From Streptomyces sp. KMM 9044 (GTDB taxonomy: Bacteria > Actinomycetota > Actinomycetes > Streptomycetales > Streptomycetaceae), in NCBI RefSeq assembly GCF_024701375.2, contig NZ_CP113910.1, positions 6,510,001-6,574,000 on the forward strand: 64,000 bases of DNA, given 5' to 3'. Every line of letters begins with the position of its first letter. Position 1 is the first letter of the stretch. The translations under genes were made by a program, and so were the position numbers. Positions 1 through 64,000 of this stretch are shown one piece after another. Below the pieces are notes generated by a model, which saw only the letters and a program-made list of their open reading frames with translations, made no database searches and had not been told where the DNA came from.

Positions 1-830
1 AACTGCACCTGCAGACCCGCACTCCCGCGACGCTCACCCGCGTCGCCGACGGCCTCCACCTCCCGCCCGGACAGCGGCACGCCGACCTCGAGGCCCTGCT
101 CGCGCAGGGCCTCGACGCCGCCTTCGTGCACGCCCCGACCCAGGTCCATCCAAAGATCGTGTCCCGGCTGCTCGAAGCGGGCGTACCGACGTACGTCGAC
201 AAACCACTCGCCTACGAACTCGCCGACTCCGCACGGCTCGTCGCCCGCGCAGAGGAGCGGGGCACGAGCCTCGCCGTCGGCTTCAACCGGCGCTTCGCCC
301 CCGGCTACGCGCAGTGCGCCGACCACCCGCGCGAGCTGATCCTGCTGCAGAAGAACCGGATCGGGCTGCCGGAGGATCCGCGCACGATGATCCTCGACGA
401 CTTCATCCACGTCGTCGACACCCTGCGCTTCCTGGTGCCCGGCCCGGTCGACGACGTGACCGTACGGGCCCGTACCGAGGGCGGGCTGCTGCACCACGTG
501 GTGCTCCAGCTCGCAGGGGAGGGCTTCACCGCGCTCGGCGTGATGAACAGGCTCAGCGGCTCGGCCGAGGAGATCCTCGAGGTCTCCGGCCAGGACACCA
601 AGCGGCAGGTGGTCAACCTCGCAGAGGTGATCGACCACAAGGGCCAGCCCACCGTGCGCCGGCGCGGCGACTGGGTGCCGGTGGCGCGCCAGCGCGGTAT
701 CGAGCAGGCGGTGCTCGCGTTCCTGAGCGCGGTCGGCGAGGGCAGGACGCTCAGTGCCCGGGACGCGCTGGCGACCCATGAGCTGTGCGAGCGTGTGGTG
801 CGGGAGGTCCAGGAGCGGGCCGCCGCCTGA
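1..830 (+). CDS. Gfo/Idh/MocA-family oxidoreductase, 5'-truncated by window edge
   Basis: The frame is open from base 3, so the start codon and most of the N-terminal Rossmann half lie upstream. The visible part contains the VPTYVDKPLAYE segment, a variant of the EKP motif that follows the nucleotide-binding fold in this family, then an NRRFAPGY segment and a C-terminal substrate domain ending in ALATHELCERVVREV. The family oxidises or reduces sugars, inositols and related compounds with NAD(P); the substrate here cannot be told. It converges on lnt and the two 3' ends overlap by 80 bp (751-830). It looks like ordinary chromosomal flank rather than part of the polyketide cluster. Confidence 0.8.
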   Translation, partial: LHLQTRTPATLTRVADGLHLPPGQRHADLEALLAQGLDAAFVHAPTQVHPKIVSRLLEAGVPTYVDKPLAYELADSARLVARAEERGTSLAVGFNRRFAPGYAQCADHPRELILLQKNRIGLPEDPRTMILDDFIHVVDTLRFLVPGPVDDVTVRARTEGGLLHHVVLQLAGEGFTALGVMNRLSGSAEEILEVSGQDTKRQVVNLAEVIDHKGQPTVRRRGDWVPVARQRGIEQAVLAFLSAVGEGRTLSARDALATHELCERVVREVQERAAA

Positions 831-2328
831 GTCGTGCGGTCCGTACGGTCTCGGTGGCCCCCCACAGGGCCAGGACCAGCAGCGCCGCGTGCAGCGGCCA
901 GGCGCCGAAGCGGACGTAGGGAGTGGTGCCGTGGGCGAGCGGGACGTCGTACACCCGCGTGGTGCTCGCGTCCGTACCGAGCCACGGCCCGGCCCGCCTG
1001 CCGTCCGGGCCATGGACGGCGGACACACCGGTCAGCGTTGCGTGGACCATCGGACGCCCGGTCTCGGCGGCGCGCAGCGCGGCCAGCGAGGCGTGCTGCT
1101 CGGGCGCCCAGCTCTGCTGGAACGTCGACGTCGACGACTGGGCGAGCAGTACATCGGCACCCTCCTCGGCCAGGTTCCGGCTGACGTCCGGGAACGCGGA
1201 CTCGAAGCACACCATCGGGCCGATGCGCAGCCCGTTCTCCGCTTCCATCACCACCTGCCCGGTGCCGCGCCTGCGGTCCTCGCCCGCTGCCTCACCCACG
1301 GACGTCGCCCAGCCCAGCAGGGAGCGGGCCGGGATGTACTCACCGAACGGAACCAGGCGCATCTTGTCGTACCGGTCCCCGGTGAGACCGTCGGGGCCGA
1401 CCAGCACCGAACTCTTGTAGATGCCGGGCTGGTCGGAGCGTCGCGCGTCCACGTTGACCAGGATCTCGGCGCCCGTCGAGCGGGACAGCGCCGCGAGCCG
1501 CCGCGCCAGGTCGGACCGGGCGCCGAGGTCGAAACCGACACTGCTCTCGCCCCAGACGACCAGGTCGACGCCTTGGCCCGCGAGCCGGCGGGTGAGCCGT
1601 TCTTCGAGGCCGAAGCGCCGGTCCGCACTGTCCGGCCCGGCGGCGACGCCCGGTTGGACGACCGCGACCCTCGCCCGTCCGCCGGCCTCCGGGACGGGCG
1701 CGCCCACCCAAGCGGCGGACGTGACCACACCTGCGGCGACCAGACCGGCCACGGCCGACACCCGCGCCTGTCGCACCACGAGCAGCACGGCCACGGCGAC
1801 GTTCAGGAGCACCACCAGGAAGCTGAGCAGCCACACCCCGCCGGCCGACGCCAGCCGCAGCGCCGCCGTCACCTGCCACTGACTCGCGCCGAGCACGCCC
1901 CAGGGACCGCCCAGCGCCTCCCAGGAACGGACCAGTTCGACGGCCAGCCAGGCCGACGGCAGCACGACCAGCGCGGCCGCGACCCGCACCCACGACGGCA
2001 CCCCGCCCAGCAGTCGCCGCACCAGCCACCCCCAGGGCGCCCACAACGCACCGAGCAGGGCCGCGAGGACGAACGTGAACACCTGCAGGTTCGGCAGCAG
2101 CCAGTGGTGCATCACGAGCATGAAGCCGAACCCGCCCCACCATCCGTCGAACGCGGCACGCCGGCCGGTGGGAGCAGTGCGCGCCAGCGCGATCCACGGC
2201 ACCAGCGCGACGTGGGCGAACCACCACAGGGACGGCGCCGGGAAGGCCAGTACGGGCAGGGCACCCGCGACCATGGCGACGGCCGAGCGCCGCCACGGGG
2301 AGGCGAGCCAGGGGCTGAACGTCTTCAC
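751..2328 (-). CDS. lnt: apolipoprotein N-acyltransferase
   Basis: A 525-residue inner-membrane enzyme of the lipoprotein pathway that transfers an acyl chain from phospholipid to the N-terminal cysteine of apolipoproteins. The first ~205 residues are a run of hydrophobic helices. The remainder is a nitrilase-type domain carrying the expected triad: Glu261 in VVWGESS, Lys322 in YDKMRLVPFGEY and Cys374 in MVCFESAF. Length is normal for the family. The GTG start at 2328 is preceded by a strong ribosome binding site (TAGGAGG, complement of 2334-2340). The proline-rich tail overlaps the convergent oxidoreductase gene. Confidence 0.93.
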   Translation of the reverse strand: MKTFSPWLASPWRRSAVAMVAGALPVLAFPAPSLWWFAHVALVPWIALARTAPTGRRAAFDGWWGGFGFMLVMHHWLLPNLQVFTFVLAALLGALWAPWGWLVRRLLGGVPSWVRVAAALVVLPSAWLAVELVRSWEALGGPWGVLGASQWQVTAALRLASAGGVWLLSFLVVLLNVAVAVLLVVRQARVSAVAGLVAAGVVTSAAWVGAPVPEAGGRARVAVVQPGVAAGPDSADRRFGLEERLTRRLAGQGVDLVVWGESSVGFDLGARSDLARRLAALSRSTGAEILVNVDARRSDQPGIYKSSVLVGPDGLTGDRYDKMRLVPFGEYIPARSLLGWATSVGEAAGEDRRRGTGQVVMEAENGLRIGPMVCFESAFPDVSRNLAEEGADVLLAQSSTSTFQQSWAPEQHASLAALRAAETGRPMVHATLTGVSAVHGPDGRRAGPWLGTDASTTRVYDVPLAHGTTPYVRFGAWPLHAALLVLALWGATETVRTARLRRRPAPGPPAPHARTAHGSPARPGH

Positions 2329-2408
2329 CGGCGCCTCCTACCCCCTCCCCACCCCGTACGTGCCCCCAGTGTGCGCCCCGGACAAGATCCGGGTCGGGGC
2401 GCGTCGGC

Positions 2409-2915
2409 TCAGTGGACCACGGGCGCCGCGGACCGGGCGAAAGGGCGCCGCCACTTCTCGCGCACGACCACCTCGCTCAACCGCCAGCCCTCGTCCGTAC
2501 GCAGCATCCCGAACGCGTACCTGCCTCCGCACAGGACATCCGGCGAGGGCGCCCCGTCCTCGCCGCCGACAGCCGTACCCATCGGGTTCACGTAGTCGGC
2601 CTGTACACGGGCCGTGTCACCGGTGTCCTGCTCCCAGATCCCGAAGCGCGCCCGCCGGTTCACGACCAGGTGCTGCCGCATCGGGAACACCCGCAGGCTC
2701 TCCGCGAGCCACGCCGCCACTTTCCCGGCATCGCCCTCGATGCCGCCGGCCGAGCGGTAGTCGGCCCGCCCGCCCGGGGTGAACAGCCCTCGGTACGCCT
2801 CCCAGTCCCCGTCGTCGACCGCCACCGCGTACTCGGTGACGATCTCGTCCACGGCCAGTCTGTCCCGCACGGTCGCAAGCTCCACACGCTGCGTCATCGG
2901 CTCAGTGTTGGCCAT
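2409..2915 (-). CDS. SnoaL-like / NTF2-fold protein
   Basis: About 168 residues if translated from the ATG at 2915 (MANTEPM); a longer open frame reaches 2990 but its extra residues do not look like the family. The segment VDEIVTEYAVAVDDGDWEAYRGLF with a following RADYRSAGG stretch is typical of SnoaL_4 proteins, small cone-shaped alpha+beta folds. Members include cyclases, dehydratases and proteins of unknown role, so no reaction is assigned. It is transcribed towards lnt with an ~80-bp gap and away from the SDR gene. No convincing Shine-Dalgarno sequence decides between the ATGs at 2915 and 2897. Confidence 0.75.
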   Translation of the reverse strand: MANTEPMTQRVELATVRDRLAVDEIVTEYAVAVDDGDWEAYRGLFTPGGRADYRSAGGIEGDAGKVAAWLAESLRVFPMRQHLVVNRRARFGIWEQDTGDTARVQADYVNPMGTAVGGEDGAPSPDVLCGGRYAFGMLRTDEGWRLSEVVVREKWRRPFARSAAPVVH

Positions 2916-3064
2916 CCCGGACCAGGAACCAAGGGCCCTGCGCAGATATTCACCCGGCGTGGATCTGTGCTTCCCCCCAGTCGGCAGCATCTACGAGCGG
3001 CGCCGCGGGTGTGTCAGGCTGTGGATCTTCGGTTGTCGGGCGGGCTGGCTGTTCGGAGGTTGGC

Positions 3065-3805
3065 GTGAAGAGGCTTGTCACGGTGGTGACTGGTGGTGGC
3101 CGGGGGATCGGGGCCGCTACCTGCCTGCGGCTCGCGGGGGAGGGGCACGACATGGTGGTGGGGCACCTGCGGGACGCCTCGGCGGCGGAGCGGGTGGCGG
3201 AGGGGGTACGTGCGGCCGGGGCGCGGGCCGTCACCGTGCGGGGGGACACTTCCGACGAGGTGGACGTCGAGCGTCTGTTCGATGTTGCGGAGCGGGAACT
3301 GGGGCCGGTGACAGGGCTGGTGAACAACGCGGCGGTGACCGGGCCGCTGGGGCGGTTCACCGATGTCGACACCGCGACCCTGCGCCGGGTCGTGGACGTC
3401 AACCTGACGGGGGCGCTGCTGTGTTCGCGCCGCGCCGCACAGCTGATGACGCCCCGGGGCGAAGGTGTCATCGTGAACATCTCGTCGGGGGCGGCCACTC
3501 TCGGCAGTCCCGGCGAGTACGTCCACTACGCGGCGACCAAGGCCGCAGTCGACGCCCTCACGGTCGGGCTGGCCAAGGAGCTCGGCCCGGTCGGCATCCG
3601 TGTCAACGCGGTCGCGCCGGGTGTGATCGACACGGAGATGCATGCCGCCATGGGCGCCCCGGACCGGGCTCGGCAGGCCGGCGCCGCGGTTCCGCTGGGC
3701 CGCCCGGGGCAGCCGGAGGAGATCGCCGCGGCCGTCGCCTGGCTGATGTCGCCGGACGCCTCGTACGCGACGGGGGCGGTGCTGCGGGTGGCGGGTGGGC
3801 GCTGA
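3065..3805 (+). CDS. SDR-family NAD(P)-dependent oxidoreductase
   Basis: A 246-residue classical short-chain dehydrogenase. The cofactor loop is TGGGRGIGAA near residue 10, NNAAV follows the fourth strand, and the catalytic Ser/Tyr/Lys appear in NISSGAA and YVHYAATKAA. The C-terminus AVPLGRPGQPEEIAAAVAWLMS is typical of FabG-like enzymes. I chose the GTG at 3065 because GGAGGT lies five bases upstream (3055-3060); the open frame extends further upstream without family similarity. Substrate unknown. Confidence 0.85.
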   Translation: MKRLVTVVTGGGRGIGAATCLRLAGEGHDMVVGHLRDASAAERVAEGVRAAGARAVTVRGDTSDEVDVERLFDVAERELGPVTGLVNNAAVTGPLGRFTDVDTATLRRVVDVNLTGALLCSRRAAQLMTPRGEGVIVNISSGAATLGSPGEYVHYAATKAAVDALTVGLAKELGPVGIRVNAVAPGVIDTEMHAAMGAPDRARQAGAAVPLGRPGQPEEIAAAVAWLMSPDASYATGAVLRVAGGR

Positions 3806-3855
3806 GCGTGTGCACGTCGCCGCCGCGTGGGCGGGCCCGACGCGGCGGCGGGGGC

Positions 3856-4035
3856 TCAGGCCGCCTTGACGACATGGCTCCGGACCGCTGCCGCCCACTC
3901 GACCACCAGGAGCTCGTACTCCGCGCGCTCCCCGGCCGACAGGGAACCGCCCGCGCGCAGCCACAGTGCTCGGATGTGCTCGTTGACCTCGGCGGCCGAC
4001 CGCGCGGAACCAGGGGTCACGGAATCGGGGGACAT
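3856..4035 (-). CDS. small conserved actinobacterial protein, function unknown
   Basis: A 59-residue protein from the ATG at 4035 (an upstream in-frame ATG at 4059 is possible). The body AAEVNEHIRALWLRAGG followed by AEYELLVVEWAAAV is a helical, charged pattern that I recognise as recurring in streptomycete genomes without an assigned role. It has no signal peptide or membrane segment. It is convergent with the SDR gene, with a ~50-bp gap. The call rests on pattern recall and plausible composition. Confidence 0.55.
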   Translation of the reverse strand: MSPDSVTPGSARSAAEVNEHIRALWLRAGGSLSAGERAEYELLVVEWAAAVRSHVVKAA

Positions 4036-4191
4036 GCCGAACAGCCTAGGGCCACGCACTGACAGCGCACTACCGGGCGGCTACCCGTCACCTATGGGTT
4101 CGGTCACGTCCCCGCGGACGGCCGGGTCGCGGACGTCGGGGCAGTGCGCCGACTCCACCGCGTGCGGGCTGAGGGCACCCGTGGCCTGACC

Positions 4192-4259
4192 ATGTGCGGT
4201 CGGCCCAGAGAAACGGAACGGCAGCAATGCCGCCACCGCGCTCTGGGCCGACCGCACAT
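4192..4259. repeat. perfect 19-bp inverted repeat at the start of a transposase relic
   Basis: The left arm ATGTGCGGTCGGCCCAGAG (4192-4210) and the right arm (4241-4259) are exact reverse complements separated by 30 bp. The right arm ends where the transposase reading frame begins. There is no U-rich tail, so it does not look like a simple terminator. It could be a tiny inserted element or a relic of insertion sequence ends. Confidence 0.75.
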
Positions 4260-5074
4260 TGACAACGGCACTCTACGTCCGGATCGACGACACGTTGCAG
4301 GCTTCGCCGGAACTTGCCCTGCGACGCCCGGCGGTCGGGATCGCACCCACGCTCAGTGACTCCGAACTGCACACACTCGCCGTAATGTCGGCGCTGCTCG
4401 GCTACACCTCCGAGCGGCGCTGACTGCGCCGTGTCGCGGCGGACCGCCGCGGCATGTTCCCCCACGTACCCGACCAGTCCGGCCACAACAAGCGGCTGCG
4501 AGCGGCCTCGTCGCTGCTCACCCGCATGATCCGGATCCTGGCGGCGGACACCACGCTGTGGAGCGACGATGTCTGGGTGGTCGACTCCGCCCCGGTCGGC
4601 TGTGGCTGCTCGCGAGAAACCGCGAAGCGCTCCGACCTGGCCGGCTGAGCGCAGTACGGCTACTGCTCGTCGCCCTCCCGGTACTTCTGGGGACTACGGC
4701 TGCACCAGGTGTGCACGATCGGCGGGCTGCCTGTGCTGCTCGCACTGACCGGTGCCAAGGCCGACGAGCGCGAGACGTTGCGCGACATGCTCGACACCGC
4801 GCCGGACATGACGGCCCCCCACTCCCGGCAGACGATCACCGGTGACAAGAACTACTACGGCCGCGAGTTCGAGCGGGACCTGACCGAGCGTGAGCTGGTG
4901 CTGTCACGGCTGGCCCGCAAGGGAGAAGCCGAGCGGGCCGGGGCGCATCTGTTCAAGCCGCTGCGGCAGGTCATCGAGTCGATCAACCAGACCTTCAAGG
5001 GACAGTCCTGGTCGACCGCGGCGCCCAGGCCGGGCCCGCGCCCCCGCCGCTTGATCAGCAGCTGGACCATCTGA
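4259..5074 (+). pseudogene. IS982-family transposase, degenerate
   Basis: One frame carries a recognisable streptomycete IS982-type transposase. It begins LTTALYVRIDDTL (a normal ATG start appears lost), then SDSELHTLAVMSALLGYTSERR, VWVVDSAPV, YFWGLRLHQVC, LTGAKADERE, TGDKNYYGREFE and PLRQVIESINQTFKGQ. Two in-frame TGA codons interrupt it, at 4421-4423 and 4646-4648, each where I expect tryptophan. After FKGQ (5005) the homology stops and the frame runs into unrelated sequence to 5074. The protein cannot be made intact. It lies in the debris zone at the left edge of the polyketide cluster. Confidence 0.85.
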
Positions 5075-5355
5075 AACGGTACGAGGTGTTCGGCGGCGCC
5101 CTGCCGCTGCCGGGCACGACGGAGGCGGCCCGTCCGAACATCTCCATGTCAATCTGGCGCACCCTCGCCGACCTCACTCACCGCGTCTACGCCTTCGAGT
5201 CCTCCTTCAGCGCCGACATCGCCTGGACCCGCCTCGACCGCGTCGACGTCACCCGCGCCGCCCGCCTCGACCCGACCGCCGACAACCTGGTCGGCGACGT
5301 CACCGGCCGGTACGAGCCCCGTGAACCGTTCACCTTCGCCCTCGCGGGGGTGTGA
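5005..5355 (+). pseudogene. orphan 3' gene fragment of unknown family
   Basis: Directly after the last transposase homology a different frame is open: PPPLDQQLDHLKRYEVFGG, then MSIWRTLADLTHRVYAFESS, and a C-terminus ending FTFALAGV at the stop at 5353-5355. The composition is protein-like but I do not recognise the family. There is no credible start with a ribosome binding site; a GTG at 5086 would give 89 residues. The best reading is the 3' end of a chromosomal gene whose 5' part was lost when the insertion sequence arrived. Confidence 0.4.
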
Positions 5356-5409
5356 GGCGGCTTACGCTTCCAGCTCGCGAAGCCGTGGCCCGGCGTCCGG
5401 GAGGGGCGG

Positions 5410-5982
5410 TCAGGGCACGAGACTGTCGAGGTCGATGTCGAGGGGGATGGGGACGGAGACCTTCAACCGGTTGCGGTGGATGCCGGTGGCCACGTAGGTG
5501 CTGGTCATGGTGTCGAGTTCGTAGGTGTGGACGGTGGGGGCGCCGGTCTCGTCCTCGACGCGCCAGAAGTGGGGGATCCTGGCCTGTGCGTACTTGAAGG
5601 GCTTGAGGGAACGGTCGCGGTCCGCCGACTCCTCCGAGACGACCTCGATGACCAGGGTGACGTCCTCGGGCGCGTACCATGTCCGGTCGGGGTCGTAGGA
5701 GGCGGTGGTGAGCAGGATGTCGGGCTCGGGGCGGCTCTTCTTGTCGAGCCGGACGGTCATCTCACGCTCGGCGTCGAACTCGTCGGGGGCGGCCTGGCGC
5801 AGGGCGAAGGTCAGGTTCTCCACCAGCCGGGCGTGCCAGGACCGCTGCGGCGACATCATGAAGATCAGGGCTCCGTCGATGAGTTCGGTGTGCCGCGGTG
5901 CTTGGGCGAGGAGGTCGAGGTCATCGGCTTCCCAGCCGCTGATCCTGGGCGGGATCATCCAGTCGGGGAGTTCGGCGGTCAC
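5410..5982 (-). CDS. Uma2-family (DUF820) putative endonuclease
   Basis: A 190-residue protein of the Uma2 family, which has a PD-(D/E)XK nuclease-like fold and occurs in many copies in actinobacteria and cyanobacteria. Visible signatures are ELIDGALIFMMSPQRSWHA near the N-terminus, RPEPDILLTTA as the PD part, LVIEVVSEES as the E part, and a following KPFKYAQARIPHFWRVE. Length is normal and the frame is intact. Activity and targets are not established for most members. It stands alone between two blocks of gene debris. Confidence 0.88.
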   Translation of the reverse strand: MTAELPDWMIPPRISGWEADDLDLLAQAPRHTELIDGALIFMMSPQRSWHARLVENLTFALRQAAPDEFDAEREMTVRLDKKSRPEPDILLTTASYDPDRTWYAPEDVTLVIEVVSEESADRDRSLKPFKYAQARIPHFWRVEDETGAPTVHTYELDTMTSTYVATGIHRNRLKVSVPIPLDIDLDSLVP

Positions 5983-6331
5983 GGCTTCCTCCAGGCGCCT
6001 CGAAGAGGTCAGGGGCCCTCATCCCGGATCGCGGACGCGGGCGCAACGCTGGTGTCAGCGTAGTCGAGCGACCGGACCTCTCACTCGGCCCGTGTGGGTC
6101 CGAGGAGCCGGAGGCCGGTGATCATCTCGGTGTGGATCTGGACGACGTGGTCCATGGACGGGCTGCTTCGGAGGAGTGGTGCACGTCAGCTTGAGTGCCG
6201 GGTCGAGGTCGGCCGACACCAGGCTTGCGATGTCGTCGAGGTCGCAGTGGAAGCCCTCCGTCCTTGTCCTCACAGGTCAGGGGGCCCCGCAAGTGGTGCC
6301 CTGGCGTACGGCGGTGCCGCGGCTGGTTCCC
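5983..6331. other. 349-bp stretch without a supported gene
   Basis: No intact gene is visible. On the minus strand a short protein-like segment, GFHCDLDDIASLVSADLDPA (about 6200-6260), and in another frame MDHVVQIHTEMITGLRLLG (about 6100-6160) suggest a frameshifted remnant of an unrecognised gene. It belongs to the same zone of broken genes as its right-hand neighbours. Confidence 0.4.
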
Positions 6332-6778
6332 ATGTCCCAGCAAGTACGCGGCGTCGTCGCCCGTGCCAAGGGTGAACCGGTACGCGTCGAGACGATCGTC
6401 GTGCCAGCTCCGGGCGCTCTACGCGCCGGTCGGCCGATGCCGCCGTTCGCGCGCCGGGCGCCGGCCTTCGGATCCCCGGAGGCCGCGGCCGGTGTGGTCA
6501 CGTTCCTCGCCTCGGACGCCTCGGACGCCTCGGACGCCTCGGACGCCGCGGACGCCTCGGACGCCTCGGACGCCTCGGACGCCTCGGACGCCGCGGCCGG
6601 CCAGGCGATCGGTGTGGGCGGAGACAGCCTGTGGACCCACCCGACACAGGCTGTCTCCGCCTATGCCGGCGGCGGCTGGAGCGCCGACGCCATCGCCGAG
6701 GCGTGGCCCACTGTGTTCGCCGGCCACCAACAGAGCGTCGGGAAAACGCTGCCCGAGCCGAAGACCGACGCCTCGTGA
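6332..6778 (+). pseudogene. chimeric remnant: mycothiol-dependent formaldehyde dehydrogenase N-terminus fused to SDR C-terminus
   Basis: Starting at ATG 6332 the frame reads MSQQVRGVVARAKGEPVRVE then TIVVPAPG. I recognise this as the first ~28 residues of S-(hydroxymethyl)mycothiol dehydrogenase, a zinc alcohol dehydrogenase. Homology stops at about 6415. The same frame then continues as an SDR C-terminus: RRAPAFGSPEAAAGVVTFLA, a repeat tract, AGQAIGVGGDSLWTHP and AIAEAWPTVFAGHQQSVGK, ending at 6778. Neither half retains a catalytic domain, so this is a deletion or recombination scar. The stop overlaps the next fragment as GTGA, suggesting that the SDR and amidohydrolase once formed an operon. 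Confidence 0.65.
6509..6589 (+). repeat. nine tandem copies of a 9-bp unit (GCCTCGGAC)
   Basis: Units 1-4 and 6-9 are GCCTCGGAC and unit 5 is GCCGCGGAC; a degenerate GCCGCGGCC follows (6590-6598). In frame it encodes (Ala-Ser-Asp)n, expanding the single LASD of a normal SDR into a long acidic run. It is probably slippage in a gene no longer under selection. Confidence 0.95.
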
Positions 6779-7137
6779 GCCCCCCGGCCACGGGCCTCGA
6801 CCTCGACACGCTCGACGCAATTGACGTACACGCCCACGTCGAGGTGGACGGACACGGTCATCTGTCCCTGCCCGACGACTTCGCCGAGGCTTCTTCGAAG
6901 TACTTCGCCGCCGAGCGCCGGGCACCGACTCTGGACGAGATCGCCGGCTACTACCGGGAGCGCAGAACGGCTGTCGTCGTCTTCAGCGTCGACATCGAAT
7001 CCGCGACCGGACATACGGCGCTGTCCAACGAGGAGATCGCCGAAGCCGCAGCCCGTCATAGAAAAACCTCGCGCCAGCGCCGCCGGGGTATCAGCCTGGA
7101 CAGGGCGGCGAACCACACCCGGTCGGCCATCTCGTAA
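6775..7137 (+). pseudogene. amidohydrolase-family protein, N-terminal fragment
   Basis: The GTG at 6775 overlaps the upstream stop by four bases (GTGA). The product begins with LDAIDVHAHVEVDGHGHLSL, which includes the HxH metal-binding motif at the start of amidohydrolase barrels, followed by APTLDEIAGYYRERRTAVVV and TGHTALSNEEIAEAAARH. Homology ends near 7060, where the frame runs antisense into a transposase fragment and stops at 7137. Less than a third of the expected protein remains. Family placement is good, but the substrate is unknown. Confidence 0.7.
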
Positions 7138-7286
7138 CGGACCGGGCCAGCCAACTGCCGGCGCAGGACCGCGTTCTCGTGCCGCAGCACGAGAAGCTCC
7201 GCGTCCTTCGCCACCTGAGCACGGAGCAGCACCGACGGGACGGACAGCAGTTTCCGGGCCACCTTGTACAGCAGGGACACGATCAC
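7056..7286 (-). pseudogene. integrase-core (IS3-like) transposase, N-terminal fragment
   Basis: The 76-residue frame MIVSLLYKVARKLLSVPSVL, then KDAELLVLRHENAVLRRQLA and ALSRLIPRRRWREVF, is the N-terminus of a common streptomycete integrase-core transposase. The family normally continues after RRRWREVF, but here it stops at once. The break coincides with the end of the amidohydrolase homology on the other strand, so both genes were cut at about 7060. No catalytic DDE residues remain. Confidence 0.75.
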
Positions 7287-7692
7287 CCGAACATGCTCCC
7301 ACCTGGCGAACCTTCACTCCTGCCATCAGCGACGATGACTTTTCGAGCGGCACAGGTGCCGGGGCGACAGCCCGCCCCGGCATCGGGCCCACTTCCGTAG
7401 GCCATCGACGAGCCGCCCCGGAGCCGGCGCGGCGCCCGCACGACCTGCCCACGCCGACACCTCGTCCCGGTCGGCTCCCGTCCTCGGCCGGGGCTTCCTG
7501 CAGAGGTTCGGGGAGACCCCGGCTGGGTCTGTCCGGGGACGTGGCGTCTTTCGTCATCGAACCGGAAGGCCACGGATCTCCTGGCCCAAGGAGCGCGAGG
7601 GCATCCGTGTGCTCACCGCCTGCTGGGTCCTGCACCGCCGTCACCGGCGACCGTCGACATGTCGAAGACGATCCTGCGGTGGCGGAGGCACG
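7287..7692. other. 406-bp stretch without a supported gene
   Basis: Open frames here have skewed arginine/proline/serine-rich translations and no family similarity. It lies between the transposase fragment and the 3' end of the KAS III-like gene and marks the left limit of the polyketide cluster. I see no clear terminator hairpin. Confidence 0.5.
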
Positions 7693-8727
7693 TCATATCG
7701 CCCAGGTGGGAAGGTCGACGAGGGTGACGACACAGGCCGTGCACATCCAGCCCGGGCCCTGGGAGATCAACAGTACGTGGTCACCGGGAGCCACCTCGCG
7801 CGTACGGACCAGGTGCTCCAGGGTGATGATCACGTCGGCGCCGCCCACATGCCCGATGCCCCTGCCGAAGTCCCACGTGCAGCGGTCCATGGTCAGGCCG
7901 AGAGGCATCATGACCGAGTACTCGATCATCCGGCCGTCCATGTTGATCGGTACGACCTTGGCGATGTCGTCGGCGTTCAGGTCGGCGTCGACGAGTGCCC
8001 GGCGAATGACACCGAGATTGAAGAGGGTGAGTTTCTCGAGGGTCTCGGAGAGCGGGGTCTCGGTCTCGCTGTAGCGAGTGGCCCGTTCCGCCATGTCCCC
8101 GTCGTTCTCCCGGCCCTCGTCCGGCAGCAACGAGCCGTCACCACGATGCCACCGTTCGAGCTCCGGCAGGATGCCCGAACTCAGCGACCTGATCTGCGCG
8201 AAACCTTCGTCCGCGCTGATCAGGGCCGCGGCGCCGCCGTCAGCGAGGAAGTACGCCTGGCCCAGTCCCGTGTAGCGGTTCAGGCCCGTGGCGGTGAAGT
8301 TCTCACCCGACGTGAGCAGTACGGTCTCCGCCTGGGCGGCGCCCGTCATCTGCCCGACGGCCACCTCCAGGGCACCCAGCATGCCGTTGCAGCCCTGGCG
8401 CAGGTACAGCGACGAGACCGGCTCCACCTCCAGTTCGCGCAGGATGTATCCCGGTGGATAGGACCCCTGCGGGCCCTGGTAGTACACACCGCTGTGCACG
8501 TGGTCCGTGATGTCTTCCACTTGCAGCTTCGAGCGCTCCATGGCGACGCGCGCGGCGGAGATCGCGAGTTCCACGGCCGGAATGTCGTGCGCCAGGTGGG
8601 TCCCGGTCAGCCCGTTCGCCTCCACGGTCTCCTGGCTGATCAGCCCCTGGGCCACAGCCCGCTCGACGGGCTCGAACTCGTGCAGCACGACACCGAGCGA
8701 GTCGATGAACACATTGTCAATTCTCAT
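7693..8727 (-). CDS. KAS III-like acyltransferase (3-oxoacyl-ACP synthase III family)
   Basis: From the ATG at 8727 the protein has 344 residues and a FabH-like thiolase fold. The nucleophile is Cys113 in YLRQGCNGMLGAL. The two other usual FabH residues are changed: the PHQAN histidine position reads PINMDGR (Ile261), and the GNTSAAS asparagine position reads GHVGGAD (His293). Loss of the decarboxylating set with a retained Cys is typical of the ChlB3/CerJ-type subfamily that transfers acyl groups rather than condensing them. The start lies inside the 3' end of the upstream PKS I gene (11-bp overlap), implying coupled translation. I infer that it offloads the acyl chain made by PKS I onto a sugar or macrolide hydroxyl. 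A start at 8742 is also possible. Confidence 0.82.
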   Translation of the reverse strand: MRIDNVFIDSLGVVLHEFEPVERAVAQGLISQETVEANGLTGTHLAHDIPAVELAISAARVAMERSKLQVEDITDHVHSGVYYQGPQGSYPPGYILRELEVEPVSSLYLRQGCNGMLGALEVAVGQMTGAAQAETVLLTSGENFTATGLNRYTGLGQAYFLADGGAAALISADEGFAQIRSLSSGILPELERWHRGDGSLLPDEGRENDGDMAERATRYSETETPLSETLEKLTLFNLGVIRRALVDADLNADDIAKVVPINMDGRMIEYSVMMPLGLTMDRCTWDFGRGIGHVGGADVIITLEHLVRTREVAPGDHVLLISQGPGWMCTACVVTLVDLPTWAI

Positions 8728-11700
8728 CCGAGAGCCTTTCATTTCCGCCGAAATGTGAAGATGCCGAGGCGAGGAGCCGCTCGATCAGGTGCTCCGCGAG
8801 GCCCACCGGTGTGTCGAACTCGAACGCCACACTCGCCGACAGCCTCAGCCCGGTCGCCTCGACGAGGGCCGTGCGCAGTTGCAGGGCGGTGAGCGAGTCG
8901 AATCCGAGGTTCTTCAGCGGGGCGTCCGCGGCCACGCTGCCCGGTGCGGTGTGCCCGAGAACGGCACCCGCCCGGTCCCGTACCAGGTCGGTCGCCACCG
9001 TCTCCCGCTCCGCCCTGCTCATCGCCGCCAGCCGGTGCCGGAGGTCAGTGTTCTCCGCCGGGGTGTCCCGGGCCGTGCGGCGCGTGCCAGCGGGCACGAG
9101 AGCCCGCAGCACGGAGGCCACGTCGCCGGTCTCCGCGTCGCCGGTCAGTTGGGCGAAGTCCAGCCGGGACGCGATGACGAGACTGCGCCCGGCCGCCCAT
9201 GCCGCGTCGAAGAGTCCGAGACCCTGTTCCTTGACGAGCGGATGCGTTCCGCGCAGCGCCACCGGCTGCCGGTCCTTCCCGGACGGGCCCGACAGACTGC
9301 TGGCCCCGGTCCACAGACCCCACGCGATCGAGGTGGCGGCGACACCCCGGGACCGCATGTGGTGGGCGAACGCGTCCAGGAAGGTGTTCGCCGCCGCGTA
9401 GTTGGCCTGTCCCGGACCGCCCAGGATGCCGGCGAACGAGGAGAACAGCACGATCTGGCGCACCCCTGCCTCGCGGACCAGTTCGTACAGGTTCACGACC
9501 GCGTCCACCTTGGGGCGCAGCACCTTGCTCAGGCGCTCCGCCGTCAGAGACGGGAGGATCCCGTCGTCCGCCGCGCCCGCCGTGTGCACCACGGCATCGA
9601 TCCGCCGGTCCGCGAGCAGGCCGGCCAGGGCTTCTCGGTCCGCCACATCGCAGGCAGCCACCTGGACCCGGGCCCCGAGCTCCGTCAGTTCGGCCTCCAG
9701 GACCGCAGCCTGAGGCGCGTCCGGCCCCTGACGGCTCGTCAGCAGCAGGTCCTTCACACCGTGCTCGGTCACCAGGTGACGGGCTATCGCGGAGCCCAGC
9801 ATGCCCGTCCCGCCAGTGATCAACACCGTACCGTCCAGGCCGACGTCCAGCCTCGGGAGAGCAGTGCCCGGTAGGAGGCGGGCCATCCGCGGGACCCGTG
9901 TCGTCCGCCCGCGCAGCGCCCACTGCGGCTCCGTGGAGGACACCACGCGGTCCAGGGCGCGCCAGGTGGGCTTGGCGAGGTCGGTGTCCACGAGCGCGAA
10001 GCGGTCCGGGTACTCCGTCTGCGCGCTGCGGATCAGACCCCAGATGCCGGCTCCCGCGAGGTCGAGCGGTGACGCGTCGTCGGGCCCGGCCACCGCGGGG
10101 ACGGCACCACTGGTGAGGAACACCAGCCGGGAGCGGTCGAAGACCGGTGTGTTTACCCAGGCTCGGGCTGTCTCCAGGGCACGGACCGTCGTGGCGTGGA
10201 CGGCGACCACCAGTTCCTGCCCGGACAGCTCGCCGTACTTCTCCAGGAAAGGGGCCACGACGACGTCGGGGACGTCTCGGCCCCCCTCCACTGCGGCTGT
10301 CAGCGCTGCCAGGTCCGGGTAGGTCTCCGTGTAGCGTCCCGCCGTCATCAGCGAGGACCGCATGCGCACCCGGTCCTCGCCCACGATGGCCCATGTGGCG
10401 TCGGCGTCGGAGGTGTTCGCCCGCGTGTCCACGGCGGTCCACTCGATGCCGAACACGCTGTCCTGCTGCGCCACGTCCGCGGCCCTGAGCACCTCACGCG
10501 CAACGGGTTCGAGCCGCAGGGCCGGGACCGAGAGAACAGGGGCTCCGGTGGCGTCCGCAGCGGTCAGCGACACCGAGCCGTCCGGCCCCGAGGAGACCCG
10601 GGCGCGCAGGATGGAGGCGCCGGACGCGTGCAGTGACACCTCCCCCCAGGCCCGTACCCGCAAGGATGCGGCGGTCTCGAGCGCGACGCCCTTCATACCC
10701 GCCAGGCTGAGCAGGGCCTGTGCCAGCACCGGGTGGAGACCGAACCGCCGTGCCTCCTCACGCAGCGCGTCCGGTACGGAGATCTCCGCGAACACCTCGC
10801 TGTCCCGTCGCCACACGCCGTGTACGGCGGAGTGCACGGACCCGTACTCCAGGCGCAGTTCGGGCTCGGGCATCGGGAGGGCGTCCGCGGGCGGCCAGGC
10901 CTCCAGATCCCAGTCCGGCTCGGCTGCCGCCGCGACCAGCTCACCCGTCGCGTGGCAGGTCCACGGCAGCCCCAGGACGTCGTCGCCGCGCCGGGAGTGC
11001 ACCAGGACCGCGCGTACGCCGGGCTCCTCACCCTCGCCGACCGTGACGCGGACCTGAACGGCGCCGGACCCCGGCATCACGAACGGTGCCTGCGCGGTCA
11101 GGGCACGCAGTCGGCTCCTGCCCAGCTGCTCACCGGCCGAGAGGGCCAACTCCGCGGCGAGCCAGTCGAGTTCCCGCTCTACACTCTCGGTGCCCTCATC
11201 CGTCGGCCAGGCGAGCTTGCCCGCCGAAAGCCGGCCGGTGAACACCACCGTCTCGGTGCCGGGCAGTTCCACGGCCGCACCCAGCAAGGGATGCGAGGTG
11301 GGGACCGCGCCCAGCCCGGACGCACCGCGAGAGGTGCCCGACGGTGTGTTGAGCCAGTGGTGGGTGCCTTGGAAGGGGTAGGTGGGGAGGTCGGGGTGGA
11401 GGGGTGGGGTGGTGGGGCGGAGGGTGATGCCGTGTGTCCATGCGGTGGTGAGGGCGTGGGTGAAGTCGTGGGTGTCGCCGTGGTCGCGGTGGAGTGTGGC
11501 GAGGACGGTGGGTTCTTCTGTGAGGTTGTCGAGGGTTTGGAGTGTTTCCTGGGTCGGGAGGGTGAGGACGGGGTGGGGGCTGACTTCGATGTAGGCGGTG
11601 ATGCCTGCTTGGGCGAGTGTGTGGGTGGCGGCTTGGTAGTCGACGGTGTGGCGGAGGTTTTGGTACCAGTAGTCGGCGTCGAGTTCGGTGCCGTCGACGG

Positions 11701-14700
11701 GGCCGCCGGTCAGTGAGGAGTAGAAGGGGAGTTCGCCGGTGTGTGGTGTGACGGGTGCGAGTGTTTCGAGGAGTTGGTCTTTGATCGCTTCGACGTGGGA
11801 GGAGTGGGAGGCGTAGTCGACGGGGACGCGTCGGAAGCGTGTCTGGTGTTTTTGGCACCAGGTGGCGAGTTGGTCGAGTGCGTGTGCGGGGCCGGAGAGG
11901 ACGGTGCTGGCGGGGCTGTTGACTGCGGCGATGTCCAGTCCGAGGTCGGTGGCGATGGTTTCGGCTTGGTGTCGTGGCAGTGCCAGGGATGTCATGCCGC
12001 CGTTGCCGGCTATGTGGGCGATGAGTTGTGATCGCAGGGCGACTACGCGTGCGCCGTCGGAGAGGGTGAGTGCGCCGGAGACGGTGGCGGCTGCGATTTC
12101 GCCTTGTGAGTGTCCGATGACTGCGGCGGGGCGGATTCCTGCGGCGTGCCATTGTGCGGCGAGGGAGACCATGACTGCCCAGAGTGCGGGCTGGACGACG
12201 TCGACGCGGTTGAAGTCGGGTTGGTCTGGTTCGCCGCGTAGTACGGCGAGCAGGTCCCAGTCGACGAAGGGTTGGAGTGCCTGGCGGCATTCTTGGAGGC
12301 GTTGTGCGAAGGGGCCGTTGTCGTCGAGGAGTTTGACGGCCATGGTGGGCCATTGGGCGCCCTGGCCGGGGAAGACGAGTGCGGGGTTGCCGAGGGGGCG
12401 GCCGGTGCCGCGCATCACGCCGGGCTCGGTGGCTGTTCCGGTGTCGAGGGCAGCGTCCGTGGTGGCGAGTGTGCGCAGGCGTGTCAGGAGTTCGGTGCGG
12501 TTGGTTGCGGTGATGGCGGCGCGGTGTTCGAACATGGTTCGTGTGCCGGTGAGCATGCGTGCTGCGGTGTCGGTCGGCAGGTCCGGGTAGCGTTCCAGGA
12601 AGTCCGCCATTCGCCCGGCCTGGGCCCGCAGCGCGCCCTCGCCACGTCCCGACAGCAGCATCGGGACCATCGTGTCGGGTGTTTGGGGAGCGGCCGTGGG
12701 AACGTGTTCGGCGGGTGCCTCCTCCAGGATCAGGTGCGCGTTCGTACCACTGATCCCGAACGACGAGACGCCGGCGCGGCGCGGTGTGCCGGTGCGCGGC
12801 CAGGGTTCATTCTCCGTCAGCAGTCGGGCTTGGCCTGTGTCCCAGTCGACGTGGGGTGAGGGTGCGTCGATGTGGAGGGTGCGTGGCAGGGTGTCGTGGT
12901 TCATGGCCATGACCATCTTGATGACGCCGGCGACGCCTGCGGCGGCCTGGGTGTGGCCGATGTTGGACTTCACCGATCCGAGCAGGAGGGGGTTTCCGGC
13001 TGGTCGGTCCTGGCCGTAGGTGGCCAGGAGTGCCTGGGCTTCGATGGGGTCGCCGAGGGTGGTGCCGGTGCCGTGTGCTTCGACGGCGCTGATCTCGGCG
13101 GGGGTGAGGCGGGCCTGGGCCAGGGCGGTGCGGATGACTCGTTGTTGTGCGGGGCCGTTGGGGGCGGTGAGGCCGTTGGAGGCGCCGTCCTGGTTCACGG
13201 CGGAGCCTCGTACCACGGCGAGTACCGGGTGTCCCAGTCGTTGTGCGTCCGAGAGTCGTTCCAGCAGGACCAGGCCGACGCCCTCGGCGAAGCCGGTGCC
13301 GTTCGCCCCGGCGGCGAACGCCCGACACCTACCGTCGGAGGACAAGGCGCGCTGTCGGCTGAAGGCGGTGAACGTACCGGGCGTCGCTATGACGGTGGCG
13401 CCGCCCGCGAGGGCGAGGGAGCACTCGCCCTGCCGCAGTGACTGCGCCGCCAGATGGATCGCCACCAGCGACGACGAACACGCCGTGTCCACCGTGATCG
13501 CCGGCCCCAGCAGCCCCAGCAGATACGAAAGCCGACCGGAGATCACACTGGTGGCGTTGCCCGTGAGGAGCATGCCGTCCAGCCCCTCAGGGGCCTCGTG
13601 CAGCAGGGTCGAGCCGTACTCCTGGGCGATCGCGCCGACGAAAACGCCGGCCGTGCTGTTGCCGAGGGACGTCGGGTCGATGCCCGCGCGCTCGAAGGTC
13701 TCCCAGGCCGTCTCCAGCAGCAGCCGCTGCTGCGGATCCATCGTCAGAGCCTCACGCGGCGATATACCGAAGAACGCCTCGTCGAACCGCCCGGCGCCCT
13801 CCAGGAAGCCACCGTTGAGGGAATAGGACGTGCCCGGCTTGTCCGGGTCGGGGTCGTACAGGGTGTCCAGGTCCCAGCCGCGGTCGGTGGGGAACTCGCC
13901 GATCGCGTCGGTTCCGGACCGCAGCAGCTCCCACAGGTCCTCCGGGCCGGCGACCCCACCGGGCAGGCGGCACCCCATCGCGACGACGGCGATGGGGTCG
14001 GCGTCCGTCGTGGCGCTTGCCCGGAGCGCCGGGACGGATGCCGCTGCCGTGGCTCCGTCGCGGCTCTCGGCCAGGTGCTCCGCCAGGACCTGCGGGGTCG
14101 GATAGTCGAAGACGACGGTCGGGGCCAGCCGGAGACCGGTCGCGGTGTTGAGGCGGTTGCGCAGCTCGACCGCGGAGAGCGAGTCGAAGCCGACATCCTT
14201 GAACGCGCTGTCGGCGCGTACCGCCTGCGGCGACTCGTGTCCCAGGACCGCTGCGGCGTGCCGGCGCACCACGTCGAGCAGGGCGCGTTCGGCCTCCTGT
14301 GACGAGAGTCCGGCGAGCCAGGCGCCGGCGTCCTCCGCGGCACCGGATCCGCCGGCGGCGGTGCGGCGCGTGACAGCGCGGACGAGACCGCTCAGCAGGG
14401 TGGGCACCCCGCCGGACCGCCGCCGCAGGGCGGCGTGGTCGAAGCGCGCGGCGACGAAGGCGGCACCTTGGCGGGCGATGGCGGCGTCGAGAAGCGCCAG
14501 TCCCTGATCGGCGGCGAGCGGCCGGACGCCGTTGCGGGCGATGCGGACGCGGTCGGTGGTACCCAGATGCTCGGTCAGGCCGCCGTCCTCCCAGAGGCCC
14601 CAGGCCACCGCGGTGGCGGGCAGCCCGAGCGAGCGCCGGTGCTCCGCGAGGGCGTCGAGGAAGGCGTTGGCCGCGGCGTAGTTGGCCTGTCCGACGCCGC

Positions 14701-17700
14701 CGAGCGTGCCGGCGACGGACGAGAACAGGACGAAGTGGGTCAGGTCGGCGTCGCGCGTGAGGTCGTGCAGGTGCAGCGCCGCGTCCACCTTGGGACGCAG
14801 AACGGCGTCGACCTGTTCCGGGGACAGACCGGATACCGTCCCGTCGTCGAGGACGCCGGCGCTGTGCACCACGGCGGTCAGGGGCCGGTCGAGGCCGTCG
14901 AGCACAGTGGCCAGGGCGTCCCGGTCGGCCACGTCGCACGCTTCGACGGTCACGGACGCGCCCAGGGCGGCGAGTTCGTCGATCAGGTCGGCGGTGCCCT
15001 CGGCTGTGGGGCCGCTTCTGCTCAGCAGCAGCAGGTGGCGGGCGCCGTGCGTGGCGGCCATGTGCCGGGCGACGAGCCGGCCCAGGCCGGTGGTCCCGCC
15101 GGTGACGAGGGTGACGCCCTCGGGATCGAGCGTCCGCGGTTCTCCGAGCGCCAGGCCGGCCGCGCGCGTCAGGCGGGGGACCAGCACGAGGCCGGCGCGA
15201 ACGGCAGTCTGCGGCTCACCGGACGCGACCGCGGCGCGCAGTCCCGCCATGTCCGCGGCGCGCAGTCCCGCCATGTCCGCGGCGCCGGCCGGGCAGTCCG
15301 CCTCGGGGGCCAGGTCGATCAGGACGAGGCGTCCGGGGTGTTCGGCCTGCACCGTCCGGGCGAGACCCCACACGGGGGCCCCTGCCAGGTCGGCCACGCC
15401 GGACGCGGGATCGGCCGCCATGGCGCCACGGGTCGCGAGGACGAGACGAGTGGCCTCGTACCGTTCCTCGCGCAACCAGCGCTGCACCTGTGCGAGGGCG
15501 ACCTGCACGCGTGTTCGGGCCGCGACCGCGGTGTCGGCGGCTTCCGGCCCGGGACGGTCACAGAGCAGGAGCAAGGTGTCGGGCGCGGGCCCCGTGGTGT
15601 CCGCCGCCAGGTCCGGCACACCGTGCGTGTCGAAGCCCGCGTCGGTGAGGACGGAGGCGGAACGCGCGGCGTCGGGTCCCACCGCGAGCCATCGGCCCGC
15701 GGGCTGCGGCACGGGTGGGGTTGTCACGGGCTTCCACTGCGTATGCAGCAGCATCTGCCGGACGGTCTCGTCCGCTGCGGATGCCGCTCCTTCCCCCATG
15801 GGCCGCGTCGACAAGGTGGTCACGGAGACGACAGGGGCTCCTGCCGGGTCCACGGCGAGCAGCGCGACGCCCTCCGGCTCCGGCCAGGTCAGCCGGACTC
15901 GCAGCGTGGTGGCACCGGAAGCGTGCAGCCGTACACCGTGCCAGGAGAACGGCAGGCTGAGCGGCTGGGACTCGTCCTTGTCCACCTCGCCCAAGACGTC
16001 CGGGTGGAGGGCCGCGTCCAGCAACGCCGGGTGCAGCCCCCAGTCGTCGGTGCTCTCCCCTTCGGACAGGGCGATCTCGGCGAAGACCTCCGAGTTTCTG
16101 CGCCACATGGCTCGCAGGCCTCGAAACGCGGGGCCGTAGCCGTACCCGGCCTGGGCCATCCGCTCGTAGGCGTCCGCGACGGGCACCGCCTCCGCGCCCT
16201 GCGGTGGCCAGGTCGCCAGCGCTTCGGCGGCGTCGGTGTCATCCGGCAGGGCGGGGACCAGGAAGCCGCGGGCGTGCCGGGACCACAGTGGGTCGGCCGT
16301 CGACTCGGCGCCGCTCTGTGGCGCGGAGTGGACGCTCACCGCACGGCGTCCCGACGCGTCCGGCGCCCCGACGGTCAGCTGCAGGCTGACGGTCTGCTGT
16401 GCCGCGACCACCAGCGGGGTCTCAAGGACCAGTTCTTCCAGACAGGGGGTGCCCACCTCGTCACCCGCCCGGATCGCGGCCTCGACGAAAGCCGTTCCGG
16501 GAAACAGGACGGACCCGCGCACCACGTGGTCGGCAAGCCATGGATGCGTGGCCGCGGAGACCCGCCCGGTGAACACCACACCTTCCTCGTCCGCGCGGTG
16601 GATCGCGGCGCCCAGCAGCGGGTGAACGACGGGGCGCAGGCCGAACGACTGCGGGTCGCCGCCCGACGGTGTGTTGAGCCAGTGGTGGGTGCCTTGGAAG
16701 GGGTAGGTGGGGAGGTCGGGGTGGAGGGGTGGGGTGGTGGGGCGGAGGGTGATGCCGTGTGTCCATGCGGTGGTGAGGGCGTGGGTGAAGTCGTGGGTGT
16801 CGCCGTGGTCGCGGTGGAGTGTGGCGAGGACGGTGGGTTCTTCTGTGAGGTTGTCGAGGGTTTGGAGTGTTTCCTGGGTCGGGAGGGTGAGGACGGGGTG
16901 GGGGCTGACTTCGATGTAGGCGGTGATGCCTGCTTGGGCGAGTGTGTGGGTGGCGGCTTGGTAGTCGACGGTGTGGCGGAGGTTTTGGTACCAGTAGTCG
17001 GCGTCGAGTTCGGTGCCGTCGACGGGGCCGCCGGTCAGTGAGGAGTAGAAGGGGAGTTCGCCGGTGTGTGGTGTGACGGGTGCGAGTGTTTCGAGGAGTT
17101 GGTCTTTGATCGCTTCGACGTGGGAGGAGTGGGAGGCGTAGTCGACGGGGACGCGTCGGAAGCGTGTCTGGTGTTTTTGGCACCAGGTGGCGAGTTGGTC
17201 GAGTGCGTGTGCGGGGCCGGAGAGGACGGTGCTGGCGGGGCTGTTGACTGCGGCGATGTCCAGTCCGAGGTCGGTGGCGATGGTTTCGGCTTGGTGTCGT
17301 GGCAGTGCCAGGGATGTCATGCCGCCGTTGCCGGCTATGTGGGCGATGAGTTGTGATCGCAGGGCGACTACGCGTGCGCCGTCGGAGAGGGTGAGTGCGC
17401 CGGAGACGGTGGCGGCTGCGATTTCGCCTTGTGAGTGTCCGATGACTGCGGCGGGGCGGATTCCTGCGGCGTGCCATTGTGCGGCGAGGGAGACCATGAC
17501 TGCCCAGAGTGCGGGCTGGACGACGTCGACGCGGTTGAAGTCGGGTTGGTCTGGTTCGCCGCGTAGTACGGCGAGCAGGTCCCAGTCGACGAAGGGTTGG
17601 AGTGCCTGGCGGCATTCTTGGAGGCGTTGTGCGAAGGGGCCGTTGTCGTCGAGGAGTTTGACGGCCATGGTGGGCCATTGGGCGCCCTGGCCGGGGAAGA

Positions 17701-20700
17701 CGAGTGCGGGGTTGCCGAGGGGGCGGCCGGTGCCGCGCATCACGCCGGGCTCGGTGGCTGTTCCGGTGTCGAGGGCAGCGTCCGTGGTGGCGAGTGTGCG
17801 CAGGCGTGTCAGGAGTTCGGTGCGGTTGGTTGCGGTGATGGCGGCGCGGTGTTCGAACATGGTTCGTGTGCCGGTGAGCATGCGTGCTGCGGTGTCGGTC
17901 GGCAGGTCCGGGTAGCGTTCCAGGAAGTCCGCCATTCGCCCGGCCTGGGCCCGCAGCGCGCCCTCGCCACGTCCCGACAGCAGCATCGGGACCATCGTGT
18001 CGGGTGTTTGGGGAGCGGCCGTGGGAACGTGTTCGGCGGGTGCCTCCTCCAGGATCAGGTGCGCGTTCGTACCACTGGCGCCGAACGACGAGACGCCGGC
18101 GCGGCGCGGTGTGCCGGTGCGCGGCCAGGGCTGGGGTTCGGTCAGGAGCTGGAGCCGGTCTGCGTTCCAGTCGACGTGGGGTGAGGGTGCGTCGATGTGG
18201 AGGGTGCGTGGCAGGGTGTCGTGGTTCATGGCCATGACCATCTTGATGACGCCGGCGACGCCTGCGGCGGCCTGGGTGTGGCCGATGTTGGACTTCACCG
18301 ATCCGAGCAGGAGGGGGTTTCCGGCTGGTCGGTCCTGGCCGTAGGTGGCCAGGAGTGCCTGGGCTTCGATGGGGTCGCCGAGGGTGGTGCCGGTGCCGTG
18401 TGCTTCGACGGCGCTGATCTCGGCGGGGGTGAGGCGGGCCTGGGCCAGGGCGGTGCGGATGACTCGTTGTTGTGCGGGGCCGTTGGGGGCGGTGAGGCCG
18501 TTGGAGGCGCCGTCCTGGTTCACGGCGGAGCCTCGTACCACGGCGAGTACCGGGTGTCCCAGTCGTTGTGCGTCCGAGAGTCGTTCCAGCAGGACCAGGC
18601 CGACGCCCTCGGCGAAGCCGGTGCCGTTCGCCCCGGCGGCGAACGCCCGACACCTACCGTCGGCCGAGAGTGCCCCCTGGCGGCTGAACTCCACGAGCGC
18701 GCCGGGCGTCGACATGACGGTGGCGCCGCCCGCGAGGGCGAGGGAGCACTCGCCCTGCCGCAGTGACTGCGCCGCCAGATGGATCGCCACCAGCGACGAC
18801 GAACACGCCGTGTCCACCGTGATCGCCGGCCCCAGCAGCCCCAGCGTGTAGGAGATGCGGCCGGAAGCGACGCTGACGGCCGAACCGTTGCCGAGGTAGC
18901 CCTCCAGGTTCTCGGGGGCACGCTCGTGGAGGCCGGGGCCGTAGCCCCCGTGCATCACACCGGCGAAGACACCAGTCCGGCTGCCCTTCAGCGAGACCGG
19001 GTCGATGCCCGCGCGCTCGAAGGTCTCCCAGGCCGTCTCCAGCAGCAGCCGCTGCTGCGGATCCATCGCCAGTGCCTCACGCGGCGATATACCGAAGAAC
19101 GCCTCGTCGAACCGCCCGGCATCGTCAAGGAACGCGCCCTGCCGGGCGGACGACTTTCCACCGCCGCGGCTTTCGTCGTCCAGGAGCCGGTCCAGGTCCC
19201 AGCCCCGGTCGTCGGGGAGCGGGCCGACCGCGTCGGTTCCCGCCATGAGCAGGTCCCACAGCTCCTTGGGCGTCCGGGTGCCGCCGGGCAGACGGCAGCC
19301 CATCGCCACGATGGCGACGGGCTCGTTAGGCTGCCCCGTCACAGCCGTTCCCTCCGCGTCCTCAGTGGCCTCCGCGCCCGCAGCGCCGAGGCCACCCTGT
19401 GCCAGGCCGTCGAGGTACCGCGCGAGGGCCTGCGGGGTCGGGTAGTCGTAGGCCACAGCGGCCGAGAGACGGTGGCCGGAGGCGGCGGACAGCCGGTCGC
19501 GGAGGGTCACGGCGGACAGGGAGGTGAAGCCGAGTTCGTGCAGGGGCCGATCGGCGGTCACCTCCTCGGAGGGCAGACCGAGGACGTCCGCGACCACGGA
19601 GCGCACCAGGCCGAGCAGACCGTGCTGTGCCGTCAGGAGGACGGCGCCGGCGGACACCGGGGGCACGGCGGACGCTGTTCCGGACGGGCCTTCGGCGGCC
19701 AGATCGGGGCGGACGTTCACCGACGGATTGACGACGAGCAGCGTTCCGGGCAGCTCGGCCAGCCGCCGACGGGCGGTCTTCCCCGTCGATGTACGCGGGA
19801 CGTCGTCGATGATGTGGAACTCGTCGGGCACCTTGAAGTAGGAGAGTTCCCGGCGGCAGGTCTCCAGAAGCTCGCGGGCGTCGATGCCTCCGGGGCCCTC
19901 CGGTCCCGGCACCAGGTAGGCGACGGGCACTTCGCCCAGTACGGCGTGGGGCTTGCCCGCCACCGCGGCCTCGGCCACGCCGGGCACCCCGGCCAGAACG
20001 CGCTCCACCTCTGCGGGGTGGATGTTCTCGCCGCCGCGGACGATGAGTTCCTTGACCCGGCCGGTGATGGTGAGCAGGCCGGCCGGGTCCTGTCGGCCGA
20101 GGTCACCGGTGCGGTACCAGCCGTCCACGAGTACGGCCCGGGTCGCTTCCGGGTCGTTGTGGTAGCCGGCCATGATGCCCGGACTGTGCACCCAGATCTC
20201 GCCCTCCTGCCCGGCGGCCACCTCCTCGCCGGTCCGCGGGTCCGCCAGACGCAGCGTCAGGCCGGGCAGCGGGGTGCCGCAGGTGCCCAGGACGCGTGGC
20301 CCGGTGGGCGCCTGAGTGGTGATGGCGCCTCCGGTCTCGCTGCTGCCGTAGCTGTCCAGGAGGCGGATGCCGAAGGCGTCTTCGAAGGCTTCGTGCAGCG
20401 CGGGCGGGCAGGCCGAGCCGGCCGCCATGCACACCCGCAGCTCCGGCAGTTCGAGCCCGCGCTCGCGCGCGAGGTCCACCATGCGGTGGTAGGTGGTGGG
20501 GGAGCCGACGAGGAAGGAGGCCTGCTCGCTGCGGACGGTCTCCATGATCTCGTCCGGGGCCGAGCCCTCCATGATGTGGGCAGAGGCACCGACGGCCAGC
20601 GTGGCGAGTACGCCGATGTTGTGCGAGGCGGCGTGGTACAGCGGCATCGGCCACACGAGGCGGTCGGTCGCGGACAGACCGAGGATCGGCTCGGTGCACG

Positions 20701-21298
20701 CGGCCGTGGCCCACAGGGACTTGCGCTGGGTCGAGACCACGCCCTTGGGGCGTCCGGTGGTGCCGGAGGTGTACAGGATCCAGGCCGTCTCGTCCAGGTC
20801 CAGGTCGTCCCGCGCGTCGGCGGGCGGCGAGGTGACGGCGAGGTGCTCGAAGTCGGTGGCACCCGCGATGGGCTCGGTGGCACCGACGACGATCAGGCCG
20901 CAGTCCAGGCCGCTGCTCCGAACGGTCCGTACCACCTGGGGTATCTGTGCCGCGCCGCTGATCACCGTGCGGGCGCCGCTGTCGACCAGGTGGTGGGCGA
21001 GCTCGGTGTCGGAGGACCGCGGGTCGACCGGCACACCGACGGCTCCCGCGCGCGTGACGGCGAGATAACTCTCCACCATCTCGACCCGGTTGCCCATGCG
21101 GAGCAGGACGCGGTCGCCGCGGCCGACCCCGAGTGCGGCGAGGTGCCCGGCCAGGAACCGGGTGCGCCGCTCCAGAGCGCCGTAGGTGACGGAACGCCGA
21201 GAGTCCTGGAAAGCCCGCTCGTCCGCTCGCTGCAAGGCGTGGTCCGTGAGGATCTGGTGCAGCGGGCGGACAAGTGCGACAGAGGGCTCTTCGGTCAC
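8717..21298 (-). CDS. PKS I: modular type I PKS, CoA ligase-ACP / KS-AT-DH-KR-ACP / KS-AT-DH(inactive)-KR-ACP
   Basis: A 4193-residue synthase. Loading: AMP-binding CoA ligase (1-520) with YTSGTTGRPKG near 176, YGSSETGG, YRTGDLG, RVKELIVRGGENIHP and PRTSTGKTARRRL, then an ACP with LGFTSL (about 591; Thr replaces the usual Asp). Module 1: KS 660-1085 (DTACSSS), AT 1195-1525 (GHSQG, YASH, so methylmalonyl), DH 1556-1835 (HVVRGSVLFP and LLDAALH intact), KR with LDD near 2148 and NYAAAN (B1 type), ACP Ser near 2369. Module 2: KS 2430-2860, AT 2970-3300 (YASH), a DH-like domain lacking both the HxxxGxxxxP motif and the catalytic Asp, KR with ADD (B type), ACP near 4131. There is no thioesterase. 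The GTG at 21298 follows GGAAG by seven bases; the open frame upstream to 21571 lacks family sequence. The starter acid is unknown; such ligase loading domains take carboxylic acids such as aryl or cyclohexyl acids. The product is probably a short acyl chain. Confidence 0.93.
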   Translation of the reverse strand: MTEEPSVALVRPLHQILTDHALQRADERAFQDSRRSVTYGALERRTRFLAGHLAALGVGRGDRVLLRMGNRVEMVESYLAVTRAGAVGVPVDPRSSDTELAHHLVDSGARTVISGAAQIPQVVRTVRSSGLDCGLIVVGATEPIAGATDFEHLAVTSPPADARDDLDLDETAWILYTSGTTGRPKGVVSTQRKSLWATAACTEPILGLSATDRLVWPMPLYHAASHNIGVLATLAVGASAHIMEGSAPDEIMETVRSEQASFLVGSPTTYHRMVDLARERGLELPELRVCMAAGSACPPALHEAFEDAFGIRLLDSYGSSETGGAITTQAPTGPRVLGTCGTPLPGLTLRLADPRTGEEVAAGQEGEIWVHSPGIMAGYHNDPEATRAVLVDGWYRTGDLGRQDPAGLLTITGRVKELIVRGGENIHPAEVERVLAGVPGVAEAAVAGKPHAVLGEVPVAYLVPGPEGPGGIDARELLETCRRELSYFKVPDEFHIIDDVPRTSTGKTARRRLAELPGTLLVVNPSVNVRPDLAAEGPSGTASAVPPVSAGAVLLTAQHGLLGLVRSVVADVLGLPSEEVTADRPLHELGFTSLSAVTLRDRLSAASGHRLSAAVAYDYPTPQALARYLDGLAQGGLGAAGAEATEDAEGTAVTGQPNEPVAIVAMGCRLPGGTRTPKELWDLLMAGTDAVGPLPDDRGWDLDRLLDDESRGGGKSSARQGAFLDDAGRFDEAFFGISPREALAMDPQQRLLLETAWETFERAGIDPVSLKGSRTGVFAGVMHGGYGPGLHERAPENLEGYLGNGSAVSVASGRISYTLGLLGPAITVDTACSSSLVAIHLAAQSLRQGECSLALAGGATVMSTPGALVEFSRQGALSADGRCRAFAAGANGTGFAEGVGLVLLERLSDAQRLGHPVLAVVRGSAVNQDGASNGLTAPNGPAQQRVIRTALAQARLTPAEISAVEAHGTGTTLGDPIEAQALLATYGQDRPAGNPLLLGSVKSNIGHTQAAAGVAGVIKMVMAMNHDTLPRTLHIDAPSPHVDWNADRLQLLTEPQPWPRTGTPRRAGVSSFGASGTNAHLILEEAPAEHVPTAAPQTPDTMVPMLLSGRGEGALRAQAGRMADFLERYPDLPTDTAARMLTGTRTMFEHRAAITATNRTELLTRLRTLATTDAALDTGTATEPGVMRGTGRPLGNPALVFPGQGAQWPTMAVKLLDDNGPFAQRLQECRQALQPFVDWDLLAVLRGEPDQPDFNRVDVVQPALWAVMVSLAAQWHAAGIRPAAVIGHSQGEIAAATVSGALTLSDGARVVALRSQLIAHIAGNGGMTSLALPRHQAETIATDLGLDIAAVNSPASTVLSGPAHALDQLATWCQKHQTRFRRVPVDYASHSSHVEAIKDQLLETLAPVTPHTGELPFYSSLTGGPVDGTELDADYWYQNLRHTVDYQAATHTLAQAGITAYIEVSPHPVLTLPTQETLQTLDNLTEEPTVLATLHRDHGDTHDFTHALTTAWTHGITLRPTTPPLHPDLPTYPFQGTHHWLNTPSGGDPQSFGLRPVVHPLLGAAIHRADEEGVVFTGRVSAATHPWLADHVVRGSVLFPGTAFVEAAIRAGDEVGTPCLEELVLETPLVVAAQQTVSLQLTVGAPDASGRRAVSVHSAPQSGAESTADPLWSRHARGFLVPALPDDTDAAEALATWPPQGAEAVPVADAYERMAQAGYGYGPAFRGLRAMWRRNSEVFAEIALSEGESTDDWGLHPALLDAALHPDVLGEVDKDESQPLSLPFSWHGVRLHASGATTLRVRLTWPEPEGVALLAVDPAGAPVVSVTTLSTRPMGEGAASAADETVRQMLLHTQWKPVTTPPVPQPAGRWLAVGPDAARSASVLTDAGFDTHGVPDLAADTTGPAPDTLLLLCDRPGPEAADTAVAARTRVQVALAQVQRWLREERYEATRLVLATRGAMAADPASGVADLAGAPVWGLARTVQAEHPGRLVLIDLAPEADCPAGAADMAGLRAADMAGLRAAVASGEPQTAVRAGLVLVPRLTRAAGLALGEPRTLDPEGVTLVTGGTTGLGRLVARHMAATHGARHLLLLSRSGPTAEGTADLIDELAALGASVTVEACDVADRDALATVLDGLDRPLTAVVHSAGVLDDGTVSGLSPEQVDAVLRPKVDAALHLHDLTRDADLTHFVLFSSVAGTLGGVGQANYAAANAFLDALAEHRRSLGLPATAVAWGLWEDGGLTEHLGTTDRVRIARNGVRPLAADQGLALLDAAIARQGAAFVAARFDHAALRRRSGGVPTLLSGLVRAVTRRTAAGGSGAAEDAGAWLAGLSSQEAERALLDVVRRHAAAVLGHESPQAVRADSAFKDVGFDSLSAVELRNRLNTATGLRLAPTVVFDYPTPQVLAEHLAESRDGATAAASVPALRASATTDADPIAVVAMGCRLPGGVAGPEDLWELLRSGTDAIGEFPTDRGWDLDTLYDPDPDKPGTSYSLNGGFLEGAGRFDEAFFGISPREALTMDPQQRLLLETAWETFERAGIDPTSLGNSTAGVFVGAIAQEYGSTLLHEAPEGLDGMLLTGNATSVISGRLSYLLGLLGPAITVDTACSSSLVAIHLAAQSLRQGECSLALAGGATVIATPGTFTAFSRQRALSSDGRCRAFAAGANGTGFAEGVGLVLLERLSDAQRLGHPVLAVVRGSAVNQDGASNGLTAPNGPAQQRVIRTALAQARLTPAEISAVEAHGTGTTLGDPIEAQALLATYGQDRPAGNPLLLGSVKSNIGHTQAAAGVAGVIKMVMAMNHDTLPRTLHIDAPSPHVDWDTGQARLLTENEPWPRTGTPRRAGVSSFGISGTNAHLILEEAPAEHVPTAAPQTPDTMVPMLLSGRGEGALRAQAGRMADFLERYPDLPTDTAARMLTGTRTMFEHRAAITATNRTELLTRLRTLATTDAALDTGTATEPGVMRGTGRPLGNPALVFPGQGAQWPTMAVKLLDDNGPFAQRLQECRQALQPFVDWDLLAVLRGEPDQPDFNRVDVVQPALWAVMVSLAAQWHAAGIRPAAVIGHSQGEIAAATVSGALTLSDGARVVALRSQLIAHIAGNGGMTSLALPRHQAETIATDLGLDIAAVNSPASTVLSGPAHALDQLATWCQKHQTRFRRVPVDYASHSSHVEAIKDQLLETLAPVTPHTGELPFYSSLTGGPVDGTELDADYWYQNLRHTVDYQAATHTLAQAGITAYIEVSPHPVLTLPTQETLQTLDNLTEEPTVLATLHRDHGDTHDFTHALTTAWTHGITLRPTTPPLHPDLPTYPFQGTHHWLNTPSGTSRGASGLGAVPTSHPLLGAAVELPGTETVVFTGRLSAGKLAWPTDEGTESVERELDWLAAELALSAGEQLGRSRLRALTAQAPFVMPGSGAVQVRVTVGEGEEPGVRAVLVHSRRGDDVLGLPWTCHATGELVAAAAEPDWDLEAWPPADALPMPEPELRLEYGSVHSAVHGVWRRDSEVFAEISVPDALREEARRFGLHPVLAQALLSLAGMKGVALETAASLRVRAWGEVSLHASGASILRARVSSGPDGSVSLTAADATGAPVLSVPALRLEPVAREVLRAADVAQQDSVFGIEWTAVDTRANTSDADATWAIVGEDRVRMRSSLMTAGRYTETYPDLAALTAAVEGGRDVPDVVVAPFLEKYGELSGQELVVAVHATTVRALETARAWVNTPVFDRSRLVFLTSGAVPAVAGPDDASPLDLAGAGIWGLIRSAQTEYPDRFALVDTDLAKPTWRALDRVVSSTEPQWALRGRTTRVPRMARLLPGTALPRLDVGLDGTVLITGGTGMLGSAIARHLVTEHGVKDLLLTSRQGPDAPQAAVLEAELTELGARVQVAACDVADREALAGLLADRRIDAVVHTAGAADDGILPSLTAERLSKVLRPKVDAVVNLYELVREAGVRQIVLFSSFAGILGGPGQANYAAANTFLDAFAHHMRSRGVAATSIAWGLWTGASSLSGPSGKDRQPVALRGTHPLVKEQGLGLFDAAWAAGRSLVIASRLDFAQLTGDAETGDVASVLRALVPAGTRRTARDTPAENTDLRHRLAAMSRAERETVATDLVRDRAGAVLGHTAPGSVAADAPLKNLGFDSLTALQLRTALVEATGLRLSASVAFEFDTPVGLAEHLIERLLASASSHFGGNERLSDEN
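11341..13320 (-). repeat. PKS I direct repeat, copy 2 (module 2 KS end-AT)
   Basis: This ~2-kb block matches 16666-18645 at a constant offset of 5325 bp with very few differences, for example a short patch around 12745-12840. It covers the C-terminal half of KS2, the linker and AT2. The plus strand is G/T-rich, so the coding strand is unusually C/A-rich compared with the rest of the gene. Confidence 0.9.
16666..18645 (-). repeat. PKS I direct repeat, copy 1 (module 1 KS end-AT)
   Basis: Partner of 11341-13320. The two differ mainly just after the KS signature GTNAHLILEE (GAS versus GIS before it) and at the TEPQPWP/TENEPWP segment. The constant offset means no indels over ~2 kb, consistent with recent duplication or gene conversion. 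Confidence 0.9.
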
Positions 21299-21628
21299 AG
21301 CTCGACTTCCAATCACATGGACAATGGACGGACTCTGACAACCCGGGCCGCCATCCTCCAGGCACCGCCGGCACATGGAGCGGCAGAGATCTCCCCCGAC
21401 CTTTGGCAAGCAGTATGTCGAGGGGCGCGCTAGGTCTTTTTCTAAACCCGGCAGGGTTGACCTCGATTCGTCTGTGGGCTGGTCGGTTCCGTTAGCCTGG
21501 CGTCTCGCCCCAGTTTGTCCTGTCGGTCGGCTGGGGGCCTTCGCGTGCGCTGCGGGGGCGTCGGGTTCCACGGGCCCGAGGATGGTGCAGTCCTCTCCTT
21601 CCGGTGTCGTCGGGGTGGTGAGCGGCCG
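21299..21628. promoter_or_regulatory. upstream region of PKS I, transposon flank
   Basis: 330 bp between the PKS I start and the transposase stop. It must carry the PKS I promoter (minus strand) unless transcription enters through the transposon. The only AT-richer patch is at 21431-21445 (TCTTTTTCTAAA). I could not identify a consensus -35/-10 pair or an operator with confidence. Confidence 0.4.
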
Positions 21629-23236
21629 TCAGGTGAGGGCCGGGAGTTGGTGGGCGCGTTGCCAGGCGGTGGTGAACGCGGTGGCCCAGGGCCAGGTGTG
21701 GTCGAGGTGGAGGATGCGTCGGCGGGCGTGGGCGGTGGGGCGGGCGGGCAGGTGGTACAGCTTCCCGCGGATCGTTTCCGGTTGTGCGGCGGCGAGTTCG
21801 GGCTCGTCATGCAGGAGGAGGAGCCGGGTCCAGGCGTCGAGGTCGGCGGCGAGCGCGGCGGCCGGCACCCAGGCGACGTTCAGCTGCCAGGATTTGGACG
21901 GCAAGAGCCCCAGCCCGATCCGCTTGATCGCTTTCACGCGGTCCTCGACCTCGGCGTGGTCGCGGTAGAGGGCGTCGACGAACCAGGCCTGACCCGAGCC
22001 GGACACACCCGAAAGCCCCTGGTGGGCGGGGATATTGGTGGCGACGATCTGGTACCGCCAGCCGGTGTGGACTCTGCTGCTCAATTCGGCGAGCGATCAC
22101 GTGCCGTGCTTTCAGGGCTCGGCCGCGCCCGGCCTGCCTGCATCTGCGACGCGCTCTGAAGGCCGTATCGGCACGGCGTCATCACGCCGGGTAATTGCGC
22201 AGCAGAGTCGGTGTGCTTCTCAAAGTCGGTCAGCTTCTTCAGATCGCGCCGCGAGGGCTTGACCCGCCGTACGATCAGGCGCATCCCCGCGGGCCAGCCG
22301 GTCAGGTCGCGCACTCCGGTCAGCTCGGCGGCCTGGTAGGAGATCTTGTCGCCATCGGGGCCGGTGATTTCGTGGACCGTGCCGTCCTGCCGCAGCGCGG
22401 TGGCCCACACCTTCTCGGGCAGCAGTGCGATGGCGGCCTCGTCGGTGGTGTTGATGGCCCAGCCGGTCACCCAGCGCACCCGGCGCCGGCTGGTGGTCAG
22501 GCTCTGCAGGTGCTCCAGCAGGGCGTGGCTGAAGGCAGCCCCGTCGATACGGACCAGCACTTTCGACCACAGCGGCAGCGGGAGTTGCCGCAGCGCGGCC
22601 GTCAGCACCGTCCGGTGGTCGGCGACGTCGTTGGAGGTGGCGTTGCCGGGCCGTAGCAGCATCGCGACGCACTCGCGGGTGTTGGCCACCCACGCGCCCA
22701 GCGGATGATGCCCGAAGCCGCCCTTGAACGTGCCGGCCGCGCGCTCCTTCTTGCTGGTGCAGGTCACGAGGGTGGCATCGAGGTCCAGGACGTACCAGCC
22801 AGTCAGCTCCCGCCCGCCCACCGCGATCCAGGGAAACCCGCCGGGCCGCAGGGCCAGCAGGGTCCACACCACCCGGCGTATCGCGGCCCGCACGCGCTCG
22901 ACGCGTGCGAGAACCGGCCCGTCGATCGCCTCCAGCGTGCGCCACAGCGTGCTGTCGGAGACCGGCCGAGGGAACAACGCCCGCCAGTGATACTGGAGTT
23001 GCTCGGCTTCCAGGACGTTGGCGGCCCCCAGTGCGATCGCGCACACCAGCTGGACCAGTGCCATGCCCCGATCCCGCCACCCCGGCCCGATGCCCTGCGG
23101 CAGGGCCGCGCCCAGAGCGGCGGTCGGCCCGACCCGGTCGGCAACCTTGCGCAGCAGCACACCCCCCGGCGTGGCCGATCAGGTTCTTGCCGTCGGCCCG
23201 CACAGCGAGCCGGTGGTCCCAGCCGGTACTCTTCAC
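21629..23236 (-). pseudogene. IS1380-family transposase, doubly disrupted
   Basis: The protein starts at GTG 23236 (KSTGWDHRLAVRADGKNLIG), typical of actinobacterial IS1380 transposases, and ends with LHLDHTWPWATAFTTAWQRA at 21629. Two lesions break it. First, a run of six G (complement of 23162-23167) where five are expected shifts the frame between IGHAGG and VLLRKVADR. Second, a 140-bp element plus a 6-bp duplication at 22064-22215 splits FEKHTGWRYQIVATN. With both removed the frame reads through. Retained segments include WYVLDLDATLVTCTSKKE, FKGGFGHHPLGAW and LWSKVLVRIDGAAFSHALLE. The insertion separates PKS I from the rest of the cluster. I could not place the outer ends of the insertion sequence. 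Confidence 0.88.
22070..22209. mobile_element. 140-bp MITE-like element with 17-bp terminal inverted repeats
   Basis: The left end starts GACTCTGCTGCTCAATT and the right end, read inwards on the minus strand, starts GACTCTGCTGCGCAATT (16 of 17 matches). It is flanked by a 6-bp direct duplication, GGTGTG, at 22064-22069 and 22210-22215. Removing the element and one duplication restores the IS1380 transposase codons DFEKHTGWRYQ exactly. It has no coding capacity, so it would need a transposase supplied in trans. The parent family is unknown to me. Confidence 0.88.
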
Positions 23237-23241
23237 CCGTT

Positions 23242-23306
23242 GGGTGCCTCTTCTCTGCGACGGTTTTGATCTAGACAATCCAGATCATCGCAGGTAAGAG
23301 GCACCC
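23242..23306. repeat. 19-bp inverted repeat in the 5' region of the IS1380 transposase
   Basis: The arms GGGTGCCTCTTCTCTGCGA (23242-23260) and the complement of 23288-23306 match at 17 of 19 positions around a 27-bp AT-richer spacer containing TCTAGA. It may be the terminal region of the insertion sequence, with an internal inverted copy that shields the transposase from read-through. No matching end was found beyond the transposase stop. Confidence 0.6.
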
Positions 23307-24053
23307 TTCTGCTGTCGGAGCGTCAGCTCAGGGATTCAGCTGAATACATGAGGTTGATGTCCTCGACGCAACCTGTCTGGTTCTCGAACTCATCCGGAAC
23401 GCATGGTGGGCGATCCAGTCGCCGACGCGGTCCGCAGCGCCGTCTCCCGGATCACCATCCGGATCACGGCTGACGGTCCGGCCGCAGGCAGCCTGACTTG
23501 ACGGCGCGGACACGATGGCTGTGAGGTCAACAGACCTTGTCGGTCTCGGCCTTGGCCTCAACCTCTGTGCCGGTGCCGGTGCCGGTGCCGGTGGCTGAGT
23601 CGGATGTGGAAGTGGAACGGGTAGGCGTGCGGCGGGGGTTGGTCACCGCGCTCGTCATGCCGGTCGGCTGAAAGCACCCGGGCGGAGTCCGGGGAGACGG
23701 CCGCTCATGAGCACGGTCACGGACCACCGCACCATGGCCTCGCGCAGGGCGTGCAAGGTCTTGTCACCACAGGCCCGGCTCTGCCGGCCGACGGCGCCGA
23801 CTGTGGCACCGTCTTATCATGGTGCGCTGCCCTGCCCGCCCTCGTCCTGGACGTACGCCGCGTGGCGGATGCGACGGCCGCTCGCACCGGTGACGGACGG
23901 ACCGGTCCGTGCGGCTTGACGCGCGGCCTCCTGGAAGTCGGGCTGCTCGGGTCAGGGAGTCCACCGACGTGCGGTACGCCGCGTCCGGTCCGCTGCCGGA
24001 AACGCCGCTCGACAGGGTGATCCGCGCAGCGTGCCTGCCGGCTTCGGTTCCGC
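23307..24053. other. 747-bp stretch without a convincing gene
   Basis: No recognisable family appears on either strand. A 43-codon minus-strand frame (23527-23658, MTSAVTNPRRTPTRSTSTSD and ending AETDKVC) contains four copies of GCCGGT (23569-23592) encoding Gly-Thr repeats. It lacks a Shine-Dalgarno sequence and I do not call it. The remaining frames are arginine-rich shadows. The stretch separates the transposon from the VC0807 gene and probably contains eroded sequence. Confidence 0.4.
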
Positions 24054-24758
24054 TCACCGACCTGGCTCACCGACCCGGCGCCTGCGGCGACCGAAGATCT
24101 TGGTCATGGTGCCCGACCGGTACAGGGCGACCTGGGTGATCACCTGCAGCAGGATCCACGACACCGCGTACAGGATGCCGTCCAGCGCGGGCACGGTGTC
24201 GACGGGCAGGGTGTAGGCCATCACCACCCGCAGCAGCGCGTCACAGCACAGGACCACGCTCCACAGCACCGTCAGCCCGCGCCACACCCCCCTGAAGGAC
24301 GCGTCCGTTTCCCACAGGCGCTCCAGCAGCGTCGCCCGGCCCGGCAGCAGAGAGCGCAACGCCTGGTAGGTGAATGGGCGAGCGGTGAACAGAGTGATCA
24401 GCAGCCACAGTCCGGTCAGCGCGGTGAACAGGCCGTTGCGTGCGAGCGCGAGGCGCGGGTCCGCGGTCAGCAGTGAGCCCAGCGCGCCCACCAGCAGCAG
24501 CGCGATGGTGAACACCCCGAGGGCGTCCAGCCTGCGATGACGTATCGCGGAGTAGAGCGTGTGCAGGGCGGGCGCCGAGCCGCCCAGCAGCAGCGCCGTG
24601 ATCTCTCCCACGCCGACCGCGCGGAGCGCGTAGTAGAGCCCGACGGGTAACACGATGTCGCAGACCACGGGGACGACGAAACCCCATGAGGAGGACGGGC
24701 TTTCGGTCGCGGTGGGGGCAGTGGCCGCAGGTTCGGAGCTGGACGTGGGGGAAGCCAT
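24054..24758 (-). CDS. VC0807-family integral membrane protein
   Basis: A 234-residue protein with a Ser/Thr/Pro-rich N-terminal tail, then about six hydrophobic segments (for example VVPVVCDIVLPVGLYYALRA, FTIALLLVGALGSLLTA and ILYAVSWILLQVITQVAL). The segment ALLLGGSAPALHTLYSAIRH followed by RRLDALGVF is the recognisable core of VC0807 proteins, which have no settled function. AGGAG sits four bases before the ATG at 24758. It lies just downstream of the TetR gene on the same strand (51-bp gap), so it may be that regulator's target and could act in export or stress tolerance; that role is inference. Confidence 0.78.
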   Translation of the reverse strand: MASPTSSSEPAATAPTATESPSSSWGFVVPVVCDIVLPVGLYYALRAVGVGEITALLLGGSAPALHTLYSAIRHRRLDALGVFTIALLLVGALGSLLTADPRLALARNGLFTALTGLWLLITLFTARPFTYQALRSLLPGRATLLERLWETDASFRGVWRGLTVLWSVVLCCDALLRVVMAYTLPVDTVPALDGILYAVSWILLQVITQVALYRSGTMTKIFGRRRRRVGEPGR

Positions 24759-24809
24759 GGCACTCCTGAGGCGTGGCTGGCGGGCCCTTGCCGGGGCCGG
24801 TGTCGGGTC

Positions 24810-25430
24810 CTACGCGGGCTGGGTACAGCGGTCGAAGGCGTTCGACACCTCGTGGGCGCACCGATCCAGGTCCATCGCCACGACCCGCAGATGCTGGCAC
24901 AGGACGCCGTCGATGGCGCCGCGGATGACCAGGGCCATGGTGAAACAGTCGAAGCTGCCGAACTCGCCGGCTCTGCGGCCCTGTTCGAGCAGGGTGACCA
25001 GCCGATCGCCGGACATGATGCTGCGCTCGATGTCGTCCAGGCCGGTGATGTGCCGGTCGCGGATCATCCCGATGATCTCGGTCAACGCCCGGGCGTACAA
25101 CGGGTAGCTGGCGATGAAGTCGAAGTTCGACCTGATGTACGCGGTGAGCTTGCCGCGGTAGGTCTTCTCGTCCTCCATGCGCGCGGCTGCCAGAGTGTCG
25201 GCCTTCACGACGACCGTGTGAGCCACTTCGGCGAAGAGTTCGGGCTTGCCGGAGAAATGATAGGAGATCATTCCGGTACTGCTGAGTTTCGCCTGCTGGG
25301 AGATTCTGTTGAACGACGTCTTCGCATAACCGGTTTCGGCGAGCGTTTCGATAGCCGCCTGAACTATCTGGGCTCGTCGTGCGTTCTGCGTGAATGTGCG
25401 GGTGTTCACCCTGTCTTTGTTGGCCGTCAT
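24810..25430 (-). CDS. TetR-family transcriptional regulator
   Basis: 206 residues. The N-terminal helix-turn-helix reads RRAQIVQAAIETLAETGYAK then TSFNRISQQAKLSSTGMISY HF, a clear TetR DNA-binding domain; the C-terminal ligand domain is diverged as usual. The ATG at 25430 lacks a Shine-Dalgarno sequence; TAATCT lies six bases upstream, so leaderless translation is possible, and GTG 25409 is an alternative. It is the only regulator visible in the window. The downstream membrane protein gene is the likeliest target, together with its own promoter. Confidence 0.88.
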   Translation of the reverse strand: MTANKDRVNTRTFTQNARRAQIVQAAIETLAETGYAKTSFNRISQQAKLSSTGMISYHFSGKPELFAEVAHTVVVKADTLAAARMEDEKTYRGKLTAYIRSNFDFIASYPLYARALTEIIGMIRDRHITGLDDIERSIMSGDRLVTLLEQGRRAGEFGSFDCFTMALVIRGAIDGVLCQHLRVVAMDLDRCAHEVSNAFDRCTQPA

Positions 25431-25446
25431 GGTGTCAGATTAACCA

Positions 25447-25456
25447 GATCATGATC
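25447..25456. promoter_or_regulatory. candidate TetR operator, GATCATGATC
   Basis: A perfect 10-bp palindrome in the 83-bp gap between the TetR gene and the 3' end of the ketoreductase gene. It lies 16 bp upstream of the TetR start codon in a locally AT-rich promoter-like stretch. Position and symmetry suit autoregulation, but the motif is short. Confidence 0.4.
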
Positions 25457-25513
25457 AAGATTTTCCTAGCGTTTCGAGAATTCCGTGGCGAGGTCTCGCC
25501 GTACGGCATTCGG

Positions 25514-26512
25514 TCAGCGCACGACGATCCGCCGCGCCGTAGCGGCGACGGTGTCCACGAGTGTCATCGCCGCGACCGACTCCGCACCCAGCTCAGCGTC
25601 GTTGCCGCCGCCTCTGCGCAAGGCTCCGGCGAACTCCGCTAGCAGAAGCATCAGTTGGTCGGCGGCGGGCAGGGCGAGCCGCTCCTCGCGGTCCTGTTCC
25701 TCCAGCACCAGCAGCGGCTGATGGGCGGGCGGCGGGGTGAACGCCCGCGTCGCGGTCAGCCGCGCCCGGTCGCCCCACAGCGTGTACGTGGAGGCGTAGG
25801 CGTGCTCGAAGCCGAACGCCACCTCGGCCAGCACTCCGGACAGCGAAACCAGCAGTACCTGCCCGGACAGATCGAGTCCGTCCGAGGCCCGGGTGCGCAG
25901 CGTCGCCCCCGCCACCTCAAGGCCCGGTCCGAGCAGCAGCGAGGCGGCACGCAGCGGATACACGCCGACGTCGAGCAGTGCGCCGCCGCCCAGACCCACG
26001 TCGTAGCGGATGTCGTCCTCCGGCAGCGGAGGGATGCAGAACGCCGCCTGCAGGGAGGCCAGTTGCCCCAGCCGGCCGCTCTCGACCAGCTCGCGCACCC
26101 GCGCATGCTGCGGATGGTGGAGGAACATGAAGTTCTCCCGCAGCACCAGGCTCCGCTCCGCGGCCAGCGCGTACAGGGCACGCGCTTCGGCGGCGTTCAC
26201 CCCGATCGGTTTCTCCACCAGCACGTGCTTGCCCGCACGCAACGCGCGCTCGGCCCACCGGTGGTGCAGGGCCGTCGGCGTCGACACGTACACCGCGTCC
26301 ACGTCCGGCCGTTCGAGCAGCGCCTCGGCGTCCTCCTCGGCCGCGCACCCGAACTGCTCCGCGAACCGGACCGCCTTCTTCATCGTGCGCCCGGCGACGG
26401 CCACCAGGTCCCATTCCGGCATGCGCGCCACCGTGGGCAGCACCCGCCGCCAGGCGATCGACGACGTACCCAGCGCGCCCAGGCGCAGTGGCCGCGCTGC
26501 CGCCGCCGTCAC
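25514..26512 (-). CDS. NDP-hexose 3-ketoreductase (Gfo/Idh/MocA family)
   Basis: 332 residues from the GTG at 26512. The N-terminal Rossmann motif is LRLGALGTSSIAWRRVLP, followed by VSTPTALHHRWAERAL and the family hallmark EKPIGVNAAEA near residue 93; the C-terminal half is the alpha/beta substrate domain. Such enzymes reduce the 3-keto group left after 2,3-dehydration during 2-deoxysugar synthesis. The start overlaps the 2,3-dehydratase stop by four bases (GTGA), so the two genes are translationally coupled and act in consecutive steps, which supports the specific call over a generic oxidoreductase. An open frame continues upstream but is antisense-like noise. Confidence 0.88.
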   Translation of the reverse strand: MTAAAARPLRLGALGTSSIAWRRVLPTVARMPEWDLVAVAGRTMKKAVRFAEQFGCAAEEDAEALLERPDVDAVYVSTPTALHHRWAERALRAGKHVLVEKPIGVNAAEARALYALAAERSLVLRENFMFLHHPQHARVRELVESGRLGQLASLQAAFCIPPLPEDDIRYDVGLGGGALLDVGVYPLRAASLLLGPGLEVAGATLRTRASDGLDLSGQVLLVSLSGVLAEVAFGFEHAYASTYTLWGDRARLTATRAFTPPPAHQPLLVLEEQDREERLALPAADQLMLLLAEFAGALRRGGGNDAELGAESVAAMTLVDTVAATARRIVVR

Positions 26513-27888
26513 AGCGACCTCAGCGCGGTGACCAGCGTCCGTGCCTGCACATTCAGGTGGTGGCTGTAGCGCAGCAGTTCGTCCACCTGCCGCGGGGACA
26601 CCCACTCGAACTCGTCCGACACCACGGGCACCTCGTCCTCGACCTCGATGATCACGTAGTGGCTCAGGGCGTTCAGGAAACGCCCGCCCTCCTCCGACAG
26701 CAGCACGTCGTACACGGCTCCGGCGCGCCGCGCGCGCACCTCCTCCAGATAGGGGGGCCAGGACGCGGGTGGGAGATGGGCGTAGTTCTCGGCCGTGCAC
26801 TGCACCGTCGGGCCCAGCTCGACCACCGACAGGAACCCGGCCTCCGCGCGTGCCCGCAGCAGAACGTGCGGTACGCCGTTCACCCGCCGCACGAACAGCG
26901 CCGCCAGGCCCGTTCCGTGCGGCTCCAGCAGCGGCTGGGACCACGCCGCCACCTCGCGGCGGCCGGAGGACACGTCCACCGCCACGACACTGAAGTGATG
27001 CCCGCGCACATGGGACACGGTGTTGGCGTCGCGGCGCCAGCCGCTGGTGTCCGCCAGCCCGATCGGGGTGACGCTGACCTCGTGCTCGGCCCTCCGACGC
27101 GTGATCCAGCTGCGGATCTCGGTGTCCGTGTGCAGCGATCCGGCCACCCCGACGACGTCGGTCCGCCAGTCCGGCAGACACGACAGCACCGTACGGGCGT
27201 CCATGTTGACGACGTTGTCCTGGCGCAGCAGGGCGTTCACCTGCCGGAGAGTCAGCCAGGCGAAATCCTCGCCCGCCTCGACCTCCGGACCGACCCGCAC
27301 GATCATGTTCCGGTTCCGCTTGTGCAGAAACCACGAGCCCTGCTCCGACTGGAGCACGTCGGCCACCACCGACCCCGGCGCGGGACGACGGAAACAGTCC
27401 AGATACTTCACGGCCGAACCGCCGTGCACCCTCAGATAGTTGCTTTTCGTCGCCTGCACCGTCGGCGACAGCTGCATCCCGTTGATGTTTCCCGGCTCCG
27501 ACTTCGCCTGCATCAGCAGATGGGGAATTCCGTCGAATTCGCGCAGTGCGATGCCGAGGATCCCGATTTCGGGCTGATCGATGATCGGCTGCTCCCAGGC
27601 CGGCACCGGCCCGAAGTCCGAGCGGACCCGCAGCCCGTGCACCGAGAAGAAACGACCGCTCGCATGCCGCAGGTCACCGGTCCGCTGCTCGAACCGCCAG
27701 CCGTCCAGCTCCGCGAACGGCACCTGTTCGACCCGCTGCGGCTGCGTACGTCGCCGCTCCTCCAGCCACGCCGCGAGTTCCACGTCGCTCATCACACCGT
27801 CCGCGACGGCCGCCGCGGACGCTGCCAGCGCCGCGAGAGTGGCGGCCTGCTGGCCGCGCGACGGCGAAGGCGCGGTTGTCGGACTCAT
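26509..27888 (-). CDS. NDP-hexose 2,3-dehydratase
   Basis: 459 residues made of two tandem copies of the 2,3-dehydratase domain. The repeats are visible as GIALREFDGIPHLLMQAKSE with LSPTVQATKSNY in the first half and ALFVRRVNGVPHVLLRARAE with LGPTVQCTAENY in the second. The enzyme removes the C2 hydroxyl of NDP-4-keto-6-deoxyhexose, giving a 3,4-diketo sugar for the coupled ketoreductase. The ATG at 27888 has AGAAGGG upstream; the frame is open further but the family begins here. With rmlA it indicates a 2,6-dideoxyhexose-type pathway whose 4,6-dehydratase and glycosyltransferase lie outside the window. It is divergent from PKS A. Confidence 0.93.
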   Translation of the reverse strand: MSPTTAPSPSRGQQAATLAALAASAAAVADGVMSDVELAAWLEERRRTQPQRVEQVPFAELDGWRFEQRTGDLRHASGRFFSVHGLRVRSDFGPVPAWEQPIIDQPEIGILGIALREFDGIPHLLMQAKSEPGNINGMQLSPTVQATKSNYLRVHGGSAVKYLDCFRRPAPGSVVADVLQSEQGSWFLHKRNRNMIVRVGPEVEAGEDFAWLTLRQVNALLRQDNVVNMDARTVLSCLPDWRTDVVGVAGSLHTDTEIRSWITRRRAEHEVSVTPIGLADTSGWRRDANTVSHVRGHHFSVVAVDVSSGRREVAAWSQPLLEPHGTGLAALFVRRVNGVPHVLLRARAEAGFLSVVELGPTVQCTAENYAHLPPASWPPYLEEVRARRAGAVYDVLLSEEGGRFLNALSHYVIIEVEDEVPVVSDEFEWVSPRQVDELLRYSHHLNVQARTLVTALRSL

Positions 27889-28241
27889 CGGTCTGCCCTT
27901 CTCTCGGTCCAGGAGCGTGGCCACGCGCCTTTCGGCTGCGGGGTGCCACCATCCGCACCCGGAGGACACGGGAGCCGAACGCGGCCCTCCAGACTGCACG
28001 CTCGGATTCGAGGATTCGCCTAGAGTGCGCCCCCTTGTGGGCCGCCGGTCCACTGGCTATGACCCGCCGCGGGCCCGCGGGCGGTCACGGGCAGAACCCT
28101 CCCGGCCACCGTCCCCGCCCAGCCCAGGGCGTGCCTAGAGATTCCCCTAGAGCGTTTCCCCGGACTGCCGGACGCCCCCTGACCGCGTGCGAATGTGTGA
28201 GCCACCCCCGCCCCTCGCCCCTGGTGTTTGGAGTGCCATCG
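27889..28241. promoter_or_regulatory. divergent promoter region between the deoxysugar genes and PKS A
   Basis: This 353-bp intergenic region must drive the sugar pair leftwards and PKS A rightwards. CCTAGAG occurs three times (from 28019, 28134 and 28146). The second and third copies form the imperfect palindrome CTAGAGATTCCCCTAG at 28135-28150. That agrees at 14 of 16 positions with the PimM-type PAS-LuxR operator consensus CTVGGGAWWTCCCBAG as I remember it. A further GTTTCCCC follows at 28154. No regulator of this class is inside the window. Confidence 0.5.
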
Positions 28242-31200
28242 ATGAACGAGCCGGTGCCCACCGACGTACGGAACACCGTTTCGGGCCACGAGCCCGTGGC
28301 TGTCGTCGGCCTCGCGTGCCGGTTGCCCGGAGCCGACGGTCCGGCCGCGTACTGGGCCCTGCTCACCGAGGGCCGCAGCGCTGTCACCGACATGCCACAG
28401 GACCGGCGCGAGGGCGTGCCAGCCGACGGCTGGCCCACTCCGCACGGCGGCACCGCACCCCTGCGCGGGGGATACGTCTCGGCGCCCGCCGACTTCGACG
28501 CCGCGTTCTTCGGTATCTCGCCCCGTGAGGCCGACGCGATGGATCCGCAGGCCCGCCTCGCCCTCGAACTGGGCTGGGAGGCGCTGGAGCACGCAGGGAT
28601 CCCCGTCGCCGCCGTACCGCGCGCCACCGCCGTCCACCTCGGCGCCGATGTGTGCGACTACGCCGACGTCGTCCGCAACGCCGGACAGCAGCCCGGACAC
28701 CACACCCTCACAGGCCTCAACCGCTCCCTGATCGCCAACCGGCTCTCGTACGTGCTCGGCGTCAGCGGTCCCAGCATGACCGTCGACAGCGCGCAGTCGT
28801 CCTCCCTCGTCGCCGTCCAGCTCGCCTGCGACAGTCTGCGCACCGGAGACTGCGCACTCGCACTGGCCGGTGGCGTGCACCTCAACCTCAGTCCCGAAAG
28901 CTCCCTGGCCGCGGCCCAGTTCGGCGCACTCTCCCCGGACGGCGCCTGCCACACCTTCGATGCCGGAGCCAACGGCTACGTCCGCGGCGAAGGCGGCGGC
29001 ATCGTCGTCCTCAAGCTTCTCTCCCGTGCCCTCGCCGACGGCGACGACGTGTACGCCGTCATCCGCGGCGGCGCCCTCAACAACGACGGCACGGGCGCCG
29101 CCCTCACCACCCCGGACGCCGACGCCCAGACCGCCGTTCTGCGCGCGGCCTGCTCCCGCGCCGGTGTCGACCCCGGCGACATCGGCTACGTCGAACTGCA
29201 CGGCACCGGAACCCGCGTCGGCGACCCCGTCGAGGCCACCGCCCTCGGCGCCGTCCTCGGCACCGCCGAAGGCCGCCGCGCCCCGCTCGCCGTCGGCTCC
29301 GTGAAGACCAACATCGGTCACCTCGAAGGCGCGGCCGGAATCGCCGGACTCCTCAAGACGGTCCTGTGCCTGGCGCACGGCCGGCTCGTGCCCAGCCTCA
29401 ACCACCACGAGCCGAACCCCGCCATCGACCTCGACCGCCTCGGCCTGCGCGTCCAGCGCGAGACAGGCGTCTGGACCCCGGCCACCCCTGGGACCCCCCT
29501 GCTCGCGGGCGTCTCCTCCTTCGGCATGGGCGGCACCAACGCCCACCTCGTTCTCGAACAGGCTCCGCCCACCGAGACCGCGAAGACCACGAAGACCGCC
29601 AAGATCGCGAAGACCGCGCAACAGCCCCGGACCACTCCCGTTCCCGTCACCATCCCCTGGCTGCTGTCCGCCCGTACCCCCGAGGCTCTGCGCGCCCAGG
29701 CCGACCGCCTCGCCTCGCACGTCCGCGACACCGGCGCCGACCCCGTCGACACCGCGTGGTCCCTGTTCAGCACCCGCACGCCTCTCACCCACCGCGCCCT
29801 CGCCGTCGGCGCGGACACCGACGGTCTGCTCGACGCCGTCGCCACCGCCGTCCCCGCGGGCCCCGTCGACGGCGACGTGCAGCGGCCCGTCTTCGTCTTC
29901 CCCGGTCAGGGCAGCCAGTGGGCCGGCATGGCCGCCGGACTCCTCACCGACTCACCCGCCTTCGCAGCCCGCCTCGCCGAGTGCGCGAACGCCCTCGCCC
30001 CGCACGTGGACTGGGACCTCGAAGCCGTCCTGCGTGGCGACGCCGACGCCCCGTCCCTGGACCGCTCCGACGTCGTCCAGCCCGCCCTGTGGGCCGTCAT
30101 GGTGTCCCTGGCCGCCGCGTGGCGGGCCCACGGAGTGCACCCCGCCGCCGTCGTCGGCCACTCCCAGGGCGAGATCGCCGCCGCCTGCGTCGCCGGAGCG
30201 CTCAGCCTGGAGGACGCCGCGCGCGTCGTCGCCCTGCGCAGCCAGATCCTCGTCCCCCTCGAAGGCCGCAGCGGCATGGTCTCGCTCGGTCTCTCCGAGG
30301 AGGCCGCCAGAAGCTTCACCGCGCAGTGGGGCGACCGCGTCACCGTCGCCGCCCTCAACGGCCCCTCCTCCACGGTCGTCTCGGCCGACATCGACACCGT
30401 CGACGACATCCTCGCCACCGCCGCAGGGCACGACGTCCGCGCCGCCCGCGTCGGAATCGACTACGCCTCCCACTCCCCGCACGTCGAACCCGTCCGCGAG
30501 GAGATGCTCGAACTCCTCGCCCCCGTCACCCCGCGCCGCCCCGAGGTGCCCTTCTTCTCCACCGCCACCGGCGACTGGCTCGACGGCGCCGCCACCGACG
30601 CCCGGTACTGGTACGCCAACCTCCGCAACCCCGTCCTCCTCGAACCCGCCGTACGCGCCCTGACACTCGCGGGCCACGGAGCCTTCGTCGAGGTCAGCCC
30701 GCACCCCGTGCTCACCACACCGGTCCAGACGACCGTCGAGGCAGCCGCCGGCCCCCGGCACGCCGTGGTCACCGGCACCCTGCGCCGCGGCGACGGCGGC
30801 GCCGCCCGCCTCCAGACCTCCGTGGGCGCCCTGTGGACCGCAGGTGCCGACGTCGACTGGAGCCCCGTCTTCACCGACCTCGCCCCCCGCCGCGTCACCC
30901 TGCCCACCTACGCCTTCCAGCGCCGCCGCCACTGGGTCACCGGCACCCCCGCGACCGCCCTCGCACGGGCCACGGACACCGCCGCGACCGCCCCCGCGAG
31001 GGCCACGGACACCGCCGCCGAGCCGGCCCCGCAAACGGTCGTCGAGCCCGTCACCGCACTCGATTCCGCCGGGGCCCTGCGCCTGGTCCGGGAGAGCGCC
31101 GCGGTGGTCCTCGGCCACCCGGGCCCCGCCGCGGTGGATCCCCTTCGCTCCTTCAAGGATCTCGGTGTCGACTCCGTCACCGCCGTCGAGCTGCGCGACC

Positions 31201-34200
31201 GCCTCAACACCCTTGCCGGTGTCCACCTGCCGGCGACCGCCGTCTACGAGCACCCGACGCCCGCCCGGCTCGCCGCGCACCTGAGCGATCCCACGCCCGC
31301 CGACGCAGTGCCTCTCACCCGCCGCGCCGCCTCCGACGAACCGATCGCCATCGTGTCCATGGGCTGTCGCTTCCCCGGCGGCGTCCGCAACCCCGAGGAC
31401 CTGTGGCGCCTGGTCCGTGACGAGACGGACGCCGTTTCCGCCTTCCCTGCCGACCGCGGCTGGGACCTCGACGCGCTCTACGACCCCGACCCCGACCGGG
31501 CCGGCACCAGCTATGTCCGCGAGGGCGGGTTCCTGCACGACGCGGCCGAGTTCGACGCCGGGTTCTTCGGTATCTCGCCGCGTGAGGCGACCGCGATGGA
31601 CCCACAGCAGCGCCTCCTCCTGGAGACGACCTGGGAGACCGTCGAACGCGCGGGCCTCGACCCCCGCGCCCTGCACGCGACCGACACCGGCGTCTTCGTC
31701 GGCGCCACCGCCCCCGAGTACGGCCCCCGCCTCCACGAGGCAACCGAGGCCGTCGAGGGCCACGTCCTCACCGGTACGACCGCCAGTGTCGCGTCCGGGC
31801 GCATCGCCTACGTCCTGGGCCTGGAGGGTCCGGCGGTCACCGTCGACACGGCCTGTTCCTCGTCCCTGGTCGCCCTGCACCTCGCGGCGCGGTCCCTGCG
31901 CGCAGGGGAGTGCTCCCTCGCCGTCGCCGCGGGCGCGACCGTGATGTCAGGCCCGGGGATGTTCGTCGAGTTCAGCCGGCAGCGCGGTCTGGCCGAGGAC
32001 GGCCGCTGCAAGCCCTTCGCCGCCGGAGCCGACGGCACCGGCTGGGGCGAGGGTGTGGGTGTGCTGCTGTTGGAGCGGTTGTCGGATGCGCGGGCCAAGG
32101 GTCATCAGGTGTTGGCGGTGGTGCGTGGTTCGGCGATCAATCAGGACGGTGCGTCGAACGGTTTGACGGCTCCGAACGGTCCTTCGCAGCAGCGGGTGAT
32201 TCGGGCGGCGTTGGCTGATGCGGGGTTGTCGGGTGCGGATGTGGATGTGGTGGAGGCGCACGGTACGGGGACGAAGTTGGGTGACCCGATCGAGGCGCAG
32301 GCGCTGCTGGCGACCTACGGGCAGGAGCGGGCCGGGGACCGGCCGCTGTGGCTGGGTTCGGTGAAGTCCAACATCGGTCACACGCAGGCCGCCGCCGGAG
32401 TCGGCGGTGTCATCAAGATGGTTCAGGCGATGCGACACGGCACCCTGCCCAAGTCCCTGCACGCCGAAGCTCCCTCCACGCTGGTCGACTGGTCGTCGGG
32501 TGCGGTGGAGTTGCTGGGACAGGCGCGGGAGTGGGAGGAGAGCGACGGTCGGCCACGTAGGGCGGGTGTCTCGTCGTTCGGTGTGAGCGGTACGAATGCT
32601 CACGTGATCCTCGAAGAGGCCGGTCAGGTCGCTCTTGAGGAGGCTGGCCAGCCGGCTGTGGAGGAGCCGGCGGGTGCTTCCGCCGATGGGGCGGGCGCGG
32701 TGGTTCCGTGGCTGGTATCGGCTCGTTCGGAGAAGGCGTTGCGTGCTCAGGCGGCGCGGTTGGCGGTTCATCTGGAGGGTGCGGACGTCGCTGCGGTGGA
32801 TGTTGCGCATTCGCTGTTGGTGGCTCGTGCGGCGTTGGAGGAGCGGGCTGTTGTGGTCGGCTCCGACCGGGAGAGCCTCGCCGCTTCGCTGCATGCTCTG
32901 GCATCGGGAACCGCCGGCACGGATGTGATCCGGGGTGGTGTGCGGCGTCCTGGTGACGCCGTCGACACGGTGTTTGTGTTTCCGGGGCAGGGGTCGCAGT
33001 GGGTGGGGATGGCGGTGGGGTTGTTGGATGCTTCGCCGGTGTTCGCGGCTCGGTTCGTGGAGTGTGGGGCTGCTCTGGAGGGGTTTGTCGAGTGGTCGTT
33101 GGTGGATGTGGTGCGGGGGGTGGAGGGTGCGCCCGGGTTGGACCGGGTGGATGTGGTGCAGCCGGTGTTGTGGGCGGTGATGGTGTCGTTGGCTGCGTTG
33201 TGGGAGTCGTTCGGGGTGCGGCCGGCTGCGGTGGTGGGGCATTCGCAGGGGGAGATTGCTGCCGCGGTGGTGGCGGGTGCGTTGTCGTTGGTTGATGGTG
33301 CGCGGGTGGTGGCGTTGCGGTCGCGGGCGATTGTGGCGTTGGCGGGTCGTGGGGGGATGGTGTCGGTCGGCCTTGATGCTGAGGGTGCGGCTGGGCTGGC
33401 GGGGCGGTGGCCGGGTCGGGTGTCGGTGGCTGCGGTGAACGGGCCTGCCTCCACTGTGGTGTCGGGTGATGCGGGCGCGCTGGACGAGCTGGTGGTGTTC
33501 GCGGAATCGGCGGGTGTCCGGGTGCGGCGGATCGAGGTGGATTATGCGTCGCATTCGGCTCATGTGGAGTTGATCGAGGGGGAGTTGGCGGAGGTTCTGG
33601 CGCCGGTGGTGGCGTTGGAGCCGGTGGTGCCGTTCCTGTCGACGGTGACGGGCGAGTGGATCGATTCGGCGGAGACCGATGCCGGGTACTGGTACCGGAA
33701 CCTGCGGCAGACGGTGTGTCTGGAGCCGGCGGTGGCCAGGCTCCTCGCGGAGGGGCACGGCGCTTTCCTGGAGATGAGTCCCCACCCGGTGCTGACGGTG
33801 CCGGTGACCGAGACCGTCGAAGCGGCCGGCGCGGATGCCGTGGTGGTGGGTTCACTGCGCCGGGGTGAGGGCGGCCTGGAGCGCTTCTCTCTCTCCCTGG
33901 CGGAGGCGTGGGCGCATGGTGTGTCCGTGGACTGGACGCCGGCCTTTGAAGGGCTGTCCCCGCGCCGGGTGGATCTGCCGACCTACGCCTTCCAGCGCAG
34001 CCGTTACTGGCTGGACGTACCCAAGGCCAAGGCCAAGGCCGAGGCGGTGACGGATCCGGTGGAGGACGAGTTCTGGCGGACCGTCGAGGAAGGCGATCTG
34101 AAGGAGCTGGCCGGCACCCTGGGCATCGAGGACGGGCTGGAGACCGTGATCCCTGCCCTGGCCGCCTGGCGGAACACACGCCGTCAGCAGGGACGGATCG

Positions 34201-37200
34201 ACGGTTGGCGGTACCGCGTGGAGTGGCGTGCCCTGCCCGCTCCGGCCCGCGCCGCCACCGGCGCAACCTGGCTGCTCGCCGTCCCGGCGCCGCTCGCGGA
34301 CGACGAGTCGGTCACCGAGACCGTGGCCGCGCTGGAGGCCCGCGGCGCCCGCGCCGCCGTCGTGATCGTCGACGCCGACCACCTGAGCCGGGCCGGCCTG
34401 GGCGCCCTGCTCACACCAGCCGCCGAGTCCGTCGGCGCGTTCACCGGGGTCCTGTCGCTGCTGGCGCTCGACGAGAGGCCGCACCCGCGGTGGGCGGCGG
34501 TGCCGCTGGGGCTGGCCGCAACCCTCACGCTCGTACAGGCACTCGGCGACACGGGCATCGAGGCGCCCCTGTGGTGCGTGACCCGTGGAGCCGTGGGGTG
34601 TGGCCGTGACGGCGCGCCGACGGCGCCCGCGCAGGCCGGTGTCTGGGGCCTCGGCCGGGCCGCCGCCCTGGAGCACCCCAAGCGATGGGGCGGCCTCGTC
34701 GACCTGCCCGTGAGCGGCCCGGACCGCGGCGTCGACCTGCTGCTCGATGTCATCGCCGCGGGCACGCAGGAGGACCAGGTGGCCCTGCGGGGCGGCACGG
34801 CGTACGGCCGCAGGCTCGTGCAAGCGGCTACCGGTGGCAAGGCGGCCGTACGGGACTGGAAACCGCGCGGCACCGTCCTCGTCACCGGAGGCACCGGCGC
34901 GCTCGGCGCCCACGTGGCCCGCTGGCTGGCCGCGCGTGGCGCCGAACACCTCGTCCTCACCGGTCGGCGCGGCGAGGGCCGGCACCTCGACGACCTGCGG
35001 CGCGAACTCACGCCATACGGCACCCGGCTCACCGTGGCCGCCTGCGACACCGCCGACCGCGAGGCAGTCGCCGACCTGGTCACCCGCCTTGCCGACGAGG
35101 GTGGCCCCGTGCGCTCCGTCGTGCACGCGGCAGGGGTGAGCGTCCTCGGCCCGGTCGCGGAGACCGACGTCGAGGACCTCTCCGCGACCCTCTCCGGCAA
35201 GGTCCTCGGAGCCGACCACCTCGACGACGTACTGGACGCCGCCCAACTGGACGCCGTCGTCTACTTCTCGTCGATCTCCGGCACGTGGGGAGTCGCCGAC
35301 CACGCCGCCTACGGCGCGGCCAACGCGATCCTGGACGCCCGCGCCGAACGCCGCCGCGCCGACGGCGCCCCCGTGCTCTCCGTCGCCTGGGGCCCCTGGG
35401 CGGGCGGCGGCATGATCGCCGAGGCCGTCCAGGACGACCTGCGCCGCCGGGGCGTTCCCGTCATCGAACCGGCCGCCGCGATCACCGGCCTGCAGCAGGC
35501 GCTCGACCACGACGACACGGCCGTCGCAGTCGCCGACGTCGACTGGCGCCGGTTCGCCGAGGTCTTCACCTCCGTGCGCGGCAGCGCCCTGCTCACCGAA
35601 CTGTCCGGCCTCCGCCCCGCGACGCCGGACGCGGAGACCGGCCGGGACGGGAACGACGGTACCTCCGCCGCGCTGCGCGAGATCGGCGGCCTCGAACCGG
35701 CACGCCGCACCGCCGCCCTGCGCACCCTGGTCAGCACACATGCGGCCGCCGCGCTGGGACACGCCGACGCCGGAGTGGTCAGCGCCGAGGCCGCCTTCAA
35801 GGAACTGGGCTTCGACTCCCTCACCGCCGTCGCCCTCCGCGACCGGCTGCAACGGGCCACCGGCCTGAAACTCCCCACCACCGTCGTCTTCGACCACCCC
35901 AGTATCTCCGCCCTCGCCGTCCACCTCGACGACCGCGCGTTCGGCGGTGGGCAAGGGGACCACCCGGCCGCGGCACTCACGGCGGACAGCTTCCGCGCGC
36001 CCGGCAGCGGTAACGCCCCCGAGGACGACGCGATCGCGATCGTCTCGATGGGCTGTCGCTTCCCCGGCGGCGTCCGTACCCCCGAGGACTTCTGGCGCTT
36101 GGTCACCGACGGCGTGGACGCCATCACCCCGCTGCCCACCGACCGCGGTTGGGACCTCGACGCGCTCTACGACCCGGACCCCGACCGGGCCGGCACCAGC
36201 TACGTCCGTGACAGCGGCTTCCTGGCGGGTGCGGCCGGGTTCGACGCCGGGTTCTTCGGTATCTCGCCGCGTGAGGCGATCGCGATGGACCCGCAGCAGC
36301 GCCTCCTGCTGGAGACCACCTGGGAGACCCTGGAACGCGCGGGCATCGACCCGAAAGGCCTGCGGGGCAGCGACACCGGTGTCTACGTCGGTCTCACCGA
36401 CCAGGAGTACGCCACTCGGTTGCGCGCCGCGTCGGGCGACAACGAGGGATACCTCGCCACCGGCGCGGCAGCGAGCGTGGCGTCCGGGCGCATCGCCTAT
36501 GTCCTGGGCCTGGAGGGTCCGGCGGTCACCGTCGACACGGCCTGTTCCTCGTCCCTGGTCGCCCTGCACCTCGCGGTCCGCGCCCTGCGAGCCGGTGAGT
36601 GCCGCCTCGCGGTGGCTGGCGCCGCCACCGTGATGTCGGGACCGGGCGCGTTCGTCGCCTTCAGCCGTCAGCGGGCCCTCGCCCCGGACGGCCGCTGCAA
36701 GCCCTTCGCGGCCGACGCGGACGGCTTCGCCCTCTCCGAGGGCGTGGGTGTGCTGTTGCTGGAGCGGTTGTCGGATGCGCGGGCCAAGGGTCATCAGGTG
36801 TTGGCGGTGGTGCGTGGTTCGGCGATCAATCAGGACGGTGCGTCGAACGGTTTGACGGCTCCGAACGGTCCTTCGCAGCAGCGGGTGATTCGGGCGGCGT
36901 TGGCTGATGCGGGGTTGTCGGGTGCGGATGTGGATGTGGTGGAGGCGCACGGTACGGGGACGAAGTTGGGTGACCCGATCGAGGCGCAGGCGCTGCTGGC
37001 GACCTATGGGCAGGAGCGGGCCGGGGACCGGCCGCTGTGGCTTGGGTCGGTGAAGTCCAACATCGGTCATACACAGGCCGCTTCGGGTATGGCCGGTGTC
37101 ATCAAGATGGTCCAGGCGATGCGACACGGCACCCTGCCCAAGTCCCTGAGAGCGGACCGCCCTTCCCCGATCGTGGACTGGTCGTCGGGTGCGGTGGAGT

Positions 37201-40200
37201 TGTTGGAACAGGCACGGGAGTGGGGGGAGAGCGACGGTCGGCCGCGCCGGGCGGGGGTGTCGTCGTTCGGTATCAGCGGTACCAACGCTCACGTCGTCCT
37301 GGAAGGGGTGGCCGAGCCCTCCGTTGTCGCGGAGAGGTCCGGGAGCGTCGCAGTCGTCCCGCCTTGGCTTCTTTCCGCCCGGACTCCGGCCGCGCTGGCG
37401 GAACAGGAGTCCAGGCTCGTGGAGTTCGCCGCGGCCGGCTCTCTCGATCCGGTGGATGTGGCGTGGTCGTTGTGGCGGTCCCGGTCGGTGTTCGAGTGCC
37501 GGTCGGTGATGGTGGCGGGTGAGCCGGTGTCGTCCGGGGCGGCGCTGAGTGCGGCTGCTTCCACGGTGTTTGTGTTTCCGGGGCAGGGGTCGCAGTGGGT
37601 GGGGATGGCGGTGGGGTTGTTGGATGCTTCGCCGGTGTTCGCGGCTCGGTTCGTGGAGTGTGGGGCTGCTCTGGAGGGGTTTGTCGAGTGGTCGTTGGTG
37701 GATGTGGTGCGGGGGGTGGAGGGTGCGCCCGGGTTGGACCGGGTGGATGTGGTGCAGCCGGTGTTGTGGGCGGTGATGGTGTCGTTGGCTGCGTTGTGGG
37801 AGTCGTTCGGGGTGCGGCCGGCTGCGGTGGTGGGGCATTCGCAGGGGAGATTGCTGCCGCGGTGGTGGCGGGTGCGTTGTCGTTGGTTGATGGTGCGCGG
37901 GTGGTGGCGTTGCGGTCGCGGGCGATTGTGGCGTTGGCGGGTCGTGGGGGGATGGTGTCGGTCGGCCTTGATGCTGAGGGTGCGGCTGGGCTGGCGGGGC
38001 GGTGGCCGGGTCGGGTGTCGGTGGCTGCGGTGAACGGGCCTGCCTCCACTGTGGTGTCGGGTGATGCGGGCGCGCTGGACGAGCTGGTGGTGTTCGCGGA
38101 ATCGGCGGGTGTCCGGGTGCGGCGGATCGAGGTGGATTATGCGTCGCATTCGGCTCATGTGGAGTTGATCGAGGGGGAGTTGGCGGAGGTTCTGGCGCCG
38201 GTGGTGGCGTTGGAGCCGGTGGTGCCGTTCCTGTCGACGGTGACGGGCGAGTGGATCGATTCGGCGGAGACCGATGCCGGGTACTGGTACCGGAACCTGC
38301 GGCAGACGGTGTGTCTGGAGCCGGCGGTGGCCAGGCTCCTCGCGGAGGGGCACGGCGCTTTCCTGGAGATGAGTCCCCACCCGGTGCTGACGGTGCCGGT
38401 GACCGAGACCGTCGAAGCGGCCGGCGCGGATGCCGTGGTGGTGGGTTCACTGCGCCGGGGTGAGGGCGGCCTGGAGCGCTTCTCTCTCTCCCTGGCGGAG
38501 GCGTGGGCGCATGGTGTGTCCGTGGACTGGACGCCGGCCTTCGAGGGGCTGTCCCCGCGCCGGGTGGATCTGCCGACCTACGCCTTCCAGCGCAGCCGTT
38601 ACTGGCTGGACGTACCCAAGGCCAAGGCCAAGGCCGAGGCGGTGACGGATCCGGTGGAGGACGAGTTCTGGCGGACCGTCGAGGAAGGCGATCTGAAGGA
38701 GCTGGCCGGCACCCTGGGCATCGAGGACGGGCTGGAGACCGTGATCCCTGCCCTGGCCGCCTGGCGGAACACACGCCGAGAACGGAGCACCCTGGACGAC
38801 TGGCGTTACCGCGTCGCATGGCGGCCGTACACGGCTCCCGAGGGCGGTGCCCTGGACGGCGAGTGGCTGCTCGTCGTGCCCGAGGCGCTGACCGGCGACG
38901 ACGTCACGGCGCGGACGCGACGCGTCCTTGAGGAGTCGGGAGCGGGTGTCGTACCGGTCGTCGTGCCGGAGCAGGCGGACCGGGCGGTCCTCGCCGAACT
39001 CCTGGACGCCGCCGCAAGCGCGGGAGCCCCGCCCGCAGGTGTGCTGTCGCTGCTGGCCCTGGACGACGAACCGGACAAGCGCAGCGCCGGTGTTTCCTCC
39101 GGACTGCTGGCATCCATGGCGTTGAGCCAGGCGCTCACCGACACCGCGCTCCCCGCCGGACTGTGGACGCTGACGCGCGGAGCCGTCGCGGTCGACGACG
39201 AGGCCGTACGGGACGGTCATGAGGCGCCGAACAGCGGCCAGGCCGCAGTGTGGGGCCTGCTCCGGGTGGCCGCGCTGGACGACCCCGAGCGCTCCGGCGG
39301 GCTGGTCGACCTCCCCGCGGACGGTTCGGCCGAACTGCTGTCGCACCTGCCCGCACTGCTGGCGGCGGGCCACACGACCGGTGGGGACAGCGAGTTCGCG
39401 CTCCGGGCCGGTCCCGTGGGCGTGCGTGTCCGAAGGATGGTGCGCTCGCCCCTCGCCGGCGCGGGCTCCGTCGTCCCACCGGTGTGGAGGCCCCGCGGCA
39501 CCGTCCTCGTCACCGGCGGCACCGGCGCGCTCGGCGCCCACGTGGCCCGGGAACTCGCCTGTGAGGGCGCGGAGCACCTGGTACTGACCAGCCGGCGCGG
39601 CCCGGACGCACCCGGCGCGGCGGAGGTGGAGCGCGAACTCACCGGCCTCGGCTGCCGGGTGACCGTCGCAGCCTGTGACGTCGCCGACCGTGACGCGCTC
39701 GCCGCGCTCCTGGAGAGCATCCCCGCCGATGCTCCGCTGACCGCGGTCGTCCACACCGCGGGCGCCGTCGACCAGGCGCGGCCGCTCACCCGAGTCGACG
39801 TCGAAGAGGCCCTCGACCTGATGGACGCCAAGGTCGTCGGCGCCGAGAACCTGCACGAACTGCTGGCAGGTCGTCCCCTGGACGCCTTCGTGCTCTTCTC
39901 CTCCGGCGCCGGCGTGTGGGGCAACGGCGGCCAGGCCCCGTACGCGGCCGCCAACGCCCACCTCGACGCCCTCGCCGAACGGCGCCGCGCCGCGGGCCTG
40001 CCCGCCACCTCGATCGCCTGGGGTGCCTGGGCGGGCGGCGGCATGGTCGACGCCGAGGTGGGGGAGCAACTGCTGCGACGCGGCGTGCCCGCGATGGAAC
40101 CGCGGCTCGCCGTGCGTGCCCTGCGGGAGTCGGTGGCGGCGGGTGACACGGCCGTCGTGGTGGCGGACATCCGCTGGGACCGGTTCGTGCCCGCGTACTG

Positions 40201-40822
40201 CGCCCACGGACACCGCCCCCTCATCGACGAGATTCCCGACGTGGAAGCCATGCTGACCACGCGTCAGGCCGAGGACGCCGCCGTGGAGAGCCGGGACGGG
40301 GCCATGACGGCACTCCGCGGTGAACTGGCCGCGCTGCCCGAGGCCAAGCGCAGGCGCAGGCTGACCGACCTGATCCGCACCCACGTCACAGCGGTCCTCG
40401 GCGCCGGGGCCGGCGACGGCGTCAAACCCGGCCGGGCATTCCGCGACATGGGCTTCGACTCGCTCACCGCCGTTGAACTCCGCAATCGGCTCGGGGCCGC
40501 GCTCGGCACCGGACTCTCCGTCACGCTCGTGTTCGACCACCCCACGCCGAACGCGCTCGCCGACCACCTGGGCGCCGAGCTCTTCCCCGCGGACACAGAC
40601 GTAGGCGCCCTCGACCCCCGGCTGAGGGAGATCGAGGCGGCCCACCGCGCCACCACCGACCCGGCCGCCCGGCAGGAGCTCACCGATGCTCTGCGCGGCC
40701 TGCTCGACACCTGGGCGCCACCCACCGACGAGCCCGTCCACACGGTCGTCGACGAGGAGCTGGTCGGTGCCTCCGACCAGGACATGTTCGACCTGATCGA
40801 CAAGGAACTCGGGATCTCCTGA
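28242..40822 (+). CDS. PKS A: KSQ-AT-ACP loading, module 1 KS-AT-KR-ACP, module 2 KS-AT-KR-ACP (one frameshift)
   Basis: The ATG at 28242 follows GGAG (28230-28233). Loading: a KS whose active site reads VDSAQSSSL, with Gln for Cys near residue 184, the mark of a decarboxylating KSQ; AT (29890-30900) with GHSQG and YASH, so methylmalonyl giving a propionyl starter; ACP LGVDSV. Module 1: KS 31330-32610 (DTACSSS), AT 32970-33990 (YASH), KR 34860-35580 without LDD but with GTW and DHAAY (A2 type), ACP GFDSL. Module 2: KS 36018-37300, AT 37567-38580 (YASH), KR 39496-40190 with GVWGNGGQAPY (A1 type), ACP GFDSL, and a C-terminal docking tail ending DMFDLIDKELGIS. A G run of four at 37844-37847, five in the sister copies, throws the frame out inside AT2. 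The first frame stops at 38033 and the correct sequence resumes in the next frame at GEIAAAVVAG and runs to 40822. I read it as one gene with a sequencing or assembly error, but a real mutation would make the cluster silent. Confidence 0.88.
32967..34183 (+). repeat. AT block, copy 1 (module 1)
   Basis: A ~1.2-kb block that begins at the AT start (VFVFPGQGSQWVGMA), covers the whole AT and runs into the post-AT linker. It is nearly identical at DNA level to 37563-38778, 42619-43748 and 47277-48023. Codons such as GTG, TTG, GCG and GGT dominate, unlike the C-ending codons around it. Confidence 0.92.
37563..38778 (+). repeat. AT block, copy 2 (module 2), carries the 1-bp deletion
   Basis: Same sequence as copy 1 at an offset of 4596 bp, falling by one after the G-run deletion at 37844-37847. 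A synonymous difference is GCCTTCGAGGGG versus GCCTTTGAAGGG. It extends to the NTRR segment before the KR linker. Confidence 0.92.
37844..37847 (+). other. frameshift site: G4 run where three sister copies have G5
   Basis: The sequence GCATTCGCA-G(n)-AGATTGCTGCC encodes GHSQGEIAA. The copies at 33241, 42895 and 47531 have five G; this one has four. The deletion changes GHSQGEIAAAV to GHSQGRLLPRW and leads to a stop at 38033. Confidence 0.93.
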
Positions 40823-40868
40823 GCGGTCCCCCCGACACGACTTCCCGATTCTCGAAGGGCTGACTGGC

Positions 40869-40922
40869 ATGGGCAACACGGGTAACACTGGCAATGCGGG
40901 CAACATGGGCAATCCTGGCAAC
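40869..40922 (+). repeat. six 9-bp repeats encoding an N-terminal (X-Gly-Asn)n run in PKS B
   Basis: Units are ATGGGCAAC, ACGGGTAAC, ACTGGCAAT, GCGGGCAAC, ATGGGCAAT and CCTGGCAAC, starting at the initiation codon and followed by a partial GTGGGC. A second in-frame ATG is at 40905. PKS C begins its docking helix only five residues after its start, so this extension is peculiar to PKS B. Confidence 0.9.
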
Positions 40923-43900
40923 GTGGGCACGACCGAGGACCAGCTCCGCGACTACCTCAAGCGCGTCACCACGGACCTGCGCAAGACCCGCAGCAGGCTC
41001 ACCGACCTGGAGTCGCGGGCGCACGAGCCCATCGCCATCGTGGCCACCGCCTGCCGCATGCCCGGCGCAGTGCGCACCCCGGAGGACCTGTGGCAGGTCG
41101 TCGCCGACGGCGTCGACACGGTCTCCGACCTGCCGTCCGACCGCGGCTGGGACATCGAGGCGGTCTACGACCCCGACCCCGACCGCGTCGGCACCAGCTA
41201 CGTCCGTCAAGGCGCCTTCCTGCACGACGCGGCCGAGTTCGACGCCGGGTTCTTCGAGATATCGCCGCGTGAGGCGACCGCGATGGACCCGCAGCAGCGT
41301 CTCCTCCTGGAGACCACCTGGGAGGCGTTCGAGCGGGCCGGCATCAACCCGACGGACCTGCGCGGCAGCGACACCGGCGTCTTCGTCGGCGCCAGCAACC
41401 AGGCGTACGCCATCGACGGCACCAACGCTCCCGAAGGCGTCGAGGGCCACCTGCTCACCGGCGGGTCCGCGGCCGTCCTCTCCGGCCGCATCGCCTACAG
41501 TTTCGGCTTCGAGGGCCCGGCCGTCAGCCTCGACACCATGTGCTCCTCCTCCCTGGTCGCCCTCCACCTGGCGGTACGGGCCCTGCGTTCCGGCGAATGC
41601 TCGATGGCCGTCGCGGGCGGCGCCACCGTCATGGCGACCATGCGCAACTTCGTCGAGTTCAGCCGGCAGCGCGGTCTGGCCGAGGACGGCCGCTGCAAGC
41701 CCTTCGCCGCCGGAGCCGACGGCACCGGCTGGGGCGAGGGTGTGGGTGTGCTGCTGTTGGAGCGGTTGTCGGATGCGCGGGCCAAGGGTCATCAGGTGTT
41801 GGCGGTGGTGCGTGGTTCGGCGATCAATCAGGACGGTGCGTCGAACGGTTTGACGGCTCCGAACGGTCCTTCGCAGCAGCGGGTGATTCGGGCGGCGTTG
41901 GCTGATGCGGGGTTGTCGGGTGCGGATGTGGATGTGGTGGAGGCGCACGGTACGGGGACGAAGTTGGGTGACCCGATCGAGGCGCAGGCGCTGCTGGCGA
42001 CCTACGGGCAGGAACGCCACGGCGACGATCCGCTCTGGATCGGCTCCCTCAAGTCCAACATCGGCCACACACAGGCCGCATCCGGTGTCGCGGGCGTGAT
42101 CAAGATGGTCGAGTCGCTCCGGCGCGGCACCGTCCCCCAGTCGCTCCACGGCGAGGAACTCACCCCGCACGTCGACTGGTCCTCCGGCACCCTGCGCCTG
42201 CTGACCGAGGCCGTCGACTGGCCCGAGACCGGGCGGCCCCGCCGCGCCGGCGTCTCCTCCTTCGGCGGCAGCGGCACCAACGCCCATGTCGTCCTCGAAC
42301 AGGCACCGGCTCCCGAACCCGCAGTCGAGAAGGAGGAAGCGTCCGACGCCGTCCTGCCCTGGGTGCTGTCGGCCCGCTCGCAGGCCGCGCTGAAGGAGCA
42401 GGCACGGCGACTGGCCGACCGTGTCGAGTCCGCCGATCTGTCCCCCGCGGACATCGCACACTCCCTGCTGGCCGGTCGTGCCGCGCTGGAGGAGCGGGCC
42501 GTCGTCGTCGGCTCCGACCGCAACACACTGCTGAACGGTCTGCATGCCCTGGCCCGCGGTGAACAGCCCGCGACTGTCGCCCGCGGCCTCACCGAGAGCC
42601 CCGGTGATGTGGTGGATGCGGTGTTTGTGTTTCCGGGGCAGGGGTCGCAGTGGGTGGGGATGGCGGTGGGGTTGTTGGATGCTTCGCCGGTGTTCGCGGC
42701 TCGGTTCGTGGAGTGTGGGGCTGCTCTGGAGGGGTTTGTCGAGTGGTCGTTGGTGGATGTGGTGCGGGGGGTGGAGGGTGCGCCCGGGTTGGACCGGGTG
42801 GATGTGGTGCAGCCGGTGTTGTGGGCGGTGATGGTGTCGTTGGCTGCGTTGTGGGAGTCGTTCGGGGTGCGGCCGGCTGCGGTGGTGGGGCATTCGCAGG
42901 GGGAGATTGCTGCCGCGGTGGTGGCGGGTGCGTTGTCGTTGGTTGATGGTGCGCGGGTGGTGGCGTTGCGGTCGCGGGCGATTGTGGCGTTGGCGGGTCG
43001 TGGGGGGATGGTGTCGGTCGGCCTTGATGCTGAGGGTGCGGCTGGGCTGGCGGGGCGGTGGCCGGGTCGGGTGTCGGTGGCTGCGGTGAACGGGCCTGCC
43101 TCCACTGTGGTGTCGGGTGATGCGGGCGCGCTGGACGAGCTGGTGGTGTTCGCGGAATCGGCGGGTGTCCGGGTGCGGCGGATCGAGGTGGATTATGCGT
43201 CGCATTCGGCTCATGTGGAGTTGATCGAGGGGGAGTTGGCGGAGGTTCTGGCGCCGGTGGTGGCGTTGGAGCCGGTGGTGCCGTTCCTGTCGACGGTGAC
43301 GGGCGAGTGGATCGATTCGGCGGAGACCGATGCCGGGTACTGGTACCGGAACCTGCGGCAGACGGTGTGTCTGGAGCCGGCGGTGGCCAGGCTCCTCGCG
43401 GAGGGGCACGGCGCTTTCCTGGAGATGAGTCCCCACCCGGTGCTGACGGTGCCGGTGACCGAGACCGTCGAAGCGGCCGGCGCGGATGCCGTGGTGGTGG
43501 GTTCACTGCGCCGGGGTGAGGGCGGCCTGGAGCGCTTCTCTCTCTCCCTGGCGGAGGCGTGGGCGCATGGTGTGTCCGTGGACTGGACGCCGGCCTTTGA
43601 AGGGCTGTCCCCGCGCCGGGTGGATCTGCCGACCTACGCCTTCCAGCGCAGCCGTTACTGGCTGGACGTACCCAAGGCCAAGGCCAAGGCCGAGGCGGTG
43701 ACGGATCCGGTGGAGGACGAGTTCTGGCGGACCGTCGAGGAAGGCGATGCCGACGGACTCGCCCAGGCTCTCGGCCTGAACACCACCGACGGCCTCGGCG
43801 ACATCATTCCCGCGCTCTCCGCATGGCACCAGGGGCGGCGGGGCCGCGCCCGGCTCGACAGCTGGCGCTATCGGGTCGTGTGGCGGCCGTACGAACTGCC

Positions 43901-46900
43901 CGGGACAGCCACGCTCGACGGCACCTGGCTGCTCGCCGTACCCGAAGAACACCTGACGTCCGCGCTGGTCACCGATGTCACCCATGCCCTGGACCGCGCG
44001 GGCGCGACCACCGTTGTCCTCGGCATGGCCGCGGACGACCTGGACCGCGGGCGGATCGCCGCACGGCTGGCCGACACCGAGTCCGCCTCCGTGCGGGGCG
44101 TCGTCTCCCTGCTGGCCCTCGACGAGCGCCCGGCCCCGGCCCACTCCGGCGCGACCGTGGGCATGGTCTCCTCACTGCTCCTGATCCAGGGTCTGCTGGA
44201 CGCCGGCATCGAGGCCAGGACGTGGTTCCTGACCAGCGGCGCCGCCACCACCGGCAGCGGTGGTGACACCGTCGCCCACCCCTTGCAGGGTGCTCTCTGG
44301 GGACTCGGCCGGGTGATGGCCCTGGAACAGCCCCGGCACTGGGGCGGACTCGTCGACCTCCCCGGCGAACTGGACGACGACAGCGCACGCGGGCTCATCG
44401 CCGTCCTCGCCGCCCGGGGCGACGAGGACCAGATCGCCCTGCGCGGCCGGAACGCCCACATCCGCAGGCTGGTCCGCGCGCCCCTCGCCGGCCGCGCCGC
44501 GCCGCGCACCTGGCGCACCAGCGGCGCCGCGCTCGTCACCGGAGGCACCGGCGGACTCGGCGCCCACACCGCCCGGCTGCTCGCCCGCAACGGCGCCGAG
44601 CACCTGGTGCTGACCAGCCGGCACGGCGCCGAAGCACCCGGCGCGGCGGAGCTGGAGCGCGAACTCACCGGCCTCGGCTGCCGGGTCACCATCGCCGCCT
44701 GCGACGTCGCCGACCGGGAGGCACTGCGCCTCCTCGTCGAACAGGCCGAGTCCGACGGGCCCGCCATCCGCACGGTCGTGCACACCGCGGGTGTCGGCAT
44801 GCTCGCCCCTCTCGCCGAAACCGACCTCGACTTCTTCGCCGAGGGTGCCCGCGCCAAGCTGCTCGGGGCGGCCAACCTCGACGAGATCTTCGACCACGAC
44901 CGGCTGGACGCCTTCGTCCTGTACTCGTCCGTCGCCGGTACCTGGGGCAGCGGCGACCACGGCGCCTACTCCGCGTCCAACGCCTACGTCGACGCCCTCG
45001 CCGAGCACCGCAGAGCCCGTGGCCTGACCGGTACGTCCCTGGCATGGGGCATCTGGAGCCCCGAAGGCGGCGGCATGGCCGTCAACGTCGTACGTGAGCA
45101 GCTGCGCTGGCGCGGCATCCCCTTCATGGACGCCGAACTCGCCGTCGCCGGCCTCCAGCAGGCGCTCGACCACGACGAGACCTTCCTCGCCGTCGCCGAC
45201 ATCGACTGGGAGCGCTTCGTCCCCGTCTTCACCGCGGCGCACCCCCGGCCGCTGCTGCACGAGGTCCCCGAGGTCGCCGAGGCGATGAAGGTCGACGAGG
45301 CCGTCCTCGACCGGGCCGCCGACCGCCGCGGCGGACTGCGCGCGGAACTCGCCGCCCTGCCGGCCGCCGAACGCGACCGCGCCCTGGCCGACGTGGTACG
45401 CGGCCAGGTCGCCGCCGTCCTCGGCCACAGCGACAGCAACGACATCCCCCCCACCCGGGCCTTCCGCGAACTGGGCTTCGACTCCCTCACCGCGGTCGAA
45501 CTGCGCAACCGGCTCAACGAGGCGACGGGGCTGGCCCTGCCCGCCACCATCGTCTTCGACCACCCCAACATCCGCGACCTCGTACGCCACCTGCGCGGCC
45601 TGCTCGTCGACGACTCCGCCGACGAGCAGGCCGCCGTACTCCCGGCCACCGCGGCGGACCGACGGGCGCACGAGGACGAGCCGATCGCGATCGTCTCCAT
45701 GGGCTGCCGCTTCCCCGGCGGAGCGCACTCGCCCGACGACTTCTGGCGGCTCGTCCTGGACGAGACCGACGCCATATCGTCGCTCCCTGCCGACCGCGGC
45801 TGGGACCTCGACGCGCTCTACGACCCCGACCCCGACCGGGCCGGCACCAGCTATGTCCGCGAGGGCGGGTTCCTGCACGACGCGGCCGAGTTCGACGCCG
45901 GGTTCTTCGGTATCTCGCCGCGTGAGGCGATCGCGATGGACCCGCAGCAGCGGCTCCTGCTGGAGACCACCTGGGAGACCCTGGAACGCGCGGGCATCGC
46001 GCCCGACAGCCTGCACGGCAGCGACACCGGAGTCTTCGTCGGCGTCTCCCACCAGGGCTACGGTGCGACCGGCGACGTACCGGACGGCCTCGAAGGCCAT
46101 CTGATCACCGGCACCGTCACCAGCATCGCCTCCGGCCGTATCTCCTACACGCTCGGCCTGGAAGGCCCCGCCGTGACCATGGACACCGGCTGCTCCTCCG
46201 CACTCGTCGCCATGCACCTGGCCATGCGCTCCCTGCGGTCCGGGGAGTGCTCCCTCGCCCTGACCGGCGGCGCCGCCGTCATGGGCGAGCCGATCGGGCT
46301 GGTCGGCTTCAGCCGCCAGCGCGGTCTCGCGATGGACGGCCGCTGCAAGGCGTTCGGCGCGGGTGCCGACGGCATGGGCATGGCCGAGGGTGTGGGTGTG
46401 CTGTTGCTGGAGCGGTTGTCGGATGCGCGGGCCAAGGGTCATCAGGTGTTGGCGGTGGTGCGTGGTTCGGCGATCAATCAGGACGGTGCCTCCAACGGTC
46501 TCACCGCCCCCAACGGCCGCTCCCAGCAGCGGGTGATTCGGGCGGCGTTGGCTGATGCGGGGTTGTCGGGTGCGGATGTGGATGTGGTGGAGGCGCACGG
46601 TACGGGGACGAAGTTGGGTGACCCGATCGAGGCGCAGGCGCTGCTGGCGACCTACGGGCAGGAGCGGGCCGGGGACCGGCCGCTGTGGCTTGGGTCGGTG
46701 AAGTCCAACATCGGTCACACGCAGGCCGCTTCGGGTATGGCCGGTGTCATCAAGATGGTCCAGGCGATGCGACACGGCACCCTGCCCAAGTCCCTGCACG
46801 CGGCCGAGGTCTCCCCGATCGTCGACTGGCCCGCCGGTCAGGTCGCGGTCCTCACCGAGGCCCGTCCATGGGAGCGGGACGACAGGCGCCGCGCCGGCGT

Positions 46901-49900
46901 CTCCTCCTTCGGCGTGAGCGGCACCAACGCCCACATCATCCTCGAAGAGGACGGTCCGCTCCCCGTGGAGGAACCGGCGCGGACCGCCGGTGACCGCCTG
47001 GGCGCGGTGGCTCCCTGGCTGGTCTCCGCCCGCTCGGAGAAAGCCCTGCGCGCCCAGGCCGCGCAGTTGCTGACCCACCTGGAGAGCACGGGCGACGACC
47101 TGGTCGACATCGCCCACTCGCTGCTGACCGGTCGTGCCGCGCTGGAGGAGCGGGCCGTCGTCGTCGGCTCCGACCGCGAGAGCCTCGCCGCCTCGCTGCG
47201 CGCCCTGGCGGCCGGAACCGCCGACACGAACCTGACCCGAGGCACCGCGCAGCGCGTCGGTGACGCCGTCGACACGGTGTTTGTGTTTCCGGGGCAGGGG
47301 TCGCAGTGGGTGGGGATGGCGGTGGGGTTGTTGGATGCTTCGCCGGTGTTCGCGGCTCGGTTCGTGGAGTGTGGGGCTGCTCTGGAGGGGTTTGTCGAGT
47401 GGTCGTTGGTGGATGTGGTGCGGGGGGTGGAGGGTGCGCCCGGGTTGGACCGGGTGGATGTGGTGCAGCCGGTGTTGTGGGCGGTGATGGTGTCGTTGGC
47501 TGCGTTGTGGGAGTCGTTCGGGGTGCGGCCGGCTGCGGTGGTGGGGCATTCGCAGGGGGAGATTGCTGCCGCGGTGGTGGCGGGTGCGTTGTCGTTGGTT
47601 GATGGTGCGCGGGTGGTGGCGTTGCGGTCGCGGGCGATTGTGGCGTTGGCGGGTCGTGGGGGGATGGTGTCGGTCGGCCTTGATGCTGAGGGTGCGGCTG
47701 GGCTGGCGGGGCGGTGGCCGGGTCGGGTGTCGGTGGCTGCGGTGAACGGGCCTGCCTCCACTGTGGTGTCGGGTGATGCGGGCGCGCTGGACGAGCTGGT
47801 GGTGTTCGCGGAATCGGCGGGTGTCCGGGTGCGGCGGATCGAGGTGGATTATGCGTCGCATTCGGCTCATGTGGAGTTGATCGAGGGGGAGTTGGCGGAG
47901 GTTCTGGCGCCGGTGGTGGCGTTGGAGCCGGTGGTGCCGTTCCTGTCGACGGTGACGGGCGAGTGGATCGATTCGGCGGAGACCGATGCCGGGTACTGGT
48001 ACCGGAACCTGCGGCAGACGGTGCGTCTGGAGCCGGCAGTACGGCGGTTGGCGGAGTCGGGCCATGGTGCGTTTGTGGAGATGAGTCCGCATCCGGTGCT
48101 GACGGTGCCGGTGACCGAGACCGTCGAAGCGGCCGGCGCGGATGCCGTGGTGGTGGGTTCACTGCGCCGGGGTGAGGGCGGTCTCGACCGGTTCTGCCTC
48201 TCGTTGGGCGAGGCGTGGACGCGGGGAGTGTCCGTGGACTGGGCGCCGGTCTTCGAGGGGCTGTCCCCGCGCCGCGTGGATCTGCCGACGTATGCCTTCC
48301 AGCGCAGCCGCTACTGGCTCGAGCCCACGGCCCGGGAGACCGTCGTCGACGGGAACCCGGGTGTGCTCGACGACGGCTTCTGGAACAGCGTCGAGAGCCA
48401 CGACCTGGACTCCCTCGCCGAGAGCCTCGGCATGGAGGACGTGCGGTCGCTGGCCGAGGTCGTGCCCGCGTTGTCGTCGTGGCGGCGCGACCGGATCAAC
48501 CGCTCCACCCTGGACGCCTGGCGCTACCGGGTCGCCTGGCGGCCCAACACCGGGCGAGCCGCACGGGCCGCAGACCTCACGGGCACCTGGCTGGTCGTCG
48601 TCCCCGCGGGACACGAGTCCGACCCCCTCGTCCGACAGGTGTCCGCGGCCCTCGACGAGCGGTCGGCCGGAGCACGCCTCCTCGTCGCCGGGGGGCCCGC
48701 CGCCGAGCGCGACCGTATGGCCGACTTGATCCGGCAGCAGACCGACGGCACCGAGATCGGCGGAGTACTCTCGCTGCTCGCCCTGGACGAGTCCCCCTGG
48801 TCCGCGGAAGGCGTCCTGCCCACCGGCCTGGTGCTGACCGCCTCCCTGCTCCAGGCGCTCGGCGACGTCCGGCTCGACGCGCCCGTCTGGTGCGCCACGC
48901 GCGGTGCCGTCTCCGTCCACCGCCGCGAGCGGCTGAACCACCCGCTCCAGGCGATGACCTTGGGTCTCGGCCGCATCGCGGCCCTGGAGTACCCTCAGCG
49001 CTGGGGCGGCCTGATCGACCTGCCCGACACACTCGACGACCGTGCCGCCTCCCGGCTGGTCGACGGGCTGTCCGGGACCATGGAGGAGGACCACCTCGCG
49101 GTGCGCGGATCGGGCATCTTCGCCCGGAGGCTGGTGCGCGCCGGTGAGGGACCGCGCCCCGAGGGCCGGTGGCAGCCGTCCGGCACCGTCCTCGTCACCG
49201 GAGGCACCGGCGGGCTCGGCCGCCACGTCGCCCGCTGGCTGGCCCGCGGCGGCGCCGAGCACCTGGTGCTCGCCTCACGGCGCGGCCCGGCCGCCCCCGG
49301 CGCCGACGAACTCGTCGCGGAACTGGCCGAACTGGGCACCCCCGCGACGGTGGTCGCCTGCGACGTCGCCGACACCGACGCGGTACGGCGGCTCGTCGAC
49401 GACCTGCCCGGCGGCGGCACCCTCACCGCGGTCGTGCACACCGCGGGCGTCATCGACGACGGTGTCATCGACGCGCTCACTCCACAGCGCGCCCACGGCG
49501 TCATGCGCCCCAAGGCCGATGCCGCACTCGCTCTCGACGCCGCCACCCGCCACCTCGACCTGGACGCGTTCGTGCTGTTCTCGTCCATGGCCGGCACCCT
49601 CGGCGGCCCCGGACAGGGCAGCTACGCCGCAGCCAACGCCTTCCTCGACGCCCTGGCCGCCCGCCGCCGGGCCGAGGGACTGCCCGCCACCTCCGTCGGC
49701 TGGGGTACGTGGGCGGGCGGCGGCATGGTCGGGGAGGAGGTCGCCGAGCGGCTCCGCCGCGACGGCGTGCCCCCCATGGACCCCGACCTGGCCATCGCCT
49801 CCCTGCAGAAGGCCCTCGACCAGGACGAGGAGTTCCTGATCGTCGCCGACGTCGACTGGAAGCTCATCACGGTCCGCGCGTTCGCCGCGCTGCGCGAGGT

Positions 49901-52900
49901 CTCCGAGGCCCGCAAGGCCGTCGCGACGGGCGGCGACGAGAAGAAGGAGGCCGACAACGCCGACGGGCCGCCCCTCGTGCGCCGGCTGGCCGCGCTGGCC
50001 CCCGCCGAGCGCCGCGCCGCGCTGCTCGCCGAGGTACGCGCGCAGGCCGCCGCCGTCCTCGGGCACGCCGACCCCGACGCCGTCCCCGACGGGCGTGCCT
50101 TCCGGGACCTCGGCTTCGACTCGCTGACCGCGGTCGAACTACGCAACCGGTTCTCCGAGGCCACCGGGCTGCGACTGCCGGTCACCCTCGCCTTCGACCA
50201 CCCCTCCGCGAACGCCCTCGCCACCCATCTGGACCAGGAGCTGTTCGCCGCCGACGCGACCACCGAACCCCTGCCGCAGCTGCCGACGGCCGCCGTCGAC
50301 GACGACCCCGTCGTCATCGTCGGCATGAGCTGCCGCTTCCCCGGCGACGTCACCTCCCCGGAAGACCTGTGGCGACTGGTCGCCGAGGGCACCGACGCCA
50401 TCACCCCCTTCCCCGCCGACCGCGGCTGGAACGTCGACCACCTCTACGACCCCGACCCCGACCGCACCGGCCACTCGTACACCCGGCACGGCGGATTCCT
50501 GCACGACGCGGCCGAGTTCGACCCCGCGTTCTTCGGGATCGCGCCCCGCGAGGCCGTCGCCATCGACCCGCAGCACCGGCTGCTCCTCGAGACTTCCTGG
50601 GAAGCGTTCGAACGCGCCGGGATCGAACCCGACCGGATGCGCGGCGCCCGGGCGGGAGTGTTCATCGGCTCCAACTACAACGACTACGGCAGCCGAGCCC
50701 GCCGAGCCCCCGAGGGACTGGAGGGCTACCTCGCCACCGGCAGCGCCGGCAGCGTCGCCTCCGGCCGTATCGCCTACACCTTCGGCCTGGAGGGGCCGGC
50801 CGTCACCGTCGACACCGCCTGCTCCTCCTCCCTGGTCGCCCTGCACCTCGCCGCGCAGGCACTGCGGTCCGGAGAGTGTGAACTCGCCCTGGCCGGCGGC
50901 GTCACCGTGATCTCCACCCCCGACACCTTCGTCGAGTTCAGCAGGCAGCGCGCCCTGTCGCCCGACGGACGCTGCAAGCCGTTCTCCGCCGAGGCGGACG
51001 GCGCCGGCTGGGCCGAAGGCGTCGGCCTGCTCCTGCTGGAGCGCCTCTCCGACGCCCGCCGCCACGGGCACCCCGTGCTCGCCACCGTCGCCGCGACCGC
51101 CGTCAACCAGGACGGCGCCTCCAACGGCCTGACCGCGCCCAGCGGACCGGCCCAGCAGCGCGTCATCCGGCAGGCGCTGGCCTCCGCCGGGCTCTCTCCC
51201 AAGGACGTGGACGCCGTGGAGGCGCACGGCACCGGCACCACCCTCGGCGACCCCATCGAGGCCCAGGCCCTGCTCGCCGTCTACGGCCAGGACCGGCCCG
51301 CCGAACGCCCGCTGTGGCTGGGCGCGCTGAAGTCCAACATCGGCCACACCCAGGCCGCGTCCGGCGTCGCGGGCGTGATCAAGATGGTGATGGCGATGCG
51401 GCACGGCGTGCTGCCGCGCACCCTGCACGCCGAGGACCCCTCCCCGCACATCGACTGGTCCTCCGGCGCCGTACGCCTGCTGCACGAGGAGCGTGACTGG
51501 ACGCCCGGTGACACCCCGCGCCGCGCGGGCGTCTCCGCCTTCGGCGTCTCCGGAACCAACGCCCACGTCATCCTCCAGGAACCGGACAGCCCCGCGCCCA
51601 CGGAGCCGCGCCCGGCCGGCACAACCTCCGGGGCCCTGCCCTGGCTGCTGTCCGCCCGCGGCACCGCCGCACTGCGCGCCCAGGCCCGCCGCCTCCTCGA
51701 CCACATCGCCGCCCGCCCGGAGACGGAGCCGGCCGACCTCGCCCTGTCCCTGGCCACCACCCGCGCCCACCACGACGACCGGGCGGGCGTCGTCGCCGAC
51801 GGCACCGACGCCCTCGCCGAGGCGCTCACCGCCCTCGCCGAGGGACGCGAGAACCCGCTCCTCGTCACCGGCCGGGCCCGCGGCGGCAGGACGGCCTTCC
51901 TCTTCTCCGGTCAGGGCGCCCAGCGGGCAGCCGCCGGCCGCGCGCTGTACGAGCGCTACGAGGTGTTCGCCGACGCCCTCGACGAGGTCTGTGCCCACCT
52001 CGACGCCCACCTCGACCAGCCGCTGCGGGACGTGATGTTCGCCGAGCCGGGCACCCCGCAGGCCGCCCTGCTCGACCGCACCGCCTACACCCAGGCCGCG
52101 CTCTTCGCCGTCCAAGTCGCCCTGTACCGGCTCCTGGAGAGCCTGGACGTACGGCCCGACGCGCTGCTCGGCCACTCCGTGGGCGAGATCGCCGCGGCCC
52201 ATGTCGCGGGCGTCCTCACCCTGGAGGACGCCTGCCGCCTCGTCGCCGTACGCGGCACCCTGATGGGGGACCTCCCGGCGGGCGGCGCCATGGTGTCCGT
52301 CCAGGCCGGCGAGGACGAGGTGACCCCACTGCTCGCCGCCCACGAGGGCCGGGCCGCCGTCGCCGCACTCAACAGCGCGCTCGCCACCGTCCTGTCCGGC
52401 GACGAGGACGCCGTCCTCGCGGTCGCCGCCGAACTGGCCGCCCAGGGCCGCAAGACGCACCGCCTCAAGGTCAGCCACGCCTTCCACTCGCACCACATGG
52501 ACGGCATGCTCGACGTGTTCGCCGCGCACACCGCGGAACTCGGCCACGCGACCCCCGCCGTACCGGTGGTGTCCACCCTCACCGGACGCCCCGTCACCGC
52601 CGACGAACCCTTCGACGGCGCCTACTGGGTGCGTCAGGTCCGTGCGGGCGTCCGCTTCCGCGACGGGATCCGCGCCCTGGAGGAACAGGGCATCACCACC
52701 TATGTCGAGATCGGACCGGGTGACGTCCTCACCGCGCTCGCCGGCGACTGCGTCGAGGGCGACGCCACCCTCGTGCCGACCCTGAGCCGGGACACCGAGG
52801 AAGGAGCGTCACTGACCTCCGCCCTGGCCCGGCTGCACACCCACGGCCACCGCGTCGACTGGGACAGCTGGTTCGCCCCCACCGGAGCCCACCGCACCGA

Positions 52901-55784
52901 CCTGCCCACCTACCCCTTCCAGCGACGCACCTACTGGCTGGAGAGCACCGGCGCCGACACCCTCCGCACCGACCTGGAACAGGTGGGTCACCAGCTGGTG
53001 ACCGCGGCCGTCCCCCTCGCCGACAGCTCCGGAGTCGTCCTGACCGGAACCGTCTCCGTCCAGGACCGGCCCTGGCTCGCCGACCACGCACTCGCCGGCC
53101 GTGTCCTCTTCCCCGGCACCGCCTTCCTCGACCTCGCCATGGAGGCATGCGCCCACGTCGGAGCCGCCCGCATCACCGACCTCACCCTGCAGACCCCGCT
53201 GGTCCTCTCCGAGCACGCGGGCGTCCACCTCCAGGTCGCCGTCGGCGCACCCGACGGCGACGGCAACCGAGCCCTGACCGTGCACTCCCGGCCCGCCACC
53301 GGCGGCGACACCGCCCAGGACCCCTGGACCCGGCACGCCGCGGGCACCCTCAGCGACACCCCGGCAGCCACCGCCGCACCCCTGGGCGCCGCCTGGCCGC
53401 CGCCGGGCGCCACGCCCGTCGACGTGACCGGCCTGTACGAGCGCATCGCCGAGGGCGGCTTCGTCTACGGCCCGGCCTTCCGCGGCCTGCGCGCGGCCTG
53501 GCGGGACGGCGACACCGTGTACGCGGAGATCGCCCCCGAGGACGGCGAGCACCTTCAGGGCACCGACCGCTTTCGTGTGCACCCCGCCCTGCTGGACGCG
53601 GCCCTGCACACGGTGGCTCTCGCCGCCGCCGGCGACACCGGCACGGTCGTCCCGTTCACCTTCTCGGACGTCACCGTGCACAGCGTCGGATCCACCGCCC
53701 TGCGCGTCCGTCTCGTCCCGGCCGCCGAGGAGCACGCCTACCGGGTGACCCTCCTCGACGGAGCCGGAATCCCGGTCGCCGACATCGACACCCTCGCCCT
53801 GCGCCCCGTCGACACCAGCGCGCTGCCGGCCGCCCCCGGCCGCGGGGCGCTGCACCGGATCCGCTGGACACCCGTCGCCCTCGGCGCACCCCCCGCCGGA
53901 CCACGGCACCTCGTCGGCAGCGCCGTCCCGCCCGCCGCACCGGCACTCGCGGACGCCCTCCACCACGCCGACGCCGCCGCGCTCCTGACGGCCGTGGCCG
54001 ACACGGCCGTACCCCCGACCGTCCTCGCCGCGCTGCCCGACACCGGCGAGGACACCGATCTCGCCGTCGCCGCCCGGCACACCTCCCACCACGCCCTCGG
54101 CCTGGTCACGGACTGGCTCGCCCACGACGGCCTCGCCGGCTCCCGGCTGGTGGTGCTCACCCGGCACGCCGTCAGCACCTCACCCGACGACGCGCCGCGC
54201 ACCGACCCCGCCCAGGCGGCCGTCTGGGGCCTGATCCGCGCGGCACGCGCCGAGAACCCCGGCCGCTTCGCCCTCGTCGACCACGACGGCAGCGCGGCCT
54301 CGCTCGCCGTGCTGCCCGCCGTACTGGCCCTGGGCGACAGTGAGATCGCCCTGCGCGAGGGCACCGCACTCACTTCCCGCCTCACCCGCACCACCCCGGC
54401 GGACACACCCGTCGGCACCTCGGCGGGCACACCCGGCGACGGCACCGTCCTGGTCACCGGGGCCGGGGGAGTCCTCGGCCGGCGGATCGCCCGCCACCTG
54501 GCCACCGTCCACGGCGTCCGCTCCCTGGTGCTGGCCGGGCGACGCGGCGCCGCCGCCGACGGCATGACCGAACTCCACGAGGAACTCACCGGCCACGGCG
54601 CACACGTGACCGTCGCGGCCTGTGATGTCGCCGACCGTGCCGCCCTGACCGCGCTGCTCGACGGCATCCCCGCCGACCGTCCGCTGACCGCGGTCGTCCA
54701 CACGGCCGGCGTCCTCGACGACGGCATCGTGCAGTCCCTCACCCCCGAGCGCGTCGACACGGTACTGCGCGCCAAGGCCGACGCGACCGTGCTGCTGGAA
54801 CAGCTCACCCGCGACACCGGCGCCGCACTCGTGCTGTTCTCCTCGCTCGCGGGGACACTCGGCGGCGTCGGCCAGGGCAACTACTCGGCGGCCAACGCCT
54901 TCCTCGATGCCTTCGCCGCCCGCTGTGCCGCGCACGGACGCCGCGTCCAGTCCCTCGCCTGGGGCCTGTGGGCCGAACGCAGCGGCATGACCGGCAAGCT
55001 CGGCGAGGCCGACCTGCGCCGCATCGCCCGCAGCGGACTGCGTCCGATGGACACCGCCGACGCGCTCGCTCTGCTCGACGCCGCACTGCGTTCCCCGGAG
55101 CCCTGGTACGCGCCCGCCGACCTCGACCCGGTCGCCCTGCGCGCCTCCGACGGCTCCGTGCCCGACCTGGTCTGCGACCTCGTCGGGGCCCGCACCGGAC
55201 GCCCCGCCGCCCAGGAGGCCGCCACACCCGCGGCGCCCGCCGAGGGTGAGCTGCGCGCACGCCTCGCCGCACTCGCCCCGGGTTCCCGGCACGACGCCGT
55301 CCTGGACGCCGTGCTCGCCCAGGCCGCCCTGGTCATCGGCCACGACAGCCCCGACTCCATCGACCCCGAAGGAGGCTTCCTCGACAGCGGATTCAACTCG
55401 CTCACCGCCGTCGAACTCCGCAACCGCATCGGTGCCCTCGCGGGCGTACGACTGCCCGCGACGCTCATGTTCGACCACCCCACGCCGCAGCGGCTCGCCG
55501 CGCATCTCCTGGAGCGCATCGCCCCCGCCGACCTGCCCGCCGCGTCCCCGGTACTCGACCAGCTCGACGCCCTGGAGGCCCAGCTCACCGGATCAGCGGT
55601 GGACGCGGCCCTCCAGGACAGGCTCCGCAGCCGGCTGCACGGCCTGCTGGCCCGGCTGGACGACGTCCCGGCGCCCACCGCGCCCGCCGACACCGCGGGA
55701 ACGCCGGCGGCAGGGGCGTCCGCCGACGAAGTCTCCGACGACGAGCTGCGCGCCTTCCTGGAGGGCGACCTCGACGAGGCCTGA
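40869..55784 (+). CDS. PKS B: modules 3-5 (KS-AT-KR-ACP, KS-AT-KR-ACP, KS-AT-DH-KR-ACP)
   Basis: 4971 residues. After a Gly-Asn repeat comes the coiled-coil docking helix [17 protein letters not shown]. Module 3: KS 41022-42300 (DTMCSSS), AT 42617-43640 (YASH, methylmalonyl), KR 44520-45230 with GTWGSGDHGAY (A2 type), ACP GFDSL. Module 4: KS 45676-46945 (DTGCSSA), AT 47276-48320 (YASH), KR 49180-49860 with IDD and GSYAAAN (B1), ACP GFDSL. Module 5: KS 50300-51575 (DTACSSS), AT 51890-52900 with GHSVG and HAFH (malonyl), DH 52985-53810 with HALAGRVLFP and LLDAALH, KR 54435-55130 with LDD (B1), ACP with GFNSL (Asn for Asp). The C-terminal tail DDELRAFLEGDLDEA is a docking element. The gene starts 46 bp after PKS A, so the two are probably co-transcribed and dock in series; a strong hairpin follows the stop. 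Confidence 0.95.
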   Translation: MGNTGNTGNAGNMGNPGNVGTTEDQLRDYLKRVTTDLRKTRSRLTDLESRAHEPIAIVATACRMPGAVRTPEDLWQVVADGVDTVSDLPSDRGWDIEAVYDPDPDRVGTSYVRQGAFLHDAAEFDAGFFEISPREATAMDPQQRLLLETTWEAFERAGINPTDLRGSDTGVFVGASNQAYAIDGTNAPEGVEGHLLTGGSAAVLSGRIAYSFGFEGPAVSLDTMCSSSLVALHLAVRALRSGECSMAVAGGATVMATMRNFVEFSRQRGLAEDGRCKPFAAGADGTGWGEGVGVLLLERLSDARAKGHQVLAVVRGSAINQDGASNGLTAPNGPSQQRVIRAALADAGLSGADVDVVEAHGTGTKLGDPIEAQALLATYGQERHGDDPLWIGSLKSNIGHTQAASGVAGVIKMVESLRRGTVPQSLHGEELTPHVDWSSGTLRLLTEAVDWPETGRPRRAGVSSFGGSGTNAHVVLEQAPAPEPAVEKEEASDAVLPWVLSARSQAALKEQARRLADRVESADLSPADIAHSLLAGRAALEERAVVVGSDRNTLLNGLHALARGEQPATVARGLTESPGDVVDAVFVFPGQGSQWVGMAVGLLDASPVFAARFVECGAALEGFVEWSLVDVVRGVEGAPGLDRVDVVQPVLWAVMVSLAALWESFGVRPAAVVGHSQGEIAAAVVAGALSLVDGARVVALRSRAIVALAGRGGMVSVGLDAEGAAGLAGRWPGRVSVAAVNGPASTVVSGDAGALDELVVFAESAGVRVRRIEVDYASHSAHVELIEGELAEVLAPVVALEPVVPFLSTVTGEWIDSAETDAGYWYRNLRQTVCLEPAVARLLAEGHGAFLEMSPHPVLTVPVTETVEAAGADAVVVGSLRRGEGGLERFSLSLAEAWAHGVSVDWTPAFEGLSPRRVDLPTYAFQRSRYWLDVPKAKAKAEAVTDPVEDEFWRTVEEGDADGLAQALGLNTTDGLGDIIPALSAWHQGRRGRARLDSWRYRVVWRPYELPGTATLDGTWLLAVPEEHLTSALVTDVTHALDRAGATTVVLGMAADDLDRGRIAARLADTESASVRGVVSLLALDERPAPAHSGATVGMVSSLLLIQGLLDAGIEARTWFLTSGAATTGSGGDTVAHPLQGALWGLGRVMALEQPRHWGGLVDLPGELDDDSARGLIAVLAARGDEDQIALRGRNAHIRRLVRAPLAGRAAPRTWRTSGAALVTGGTGGLGAHTARLLARNGAEHLVLTSRHGAEAPGAAELERELTGLGCRVTIAACDVADREALRLLVEQAESDGPAIRTVVHTAGVGMLAPLAETDLDFFAEGARAKLLGAANLDEIFDHDRLDAFVLYSSVAGTWGSGDHGAYSASNAYVDALAEHRRARGLTGTSLAWGIWSPEGGGMAVNVVREQLRWRGIPFMDAELAVAGLQQALDHDETFLAVADIDWERFVPVFTAAHPRPLLHEVPEVAEAMKVDEAVLDRAADRRGGLRAELAALPAAERDRALADVVRGQVAAVLGHSDSNDIPPTRAFRELGFDSLTAVELRNRLNEATGLALPATIVFDHPNIRDLVRHLRGLLVDDSADEQAAVLPATAADRRAHEDEPIAIVSMGCRFPGGAHSPDDFWRLVLDETDAISSLPADRGWDLDALYDPDPDRAGTSYVREGGFLHDAAEFDAGFFGISPREAIAMDPQQRLLLETTWETLERAGIAPDSLHGSDTGVFVGVSHQGYGATGDVPDGLEGHLITGTVTSIASGRISYTLGLEGPAVTMDTGCSSALVAMHLAMRSLRSGECSLALTGGAAVMGEPIGLVGFSRQRGLAMDGRCKAFGAGADGMGMAEGVGVLLLERLSDARAKGHQVLAVVRGSAINQDGASNGLTAPNGRSQQRVIRAALADAGLSGADVDVVEAHGTGTKLGDPIEAQALLATYGQERAGDRPLWLGSVKSNIGHTQAASGMAGVIKMVQAMRHGTLPKSLHAAEVSPIVDWPAGQVAVLTEARPWERDDRRRAGVSSFGVSGTNAHIILEEDGPLPVEEPARTAGDRLGAVAPWLVSARSEKALRAQAAQLLTHLESTGDDLVDIAHSLLTGRAALEERAVVVGSDRESLAASLRALAAGTADTNLTRGTAQRVGDAVDTVFVFPGQGSQWVGMAVGLLDASPVFAARFVECGAALEGFVEWSLVDVVRGVEGAPGLDRVDVVQPVLWAVMVSLAALWESFGVRPAAVVGHSQGEIAAAVVAGALSLVDGARVVALRSRAIVALAGRGGMVSVGLDAEGAAGLAGRWPGRVSVAAVNGPASTVVSGDAGALDELVVFAESAGVRVRRIEVDYASHSAHVELIEGELAEVLAPVVALEPVVPFLSTVTGEWIDSAETDAGYWYRNLRQTVRLEPAVRRLAESGHGAFVEMSPHPVLTVPVTETVEAAGADAVVVGSLRRGEGGLDRFCLSLGEAWTRGVSVDWAPVFEGLSPRRVDLPTYAFQRSRYWLEPTARETVVDGNPGVLDDGFWNSVESHDLDSLAESLGMEDVRSLAEVVPALSSWRRDRINRSTLDAWRYRVAWRPNTGRAARAADLTGTWLVVVPAGHESDPLVRQVSAALDERSAGARLLVAGGPAAERDRMADLIRQQTDGTEIGGVLSLLALDESPWSAEGVLPTGLVLTASLLQALGDVRLDAPVWCATRGAVSVHRRERLNHPLQAMTLGLGRIAALEYPQRWGGLIDLPDTLDDRAASRLVDGLSGTMEEDHLAVRGSGIFARRLVRAGEGPRPEGRWQPSGTVLVTGGTGGLGRHVARWLARGGAEHLVLASRRGPAAPGADELVAELAELGTPATVVACDVADTDAVRRLVDDLPGGGTLTAVVHTAGVIDDGVIDALTPQRAHGVMRPKADAALALDAATRHLDLDAFVLFSSMAGTLGGPGQGSYAAANAFLDALAARRRAEGLPATSVGWGTWAGGGMVGEEVAERLRRDGVPPMDPDLAIASLQKALDQDEEFLIVADVDWKLITVRAFAALREVSEARKAVATGGDEKKEADNADGPPLVRRLAALAPAERRAALLAEVRAQAAAVLGHADPDAVPDGRAFRDLGFDSLTAVELRNRFSEATGLRLPVTLAFDHPSANALATHLDQELFAADATTEPLPQLPTAAVDDDPVVIVGMSCRFPGDVTSPEDLWRLVAEGTDAITPFPADRGWNVDHLYDPDPDRTGHSYTRHGGFLHDAAEFDPAFFGIAPREAVAIDPQHRLLLETSWEAFERAGIEPDRMRGARAGVFIGSNYNDYGSRARRAPEGLEGYLATGSAGSVASGRIAYTFGLEGPAVTVDTACSSSLVALHLAAQALRSGECELALAGGVTVISTPDTFVEFSRQRALSPDGRCKPFSAEADGAGWAEGVGLLLLERLSDARRHGHPVLATVAATAVNQDGASNGLTAPSGPAQQRVIRQALASAGLSPKDVDAVEAHGTGTTLGDPIEAQALLAVYGQDRPAERPLWLGALKSNIGHTQAASGVAGVIKMVMAMRHGVLPRTLHAEDPSPHIDWSSGAVRLLHEERDWTPGDTPRRAGVSAFGVSGTNAHVILQEPDSPAPTEPRPAGTTSGALPWLLSARGTAALRAQARRLLDHIAARPETEPADLALSLATTRAHHDDRAGVVADGTDALAEALTALAEGRENPLLVTGRARGGRTAFLFSGQGAQRAAAGRALYERYEVFADALDEVCAHLDAHLDQPLRDVMFAEPGTPQAALLDRTAYTQAALFAVQVALYRLLESLDVRPDALLGHSVGEIAAAHVAGVLTLEDACRLVAVRGTLMGDLPAGGAMVSVQAGEDEVTPLLAAHEGRAAVAALNSALATVLSGDEDAVLAVAAELAAQGRKTHRLKVSHAFHSHHMDGMLDVFAAHTAELGHATPAVPVVSTLTGRPVTADEPFDGAYWVRQVRAGVRFRDGIRALEEQGITTYVEIGPGDVLTALAGDCVEGDATLVPTLSRDTEEGASLTSALARLHTHGHRVDWDSWFAPTGAHRTDLPTYPFQRRTYWLESTGADTLRTDLEQVGHQLVTAAVPLADSSGVVLTGTVSVQDRPWLADHALAGRVLFPGTAFLDLAMEACAHVGAARITDLTLQTPLVLSEHAGVHLQVAVGAPDGDGNRALTVHSRPATGGDTAQDPWTRHAAGTLSDTPAATAAPLGAAWPPPGATPVDVTGLYERIAEGGFVYGPAFRGLRAAWRDGDTVYAEIAPEDGEHLQGTDRFRVHPALLDAALHTVALAAAGDTGTVVPFTFSDVTVHSVGSTALRVRLVPAAEEHAYRVTLLDGAGIPVADIDTLALRPVDTSALPAAPGRGALHRIRWTPVALGAPPAGPRHLVGSAVPPAAPALADALHHADAAALLTAVADTAVPPTVLAALPDTGEDTDLAVAARHTSHHALGLVTDWLAHDGLAGSRLVVLTRHAVSTSPDDAPRTDPAQAAVWGLIRAARAENPGRFALVDHDGSAASLAVLPAVLALGDSEIALREGTALTSRLTRTTPADTPVGTSAGTPGDGTVLVTGAGGVLGRRIARHLATVHGVRSLVLAGRRGAAADGMTELHEELTGHGAHVTVAACDVADRAALTALLDGIPADRPLTAVVHTAGVLDDGIVQSLTPERVDTVLRAKADATVLLEQLTRDTGAALVLFSSLAGTLGGVGQGNYSAANAFLDAFAARCAAHGRRVQSLAWGLWAERSGMTGKLGEADLRRIARSGLRPMDTADALALLDAALRSPEPWYAPADLDPVALRASDGSVPDLVCDLVGARTGRPAAQEAATPAAPAEGELRARLAALAPGSRHDAVLDAVLAQAALVIGHDSPDSIDPEGGFLDSGFNSLTAVELRNRIGALAGVRLPATLMFDHPTPQRLAAHLLERIAPADLPAASPVLDQLDALEAQLTGSAVDAALQDRLRSRLHGLLARLDDVPAPTAPADTAGTPAAGASADEVSDDELRAFLEGDLDEA
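42619..43748 (+). repeat. AT block, copy 3 (module 3)
   Basis: Matches copy 1 at an offset of 9651 bp, from the AT start to the EEGD codons of the post-AT linker, then diverges into module-specific sequence. The G5 run is intact. Confidence 0.92.
47277..48023 (+). repeat. AT block, copy 4 (module 4), shorter
   Basis: Matches copy 1 at an offset of 14307 bp up to the RNLRQTV codons, then becomes a mosaic: the sequence is still homologous but with other codons (for example RLEPAVRRLAESGHGAF). The abrupt loss of identity inside the AT suggests a gene-conversion border. Confidence 0.88.
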
Positions 55785-55796
55785 ACCGACAGGCCG

Positions 55797-55837
55797 GGCC
55801 GTCCGGGCCCTGACACACCGTCAGGACCCGGACGGCC
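55797..55837 (+). terminator. strong hairpin after PKS B
   Basis: An 18-bp stem, GGCCGTCCGGGCCCTGAC (55797-55814) against its near-complement at 55820-55837 with one mismatch, around the loop ACACC. It begins 12 bp after the PKS B stop. There is no U tract, as is common for streptomycete terminators. It probably limits read-through into rmlA. Confidence 0.8.
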
Positions 55838-55935
55838 ACCACCTCCCACCCACCACCTCCCACCCACCACCTCCCACCCACCACCTCCCACCCACCACCT
55901 CCCACCCACCACCTCCCACCCACCACCTCCCACCT
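55838..55935. repeat. minisatellite: seven copies of a 14-bp unit (ACCACCTCCCACCC)
   Basis: Six perfect units plus a seventh ending in T lie directly between the hairpin and the rmlA ribosome binding site. The minus strand reads (GGGTGGGAGGTGGT)n, a G-run array with clear G-quadruplex potential on the template strand for rmlA. No reading frame crosses it sensibly on the plus strand. Confidence 0.97.
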
Positions 55936-55945
55936 GGATGGAACA

Positions 55946-57013
55946 GTGAAGGCTCTCGTGCTCGCGGGGGGATCCGGTACGCGCCTGCGACCGATCACCC
56001 ACACCTCCAGCAAACAGCTGGTCCCGGTCTCCAACAAACCGATCCTCTTCTACGGCCTCGAAGCCATCGCCGCCGCGGGCATCACCGACGTCGGCGTCAT
56101 CGTCGGCAGCACCGCCCCGGAGATCCAGGCCGCCGTCGGCGACGGCTCCGCCTTCGGCCTGGACATCACCTACATCCAGCAGAGCGAACCCCTCGGGCTC
56201 GCCCACGCCGTCCTCGTCGCCGAATCCTTCCTCGGCGACGACGACTTCGTCATGTACCTCGGAGACAACTTCGTCCTCGACGGCATCAGCGACGTCGTCG
56301 ACGAGTTCCGCAAGGACCCGCCCGACGCACAGGTCCTCCTCACCCGCGTCAGTGACCCGACGGCCTTCGGTGTCGCGGTCATCGACGACCAGGGCAACGT
56401 CGTCGACCTCGAGGAGAAGCCCCGCGAACCGCGCAGCGACCTCGCCGTCGCCGGCGTGTACCTCTTCACGACCGCCGTCCACGAGGCCGTCCGGGCCATC
56501 CGGCCCTCCCCCCTGGGCGAACTCGAGATCACCGACGCCCTCCAGTGGATGATCGACCAGGGCATGACCGTGCGCTCCACGGTCATCACCGGCTACTGGA
56601 AGGACACCGGCAACGTCACCGACATGCTGGAGGTCAACCGCACCCTCCTGGAGCGCCTCCAGCCCCGCGTCGACGGCTTCGTGGACGAGGAGAGCGAGAT
56701 CATCGGACGCGTCCGGATCGAGGCGGGCGCCGAGGTCCACCGCTCCCGCATCGTCGGCCCCGTGATCATCGGCGCCGGGAGCATCGTCACCGACTCCTAC
56801 ATCGGTCCTTCCACGTCGGTCGCGGAGCAGTGCCACATCTCCCACAGCGAGATCGAGTACTCCATCGTGCTGCGAGAGTCGTCCTTCGACCGCATCCGCC
56901 GCGTGGCCGCATCCCTCGTCGGACGCAATGTCAAGGTCACCCTGGCACCCCGGCTGCCCGCCACCCACCGCCTCGTCATCGGCGACCACGGGCAGGTCCA
57001 GATCTCCTCATGA
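55946..57013 (+). CDS. rmlA: glucose-1-phosphate thymidylyltransferase, long form
   Basis: 355 residues from the GTG at 55946, with GGATGG at 55936-55941. It makes dTDP-glucose from glucose 1-phosphate and dTTP, the entry step to deoxysugars. The nucleotidyltransferase signature is LAGGSGTRLRPITHTSSKQL, followed by PVSNKPILFYGLEAIAAAGI and GDNFVLDGI near residue 110. The C-terminal ~100 residues form a left-handed beta-helix-like region (IGRVRIEAGAEVHRSRIVGP), as in the long StrD-type enzymes of antibiotic clusters rather than the ~290-residue housekeeping RmlA. The stop overlaps the next start (ATGA), so the two are coupled. Confidence 0.93.
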   Translation: MKALVLAGGSGTRLRPITHTSSKQLVPVSNKPILFYGLEAIAAAGITDVGVIVGSTAPEIQAAVGDGSAFGLDITYIQQSEPLGLAHAVLVAESFLGDDDFVMYLGDNFVLDGISDVVDEFRKDPPDAQVLLTRVSDPTAFGVAVIDDQGNVVDLEEKPREPRSDLAVAGVYLFTTAVHEAVRAIRPSPLGELEITDALQWMIDQGMTVRSTVITGYWKDTGNVTDMLEVNRTLLERLQPRVDGFVDEESEIIGRVRIEAGAEVHRSRIVGPVIIGAGSIVTDSYIGPSTSVAEQCHISHSEIEYSIVLRESSFDRIRRVAASLVGRNVKVTLAPRLPATHRLVIGDHGQVQISS

Positions 57014-57795
57014 ACCCGATCCGCCTGCTCGTCGTCACCGCCGTCGACGTCGAACGCGACGCCGTCGCGCGCGGCCTCGGCCCCACCGCGCCGGTCCGCT
57101 GCCCCGGTCTGCCGGGCCGCGAGATGATCAGGATCAACCACCCCTCGGGCAGCACCGGCCAAGGTGTCGCCTGCGGACCGTCGCCCGTCCGGCACCAGCC
57201 GTTGAGCGCGGACCTGGTGGCCGGGGGAGTGGGCCCGGCCGCCGCGGCGGCCGCCACCGACGCGGCTCTCACCGTGGCGGCCGTCCACCGGGACCCGTAC
57301 CACCTCGTCATCTCCGCCGGCATCGCGGGCGGGTTCGCGCCCGTCGCCGCCCCGGGCTCCGTCGTCGTCGCCGACCGCGTCATCGCCGCCGATCTGGGCT
57401 GCGAGACCCCCGACGGGTTCCTGTCCGCCGACAGCCTCGGATTCGGCGTCTGCGAGCACCCGTGCGCGCCGCATCTGGCCGCGGCCGTCGCCCGTGCCCT
57501 CGGCGCCGTCCACGCACCCGTGCTGACCGTCTCCACCGTCACGGGAACCGCGGAACGCGCACACGCCCTGCGGCGGCGCCACGCCGCCGCCGCCGAGGCG
57601 ATGGAGGGCTTCGGCGTCGCCGAGGCCGCCGCCGTCCACGGTGTCCCGCTGCTGGAGATCCGCACCATCTCCAACGCGGTCGGCCCCCGTGACCGCGCGG
57701 CCTGGCGCGTTCCCGAAGCCCTCGCCGCCCTCCGGGACGCCTTCGCCGCCCTGACCACCCTGCTCTCCCTCGGCGCCCCGCCCCCGTACACCTGA
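57010..57795 (+). CDS. mqnB: futalosine hydrolase
   Basis: 261 residues of the MTAN/nucleoside phosphorylase fold. Typical segments are LLVVTAVDVERDAV at the N-terminus, LVAGGVGPAAAAAATDAA, HLVISAGIAGGFAPVAAPGS and AMEGFGVAEAAAVHGVPLLE followed by IRTISNAVGPRDRAAW. MqnB cleaves futalosine (or its 6-amino form, depending on species) in the futalosine route to menaquinone. It is translationally coupled to rmlA (4-bp ATGA overlap). In streptomycetes menaquinone genes sit elsewhere in the chromosome, so this is unexpected in a PKS cluster. It could be a spare or resistant copy, or a nucleosidase recruited for another substrate. Confidence 0.85.
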   Translation: MNPIRLLVVTAVDVERDAVARGLGPTAPVRCPGLPGREMIRINHPSGSTGQGVACGPSPVRHQPLSADLVAGGVGPAAAAAATDAALTVAAVHRDPYHLVISAGIAGGFAPVAAPGSVVVADRVIAADLGCETPDGFLSADSLGFGVCEHPCAPHLAAAVARALGAVHAPVLTVSTVTGTAERAHALRRRHAAAAEAMEGFGVAEAAAVHGVPLLEIRTISNAVGPRDRAAWRVPEALAALRDAFAALTTLLSLGAPPPYT

Positions 57796-57808
57796 GCCCG
57801 CCAGGGCC

Positions 57809-57841
57809 CCGGACCTCCGTGCGCGCGATACGGCCGTCCGG
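57809..57841 (+). terminator. candidate hairpin after mqnB
   Basis: CCGGACCTCCGT (57809-57820) can pair with ACGGCCGTCCGG (57830-57841) with two mismatches around a 9-nt loop. It starts 13 bp after the mqnB stop. Weaker than the hairpin after PKS B. Confidence 0.5.
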
Positions 57842-57910
57842 GTACCGCCCGACCCCCGTCGCCTCCCGGTCACCGCTCCTGCCTGCGTGAACGGCGACCG
57901 AGCAGGATTT

Positions 57911-57926
57911 CCAAGGGTTTCCCCAG
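57911..57926. promoter_or_regulatory. possible LuxR-type operator upstream of PKS C
   Basis: CCAAGGGTTTCCCCAG agrees at 13 of 16 positions with the PimM-type consensus CTVGGGAWWTCCCBAG as I remember it, and shares GTTTCCCC with the PKS A promoter region. It lies in the 296-bp gap before PKS C, which otherwise shows no recognisable promoter. Confidence 0.3.
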
Positions 57927-58091
57927 AGAACCCCGCCGGGGGCCGAAAAAGGATCGCGGCCCGGGTCATGCTGTCCCCACCGCACGAGGAGCACACCGCC
58001 GGCCGGGCCGCCACCGGGTGCCCGGCCGCTGCACACGGCCCCGCGCGGACACCCGTCCCATCACCGAAACCGCATACCATGGGGGCAGTCC

Positions 58092-61000
58092 ATGACGAAG
58101 GAAGCGCAGCTTCGGGACTACCTCAAGCGGGTCACCCTCGATCTCCACAACACCCGCCGCAAGCTGAGGCAGTTGGAGACTCGCGAGCAGGAGCCCGTCG
58201 CCATCGTCGGCATGAGCTGCCGTCTGCCCGGCGATGTGCGCACCCCCGACGAGTTCTGGGACCTGCTGGTCTCCGGGACCGACGCGGTGACGGACTGGCC
58301 CGCCGACCGCGGCTGGCCCACGGCACCAGGGACACCGGCCGGCACCGGGGGCGGGCGCCACCGCGGCGGCTTCGTGCACGACGCGGACCGCTTCGACCCC
58401 GCCTTCTTCGGGATCTCCCCGCGCGAGGCCCTCGCCATGGACCCCCAGCAGCGCCTGCTGCTCGAAGTGGTCTGGGAGGCCTTCGAACGCGCCGGTATCG
58501 ACCCCCTCACGCTGCGCGGCAGCCGCTCCGGCGTCTTCGTCGGATGCAGCGACCAGGGCCACACCTCCGGCCTGCGCGACGTGCCCGACGACGTCCGGGG
58601 CCACCTGCTCACCGGCAACTCCATGTCCGTCCTCTCCGGCCGCGTCGCCTACGCCCTCGGCCTGGAGGGCCCCGCCGTCACCGTCGACACCGCCTGTTCC
58701 TCCTCCCTCGTCGCCCTGCACCTGGCCGCCCAGTCGCTGCGCTCCGGCGAGTGCTCCCTCGCGGTCGTCGGCGGCGTCACCGTCATGTCCAGCCCCGGCG
58801 CCTTCATCGAGTTCGACCGGCAGGGCGGCCTCGCCGGCGACGGCCGCTGCAAGGCGTTCGCCGACGACGCCGACGGCACCGGCTGGTCCGAGGGCGCCGG
58901 AACGATCGTCGTCGAACGGCTCTCCGACGCCCGCCGCAACGGCCACCGGGTACTCGCCGTCCTGCGCGGCAGCGCCGTCAACCAAGACGGTGCCTCCAAC
59001 GGACTCACCGCCCCCAACGGACAGTCCCAGCAACGCGTCATTCTCGCCGCGCTCGCCAACGCCTCACTCGCCCCGCAGGACGTGGACGCCGTCGAGGCGC
59101 ACGGCACCGGCACCAGCCTCGGTGACCCCATCGAGGCCCAGGCGCTCCTCGCCACCTACGGTCAGGGCCGTCCCGACGACCGTCCGCTGCTGCTCGGCTC
59201 CGCCAAGTCCAACATCGGCCACACCCAGGCGGCTGCGGGCGTCGTCGGTGTCATCAAGTCCGTCCTCGCCCTGCGCCACGGCGTCCTGCCGTCCACCCTG
59301 CACGCCGAACGCCCCTCCACCCACGTCGACTGGAGTGCCGGTCACGTCCGGCTGCTCACCGAGGCCGTCGACTGGCCCGGCTCCGACCACCCGCGCCGTG
59401 TCGGCGTCTCTGCCTTCGGTGTCTCCGGCACCAACGCCCACGCCATCATCGAACAGGCCCCCGAACCCGCCGGTGACGAGCCCGTCCCGGATGAGGCGCC
59501 GCGTGCCGCCCTCCCTGTGCTGCCCTGGCTCCTGTCCGCCCGCGACGAGGACTCCCTGCGAGCCCAGGCACACCGCCTGACCGCTCATGTGACCGAACAC
59601 CCGGACACTGACCCCTACGACCTGGCCGCCTCCCTGGCCACCACCCGCACCGCCCACCCCCACCGCGCCGCCCTTCTCGGCGCCGACCGTGCCGAACTCG
59701 TCGCCGCGCTGGCCGCGTTGGCGGACGGCGACTCCGCCGCCCAGGTCACCACCGGTACCGCGGGTGAGGGCCGGACGGCGTTCCTGTTCTCGGGTCAGGG
59801 TGCGCAGCGTGCGGGGATGGGGCGGGAGTTGTACGAGGCGTTCCCCGTCTTCGCGGATGCTTTCGATGCGGTGTGCGCGCGTGTCGGCTCCGAGTTGCGG
59901 GATGTGGTGTTCGGTGATGACGCGGGGTTGTTGAATCGTACGGAGTGGACGCAGCCCGCGTTGTTCGCGGTCGAGGTGGCACTGTTCCGGCTGGTCGAGT
60001 CGTTCGGGGTGCGTGCGGATTTCGTCATCGGTCATTCGGTCGGTGAGATTGCCGCGGCGCATGTGGCGGGGGTGTTGTCGCTGGAGGACGCGTGCGCCTT
60101 GGTCACCGCAAGGGGCCGGCTGATGCAGGAACTGCCCTCCGGCGGGGCGATGGTGGCGGTGGAGGCCACCGAGGACGAGGTTCTCCCCTTGCTGGACCCG
60201 GCGCAGGTGTCGGTCGCGGCGGTGAACGGTCCGCGGTCGGTGGTGATCGCCGGTGTCGAGGCCGCCGTGAGCGAGGCCGCCGGGGTACTGAAGGCGCGGG
60301 GCCGACGTACCTCCCGCCTCCGGGTCTCGCACGCGTTCCACTCGCCGTTGATGGAGCCGATGCTCGGCGCGTTCCGTGAGGTGGCGGAGCGGATCACCTA
60401 TGGAGCACCCGTCATCTCCGTCGTGTCGAATGTGACCGGACGTGTGGCCACCGACGGTGACCTGACGTCGGCCGAGTACTGGGTGCGTCACGTTCGTCAG
60501 GCGGTCCGGTTCGCCGACGGTGTGAGTGCTCTGGCGGCCGAGGGCGTGACGCGGTTCCTGGAGATCGGCCCCGACGGCACTCTCACCGCCCTCGCCCAGA
60601 ACTGCCTGTCGGACGGGCTGTTCGTCCCGCTGCTCCGCAAGGACGGTACGGAGAGCGGGACCCTGGTGACGGCCCTCGCGCGCCTGCATCTGGGAGGTGG
60701 GGCGGTGGACTGGTCCGCCTTCCTCCCCGGGGCCCGCCCCGTCGAACTGCCCACCTACGCCTTCCGACGCGACCGCTACTGGTTGGAGCGCTCCTACGCG
60801 GAGGACGGCTCGGCCGTCGACGCCTCTGGTCCGTACCACCGCGCCGTCTGGCGCCCTGTCGTCGGCCTGCCCGAGGCGGCCCGGCTGTCCGGGCGCTGGC
60901 TCGTCCTGCGTCCCGTCTCCCTGCACGGCGACGACGGATGGGACGGCGCGCTGACGGCCGCCCTGCTCGACGCGGGCGCCGAGCTGGTCACGGTCGATCA

Positions 61001-64000
61001 CCACCCTGGCGACGCCCGTGCCGAGTTCGCCCGGCGTATCGCCGCCACGGCCGGCGACGCCCCGCTCGCCGGCGTTCTCTCCCTGCTCGCACTGAATGGG
61101 CGAGAGGGCAGGGACGTGCCCGACGGCGTCGCCTCCACCGCCGCGCTCGTGCAGGCCCTCGGTGACGCCGGTGTCACGGCCCCGCTCTGGACACTCACCT
61201 GCGGAGCCGTCACCGCTGCGGAGGGCGATTCGGCGCCGGACCCGGACCAGGCCGCTGTCTGGGGCCTCGGCAGGGTCGCCGCTCTGGAGCACCCCGACCG
61301 CTGGGGCGGCCTGATCGACCTGCCGCACGCGCTTGACCGGCGGTCCACCACACGTCTCGTCAGCCTGCTCGCCGACGGCGCGACGGGCGGTCCGCGCGAG
61401 GACCAGGCCGCCGTCCGTGCCGGTGGACTCCTCGGCCGCCGCCTCGTTCCCGCGCCTGTGCAGTCCGAGGCGGCCTGGCGGCCCGCCGGAACGGTCCTGG
61501 TGACCGGCGGCACCGGTGCTCTCGGCGCCCGGGTGGCCCGCTGGGCGGCCCGGAACGGCGCCGCCCACCTGCTCCTGGTGAGCCGCACCGGTGCCCAGGA
61601 CCCGGGCGCCGACGCCCTGCACGCCGAACTCCGCGAACTCGGCGCCCAAGTCACCTTCGGCGCACTCGACCTGACCGACCGTGAGGCGCTGCGGGCACTG
61701 CTCGACGCTCACCCGGTGGACGCCGTGGTCCACACGGCCGGAGTACTGCAGGACGGGGTCCTCGACGGGCTCACCCCGCGTGCGCTGCGCACCGTCTTCG
61801 CGGCGAAGGCCGCTGGGGCACGGAACCTGGACGAGCTGACCCGGGACCGTGACCTCTCCGCCTTCGTCCTGTTCTCCTCCTTCGCCGGCACCGTCGGCTC
61901 CGCCGGACAGGCCAACTACGCCGCCGCCAACGCCGTCCTCGATGCCCTCGCCGAGCGGCGCCGGGGCGAGGGGCTGCCGGCCACGTCGATCGCGTGGGGC
62001 CCGTGGGCGGGCGGCGGCATGGCAGCCGACACCGACGCCGAGGGCCGCCAGCAGCGCGGCGGCGTCGGCCTCCTCGACCCCGAGCAGGCGCTCGACGCGC
62101 TCGAGGCCTGCGCCACGGACGGTCCGGCCGCGGTCCTCGTCGCCGACATCGACTGGGCACGCTTCGGTCCCGCCTTCACCGCCGTCCGCCCCAGCCCGCT
62201 GCTCGCCGAGGTCTACCACGCTCCGGAAGCTCCTCGGACCACGGCCACAGCCACCACCGGACTGCGGGTCCGCCTGGCCGGCCTCACCCCCGAGGCCCGA
62301 CAGCGTGAACTGCTCACCGAGGTCCGCACCCGGGCCGCCGCCGCACTCGGCTACGACGGTCCCGGGCAGGTGGGTGCTGAGCGGGCGTTCCGTGATCTGG
62401 GTGTGGATTCGTTGATCGCGGTGGAGTTGCGCAACGTCCTGGCGGCTGCCACAGGTGTCACTCTTCCGACGACGGTGGTCTTCGACCATCCCACTCCGCT
62501 GGCGCTGGCGGAGTTCTTGTACGGGGAGTTGTTCGGTGCGGACGGTGCCGCTGCGGCGGTGTCGGACGTGGCGGCCGTGGCGGTGCTGGACGAGCCGGTG
62601 GCGATCGTCGGTATGGCGTGTCGTTTCCCGGGTGGTGTGGAGTCGCCCGAGGATCTGTGGGCGATGCTGGCGGACGGCCGGGACGGCATCGGTGACTTCC
62701 CCACCGACCGTGGCTGGAACCTCGACCTCCTCTTCGCCCCGGATCCTGACAACCCCTACGCCAGCCACACCGCGCGAGGCGGCTTCCTCGACGGTGTCGG
62801 TGGTTTTGATGCGGAGTTCTTCGGGGTGTCGCCGCGTGAGGCGTTGGCGATGGATCCGCAGCAGCGGTTGTTGTTGGAGGCGTCGTGGCAGGCCGTGGAG
62901 CGGGCGGGTGTCGATCCTCGGTCGTTGCGTGGTTCGCGGGTGGGTGTGTTCGCGGGGACGAACGGTCAGGACTATCCGGCGTTGTTGAGCGTGTCGGAGG
63001 GCGACTTCGGCGGATACGTGGGCACCGGCAATGCGGCGAGTGTGGCCTCGGGCCGGGTGTCGTACGTGCTGGGCCTGGAGGGTCCGGCGGTGACCGTCGA
63101 CACCGCGTGTTCGTCATCGCTGGTCGCCCTGCATCTTGCGGTGCAGTCGCTGCGCAGCGGGGAGTGCGATCTGGCATTGGCCGGGGGTGTGACGGTGATG
63201 TCGACCCCGGGTGCTTTCGTGGAGTTCAGTCGTCAGGGGGGTCTGGCGGGTGACGGTCGGTGCAAGGCGTTCGCGGATGCGGCGGACGGGACGGGGTGGG
63301 GTGAGGGTGCGGGTGTGCTGCTGGTGGAGCGGTTGTCGGATGCGCGCCGTCATGGGCGTCGGGTTCTTGCGGTGGTGCGTGGTTCGGCGGTCAATCAGGA
63401 CGGTGCGTCGAACGGGCTGACGGCGCCGAACGGTCCGGCTCAGCAGCGGGTGATTCGTGCTGCGTTGGCGGGTGCGGGGGTGTCGGCGTCCGAGGTTGAT
63501 GTGGTGGAGGCGCACGGTACGGGGACGCGGTTGGGTGATCCGATCGAGGCGCAGGCGTTGCTGGCGACGTACGGCCGGGAGCGGGTCGAGGGCCGGCCGT
63601 TGTGGCTGGGTTCGGTGAAGTCGAATGTGGGTCATACGCAGGCGGCTGCGGGTGTGGCCGGTGTGATCAAGATGGTTGAGGCGCTGCGGCACGGTGTGCT
63701 GCCGGCGACGTTGCATGCGGATGAGCCGTCGTCGCAAGTGGACTGGTCGTCGGGTGGGGTGCAGCTGCTGACCGGGCAGCGGCCGTGGCCCGAGGTGGAG
63801 CGTGCGCGTCGTGCGGGTGTGTCGTCGTTCGGTCTGAGCGGTACCAACGCCCACGTCATCCTCGAAGAGGCGCCTGCCGAGAGCGTCGAGCCGACAGAGC
63901 CGACAGAGAACGCCGGGCTGCCCGTGATCCCGTGGGTGCTGTCCGGTCGCAGCGCCGAGGCCCTGCGTTCCCAGGCCGCCCGCCTGTTGGACGTCGTAAG
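58092..64000 (+). CDS. PKS C: module 6 KS-AT-KR-ACP and start of module 7, runs off the window
   Basis: Open from the ATG at 58092 to the last base. Docking helix [20 protein letters not shown], closely matching that of PKS B, then module 6: KS 58190-59450 (DTACSSS, EAHGTGT, KSNIGHT), AT 59770-60780 with GHSVG and HAFH (malonyl), KR 61485-62160 with [14 protein letters not shown] (the last Asp of LDD is kept) and NYAAAN (B type), no DH or ER, and ACP with LGVDSL near 62400. Module 7: KS from 62595 with DTACSSS and EAHGTGT, then the KS-AT linker, cut at 64000. The window ends before any AT signature, so the module 7 extender unit is unknown. Confidence 0.93.

Follow-up and report, generated by a model that had tools for sequence, protein, structure and literature searches.

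A one-sided CAAAG word marks the insertion sites of a Streptomyces MITE and of its likely IS1182-family partner

The window, a stretch of 64,000 nucleotides of Streptomyces sp. KMM 9044 DNA with a G+C content of 72%, carries on its minus strand the remnant of an IS1380-family transposase (21629..23278), which is interrupted by a 140-bp element and frameshifted near 23,160. The element (22070..22209, plus strand) begins with a left terminal inverted repeat, GACTCTGCTGCTCAATT (22070..22086, plus strand), and ends with a right one, GACTCTGCTGCGCAATT (22193..22209, minus strand), and it is flanked by the left and right copies of a target-site duplication, GGTGTG (22064..22069 and 22210..22215). 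To the right of the duplication a 5-bp spacer, CTTCT (22216..22220), leads to the one-sided target word CAAAG (22221..22225, plus strand), and the site reads in the order GGTGTG-CTTCT-CAAAG. An open frame of 4284 residues on the minus strand (8717-21571), which reads like a modular polyketide synthase, starts near the IS1380 remnant.

An earlier note, made from the letters of this stretch, had described a MITE-like element without coding capacity, nested in a dead IS1380 transposase and flanked by an exact duplication, and this description was borne out. The terminal inverted repeats, re-checked in the window sequence, span 17 bp with 16 matches, the two 6-bp copies of GGTGTG are identical, and the longest stop-free run in the 140 bp is 46 codons. 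Excision of the element together with one duplication restores, as had been claimed, a 467-codon minus-strand frame in which DFEKHTGWRYQ spans the junction. Comparison with an uninterrupted IS1380, which had been proposed as a check, was made with a relative on plasmid NZ_CP109357.1 (L295) that aligns at 85% over 1549 bp and has a 500-codon frame. The alignment contains five single-base gaps and none at the MITE junction; hence the 140 bp does not belong to that IS1380. The frameshift near 23,160 is unrelated to the MITE insertion, and because of this separate lesion the IS1380 copy looks dead independently of the MITE. The second frameshift is one of four subjects on which the earlier note was silent, the others being the CAAAG rule, the sister families and the tandem stacking. 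Together with the copy number and the shared ends given below, these sequence comparisons support the reading of 22070-22209 as a MITE nested in an IS1380 transposase remnant.

The genome-wide search that had been suggested for the 140-bp sequence returned 45 further copies. In the genome (7.43 Mb, 3 contigs), a 37-mer internal to the element gave 46 matches and its reversed-pattern control none, and a BLAST census of fetched loci likewise counted 46; we call these copies subfamily A, and the letters of the window element are identical to the genome-wide A consensus. The end sequence GACTCTGCTGC occurs 147 times, compared with 2 for the reversed control, and a related probe detected sister MITEs with like ends (71 matches, control 0). 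With six partial elements and every partial IS hit set aside, 117 full-length elements in 91 arrays remain, namely 46 A, 47 B, 20 C, one D of 80 bp and three IS, and 66 arrays hold a single element, 24 hold two and 1 holds three. Between pairs of copies, A elements diverge on average by 1.3%, B elements by 7.8% and C elements by 3.7%, and the 41 A copies listed are 98-100% identical. The outer 6-mers are identical in 67 of the 91 arrays and differ by one mismatch in 12 more. Well over 100 MITE copies are a notable load for one bacterial genome.

Outside this genome the elements were rarely met. When the best 2 candidates per genome were scored in 294 other genomes, a full-length match to A was found in one genome of the same genus (G272, 77%) and short partial matches in eight; with the best 8 candidates per genome (fewer in two), B gave short matches in 11 of 99 relatives, of 25-47 bp among the matches listed. 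The plasmids and phages searched held no match to A. Given that only best candidates were scored, the absence of A and B from other genomes is provisional.

The flanks of the arrays follow one rule: the 6-bp duplication is followed by 5 bp and then by CAAAG or a variant. This order holds in 78 of 88 unique arrays (the 91 minus three duplicates), where (C/G)AAA is one-sided in 76, two-sided in 2 and absent in 10. Counted from the element end, CAAAG stands at offset 11 in 66 of the 91 arrays, whereas no other position between offsets 0 and 23 has it in more than 1 array. At 74 unique clean sites, the columns of the word hold C 73, A 72, A 72, A 73 and G 63 times (A 10 times in the last), with an information content of 1.0-2.8 bits compared with at most 0.3 bits in all other columns; the variants are CAAAA, CAAAC and GAAA. 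Exceptions include an IS copy at C3:99570, an A element at C1:4338286, where four extra bases precede the duplication and the spacing is kept if counted from the duplication, and two B elements with CCAAG and CGAAG at the word position. Single elements take the two orientations relative to the word 11 and 13 times for B, 15 and 5 times for A and 4 and 12 times for C, so that orientation varies, in keeping with the near symmetry of the ends. Moreover, with at least 10 of 12 complementary positions as the criterion for a palindromic target, none of 64 own sites qualifies (null 1.4%).

A search for insertion sequences with matching termini, also recommended earlier, yielded one with 17/17 ends, and it belongs to the IS1182 family. 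With these ends, the further copies of A and the absence of the 140 bp from the intact IS1380 relative, neither outcome that the earlier note had named as refuting came about. We use the local names IS1 (C1:425929-427778) and IS2 (C1:5233215-5235069) for two IS1182-family copies of this genome. IS1, 1850 bp long between C1:425929 and C1:427778, has ends GACTCTGCTGCGCAATT that match the right end of A at 17/17 positions and its left end at 16/17. Its transposase is split over two frames covering positions 11-343 and 345-485 of the IS1182 model NF033551, with scores of 148.7 and 108.5 bits, each below the cut-off. IS2 has one end mismatch to the right end of A (16/17) and an intact transposase (C1:5233309-5235042), which scores 310.4 bits against the same model (cut-off 270) and contains the domains DUF772 and DDE_Tnp_1_6. 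IS2 itself obeys the CAAAG rule, as judged by eye do all five further IS1182 copies of this genome with intact-looking ends (four CAAAG, one GAAAG), three of which retain matching 6-bp flanks. From these shared ends and targets, an IS1182-family insertion sequence is the likely partner of A. Beyond the ends, A has scattered words of 9-13 bp alone in common with IS1 and IS2, and is therefore not a simple internal deletion of either. Because the only IS found in the genome with exactly matching ends is a single frameshifted copy, A may have been moved by IS2, by a copy since lost or by the product of a programmed frameshift. At C1:425929-427925 (L078:7430-9426), GCCGCC links the exact-end IS to a B element, the outer 6-mers differ and CAAAA stands at offset 11 on both outer sides; this array is perhaps a hybrid of two insertions.

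In an alignment of 26 transposases, D146 and E513 are invariant and D378 is at least 90% conserved, and our reading is that these residues form the putative DDE catalytic triad. The AlphaFold model of the IS2 transposase has a mean pLDDT of 78.4 and shows weak similarity to Tn5 transposase (E 8e-4, TM about 0.2); no sequence relative was found in the PDB at E 0.01, and the model gave no pointer to the target-reading part of the protein. An Ala-Glu repeat is seen in the transposases of L147 (residues ~315-335) and L148, and its length varies between IS copies. As we read the alignment, the region around residues 255-275 and 315-338 is longer in the transposases of the clade that follows the AAA rule.

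The target rule extends beyond this genome. In G272, all eight pairs of IS ends that lie ~1.87 kb apart obey it by eye (CAAAG 2, CAAAA 3, CAAAC 3), and the 140-bp element with 77% identity to A has CTTTG-ATTGA-CGCAAT on one side and CGCAGT on the far side, with one mismatch in the duplication. We then took 85 loci of related transposases without hand selection, of which 68 had both ends located and 17 had no end pair. NAAA at offset 11 was present in 19 of 24 relatives with at least 51.5% identity, a line that was drawn after the data were seen and a group that includes four G272 copies, compared with 0 of 44 below the line; of those above it whose duplication measures at least 5 bp, 14 of 16 have the word. 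Among the relatives above the line, L191 lacks NAAA at offset 11 and shows a 7-bp duplication, then 5 bp and then CAAAG, L280 has CAAAG 7 bp away from the duplication, and L192, L195 and L196 have neither a full duplication nor the word. Two copies on Rhodococcus plasmids (57-58% identity) follow the AAA rule. A palindromic target was found in 1 of the 24 relatives above the line (L205, without duplication; null 0.4%) and in 17 of the 44 below it (null 1.2%), or 14 of 24 of the latter with a duplication. These counts supersede earlier hand-chosen lists, which gave 18/24 and 0/24 for the rule and 0/16 and 12/24 for palindromes, and from which loci without two ends and 20 further loci had been omitted, as had, from the palindrome list, closer relatives without a full duplication.

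Other target modes occur among these relatives. Five IS copies in four hosts (L206, L207, L210, L247, L292) insert 11 bp from CTACA into what resembles the C-terminal portion of a transposase gene of the IS3 family, so that this clade may be an IS hunting another IS. Distant IS1182 relatives (L211, L217, L218, L250-L254, L258) lie in palindromes with duplications of 6-10 bp near the centre, and several of them show an identical 5-mer on either side, 5 bp beyond the duplication. A rule of GGCCC at +5 on both sides was tried for the palindrome group; several loci fit, the register shifts elsewhere, and palindromy alone is claimed. Genome G088 holds four copies of a palindrome-group IS.

In a maximum-likelihood tree of 66 rows, rooted at the midpoint only and with target labels set by eye, all 27 AAA rows group with four rows of unassigned target at 100/100, the five CTACA rows group at 100/100, and the palindrome rows and further unassigned lineages fall outside. 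Four rows labelled palindrome (L208, L209, L293, L263) have fewer than 10/12 complementary positions, and L280 is labelled CAAA with its word 7 bp away. As judged from these sequences, target mode clusters by transposase lineage, mostly within one genus.

Taken together, the data suggest that A is very probably a non-autonomous MITE that is mobilised in trans by the DDE transposase of one IS1182 clade and placed by CAAAG. In the mechanism that we propose, one protomer of a symmetric transposase complex would read the word, the near cut would fall 5 bp from it and the far cut another 6 bp away, comparable to the cutting of a type IIS restriction enzyme at a distance. The word and the spacer would be left intact, so that the same site could be used again and each new element would separate the previous one from the word, so that the order within an array would reflect age. 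More widely, this IS1182 clade may have evolved, probably from palindrome-directed ancestors, to read an asymmetric half-site CAAA with a 6-bp staggered cut at a fixed 5 bp, and, because the half-site would not be consumed, the MITE stacks would record age order; we hold this wider proposal to be about evenly balanced between true and false.

We infer that the transposase itself, and not a host protein, would read CAAAG. Alternatively, the transposase could have no word specificity of its own and be recruited by a host factor that binds CAAAG or by a local property of the DNA there. In favour of this, the word is short and rich in A, whereas the window has 72% G+C; moreover, in the available text of PMC10132070, a contact is proposed between ISAjo2-type IS (IS1202 family) and XerC bound at pdif sites at a distance of 5 bp. 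However, a host factor shared by these elements would predict neither the clustering of target modes on the transposase tree nor the AAA rule in the two Rhodococcus plasmid copies, which counts against this explanation, and we consider it unlikely, although it is the best of the alternatives.

In 20 of 25 multi-element arrays, the junction between elements equals an outer duplication of the same site. A adjoins the word in all 19 A+B dimers, B being the more diverged family, and in all 17 after two dimers with a common foreign junction were removed (two-sided p 1.5e-5). C adjoins the word in 4 of 4 A+C dimers, two of which have identical flanks. At C1:2848167, the proximal element is C-like (91% to C) and the distal one is A (99%), and this array contradicts a strict age order unless that lineage stayed active. 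In total, 21 of the 46 A share an array with B, whereas ~2 would be expected if 1000 sites were open, a number guessed from 8 words in the 64-kb window; occupied sites thus seem to be used more than expected, by tolerance or by attraction.

The tandems could also have arisen by duplication or recombination of arrays instead of repeated insertion. Four B-GACCTG-A dimers have the same junction and orientation, three of them with other outer duplications, which speaks for this origin, as do the common B variants: all four combinations are present for 93 of 120 pairs of them, which points to mosaic exchange among MITE copies. Transposition of B-GACCTG-A as a composite unit was also considered; the B parts of the four dimers differ at 6-13 positions and are mostly nearer to other B copies, and these dimers may stem from unit transposition or from recombination. 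Recombination at unrelated sites would not, however, produce junctions that repeat the outer duplication of their own site, as most arrays do, and we therefore regard this origin as improbable, somewhat more so than a host factor. The tandem pattern as a whole fits re-insertion at an intact word.

Two further alternatives have very little to commend them. One is that insertion is random and elements survive next to CAAAG alone; in its favour, 24 of 76 sites lie in coding-like frames compared with 72% of random window positions. Yet 0 of the 7 CAAAG words of the window lie in such frames too, so that the location of the word may itself explain the depletion, and selection-driven depletion from genes is not claimed. 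Fitness selection would not account for a spacing that is fixed to the single base and is found again in distant IS, which makes such a relic of selection highly improbable. That the 140 bp serves the host as a functional repeat and only resembles a MITE, such as a regulatory RNA or terminator hairpin, is equally hard to credit in spite of its stable fold (-75.9 kcal/mol, z -4.84), because MITEs with long inverted arms are expected to fold back, most arrays have target duplications, no Rfam family reached threshold (one match, 18.4 bits compared with 40), and none of 38 pairs in 46 distinct B sequences is changed on both sides. A selected RNA fold was likewise not supported: for the B consensus, pairing is kept in 98.3% of cells with no two-sided changes, and of 52 pairs compared between A and its 77% relative, 2 are compensated and 11 are broken.

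Bacterial MITEs such as MITEAba12 are short, non-autonomous and derived from IS; the present elements differ from them in having an IS1182 partner, word-directed sites and ordered tandem stacking. The partner resembles the IS1182 family (NF033551; IS1272, ISPse1) in its transposase, which scores above the model cut-off where an intact copy was tested and has DUF772 and DDE_Tnp_1_6, and in its length of about 1.85 kb and 17-bp inverted ends. In the available text of PMC5678879, IS1272 targets inverted repeats without duplication and the IS1182 family is described as heterogeneous, and the accessible part of PMC3281130 lists ISPse1 with 4 bp. Compared with what these excerpts give for IS1272 and ISPse1, our elements have a 6-bp duplication, no palindrome in the own sites and a one-sided CAAAG at 5 bp; because of the heterogeneity described there, the missing palindrome is not treated as defining. 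The closest functional analogue found is the ISAjo2 group of the IS1202 family, which, in the same partial text of PMC10132070, makes a 5-bp duplication and inserts 5 bp from XerC sites in one orientation. Both systems thus combine a short duplication with insertion 5 bp from a recognised site. The ISAjo2 group differs in its transposase family, in a site that is the protein-binding dif/pdif and in its fixed orientation, whereas here a word of 4-5 bp is used in both orientations. The available extracts of PMC4438569 and PMC7188733 hold nothing on targets. Among the top-ranked papers of the open-access literature, which does not cover ISfinder, we found no report of a CAAAG rule for IS1182 or of IS1182 MITEs in Streptomyces. 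A MITE with an IS1182 partner is of a known kind, and the target rule would be new.

The elements would offer a compact DDE transposase that relies on a word of 4-5 bp to set its insertion point to the exact base, and the change of target mode between related clades makes the gain of target specificity by a DDE enzyme directly testable. Tn7 and CRISPR or casposon integration are also placed by sequence outside the duplication, and repeated use of one site gives order; the enzymes are different. Stacks may date transposition bursts, and, if the proposal is true, they would parallel, for a transposon, the leader-proximal order of spacers in CRISPR arrays and form a readable record of bursts.

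The same A insertion with identical near flanks was seen at C3:3912-4051, C3:104810-104949 and C1:7313606-7313745 (L014, L013, L015), that is, near both ends of the 108,853-bp contig C3 and near the chromosome's right end. This looks as though C3 could be a linear plasmid and its terminal repeats had exchanged with the chromosome end.
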